Shown: positions 1 to 14,076 of the stretch, piece after piece
How positions within the stretch are numbered: position 1 is the stretch's first letter
Layout: every line of letters begins with the position of its first letter
DNA from: Candidatus Saccharimonadota bacterium
Lineage (GTDB): Bacteria; Patescibacteriota; Saccharimonadia; Saccharimonadales; UBA7683
DNA: 14,076 nucleotides
Assembly (NCBI GenBank): GCA_020427905.1
Contig: JAGQNU010000017.1
Coordinates: 1-14,076 of the forward strand
Reading direction: 5' to 3'
Translations under genes and position numbers: made by a program
The notes under the pieces: generated by a model
The model's database searches: none
What the model saw: the letters and a program-made list of their open reading frames with translations, nothing else
Told to the model about the DNA's origin: nothing

Positions 1-4
1 TCAT
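1..4 (-). CDS. Possible start codon of the next gene in the pilus operon (cut by window edge)
   Basis: On the minus strand, an ATG at positions 4-2 lies 16 bases after the pilC stop codon, preceded by an AGGA-like stretch one base upstream. In operons of this kind the next gene is often a prepilin or prepilin peptidase, but no coding sequence is visible here, so the product cannot be judged. The AGGA is unusually close to the ATG, so this start is uncertain. Confidence 0.3.
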
Positions 5-20
5 GTCCTATATTTGTCAA

Positions 21-1229
21 CTAGCCGAGGCTCTCGCTTGCCAGGTTATATACAGGTACGAGAATCGCGAGTACGATACCACCAACAACGATTGCTAAAA
101 ACACCATCAAAACCGGTTCTATTGTAGTGCTAATCGTTTTTATCTTATTATCCAGCTCGTTCTCGTAATAACTGGCAGATTTACCCATCATCTTATCTAT
201 CGATCCAGACTGCTCACCCACCTTAATCATCTGGGGCACTAAAGAGAGAAACACATCCTCGGCCTTAAGTGACTCAGACAGCGCCTTACCGCCCTTTACC
301 TTCTCACTTGCGCGAGTAATCGCTTTTGCAACGTGCACATTGTCGACAGCTCGAGCAGTAATACGAAGCATCTCGAGCATCTGAACACCGCTGGCAATTA
401 ATGTCTGACCTGTACGGGAGAAGCGCGCCATATACAACTTCACATATAAATCGCCAAATAGTGGAATCTTCAATTTCAATCTATCAGCAAATATCGTACC
501 AGCACTCGTCTTGAGCCACTGCCGAAAAAAGAATCCACCAACTAAAAGAATTGCTATGATTAGCCACCAGAAGTTCGTAATAAACTTGGCAATGCCAATC
601 AATACTGATGTCAAAAATGGTAGCTCTTTGTTGAAGTCCTTATAGAGCAACTCGATTTGAGGTACAACTGTGGTTAGTAAGAACACGACCACGGCCACAA
701 TGACCGCTGTCACTATAATCGGGTATACGAGCGCCCCGCGAACCTTACTGATCATATCAGCGTCCTTCTCCTGTTGGTCGGCAATTCGCTCGAGTGCTTG
801 GTCAAGAGTACCCGAGGTCTCACCGGCTGCAACGAGGGCTACATACACATCATTGAAGATGTCGGGGTGCTTAGAGAGTGCCTCAGAGAATGATACGCCG
901 CCTTCTACGGAAGAGATCACCTGGCTAAGTACCAGTGCTAATTGCTTATTCTCTGTTTGCTCAGAGGCTGTGTAGAGGCTTTGTGTAAGCGGTAGCCCAG
1001 CATTAAGTAGTGTGGCGAGCTGACGCGTAAAAATAACCTTGTCCTTGGTCTTCACGTGTGTCGTTAACTTAGTTAACAACTTGCTCCCGCTTTGTTTTAG
1101 GGTTATATCAAGTGGTGTTAAGCCACGAGCAATCAGCAGTTTTGCAGCTGCACCTTCAGATTCAGCCTCAACAAGACCCTTTGTTGTGCCACCGTCCTTG
1201 TTTTTAGCCGTGTACTGAAACGTAATCAT
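21..1229 (-). CDS. pilC: PilC, type IV pilus inner-membrane platform protein
   Basis: This 402-residue protein is a full-length member of the GspF/PilC family, the membrane platform that couples the cytoplasmic PilB and PilT motors to the growing pilus. Two T2SSF repeats are visible, at about residues 68-190 and 270-392. Each carries the family's G-E-x-S-G signature (AGETSG at 135-140, VGEQSG at 337-342). Hydrophobic segments lie at about 168-189, 208-236 and 372-394, the expected three-helix topology. There are no cysteines. The ATG at 1229 follows the pilT stop after 6 bases with only a weak GGGG-type ribosome binding site inside pilT, so translation is probably coupled. It is co-transcribed with pilB and pilT. 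Identification rests on the repeat structure and context and is firm. Confidence 0.96.
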   Translation of the reverse strand: MITFQYTAKNKDGGTTKGLVEAESEGAAAKLLIARGLTPLDITLKQSGSKLLTKLTTHVKTKDKVIFTRQLATLLNAGLPLTQSLYTASEQTENKQLALVLSQVISSVEGGVSFSEALSKHPDIFNDVYVALVAAGETSGTLDQALERIADQQEKDADMISKVRGALVYPIIVTAVIVAVVVFLLTTVVPQIELLYKDFNKELPFLTSVLIGIAKFITNFWWLIIAILLVGGFFFRQWLKTSAGTIFADRLKLKIPLFGDLYVKLYMARFSRTGQTLIASGVQMLEMLRITARAVDNVHVAKAITRASEKVKGGKALSESLKAEDVFLSLVPQMIKVGEQSGSIDKMMGKSASYYENELDNKIKTISTTIEPVLMVFLAIVVGGIVLAILVPVYNLASESLG

Positions 1230-1235
1230 TAATTA

Positions 1236-2306
1236 TCAGCCCCGCATCAGCCTTTCAAACTCCTCGAGATCAACTGCAAACATTCGTGCGTCATCATAGG
1301 TCACCGTACCAGCTTTAATAAGTGAAATAAGAGTGCGGTCCATCGACTGCATACCTTGGTCGGCGCCAGTTTGAATCACAGCGTCTAACTGATGACTTTT
1401 ACCCTCGCGGATGATATTACGGACTGCTGAGTTTGCAACTAAAATCTCTGCCGCAGCTACACGCCCGCCGCCAATTGCTGGTACGAGGCGCTGTGAACAA
1501 ATTGCCATTAAGATATTTGAGAGCTGGGCGCGGATCTGTGGCTGCTGGTGTGGTGGGAACACGTCAATCATACGGTCAATCGACTGAGCAGCCGAGTTTG
1601 TGTGTAAAGTTGCAAACACGAGGTGACCAGTTTCAGCAATTGTTATAGCGGCGGAAATTGTCTCGAGATCACGCATCTCACCGATAAGCACCACGTCCGG
1701 ATCTTGGCGGAGACTCGAGCGCAATGCTGCGCTGAATGAGTACGTATCGTAGTGCACTTCTCGTTGCACCACTACTGATTTGTTTGATTTGTGCGTGTAT
1801 TCGATTGGATCCTCAATCGTTATAATGTGCTCAGCACGTTCGCTATTGATCTTATCAACAAGGGACGCGAGCGTAGTCGATTTACCGGAGCCAGTTGGGC
1901 CGGTCACGAGCACCAGGCCACGCGGAAAGTCGGCAAAACTTGTTACCACCTCTGGCATACCAAGTTGTTCAGGTGTCAAAATCTCATTAGGGATGAGGCG
2001 CAGTGCTGCCGCTAGGTTGCCGCGCTCATGATAGGCATTAACACGGAACCGCCCCATATCGCCAAATGCAAAGCTGAAGTCAAACTCTTTATCCTTCAGG
2101 AGCACCTCTTTCTGGTCATTATCCAAAATTGCAAAGACGAGGCTCTCAACTTGTGTCTCCGTAAGTTCAGGGGTGTTTGCAATTGCGCTCAATTTACCGT
2201 CAACTCTGATTTGGGGAGGAAGCCCAACTTGAATGTGCAAATCGGAGCCTTTGTTCTTTACAACGTGCTCCAGTAAGTTCTCTATTCGTAATGCTGCTGT
2301 TGCCAT
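1236..2306 (-). CDS. pilT: PilT, type IV pilus retraction ATPase
   Basis: This 356-residue protein is a hexameric secretion ATPase that powers pilus retraction and hence twitching, DNA uptake or tight surface contact. The Walker A motif GPTGSGKS is at 136-143, the Asp box (IEDPIEY) at 164-170, the Walker B region (DPDVVLIGE, catalytic Glu210) at 202-210, and the His box (GHLVFATLHT) at 227-236. The AVRNIIRE motif at 294-301 corresponds to the AIRNLIRE motif that distinguishes PilT from PilB and is needed for retraction. Length is typical. The ATG lies 9 bases after the pilB stop; the whole gap is a G8 tract plus one T, and this tract acts as the ribosome binding site. The only cysteine is C270. 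Identification is firm. Confidence 0.97.
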   Translation of the reverse strand: MATAALRIENLLEHVVKNKGSDLHIQVGLPPQIRVDGKLSAIANTPELTETQVESLVFAILDNDQKEVLLKDKEFDFSFAFGDMGRFRVNAYHERGNLAAALRLIPNEILTPEQLGMPEVVTSFADFPRGLVLVTGPTGSGKSTTLASLVDKINSERAEHIITIEDPIEYTHKSNKSVVVQREVHYDTYSFSAALRSSLRQDPDVVLIGEMRDLETISAAITIAETGHLVFATLHTNSAAQSIDRMIDVFPPHQQPQIRAQLSNILMAICSQRLVPAIGGGRVAAAEILVANSAVRNIIREGKSHQLDAVIQTGADQGMQSMDRTLISLIKAGTVTYDDARMFAVDLEEFERLMRG

Positions 2307-2318
2307 ACCCCCCCCTTA
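2307..2318 (-). promoter_or_regulatory. pilT ribosome binding site made of a G8 tract
   Basis: On the minus strand the pilB stop TAA runs directly into eight G residues, then T, then the pilT ATG. The string TAAGGGGGGGG can pair with the 16S tail (complement TAAGGAGGT) if one G-U wobble is allowed, so the stop codon of pilB is part of the pilT Shine-Dalgarno site. A homopolymer of this length in this position is unusual. Confidence 0.7.
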
Positions 2319-4130
2319 AGCGTTATCTGCTGCTGTTACACGGTTCACCTCTTCAAGCGTTGTCATACCCTGTAAGGCTTTGAGGTACCCGTCTTCGCGC
2401 ATAGATATCATTCCTTTTTCTACGGCTTTGTCGTGGATCTCTCCTGATGTAGAACGTGACAGGATCATGTTTTCAATCTCATCATCGACATCGATTACCT
2501 CATACAGTCCAAGTCTCCCCTTGTAGCCACCTGGAGTCTGCGAGGTGTCTTTACCTCTATATAAAGTATAAGCGTTTTCACCTATAAGTGGCAAGGTCTC
2601 GTAGCCAAGATCTTTTATGAACTCTGGTACAGCAGATTTATCACTCGGTAATAATGCTTGGAGTGTCTCCTTGATCGCAGCGGTTTCGACATCATCTGCC
2701 TGGTAGCTCACTTTATTATCAGCCAGGCGGCGCACAAGACGCTGGCCAATAATTGTGTTTACTGTTGAAGCAATCAGGAAGGGCTCTATGCCCATATCAA
2801 GCAGACGAGGCAATACGCCTGCCGCTGAGTTTGTGTGTAGTGTCGTGAAGACGAGGTGACCTGTGAGTGCTGCCTGGACTGCCAGATTGGCAGTCTCTGA
2901 GTCGCGAATCTCACCCACCAGCACGACATCTGGATCTTGGCGCAAGATTGAACGAAGACCTGTGGCAAACGTTAAGCCAACATCCGCATTCACCTGAATC
3001 TGATTGACACCCTCCATTTTGTACTCAACTGGATCTTCAAGCGTTACAATATTGATTGTGTCGTTTTTTATCTCTTGAATCAGTGCGTACAAACTCGTAG
3101 ATTTACCAGAACCAGTAGGTCCAGATGTAATAATCATGCCGTTAGGCTTTTTCATTCCCTTGCGCACAGTTCTCAAACTGCGTCCAGCATAGCCAAGATC
3201 CTCAAGTTTAAAGCTCGTATTGGTTTTATCAAGAATACGAATTATCACTTGCTCACCCCACACTACTGGGCTAATCGCTATACGAAGATCCGCATCACGC
3301 TGACCAATACGCACCGTGAATGTACCGTCTTGCGGAATACGGTGCTCATCGATTTTTAAATTGGATAGAATCTTCACGCGTGAAATTAGTGCCGGTTCGA
3401 TGCTCTTTGGTAAACTCATAATCTCACGTAAGACACCGTCGATGCGACAACGAATCCTCAAAGTCTCCTCAAGTGGCTCAATATGGATGTCCGATGAGCG
3501 CGAGCGCACTGCGTACTCTAAAATAGTACTCAACGCGCGACTAATCGGTGAGTCCTGGACAATTGTCTTTATTTCATCCTTCTCGCTCTGCTGCTTCTTG
3601 CCGCCACCAAGCAATTCTTGTATGTTGTCATCACTCGCCAACTCACTATCAACGCTTGTCATTGCCTCGCTCATGCCCTTCTGTAAGTCAGCATTATACT
3701 GATCAAGAATGTGTCTAATACCTTCCTCGGAGGCCATGTAAACCTTAAGGGGTCTCCCTATCTTGTTAGAGAGAAAGTCGACTGCCTGAACATTATTTGG
3801 ATCAAGCATAGCTACTGCCAAACGATTCTCCATCTCACCGAGCGGCACTGCCATAAACCGCTCAGCTACATCTTGCGGTAGTAAATTAAGCACGCTCGGG
3901 TTGACCTTTGAGGCTACGAGATTCACATAAGGCAAGCCCGTAACTTGAGCTGTCGCTTTAGTGAGTTGCTCGCTCGTTACGTGACCGTGCTGAACAAGAA
4001 AGCTTAGAAAGGGCACTTTTGCGCTCGAGGCCTCTTTTTTAAGCGCCTGAAGCTTGTTGCCATCGATTAATTTTGTGTCAACAAGTATTTGCTCGAGTTG
4101 TCGTTGATGTTCTTCAGAAAGTACGCTCAC
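2316..4130 (-). CDS. pilB: PilB, type IV pilus extension ATPase
   Basis: This 604-residue protein is a GspE/PilB-family motor that drives pilin polymerisation. An MshEN-type N-terminal domain spans about 1-150, followed by a charged linker and the ATPase core. Walker A (GPTGSGKST) is at 337-345, the Asp box (LEDPVEY) at 364-370, Walker B (DPDVVLVGE) at 399-407 and the His box (GHLVFTTLHT) at 424-433. The usual tetracysteine zinc motif of GspE/PilB proteins is absent: the matching segment (about 464-540, from RLVRR to GGYKGR) has no cysteine, and the only cysteine in the protein is C228. The start is GTG at 4130, 12 bases after the upstream stop, with GGGTGG as a plausible ribosome binding site. 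The N-terminal domain, length and pairing with pilT and pilC make this PilB rather than PilT. Confidence 0.96.
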   Translation of the reverse strand: MSVLSEEHQRQLEQILVDTKLIDGNKLQALKKEASSAKVPFLSFLVQHGHVTSEQLTKATAQVTGLPYVNLVASKVNPSVLNLLPQDVAERFMAVPLGEMENRLAVAMLDPNNVQAVDFLSNKIGRPLKVYMASEEGIRHILDQYNADLQKGMSEAMTSVDSELASDDNIQELLGGGKKQQSEKDEIKTIVQDSPISRALSTILEYAVRSRSSDIHIEPLEETLRIRCRIDGVLREIMSLPKSIEPALISRVKILSNLKIDEHRIPQDGTFTVRIGQRDADLRIAISPVVWGEQVIIRILDKTNTSFKLEDLGYAGRSLRTVRKGMKKPNGMIITSGPTGSGKSTSLYALIQEIKNDTINIVTLEDPVEYKMEGVNQIQVNADVGLTFATGLRSILRQDPDVVLVGEIRDSETANLAVQAALTGHLVFTTLHTNSAAGVLPRLLDMGIEPFLIASTVNTIIGQRLVRRLADNKVSYQADDVETAAIKETLQALLPSDKSAVPEFIKDLGYETLPLIGENAYTLYRGKDTSQTPGGYKGRLGLYEVIDVDDEIENMILSRSTSGEIHDKAVEKGMISMREDGYLKALQGMTTLEEVNRVTAADNA

Positions 4131-4142
4131 CTAGGCCACCCA

Positions 4143-4385
4143 TCAGTTGGCGAAGACGTTATCAGTACTTTCACCACTCCCCTGAATCTCTACTGTTGCA
4201 TCAATTGACTGCTCGTTAAAAATACGGTCATCTGGCTCAGAGAAGTTACTGCTGATTGGTGTTACCTTCTCGACTTGTACTGGATTATTTTTAGGACTCC
4301 CAATCACTGCACCTGCGACAAAATAGGTTATGATACCAGCAATCGCTACAATCAGCACAAGAGCAGCAATATCATTTTGTTTCAT
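4143..4385 (-). CDS. Small single-pass membrane protein at the PilP position
   Basis: This 80-residue protein has a short charged N-terminus, one hydrophobic helix at about 8-28 and an extracytoplasmic tail of about 50 residues rich in Ser, Asn, Asp and Glu. Its ATG shares one base with the pilO stop (TAATG), so it is translated with PilO and sits between pilO and pilB, where diderm bacteria encode PilP. It has no lipobox cysteine, in fact no cysteine at all, and is too short to hold the PilP beta-domain. It is therefore not PilP by sequence. A role as a small subunit of the PilM/N/O inner-membrane complex is inferred from position only. I do not recognise a named family. Confidence 0.85.
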   Translation of the reverse strand: MKQNDIAALVLIVAIAGIITYFVAGAVIGSPKNNPVQVEKVTPISSNFSEPDDRIFNEQSIDATVEIQGSGESTDNVFAN

Positions 4386-5014
4386 TATTGCACCTCCATC
4401 TTGCCAACACCAAGATCTCGGGTTGGTTGATAATATGTTGTTGCGGTGATCAACGCTTTGAGTTTATCGCTTGTGCCAGAGTACTCTACACTAGTAATGT
4501 GTATCGGGCGAATACTCAGCTCAGTGTTCTTAATAAACTGCACGATCGAGTCGTATGTACCGTTCACTTCAATGCTCAGCGGAATCTCTTGTGGTTCGGA
4601 CACAACCGAAGTACGAATAGCACTCTCTGATATATCTTGACCAACAGAACCAGGAAACGTGACGCCCGATGTTTGAGCAAGCGACTCTATGTAGGTGGCA
4701 AGTCCTGGGTAATCGTAACTTGGTGGCAAGGCATGGAGAATTACTTTTGAGTTTGTTGAGGCTGATGCCTCGAGATCAACGAATTCCTTAGAGAGCGAAT
4801 CAACACTGCTGTTGTTCTTCTTTATTTGATTGCGAGCCTCAACTTTAGCGCTAATTACCCGTGAATTGTAGCTGAGTTGAGCCCATAAAAATTTTGCAGC
4901 AATAAGACTAGCCATGACTACTACAGCAGCAACCGCCACGGCAATAAATACCGTCGAGTTTGCACGGCTTATCTTCTCGCGTTTTGTCTCTTTTTTGTCC
5001 AACTGCTGGTTCAT
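4385..5014 (-). CDS. pilO: PilO-like type IV pilus alignment protein
   Basis: This 209-residue protein has a charged cytoplasmic N-terminus (1-19), a membrane helix at about 20-42, a polar helical stretch likely to form a coiled coil (about 48-90) and a C-terminal alpha/beta domain of the PilO/GspM ferredoxin-like type. The region from about 93 to 120, with its L-P-P-S-Y-D followed by an amphipathic helix and S-G-V, matches the usual PilO pattern. PilO pairs with PilN in the membrane and helps align the pilus machine. The start overlaps the pilN stop as ATGA. Its order after pilM and pilN supports the call; sequence conservation of this family is low, so context matters. Confidence 0.88.
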   Translation of the reverse strand: MNQQLDKKETKREKISRANSTVFIAVAVAAVVVMASLIAAKFLWAQLSYNSRVISAKVEARNQIKKNNSSVDSLSKEFVDLEASASTNSKVILHALPPSYDYPGLATYIESLAQTSGVTFPGSVGQDISESAIRTSVVSEPQEIPLSIEVNGTYDSIVQFIKNTELSIRPIHITSVEYSGTSDKLKALITATTYYQPTRDLGVGKMEVQ

Positions 5015-5700
5015 TGCCCACCCCCATCAATAAATGGCTTCTCGTCTTGTAGTAGTAGATCTTCGGAGGAGGCATTAACTTGCAGCTTGCCTGCCTCAAC
5101 CGACTGATTAAAAATTATCGGGTCAAAGGTGAGGGTGATCTGGAAACTCACATTTTTAGTATCCTCTGCCTGTTCGCTACGACTCAAGCCGTCAAATACA
5201 ACATTTGAGAACGGCTGCACAGACTCCTCTGACTCATTCTGCACATAGGTAAACTTTGCACCCTTTAGATTATTAGCAAGTACATTTGCCTGCTCAAAGG
5301 TAGCGGCGGTGCCTTGCAGTGTCAATGTTGACTCAGTAACATCCAGCTTGATGTTACTGAATAAGACTGAGCGAGGAGTAAAACCCGCTACATACACAAA
5401 CAAACGCGATGTTGCTAATTGTTTGTCCTCAAGCCCGGGCAACGTCTCGAGTGCCCCTTGGACCGTTACAATTTTGACTGCATTATCCTTACCCTTCAAA
5501 TCTGATAAACCACTGTCTATGTCGCCCTGAACATTCTTTTGATGCTGTGGCTGCACTACGCTCACATATGCGAATAGTAAACCAACGATAACGAGCGCTA
5601 CCACTGATAACAGCACCGAAGCTACAATGACTGTATGTTTCATCTGCTCCGCCTTAAGATAGTCTTTTTTGACCTGTGGGAGTAAATTAATTTCTATCAT
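5011..5700 (-). CDS. pilN: PilN-like type IV pilus assembly protein
   Basis: This 229-residue bitopic membrane protein begins with the hallmark I-N-L-L-P motif (residues 4-8), the short cytoplasmic tail that docks into a groove of PilM. A membrane helix follows at about 23-49, then a helical stretch and a C-terminal alpha/beta domain to about 200, ending in a polar extension. The ATG overlaps the pilM stop as ATGA, so PilM and PilN are translationally coupled. The INLLP motif and the neighbours make the call secure even though the periplasmic-type domain is poorly conserved across phyla. Confidence 0.93.
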   Translation of the reverse strand: MIEINLLPQVKKDYLKAEQMKHTVIVASVLLSVVALVIVGLLFAYVSVVQPQHQKNVQGDIDSGLSDLKGKDNAVKIVTVQGALETLPGLEDKQLATSRLFVYVAGFTPRSVLFSNIKLDVTESTLTLQGTAATFEQANVLANNLKGAKFTYVQNESEESVQPFSNVVFDGLSRSEQAEDTKNVSFQITLTFDPIIFNQSVEAGKLQVNASSEDLLLQDEKPFIDGGGQ

Positions 5701-6752
5701 ATCGTTGTCCTCAACGCCAAGCCAACAGCCACTGCAAATTGATGATTAAGACTCATCAACTTCTCGTGTTCTGCGTTACTGTAATTGACATTCTGCCATG
5801 AGTTACCCGCCTGCACTGGTACCCCACCGGCAGCCTGTGAGAGATACTGGTGGAACCCTGGAAGCAGCGCAGCAGCACCTGAGGTCACAATACCCCCAAC
5901 TTGCGTATCCTGATAGCGCGTTGAGAAGAACTTGATCGATTTCTGCACCTCGGTTGTTATTACCTGCGCAGTTGGCTCAATTGCCTTGTATACTTGCCCC
6001 TCGAGCTTACTCTGATCAAAGCCGAACTTGTAGACAAACTGTTGTGCCTGATTATCATCAACGTTGAGATTCTGCTTAGCTGATTTCATTAATGCTTGGC
6101 CACCTGTTGGTATCGAGCGAACAAGACGCGGTGCACCACCAAGCGTAATAACGATATCTGTGGCATACTCGCCCATGTCAACTATCATCTGAGCCCCAGA
6201 TGAAGTACCAGATGAGGCTAGTGCGCGAGCCAATGCTAACGCCTCGGGCTCCAAACCAACAACGTTAAGTCCAATAGCCTCGAGTGTCTCGAGACGACTC
6301 TCGCTAAACGAGTTTGAGACACTGGCGAGCAACACCTCCTGCTTACTATCATCAGATGGAGAATCACCGATCACCGCCCAGTCAATGCGTGAGTCCTCGA
6401 TCGACATCGGAATATATTGATCGGCTTGATACTTTAGTGTGCTTGCCAGCTCTTGGGGACTTATTTTTGGTAAGTCAACTACTGTCACAAAAGTTTTGTT
6501 AGCCGGCAAACCCACCACTACATTCTTTGCAGAAATGTCTGCCTCTTGCAAAAGTTGTTTAATGATTGTACCAATTTGTGCCCTATCAGCTGGTGCGTCA
6601 GATAACGATAGTTTTACATCAATCGGTGCAACGGCATATTTGAGCAGAGTATGATTTGAGCCAGAACCACGCAGCTGCACTACCCTGAGTGCGGAACTGC
6701 CAATATCTAGTGCGAAGAAATCGCCCACCGCGTTGAATATTGAATTCTTCAT
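5697..6752 (-). CDS. pilM: PilM, actin-like ATPase of the type IV pilus
   Basis: This 351-residue protein belongs to the FtsA/PilM actin-like family and recruits PilN on the cytoplasmic face of the pilus machine. Phosphate-1 motif ALDIGSS is at 14-20, phosphate-2 motif VDMGEYATD at 191-199 and the adenosine motif GGIVTSGAAALLPGF at 286-300. The frame stays open upstream to a TTG at 6791, but I place the start at the ATG at 6752. The 13 extra residues (MALHNAYATLVVS) do not match the family, and the stretch between 6763 and 6791 forms a good promoter whose -35 covers that TTG. With the ATG start the leader would be only about 4 bases. The gene begins the tightly linked pilM-N-O block. Confidence 0.95.
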   Translation of the reverse strand: MKNSIFNAVGDFFALDIGSSALRVVQLRGSGSNHTLLKYAVAPIDVKLSLSDAPADRAQIGTIIKQLLQEADISAKNVVVGLPANKTFVTVVDLPKISPQELASTLKYQADQYIPMSIEDSRIDWAVIGDSPSDDSKQEVLLASVSNSFSESRLETLEAIGLNVVGLEPEALALARALASSGTSSGAQMIVDMGEYATDIVITLGGAPRLVRSIPTGGQALMKSAKQNLNVDDNQAQQFVYKFGFDQSKLEGQVYKAIEPTAQVITTEVQKSIKFFSTRYQDTQVGGIVTSGAAALLPGFHQYLSQAAGGVPVQAGNSWQNVNYSNAEHEKLMSLNHQFAVAVGLALRTTI

Positions 6753-6762
6753 GCTTACGACT

Positions 6763-6791
6763 AGTGTAGCATAAGCGTTATGGAGTGCCAA
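6763..6791 (-). promoter_or_regulatory. Promoter of pilM
   Basis: On the minus strand there is TTGGCA (6791-6786), a 17-base spacer, and TACACT (6768-6763) preceded by TGC, which makes an extended -10. The -35 matches the sigma-70 consensus at 5 of 6 positions and the -10 at 4 of 6. It lies in the 51-base gap between the 860-residue gene and pilM. It would give a start site about 4 bases before the ATG at 6752, so the pilM mRNA would be nearly leaderless. Confidence 0.6.
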
Positions 6792-6803
6792 TCTATTTTG
6801 AGC

Positions 6804-9386
6804 CTAATATATAGGGGGTAGTTCCTGGGTTGTGATAGGGGCTGAATTTGGCTGGTTACCAAGTTCTTCAAGGTATGCTTCTGGGCTAAAGTTAACAACC
6901 TCCGCAGCGCATCGTATACTACGCGCTACAGCACGATCAACAACATCTGATGCACCAGGGTCTATAAAGGGGGTATCAGCTGAATCAGAGTAGTTACCAA
7001 AATAACAAGCGGGATCTAGTGCATCGCTCTTGAATCCAAGCGTGCCGATGGTTCGCTTCCACACTATCCGTCGAGCTGCAACTGAGCCGTTTATTGTCAG
7101 TTTACTCGAATTACAGGATCCAACACTAAGTGTAGTTGGCCAGACCCCAGGCCCCGCAACGTCTGCGCAGGTATCAATAAGCCCCTTCGTATTAACGCCC
7201 GTATTTGTAATATCCGGAAATGCAATGAGCGAGGCATCAATTTGCTGCACCGGACGAGAAACATAGATGTTACCCTTATGCGCAATAAGCGTCAGTGACG
7301 GTATGGTTTGTAGTGTGTAATCTTGATATGAGATATCACCGGTTATAGCAATGTCTGCGTTTTGAACAATCAGCACCTTGCGCTGCCCAGATGCTACAGA
7401 CAAGCTTCCGAGGGTAATGTCTGTACCGTTTATCACACCAACTGCGTATCCAGGCAAAGCTAGGAATGCGTTTACGTCACTCTGCGACGTTAAAACAGTA
7501 TACCCACCCCCTTCGTCTGCATTAAAATATCTTGATATATCTACACACGGTAACGGAAGTGGATCGAGCAAATCAAGATAAAACCGACCGTATTCAGCTA
7601 CGCTATAATTTGCAAATAACGCATCTTGTATGTCGTCCTGTCCAGTTTGTACGCCACGAGCGTAACCGAAGTTTCCTCTAAACGTATTAGTTCCACCTTC
7701 AGTTGAGCCAATATCACCACTCGCAAACACGCCGTACTGTCCTGTCGAGCTACCATTGAGGGCGTTCAGGTTTGTGCTGCCATGATACCCATTAGTGATA
7801 ATGGCGGCATCCTTAGCATCTGCGCTAACCGTACAGCTCCCCATATCCGCAAATGCTGCACCACTATAAACGTCTCCACCAGACACGCTTACATACGGAC
7901 GATTAACATTAGTCTTAAAAACTGCCTCGCACGATGCATACGGAGTGCGAGCCACACCGTCACCCTCAAGCAACAGTCTGTATGTAAGCGTTTCTGTCTC
8001 AGACATCGTAGCTGGTGCAGTAAATGTTACGGGTGTGTTCGTTGTTTTACCAGATTCAAGGATTGGCCCAAATGCACCGGTAACACTTGGCTGAATCGCC
8101 AAACGTTTAGTGCCTGGCCCCCAGCGGTCATTGTCACCTACCACACCCAGCCTAAAACTTGCTGTACCGGATGCACTTGGATACAGAACACTCCAGGGGT
8201 TAGCACCAGTGTTGTTTACTGTAATTGTACCTGTAATCGTTTGGCCAGGAGCAACAACCTTGCTACTTGGATTGGTGATATTAATTTCACACGATCCCCT
8301 GAGCGGATGAGATGCATCACAATCAAAGTAGCTCTCTGATGTATTGAATGGAAGCCATGCTCGCACGCCATTTTTGTTCGTCACATCCTTCCATTTCCAG
8401 ATGTACTTATAACCTTTTCTAACCTTTATCTTTACTCGCCCAAAGCCAGCCTCACCACCAAAACGCAAGCCGTCAGCCGCGCCAAGTTGGCGTTCAGTCC
8501 GTGTGCCATCGGGTTTAATCGTGGTGAGAAACATTGTAATATCAGGATTTTGGTAACTTGTACCCTGGTCATCATCGTACCAGTGCAGCCACACATCGTG
8601 TTCGTTATTATCTCCAAATAGCGTGCAGGGTGGCGTAAGTGGAATTGTATAGTCTTGTGTGTTCATATTACTCGGCCGACCGAGCCAGACGGTCTGACCG
8701 CTAGTACCACCTGTAAATGATTCGCTTCTCCACTTGTCTGGATCAAGCGTCCATGCACCGGTATAGCCCCCGGGAGCGTTGACCTTAAACGTATTGAGTG
8801 GGCCTGCTCCAGTAGTCACGGGGTCACTTTTGTTGCCGTCATAGGCAATGCGAACACGGACAATCATTGGATAAAGCGGTGTGCCGAACTGGCTCACATG
8901 ATTCGGTACGTTCGACTGCGCAAGCCAATCACTCGGTACAGTAAAGCTATAGGTAGAGTTGCATGATTCAGCAGTTATTTCACCGAGGGTTTTTCGTGTT
9001 CCGCTTCGAATACGCTCGTAATTATAAAACTGTGAACCATTCTTCTTCTCACTAACAGTGGAGTAGCCGTACACAATCAACTTGGCGTTACGTGCACGTG
9101 AGTCCTGTGAGCTGCAAAAACCGCCATGCGGCAGCTCAATGGTGTTGCCGTCCTGCCCACCATAATACGCAATTAAATATGTGTCTGGTGCATAGAGTAG
9201 ATTTGTAGCACCGCTGCCCGAGCCCGAATTTGAACCCGCCGAAACTGTATAGAATATCGTATTGCTACCGATATAGTCACTCGGAGACACAGCATGAACG
9301 TGTTGCGAGAACCCAAGTCCGACCAATAACACGACGAATCCGGCTAGTAACTTCTTCTGAAATAGTACCCGCGGTAAACGCCTCAT
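6804..9386 (-). CDS. Large secreted cysteine-rich protein with an Ig-like domain, putative pilus-associated adhesin
   Basis: This 860-residue protein has a Sec signal peptide: basic residues at 2-12, a hydrophobic core at about 13-27 and a V-H-A cleavage site at 30-32. Residues 33-365 are beta-rich with no family I recognise. Residues 366-492 look like an Ig-like domain of the NBR1-central type: N-x-T-G-x-N-P-W near 392-398, W-G-P-G-T-K-R-L near 422-429 and T-A-P near 456-458. Residues 497-860 are glycine-rich and beta-strand-rich, with repeated short strands (for example 670-720) that suggest a beta-solenoid. Twelve cysteines contrast with nearly cysteine-free neighbours; C366 and C486 bracket the Ig-like domain. 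There is no sortase signal and no C-terminal membrane helix. The ATG overlaps the upstream stop as ATGA. A pilus-tip or surface adhesin is inferred from secretion and location; no adhesion activity can be read from the sequence. Confidence 0.9.
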   Translation of the reverse strand: MRRLPRVLFQKKLLAGFVVLLVGLGFSQHVHAVSPSDYIGSNTIFYTVSAGSNSGSGSGATNLLYAPDTYLIAYYGGQDGNTIELPHGGFCSSQDSRARNAKLIVYGYSTVSEKKNGSQFYNYERIRSGTRKTLGEITAESCNSTYSFTVPSDWLAQSNVPNHVSQFGTPLYPMIVRVRIAYDGNKSDPVTTGAGPLNTFKVNAPGGYTGAWTLDPDKWRSESFTGGTSGQTVWLGRPSNMNTQDYTIPLTPPCTLFGDNNEHDVWLHWYDDDQGTSYQNPDITMFLTTIKPDGTRTERQLGAADGLRFGGEAGFGRVKIKVRKGYKYIWKWKDVTNKNGVRAWLPFNTSESYFDCDASHPLRGSCEINITNPSSKVVAPGQTITGTITVNNTGANPWSVLYPSASGTASFRLGVVGDNDRWGPGTKRLAIQPSVTGAFGPILESGKTTNTPVTFTAPATMSETETLTYRLLLEGDGVARTPYASCEAVFKTNVNRPYVSVSGGDVYSGAAFADMGSCTVSADAKDAAIITNGYHGSTNLNALNGSSTGQYGVFASGDIGSTEGGTNTFRGNFGYARGVQTGQDDIQDALFANYSVAEYGRFYLDLLDPLPLPCVDISRYFNADEGGGYTVLTSQSDVNAFLALPGYAVGVINGTDITLGSLSVASGQRKVLIVQNADIAITGDISYQDYTLQTIPSLTLIAHKGNIYVSRPVQQIDASLIAFPDITNTGVNTKGLIDTCADVAGPGVWPTTLSVGSCNSSKLTINGSVAARRIVWKRTIGTLGFKSDALDPACYFGNYSDSADTPFIDPGASDVVDRAVARSIRCAAEVVNFSPEAYLEELGNQPNSAPITTQELPPIY

Positions 9387-9820
9387 CCTGCGATCAGCCC
9401 ATCTACATCGTCTTTCTCGACAGGTTGCTGCTTAGAAGTGTCGAGCTGTACCGGTAACGATTCGTCGAGAATATTCTCTATCGTAAGGTTGACCTCCCCC
9501 AGTGATGCACGATCAGGGTCGAGTGTGTCAATCTTCTGTGCTTTTTGTGCCATAGATTTAGCCAAATCTATATCACCTGCGTAGTAAGCAGTTTTTGCAT
9601 AATCTGCATAGAAGTTCTTCGTCTCTTCTTTTTGCTGTGAGGCTGCTGTCTCGAAGAGGTCTATGGCGGTTTTGTAGTTACCCTTGCTTGATGCATCCAA
9701 GGCGGCTGTGTAGGTAGTTGCGTAGTTACCCCGGCCAGAGAGCGCAATGAAAACAACTACCACAGCCCCTAAAAAAAGAACTATCAGTACTGGAACTCCG
9801 ACTCTCACATACTTCTTCAT
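9383..9820 (-). CDS. Membrane-anchored TPR-like protein
   Basis: This 145-residue protein has a short basic N-terminus, a strong membrane helix at about 7-28 and a soluble helical part. Residues 33-100 form paired helices with the alanine/tyrosine spacing of tetratricopeptide repeats (G-N-Y-K-T-A-I-D-L-F near 47-56, then a Y-Y-A-G-D-I-D-L-A-K-S unit). The last 45 residues are acidic and probably flexible. The ATG follows an upstream -10 by 12 bases. The stop overlaps the start of the 860-residue gene, so the two are translated together, and a role in exporting, folding or anchoring that protein is plausible. It is not the outer-membrane pilotin PilF: it has no lipobox. I do not recognise a named family. 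Confidence 0.88.
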   Translation of the reverse strand: MKKYVRVGVPVLIVLFLGAVVVVFIALSGRGNYATTYTAALDASSKGNYKTAIDLFETAASQQKEETKNFYADYAKTAYYAGDIDLAKSMAQKAQKIDTLDPDRASLGEVNLTIENILDESLPVQLDTSKQQPVEKDDVDGLIAG

Positions 9821-9832
9821 ACCTTATGTAAT

Positions 9833-9861
9833 AGTATAAACCACTTATGGCTATTTTTCTA
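9833..9861 (-). promoter_or_regulatory. Promoter upstream of the TPR-like gene
   Basis: On the minus strand TATACT lies at 9838-9833, with a weak -35 (TAGAAA, 4 of 6) about 17 bases further upstream. The -10 ends 12 bases before the ATG at 9820, leaving a leader of only about 5 bases that includes AAGG. This would start the first transcription unit of the pilus locus. Confidence 0.5.
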
Positions 9862-9925
9862 AGCTAAGCACCCTCGAGACACCTGCCAACTACCCTCCCC
9901 AACTTCTCATCTGTTATTTAGCTCG

Positions 9926-9947
9926 AACTCGGAGTTAACTCCGAGTT
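9926..9947 (-). terminator. Perfect 22-bp palindrome, hairpin at the end of the 448-residue gene
   Basis: Arms AACTCGGAG and CTCCGAGTT are exact reverse complements around TTAA, and the symmetry holds through the centre. Transcribed from the minus strand it would fold to a 9-bp stem with a 4-base loop and would contain part of the TAA stop (9948-9946). No T-run follows on either strand, so it lacks the tail of a standard intrinsic terminator. It may still protect or end the transcript, or it may be a protein-binding site some 70 bases upstream of the pilus-locus promoter. Confidence 0.5.
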
Positions 9948-11292
9948 AAATCTGAGGCATATCAATTGGGTGTGCGAGCCTACCTAGGTCGTCCTGTGTG
10001 TTTATGCCGATACCCTTTGGGTTGCCTTTGGTGGCTAACGTAATATGCGGTGGCTGCACCTCAAGCTGGAGTCCAGTTAAATCATTGAGTGCTGTAATGA
10101 AACCAACCGCACTCGAGCACTCTACAATCTCAATGATTGCCTCTCGTGGTACATCCTCACCCTCTGACTGTCGCTCAACGCGATAAAACTCACCCGTCTT
10201 GTTAAATGACCAGTCGGTACGCTCAGTCAGTTCCAAGACCTGCCGCTCAAGTTCAGGGTGCTGTTTCAGCATCTTCCTTAATGCTCCGCCTTGCTTGAAG
10301 CCAATGACGGTCAAATGGACCTCTGGCTTTAGCGTATAGCCATGTGACTCAGCAAATGCACGTGTCGATTCACTGACTACGCTAGATACGTCCTCAACAT
10401 CTATAAGCAGCGTACCGTGCCCGGGCTCAAACCGTGGGGATACGCCTTCGACATAGCGGGATTCTTCAGACTGAAGATTTGATATCGTTTCTTGATCCAC
10501 GGTAGCAGCAAGTTGTTTTGCTAACCCCAGGTCACCGGTAAGCACTATTCCGAAACCTGGGTAGAGCTGTTTAATTACATCTGCACCGTCTCCACTAACA
10601 TAAAAGGTCACGTCACGACCCCTATCTTCTTTTACAATTTTTGTAAGACCGTTTTTTTCAGCAACCGAGTCAAAATCTAGCTCAGCTGCGCCAACATATT
10701 TCAATCCATCACCCGCAGCAACAACACCACTTCTGTGACCGGATACTGCCATCGCTAAAAACCCCTCAGGTTTGTCAGAGACAGCAACACCGTCATCAAC
10801 CACAAATTGCTCACGAGCACGAGTAATCAAGTGCTCATGAGCCACCGCCGCAAATCCGCCAGGATCGCTGAGTGCATCATCAAGCTGCCTGATAACGCGC
10901 TTATAATCAGCAGCGAATTCAGTTTCACTGAGATCACCTGTAGTTTCTTTGCCCGACACTGTAGCTTCACCCATAACCGTCCATACTGTGGCTTCGGGTG
11001 AACCGTGTGAAAGCTGTTCTGCATACTGCCATATACCCCCTACGTGCAAAGTGTTTGTGAGTTGCTCGACCAATTCCATATCAGCACCATACTGACCCAC
11101 AAGCTGCTCTATACGTCTTCGTGTCTCAGTAACCGCAAGCATTCCTGATGGATCAAGACCCTGGATTGTTCTACCTTCCAAGCCCTGTAAGCCATTGGTT
11201 TCTGCATACACGCGCAGTTCTTCTCTAATCGCACCCACATCAACTGCATTGCTTGATTCGGCCCTTAGTGCTGTGTCTTTATCATTCGACAT
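9946..11292 (-). CDS. Unknown protein with a C-terminal 2H-phosphoesterase-like domain
   Basis: This 448-residue soluble protein has no signal peptide or membrane helix. Residues 1-285 match no family I recognise and are acidic and alpha/beta in character. The C-terminal part (about 285-448) carries two H-x-T-x motifs, HLTV at 326-329 and HITL at 416-419, 90 residues apart. This is the signature of the 2H phosphoesterase (LigT/CPDase) fold, in which the two histidines act on 2'-5' linkages or cyclic phosphates. Hydrophobic residues precede each motif as expected for the paired strands, and the segment D-W-S-F to F-Y-R-V near 360-371 lies between them. The substrate cannot be told. The gene has its own strong promoter, divergent from ychF. 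Codon use is like that of its neighbours. The ATG at 11292 has no clear Shine-Dalgarno site. Confidence 0.85.
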   Translation of the reverse strand: MSNDKDTALRAESSNAVDVGAIREELRVYAETNGLQGLEGRTIQGLDPSGMLAVTETRRRIEQLVGQYGADMELVEQLTNTLHVGGIWQYAEQLSHGSPEATVWTVMGEATVSGKETTGDLSETEFAADYKRVIRQLDDALSDPGGFAAVAHEHLITRAREQFVVDDGVAVSDKPEGFLAMAVSGHRSGVVAAGDGLKYVGAAELDFDSVAEKNGLTKIVKEDRGRDVTFYVSGDGADVIKQLYPGFGIVLTGDLGLAKQLAATVDQETISNLQSEESRYVEGVSPRFEPGHGTLLIDVEDVSSVVSESTRAFAESHGYTLKPEVHLTVIGFKQGGALRKMLKQHPELERQVLELTERTDWSFNKTGEFYRVERQSEGEDVPREAIIEIVECSSAVGFITALNDLTGLQLEVQPPHITLATKGNPKGIGINTQDDLGRLAHPIDMPQI

Positions 11293-11317
11293 TTTGTTTT
11301 AGCTTTCTACTACATTT

Positions 11318-11346
11318 ATATTAGCAAATTATGAGTGTTTTGTCAA
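11318..11346 (-). promoter_or_regulatory. Promoter of the 448-residue gene
   Basis: On the minus strand a perfect TTGACA (11346-11341) is followed by 17 bases and TAATAT (11323-11318), with TGC just before the -10 (extended -10). The predicted start site near 11311 leaves a leader of about 19 bases. The -35 overlaps the candidate -35 of ychF on the other strand. Confidence 0.7.
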
Positions 11347-11366
11347 TATTCTGCATCTGTTATACT
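11340..11366 (+). promoter_or_regulatory. Promoter of ychF
   Basis: TTGTCA (11340-11345) and TATACT (11361-11366) are separated by 15 bases. TGT precedes the -10, giving an extended -10 that can compensate for the short spacing. Only 7 bases lie between the -10 and the ATG at 11374, so transcription would start at or next to the start codon. Confidence 0.6.
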
Positions 11367-11373
11367 GTATCCA

Positions 11374-12474
11374 ATGAGTTTGTCTATTGGCATTGTTGGA
11401 TTGCCGAACGTCGGGAAGTCGACGTTATTTAATGCACTCACAAAAAACGATATCTTGGCGGCCAATTACCCCTTTGCCACCATTGAACCAAACACGGGCA
11501 TCGTGCCTGTTCCTGATCAGCGATTACAAAAACTTTCTGAGATCTATAACAACGCCCCGATTGTGCCGGCTGCTATCACTTTTGTAGATATTGCTGGGCT
11601 TGTAAAGGGTGCCAGCCAAGGTGAAGGTCTGGGCAACCAGTTCTTGGCCAACATACGTGAGTGTGCCGCGATTGTGCATATCGTCCGCGCCTTTGAGAAC
11701 AACGATATTGTTCATGTCCATGAACGTGTCCATCCTGAAGAAGATATTTCTATCATCAACACTGAGTTGATGTTAGCCGATTTGCAAACAGTTGAAAAAA
11801 GCCTCCCTCGTTTTGAGAAGGAGTCAAAAGCAAATCCTAAAGCTAAGCCTATCGTTGCCCTACTCCAGAAACTCCAGGAGCTCCTCGAGGCGGGAGATGC
11901 TGCCGGCATTCAAGCTATCGCCGAGAAGTTTGATAGCGACTCTGAAGAGGCAAAAACGCTGAGAAGCTTACAGCTCATCAGCACTAAACCAGCAATCTAT
12001 GTATTCAACGTTGATGAGGCAGACCTTGCCAACAATGAGAAGCAACAGCAGCTGAGTTCACTCGTCTCCCCTGCAAAAAGTCTATTTGTAAATGCACAAC
12101 TTGAAGCTGAGCTCAAAGACATGAGTGAAGATGAGCAAAAAGAGATGCTCGAGAGCTACGGGCAAAGCGAGCCTGGGCTTACCCAAGTCATTCACGCCGC
12201 CTATCAGACACTTGGCCTTCAGAGTTACCTAACCGCTGGCGATAAGGAGGTTCGTGCCTGGACAGTTAAGCAGGGCTCCACTGCTCCGCAGGCAGCAGGT
12301 GTTATTCATGGTGATTTTGAGCGTGGCTTTATAGCTGCTGATGTCGTGAACTACAACGACCTCATCGGTGCTGGATCGCTAGCCGCGGCTAAAACTAGCG
12401 GCAAAGTCCGTACTGAAGGTAAAACCTACATCATGCGTGAAGGCGATGTAGTCGAATTTAAGTTTAACGTCTAG
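11374..12474 (+). CDS. ychF: YchF, ribosome-associated P-loop NTPase
   Basis: This 366-residue protein is the nearly universal Obg-family ATPase YchF (OLA1), which binds ribosomes and modulates translation and stress responses. G1 motif GLPNVGKST is at 9-17 and G3 region [11 protein letters not shown] at 71-81. The G4 position reads NVDE (212-215) in place of NKxD, the change associated with ATP over GTP preference. A helical insert spans about 130-200, and the TGS domain ends in the typical [12 protein letters not shown]. The frame opens at a GTG at 11335, but the ATG at 11374 gives the family's normal length, begins [12 protein letters not shown] as expected, and avoids starting inside the promoter. 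The last 11 bases overlap the 3' end of the convergent PH-domain gene. Confidence 0.97.
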
Positions 12475-13012
12475 CCTGAGCGCGCTGAACGAGCGCCAAC
12501 GATTCTATAAATTCCGTGGCACGTTTCCAACGTTCAGCGCGACTTCTGACATAGTCGTGATGCAGCTCACCTGCCACCACACCAGAAGCCATCTTGTTAT
12601 TTTTTAGCACCGACCCAAGCACATCCTTTCGTGAACCGTCAGCAAACATCTGACCCTGTATATACTGCGAGAGACTCCTAAGCTCTGAACGATACCAAGA
12701 TCTGAAGTGTAAATCGCGGCCCGTATAGTAAAAATGAACACTGGCCAAAAAACCTTGTTGAGAGAACTCAACCTCGTTAATCGACTTATACCGGATATCC
12801 TCGTAGCTCATTCTGAGCCACTTTTTATCGACAAGTAATAGCCTTTTTGAGGTTGCACAAATAGTAGCCATGCCGGCGTTATAATAGCCGCCGACCATAC
12901 CAATCACCGTCTCGTCCGGCAGCAATAGCCGTTGTATCTCAGCAGCCTCCCCTCGAGAGAACGGGTTCATTTTATTCAACCGAACCATCTTCTGTCGTAA
13001 CTTCCCAGACAT
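12464..13012 (-). CDS. YokE-like bacterial PH-domain protein
   Basis: This 182-residue cytoplasmic protein has a bacterial pleckstrin-homology domain of the YokE-like (bPH) type at about 28-120. The pattern is L-P-D-E-T-V-I-G-M-V-G-G-Y-Y (31-44), then A-T-S-K-R-L-L-L-V-D (53-62), Y-E-D-I (70-73) and alternating beta strands through F-Y-Y-T-G-R-D-L-H-F. The tail (about 125-182) is basic and helical. The molecular role of these domains is poorly known and a partner cannot be named. The ATG at 13012 is preceded by AAGGAG with 5-base spacing, the clearest Shine-Dalgarno site in the window. The gene is divergent from the CRP/FNR-type regulator and may be its target. Its 3' end overlaps the convergent ychF by 11 bases. 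Confidence 0.9.
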   Translation of the reverse strand: MSGKLRQKMVRLNKMNPFSRGEAAEIQRLLLPDETVIGMVGGYYNAGMATICATSKRLLLVDKKWLRMSYEDIRYKSINEVEFSQQGFLASVHFYYTGRDLHFRSWYRSELRSLSQYIQGQMFADGSRKDVLGSVLKNNKMASGVVAGELHHDYVRSRAERWKRATEFIESLALVQRAQARR

Positions 13013-13029
13013 ACAAACTCCTTGTATAT

Positions 13030-13035
13030 ATTATG
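13030..13035 (-). promoter_or_regulatory. Candidate -10 element of the PH-domain gene
   Basis: On the minus strand CATAAT, within the AT-rich TTATCATAATATATA, lies 17 bases before the ATG at 13012 and upstream of the AAGGAG site. No good -35 is evident at the usual distance, so an activator may be needed or the placement may be off by a few bases. Confidence 0.35.
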
Positions 13036-13082
13036 ATAAATTACTCCGTAGCAAACGTCCGTAACAAAGCGCACATCAACCC

Positions 13083-13098
13083 TGTGATGATTATCACT
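13083..13098 (+). promoter_or_regulatory. CRP/FNR-type operator
   Basis: TGTGA-TGATTA-TCACT matches the CRP site TGTGA-N6-TCACA at 9 of 10 half-site positions. Its core GTGAT-GATT-ATCAC is a perfect inverted repeat that also fits the FNR spacing (TTGAT-N4-ATCAA). It is centred 64 bases before the start codon of the downstream CRP/FNR-family gene and 78 bases before the divergent PH-domain gene. Autoregulation and control of the divergent gene are the natural inference. Confidence 0.65.
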
Positions 13099-13108
13099 GA
13101 CAGAAGCG

Positions 13109-13148
13109 TTGGCTCACGCTAGTAATCTGTTATGATTACTGTCATACT
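13109..13148 (+). promoter_or_regulatory. Promoter region of the CRP/FNR-family regulator
   Basis: One candidate is TTGGCT (13109-13114), 16 bases, then TATGAT (13131-13136) with TGT before it as an extended -10; this gives a leader of about 12 bases. A second extended -10, TGT-CATACT, has its hexamer at 13143-13148, 6 bases before the ATG, and would give a leaderless message. The sequence does not decide between them. No Shine-Dalgarno site precedes the ATG at 13155. Confidence 0.5.
13121..13140. repeat. 20-bp inverted repeat covering the -10 element
   Basis: AGTAATC and GATTACT are exact 7-base reverse complements separated by TGTTAT. The repeat spans the TATGAT extended -10, so a protein bound here would block transcription of the downstream regulator. 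It differs from the TGTGA-type site at 13083-13098, although both contain ATGATTA. Confidence 0.55.
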
Positions 13149-13154
13149 AAAGCC

Positions 13155-13802
13155 ATGCTAGCCGACAAAGCAGCACGAGACCAGTTGATTGCCTTCTTCC
13201 ATAGTGGAACAAAAGTAGAGTATAAAAAGGGTGAATCAATTGTGCGATCTGGTGATGAACCGCTCGGCATCCACTATATAGATGAGGGATTTGTGAAGGC
13301 CTACGCTATCACAAAATACGGCGAGGAGAATAACCTGATTGTGCGCCAACACGACGACATATTCCCGCTCATCTGGGCCTTTACTGGTCTCCACCGAGAT
13401 ATTACCTACCAAGCACTGAGTGATACGACATTATGGCGCGTCTCCAGGAGTGCCTTTTTGGAATTTCTGAAGACGAATGAGCACGCTATGACGGTGATAC
13501 TGGATATGTCCATAGAGGCCTATCGATTACACTCCGAGCGCGTCATGACGCTTGAGTACCGCACCGTGAAGGAGCGGCTCGCTAGCTTTCTACTTACCCA
13601 CGCGGAGCGTTTTAACGACGGTTCATCTAAAAACTTGGCTCTAAGCGCCCCAATACGTCGACATGATATTGCTAGTTCCATTAACGCCTCTCGCGAGAGC
13701 ACTAGTCGCGCCCTCTCAGCTCTAGCTAAAGCGGGGTACGTTAACCTAAAAAGCCGCTATATCGAGATCCCCAATCCAGACAAACTCAAAGAGCTGCTCT
13801 AA
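13155..13802 (+). CDS. CRP/FNR-family transcription regulator
   Basis: This 215-residue protein has a cNMP-binding-like beta-roll at about 20-105, a long dimer helix at about 108-138 and a winged helix-turn-helix at about 165-205. The recognition helix reads SRESTSRALSAL, with R180, E181 and R185 in the positions CRP uses to read TGTGA, plus the S-R pair seen in FNR (E-x-x-S-R). The phosphate-binding cassette of CRP (G-E near 71 and R-S near 82) is missing (residues 68-82 are DIF to HRD), so cAMP binding is unlikely. There are no cysteines, so an FNR-type iron-sulfur cluster is excluded. The ligand is unknown. It is divergent from the PH-domain gene, and its last 17 bases overlap the convergent small gene. 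Calling it Crp or Fnr would overstate the evidence. Confidence 0.94.
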   Translation: MLADKAARDQLIAFFHSGTKVEYKKGESIVRSGDEPLGIHYIDEGFVKAYAITKYGEENNLIVRQHDDIFPLIWAFTGLHRDITYQALSDTTLWRVSRSAFLEFLKTNEHAMTVILDMSIEAYRLHSERVMTLEYRTVKERLASFLLTHAERFNDGSSKNLALSAPIRRHDIASSINASRESTSRALSALAKAGYVNLKSRYIEIPNPDKLKELL

Positions 13803-13983
13803 GTGTATCGAGTAGCTCGTTGCGTTGATCTAGTACACGGCGCTGAGCTATATAACTAGCGCCCTCAGGGCACGACGGCAGTATGACATCATTATCTAAC
13901 TCCAGTATAATCTGACCAATACGATCTGCTCTGTCACGTAATATCGGCCTCTCTTGGGGCGTACGATCTCTCGAAAATTCCAT
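13786..13983 (-). CDS. Small hypothetical protein, 65 residues
   Basis: From the ATG at 13983 the frame encodes 65 residues, hydrophilic and probably helical, rich in Arg, Asp, Glu and Leu, with one cysteine (in P-S-C-P-E-G). There is no membrane helix and no family I recognise. A TTG at 13998 would add five residues but lies over a consensus TATAAT, so the ATG is preferred. The stop overlaps the 3' end of the CRP/FNR-family gene by 17 bases on the opposite strand, like the ychF/PH-domain junction. Amino-acid composition looks like a real protein, but the short length leaves doubt. Confidence 0.55.
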   Translation of the reverse strand: MEFSRDRTPQERPILRDRADRIGQIILELDNDVILPSCPEGASYIAQRRVLDQRNELLDTLRAAL

Positions 13984-13989
13984 ACATGA

Positions 13990-13995
13990 ATTATA
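13990..13995 (-). promoter_or_regulatory. Consensus -10 element of the small gene
   Basis: On the minus strand TATAAT, a full consensus hexamer, ends 6 bases before the ATG at 13983, so transcription would begin at the start codon. No convincing -35 is seen at 16-18 bases upstream. Confidence 0.45.
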
Positions 13996-14076
13996 CAACG
14001 CTCAACAAATAGAAGCGCTCGACGTTGCCTTTTTGACCAGCCACGGCACTATCAGACTTCTTCTGAACAACAAAAC
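13991..14076 (-). CDS. Possible 3' end of a gene cut by the right edge
   Basis: On the minus strand one frame is open from the window edge to a TAA at 13993-13991 and reads as 28 residues of plausible composition (Q-K-K-S-D-S-A-V-A-G-Q-K-G-N-V-E-R near the end). If real it would lie just upstream of the small gene in the same direction. A plus-strand frame is also open to the edge here, so with only 86 bases the call is weak. Confidence 0.3.
   Translation of the reverse strand, partial: FVVQKKSDSAVAGQKGNVERFYLLSVV

Follow-up and report, generated by a model that had tools for sequence, protein, structure and literature searches.

The locus described here encodes a protein that may bear on how epibiotic Patescibacteria recognise their hosts: what is the role of a large, secreted, cysteine-rich protein encoded directly beside the genes of a type IV pilus (T4P)? 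The window, that is, the whole stretch of DNA analysed, is an entire contig of 14,076 bases. On its minus strand, a membrane-anchored TPR-like protein of 145 aa (9383..9820; Pfam TPR matches below the cut-off) is followed by the 860-aa protein (6804..9386; ORF and gene context), a candidate T4P-associated tip protein, and then by pilM (5697..6752; PF11104, 1.8e-38), pilN (5011..5700), pilO (4385..5014; PF04350, 1.4e-7), an ORF for an 80-aa membrane protein (4143..4385), pilB (2316..4130), pilT (1236..2306), and pilC (21..1229). The ATG start of pilM was preferred to the TTG at 6791 given by a mechanical ORF listing. The pilN gene was assigned from its place in the operon and a match to PF05137 (1.6e-4, 22.1 bits versus a cut-off of 22.8), and pilB, pilT, and pilC were named from sequence and place. 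The ychF gene lies upstream of this cluster in the opposite direction. The contig ends at pilC, and the minor pilins are thus out of view in the window.

The preliminary description of the 860-aa protein was right in every countable point. The stronger and newer point is that this protein belongs to a T4P-linked family, detected across the majority of the order's genomes and partly beyond the order, that combines a core resembling that of a tip pilin, a conserved tail, and outer domains that are often exchanged.

Parts of the 860-residue protein

The chain begins with a Sec-type signal peptide (residues ~1–32, 9291..9386, on the minus strand like all other parts), with the cleavage site placed by eye at VHA/VS. 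Hydropathy analysis of the window protein showed this N-terminal hydrophobic segment and no second one, in agreement with the earlier proposals that it is secreted and carries no anchor. The same analysis, rather than a dedicated signal-peptide predictor, detected an N-terminal hydrophobic segment in 107 of the 113 pilM-adjacent relatives longer than 330 aa. The signal peptide is followed by an N-terminal domain that we call type 1 (residues 64–360, 8307..9197), by an Ig domain of the FW (NBR1/ILRUN) type (residues 360–493, 7908..8309), by a conserved C-terminal domain (CTD; residues 489–851, 6834..7922) delimited by a profile and a predicted model, and by the conserved tail TTQELPPIY (residues 852–860, 6807..6833), recognised from the alignment and from ORF ends. 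Structure comparison thus bore out the central NBR1-like Ig domain described previously, a region left unnamed by Pfam. The fold was correctly called, but the emphasis placed on this domain was not upheld, since the parts that define the family are the C-terminal solenoid and tail, both absent from that description.

The predicted CTD model matched beta-solenoids, including ComZ of Thermus thermophilus, a DNA-binding minor pilin proposed to be located at the pilus tip, and ice-binding proteins. The solenoid is common to ice-binding proteins, so that the fold by itself shows no function, and Foldseek returned no match below E 0.15 with the CTD as query. Sequence searches did not place the protein in any known family: for the window protein, the single Pfam match at E ≤ 1 was DUF7927 (0.28, below the cut-off) and NCBIfam gave none, whereas among 43 family members Pfam reported only DUF7305, Big_3_5, and DUF7460, with one weak match each. 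A phmmer search of PDB chains with the 860-aa protein found nothing at E ≤ 10, and nothing in BFVD reached E ≤ 0.001, with a DUF3494 protein of viral origin listed at E 2.6. Profile A2, built from a 13-row alignment of the CTD, had a sole PDB match, thermostable direct hemolysin 2 (E 0.089 over 71 columns), which we took as chance; profile A7, built from 68 of the 77 proteins P0002–P0078 and 21 loci, with the remainder omitted by choice, had no match among PDB chains. Homology to a known enzyme, named previously as possible counter-evidence, was not seen: neither Pfam nor NCBIfam assigned an enzyme family to the window protein.

The predicted solenoid shared with the DUF3494 ice-binding proteins could suggest an ice-binding protein or a carbohydrate-active beta-helix enzyme. 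We consider this very improbable, because neither Pfam nor NCBIfam gave the window protein a match to any such family, DUF3494 included, because none was found among the 43 members scanned with Pfam, and because the protein, unlike the DUF3494 proteins, occurs in a T4P gene context: a position beside pilM across most of the order, in genomes from oral, groundwater, and reactor sources, is unsuited to ice binding.

The cysteines were described as disulfide-type, and covariation supports this. The C740–C758 pair is retained in 199 of 200 cases, C518 and C614 covary (both present in 104, neither in 78, and 18 discordant), and C254–C356 is kept in all 29 ungapped cases. The suggested search for disulfide machinery was positive in part: 37 of 40 relatives, the window's own genome among them, carry a Thioredoxin_4 (DsbA-like) gene, while VKOR, found in 25 of the 40, including both members of the window genome's family, was not found in that genome itself, which is 77% complete.

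The chain ends in ELPPIY. An ending of the form [LMIV]PPx[FYLWIV], a pattern drawn up after the family had been seen, is present in 138 of 167 CTD ORFs and in none of the other 3,569 mechanical ORFs (≥100 aa) from the same loci; the count may be biased upward, because the profiles used for the order and homologue searches include the tail. Most of the CTD ORFs outside the strict pattern retain one proline (LSPVL, VAPRY), and several relatives outside the order have PPG[FL] some residues ahead of the C-terminus. PPx[FYLWVI] closes 76 of the 78 proteins obtained by searching protein sequences, and the second proline of the tail is one of seven invariant columns in a 90-row alignment. The tail has a pLDDT below 50 in the predicted model.

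Distribution of the family and its tie to pilM

A first scan of genome contigs with the single 860-aa protein as query found no relative, and close homologues comprised four proteins including the window protein itself (7,990 candidates scored). The C-terminal part, in contrast, is common to proteins that otherwise differ. Profile A2 matched 173 of the 197 genomes of the order (Saccharimonadales), and 147 of the 162 that are at least 90% complete with at most 5% contamination, leaving 15 good-quality genomes with no CTD match. In a draw of 286 genomes across the phylum, 82 matched, of which 20 belong to the same order, three to the same class, and 59 lie beyond; matches outside the order mainly cover the solenoid core (model positions ~145–285).

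Gene context was analysed in the window, in 74 regions around CTD matches from 71 other genomes among the 173, spread by hand over genera and hence non-random, and in the best 80 of 94 named loci obtained with two peptide patterns. These yielded 167 CTD ORFs, 155 of them non-redundant. The association with pilM first seen at a single locus extends far beyond it: in 117 of the 155, including named loci from oral taxon 352 (L198) and Microsaccharimonas (L163), pilM follows directly (<700 bp), and in another 13, for the most part the leading copies of a tandem, it comes later downstream. Tandem CTD genes precede pilM in L070, L072, L073, L078, L094, L097, L111, L142, L147, and L187, of which L111 and L187 come from the same genome.

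Homologues away from T4P genes, which had been named as possible counter-evidence, do exist but are a minority: for 25 of the 155, the region retrieved contains no pilM after the CTD gene, and four of these have less than 1.5 kb of contig left. The exceptions include CTD proteins of 1,893–2,087 aa in G020, G045, and G182, and in two genomes of genus g53 (G055 and G119; L241 and L242) the CTD gene lies among other genes, encodes the tail LAPRY, and does not adjoin pilM. Members adjoining pilM carry the strict tail more often (105 of 117) than those without pilM (11 of 25; Fisher p 2e-6).

CTD proteins of 973–2,087 aa with no pil genes in the fetched stretch were also observed at L026, L030, L031, and L118, three of them with altered tails (VTPVNY, IKALNW), and it is possible that they were recruited to another role. 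Two genomes labelled as Nomurabacteria, Hs463_bin113 and Iy174_bin30 (L196, L208–L211, and L219), contain several CTD ORFs, the longest of 1,682 aa, that share the ending VAPR[YF] and lack a pilM in the region retrieved; they may represent a family expansion.

Outside the order, we inspected 20 regions from 19 genomes, mostly the strongest of 62 matching. A related protein lies directly upstream of pilM in six of them (L226–L229 and L234, assigned by profile, and L240, assigned by the coordinates of its phylum-draw match, its own profile match being missing from the list) and within the pilN/pilO/pilB cluster in three (L230, L238, and L239). No core T4P gene was detected in the other 11, although the profiles were built from Saccharibacteria and some regions are cut by contig ends. 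Three of the nine T4P-linked regions (L234, L239, and L240) belong to the same class as the window genome. The CTD-like match at L239 (G285) lies inside an open frame of 25,343 aa, a length that may be an artefact because the frame includes a run of N. Two related proteins at L223 and L224 (G404), with 54 and 60 cysteines in 991 and 1,070 aa, respectively, are identical over their last 25 residues, and no pil genes were detected nearby.

It could be asked whether these proteins are adhesins or scaffolds that are free or held at the cell surface and share the operon without riding on the pilus. The Ig domain and beta-rich N-terminus, the absence of a pilin pattern, and the giant CTD proteins of L026, L030, and L118 in stretches without pil genes would fit this explanation. 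We nevertheless regard it as unlikely, in view of the adjacency to pilM and of the terminal tail that goes with it, of the ComZ-like fold, and of the window protein having no hydrophobic segment beyond the N-terminal one.

Exchange of the outer domains

Among 223 non-identical CTD proteins, similarity in the part before the CTD declines faster than similarity in the CTD itself. At 60–70% CTD identity (20 pairs), 90% of pairs retain some pre-CTD similarity and 55% retain it over most of that part; at 50–60% (94 pairs), the corresponding values are 70% and 37%. Exchange of the outer part is thus frequent but not the rule, since 70% of the latter pairs keep some similarity. No pre-CTD similarity was detected at E 1e-3 between the tandem copies of L072 (71% CTD identity) and of L094 (64%), between L019 and P0003 (70%), or between the window protein and P0002 (59%), whose joint alignment covers 57% of the query and therefore extends into the Ig domain. 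The tandem copies of L070 likewise have parts before the CTD without detectable mutual similarity. The N-terminal type of the window protein was matched in 36 ORFs, 34 of them with a CTD, and a second type in 75, 73 of them with a CTD (duplicates included in both counts); the two types never occur in the same protein and together explain part of the family.

Four short fetched members of family f36 (364–418 aa; L077, L079, L085, and L096) still adjoin pilM, and another member of this family, L093, reaches 1,163 aa. In L079 and L096, CTD sequence starts right behind the signal peptide, so that these proteins consist of little else. Together with the ATGA overlap between the TPR-like gene and the 860-aa ORF in the window, and with a TPR-profile match just upstream in 43 of the 117 pilM-adjacent members, such proteins might be read as envelope assembly factors or pilotin-like chaperones that stay at the cell surface with a TPR partner. 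This explanation appears quite improbable, as swappable outer parts would be of little use to a chaperone and as 74 of the 117 have no upstream TPR match with the profile used.

Comparison with known pilus components and proposed role

A protein that is secreted, adjoins pilM, and joins a swappable outer part to a core resembling that of a tip pilin may be a tip piece that starts or aims pili. We propose, with a probability of about 0.58, that the 860-aa protein is a secreted non-pilin part of the tip (priming) complex of a retractile T4P, in which the layout of PilY1 is built on a ComZ-type beta-solenoid.

PilY1/PilC (PF05567), which serves diderms as adhesin and priming protein at the T4P tip, is also a large, cysteine-rich non-pilin with a signal peptide and a variable N-terminus on a conserved C-terminus; it is encoded with T4P genes and may be present in several copies per genome, as with the tandem CTD copies described above. 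However, PilY1 has a beta-propeller where the CTD is a predicted beta-solenoid, and is encoded with minor pilins, while the gene studied here precedes pilM. The window protein had no match to PF05567 at E ≤ 1, and searches of 60 and 143 genomes found none, but neither did searches of control genomes, so that absence of PilY1 from these genomes does not follow. Saccharibacteria are monoderms. PilY1 has been stated to be absent from monoderms (PMC9934059), but pilY1 transcripts reported in ultra-small groundwater genomes (PMC9938205) tell against a plain statement of absence.

ComZ shares the beta-solenoid with the CTD, but its solenoid sits inside a pilin domain, before the last strand, whereas here the protein has a signal peptide and no detected pilin domain, and its chain closes with the conserved tail left free. 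A simple prepilin pattern was found in none of the 155 non-redundant CTD ORFs, which is weak evidence because ComZ itself is without key motifs and escaped a pilin finder (PMC6561018). ComZ binds DNA through lysines that lie between its two domains (PMC6561018), and the CTD protein could similarly be the DNA receptor of a competence pilus, with the tip solenoid binding DNA for ComEC-dependent uptake, instead of a host adhesin. The match of the CTD model to the ComZ solenoid would agree with such a role, as would the conservation of com genes in Saccharibacteria and the use of natural transformation on them (PMC10633639). However, one of the two domains that flank the DNA-binding lysines of ComZ was not found here, DNA is a single ligand whereas the pre-CTD part is often exchanged, and S. 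epibionticum is viable without comEC, yet the majority of its T4P genes are reported as class I essential (PMC10633639). A DNA receptor thus seems unlikely to us.

For the tip component that we propose, the sequence suggests that Sec would export the protein, and covariation that its cysteine pairs would form outside the cytoplasm. The solenoid, with its free end ...ELPPIY, could then dock on one of the minor pilins, among which PilX is the likeliest. In ComZ a pilin strand follows the solenoid, and here a free conserved tail takes its place; we therefore infer that the strand may be supplied in trans, the tail probably being lent as a beta-strand to the minor pilin. The docked protein would be first on the growing filament and then be carried outward at its tip, with the N-terminal and Ig domains facing outward to bind a lineage-specific ligand, for which the host bacterial surface is the most plausible candidate. 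The adhesin role put forward in the preliminary description is plausible as a hypothesis. The layout, the gene context, the conservation, and the predicted fold come from sequence and computation, whereas the docking, the tip location, and the ligand are hypothetical. A widespread operon protein whose core is of the pilus type, whose end is conserved, and whose outer parts can be swapped is a candidate for both the pilus tip and host specificity, and if this is true, a PilY1-like tip arose on another fold. More speculatively, and with the odds somewhat against it, Patescibacteria may have their own class of non-pilin T4P tip protein, the functional counterpart of PilY1 where it was thought missing, in which the LPPx(F/Y/L) tail would replace the last pilin strand of ComZ and complete the sheet of a minor pilin in trans, and the exchangeable N-terminal domains would set which host is caught.

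Other monoderm pili offer partial parallels. In Streptococcus sanguinis, the minor pilins PilB and PilC are modular and present adhesive modules at the tip (PMC9934059), but these modules are fused to a pilin, unlike the separate secreted protein found here. In Nanosynbacter lyticus TM7x, PilX1 and PilX2 likewise bring extended outer domains to a Saccharibacterial T4P, and PilX2 has been proposed as a PilY1-like adhesin of T4P-2 (PMC12206443); both are described as pilins, whereas the 860-aa-type gene precedes pilM. Attempts to delete targeted T4P-1 pilins of TM7x failed (PMC12206443). A syntenic T4P operon is reported to be retained in oral TM7 genomes (PMC7739484), and the 860-aa-type gene may be shown, unnamed, among the grey genes of Fig. 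6a of that paper. The available main text of PMC12206443 and PMC10633639, supplements aside, does not mention an 860-aa-type gene, and no published description of it was found in a search that most subscription papers, preprints, and all supplements lay outside. One review points to minor pilins at the tip as a target for studies of this kind (PMC11665869).

Identity of the 860-aa protein with PilX1 of TM7x was considered and rejected, since in L243 and L244 a PilX-like pilin with an extended C-terminus is encoded at the opposite end of the operon. In L244, 12 listed genes run from pilM to pilX, or 13 if the small gene between pilO and pilB, missing from that listing and seen in the window, L198, and L200 (76-aa counterparts of the 80-aa membrane protein in the latter two), is added. 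This equals the 13 tags of TM7x_00415–00475, and we infer that the TM7x counterpart of the 860-aa gene falls just outside this range. PilX-like pilins, recognised by eye at L243 (12031–13086, 351 aa), L244 (12229–13488, 419 aa), and L245 (3313–5535, 740 aa), have a long C-terminal extension and are located after the other pilin genes. They are possible partners of the CTD protein.

Three other genes of the window were noted. A 448-aa protein encoded on the minus strand (9946–11292) has no Pfam match above the cut-off and contains two HxT-type motifs (HLTV and HITL) reminiscent of 2H phosphoesterases. Pfam also identified a bacterial PH-domain protein (12464–13012, minus strand) and a Crp/Fnr-type regulator (13155–13802, plus strand), and L019 and L021 encode, close to the corresponding locus, proteins that resemble these two by eye.
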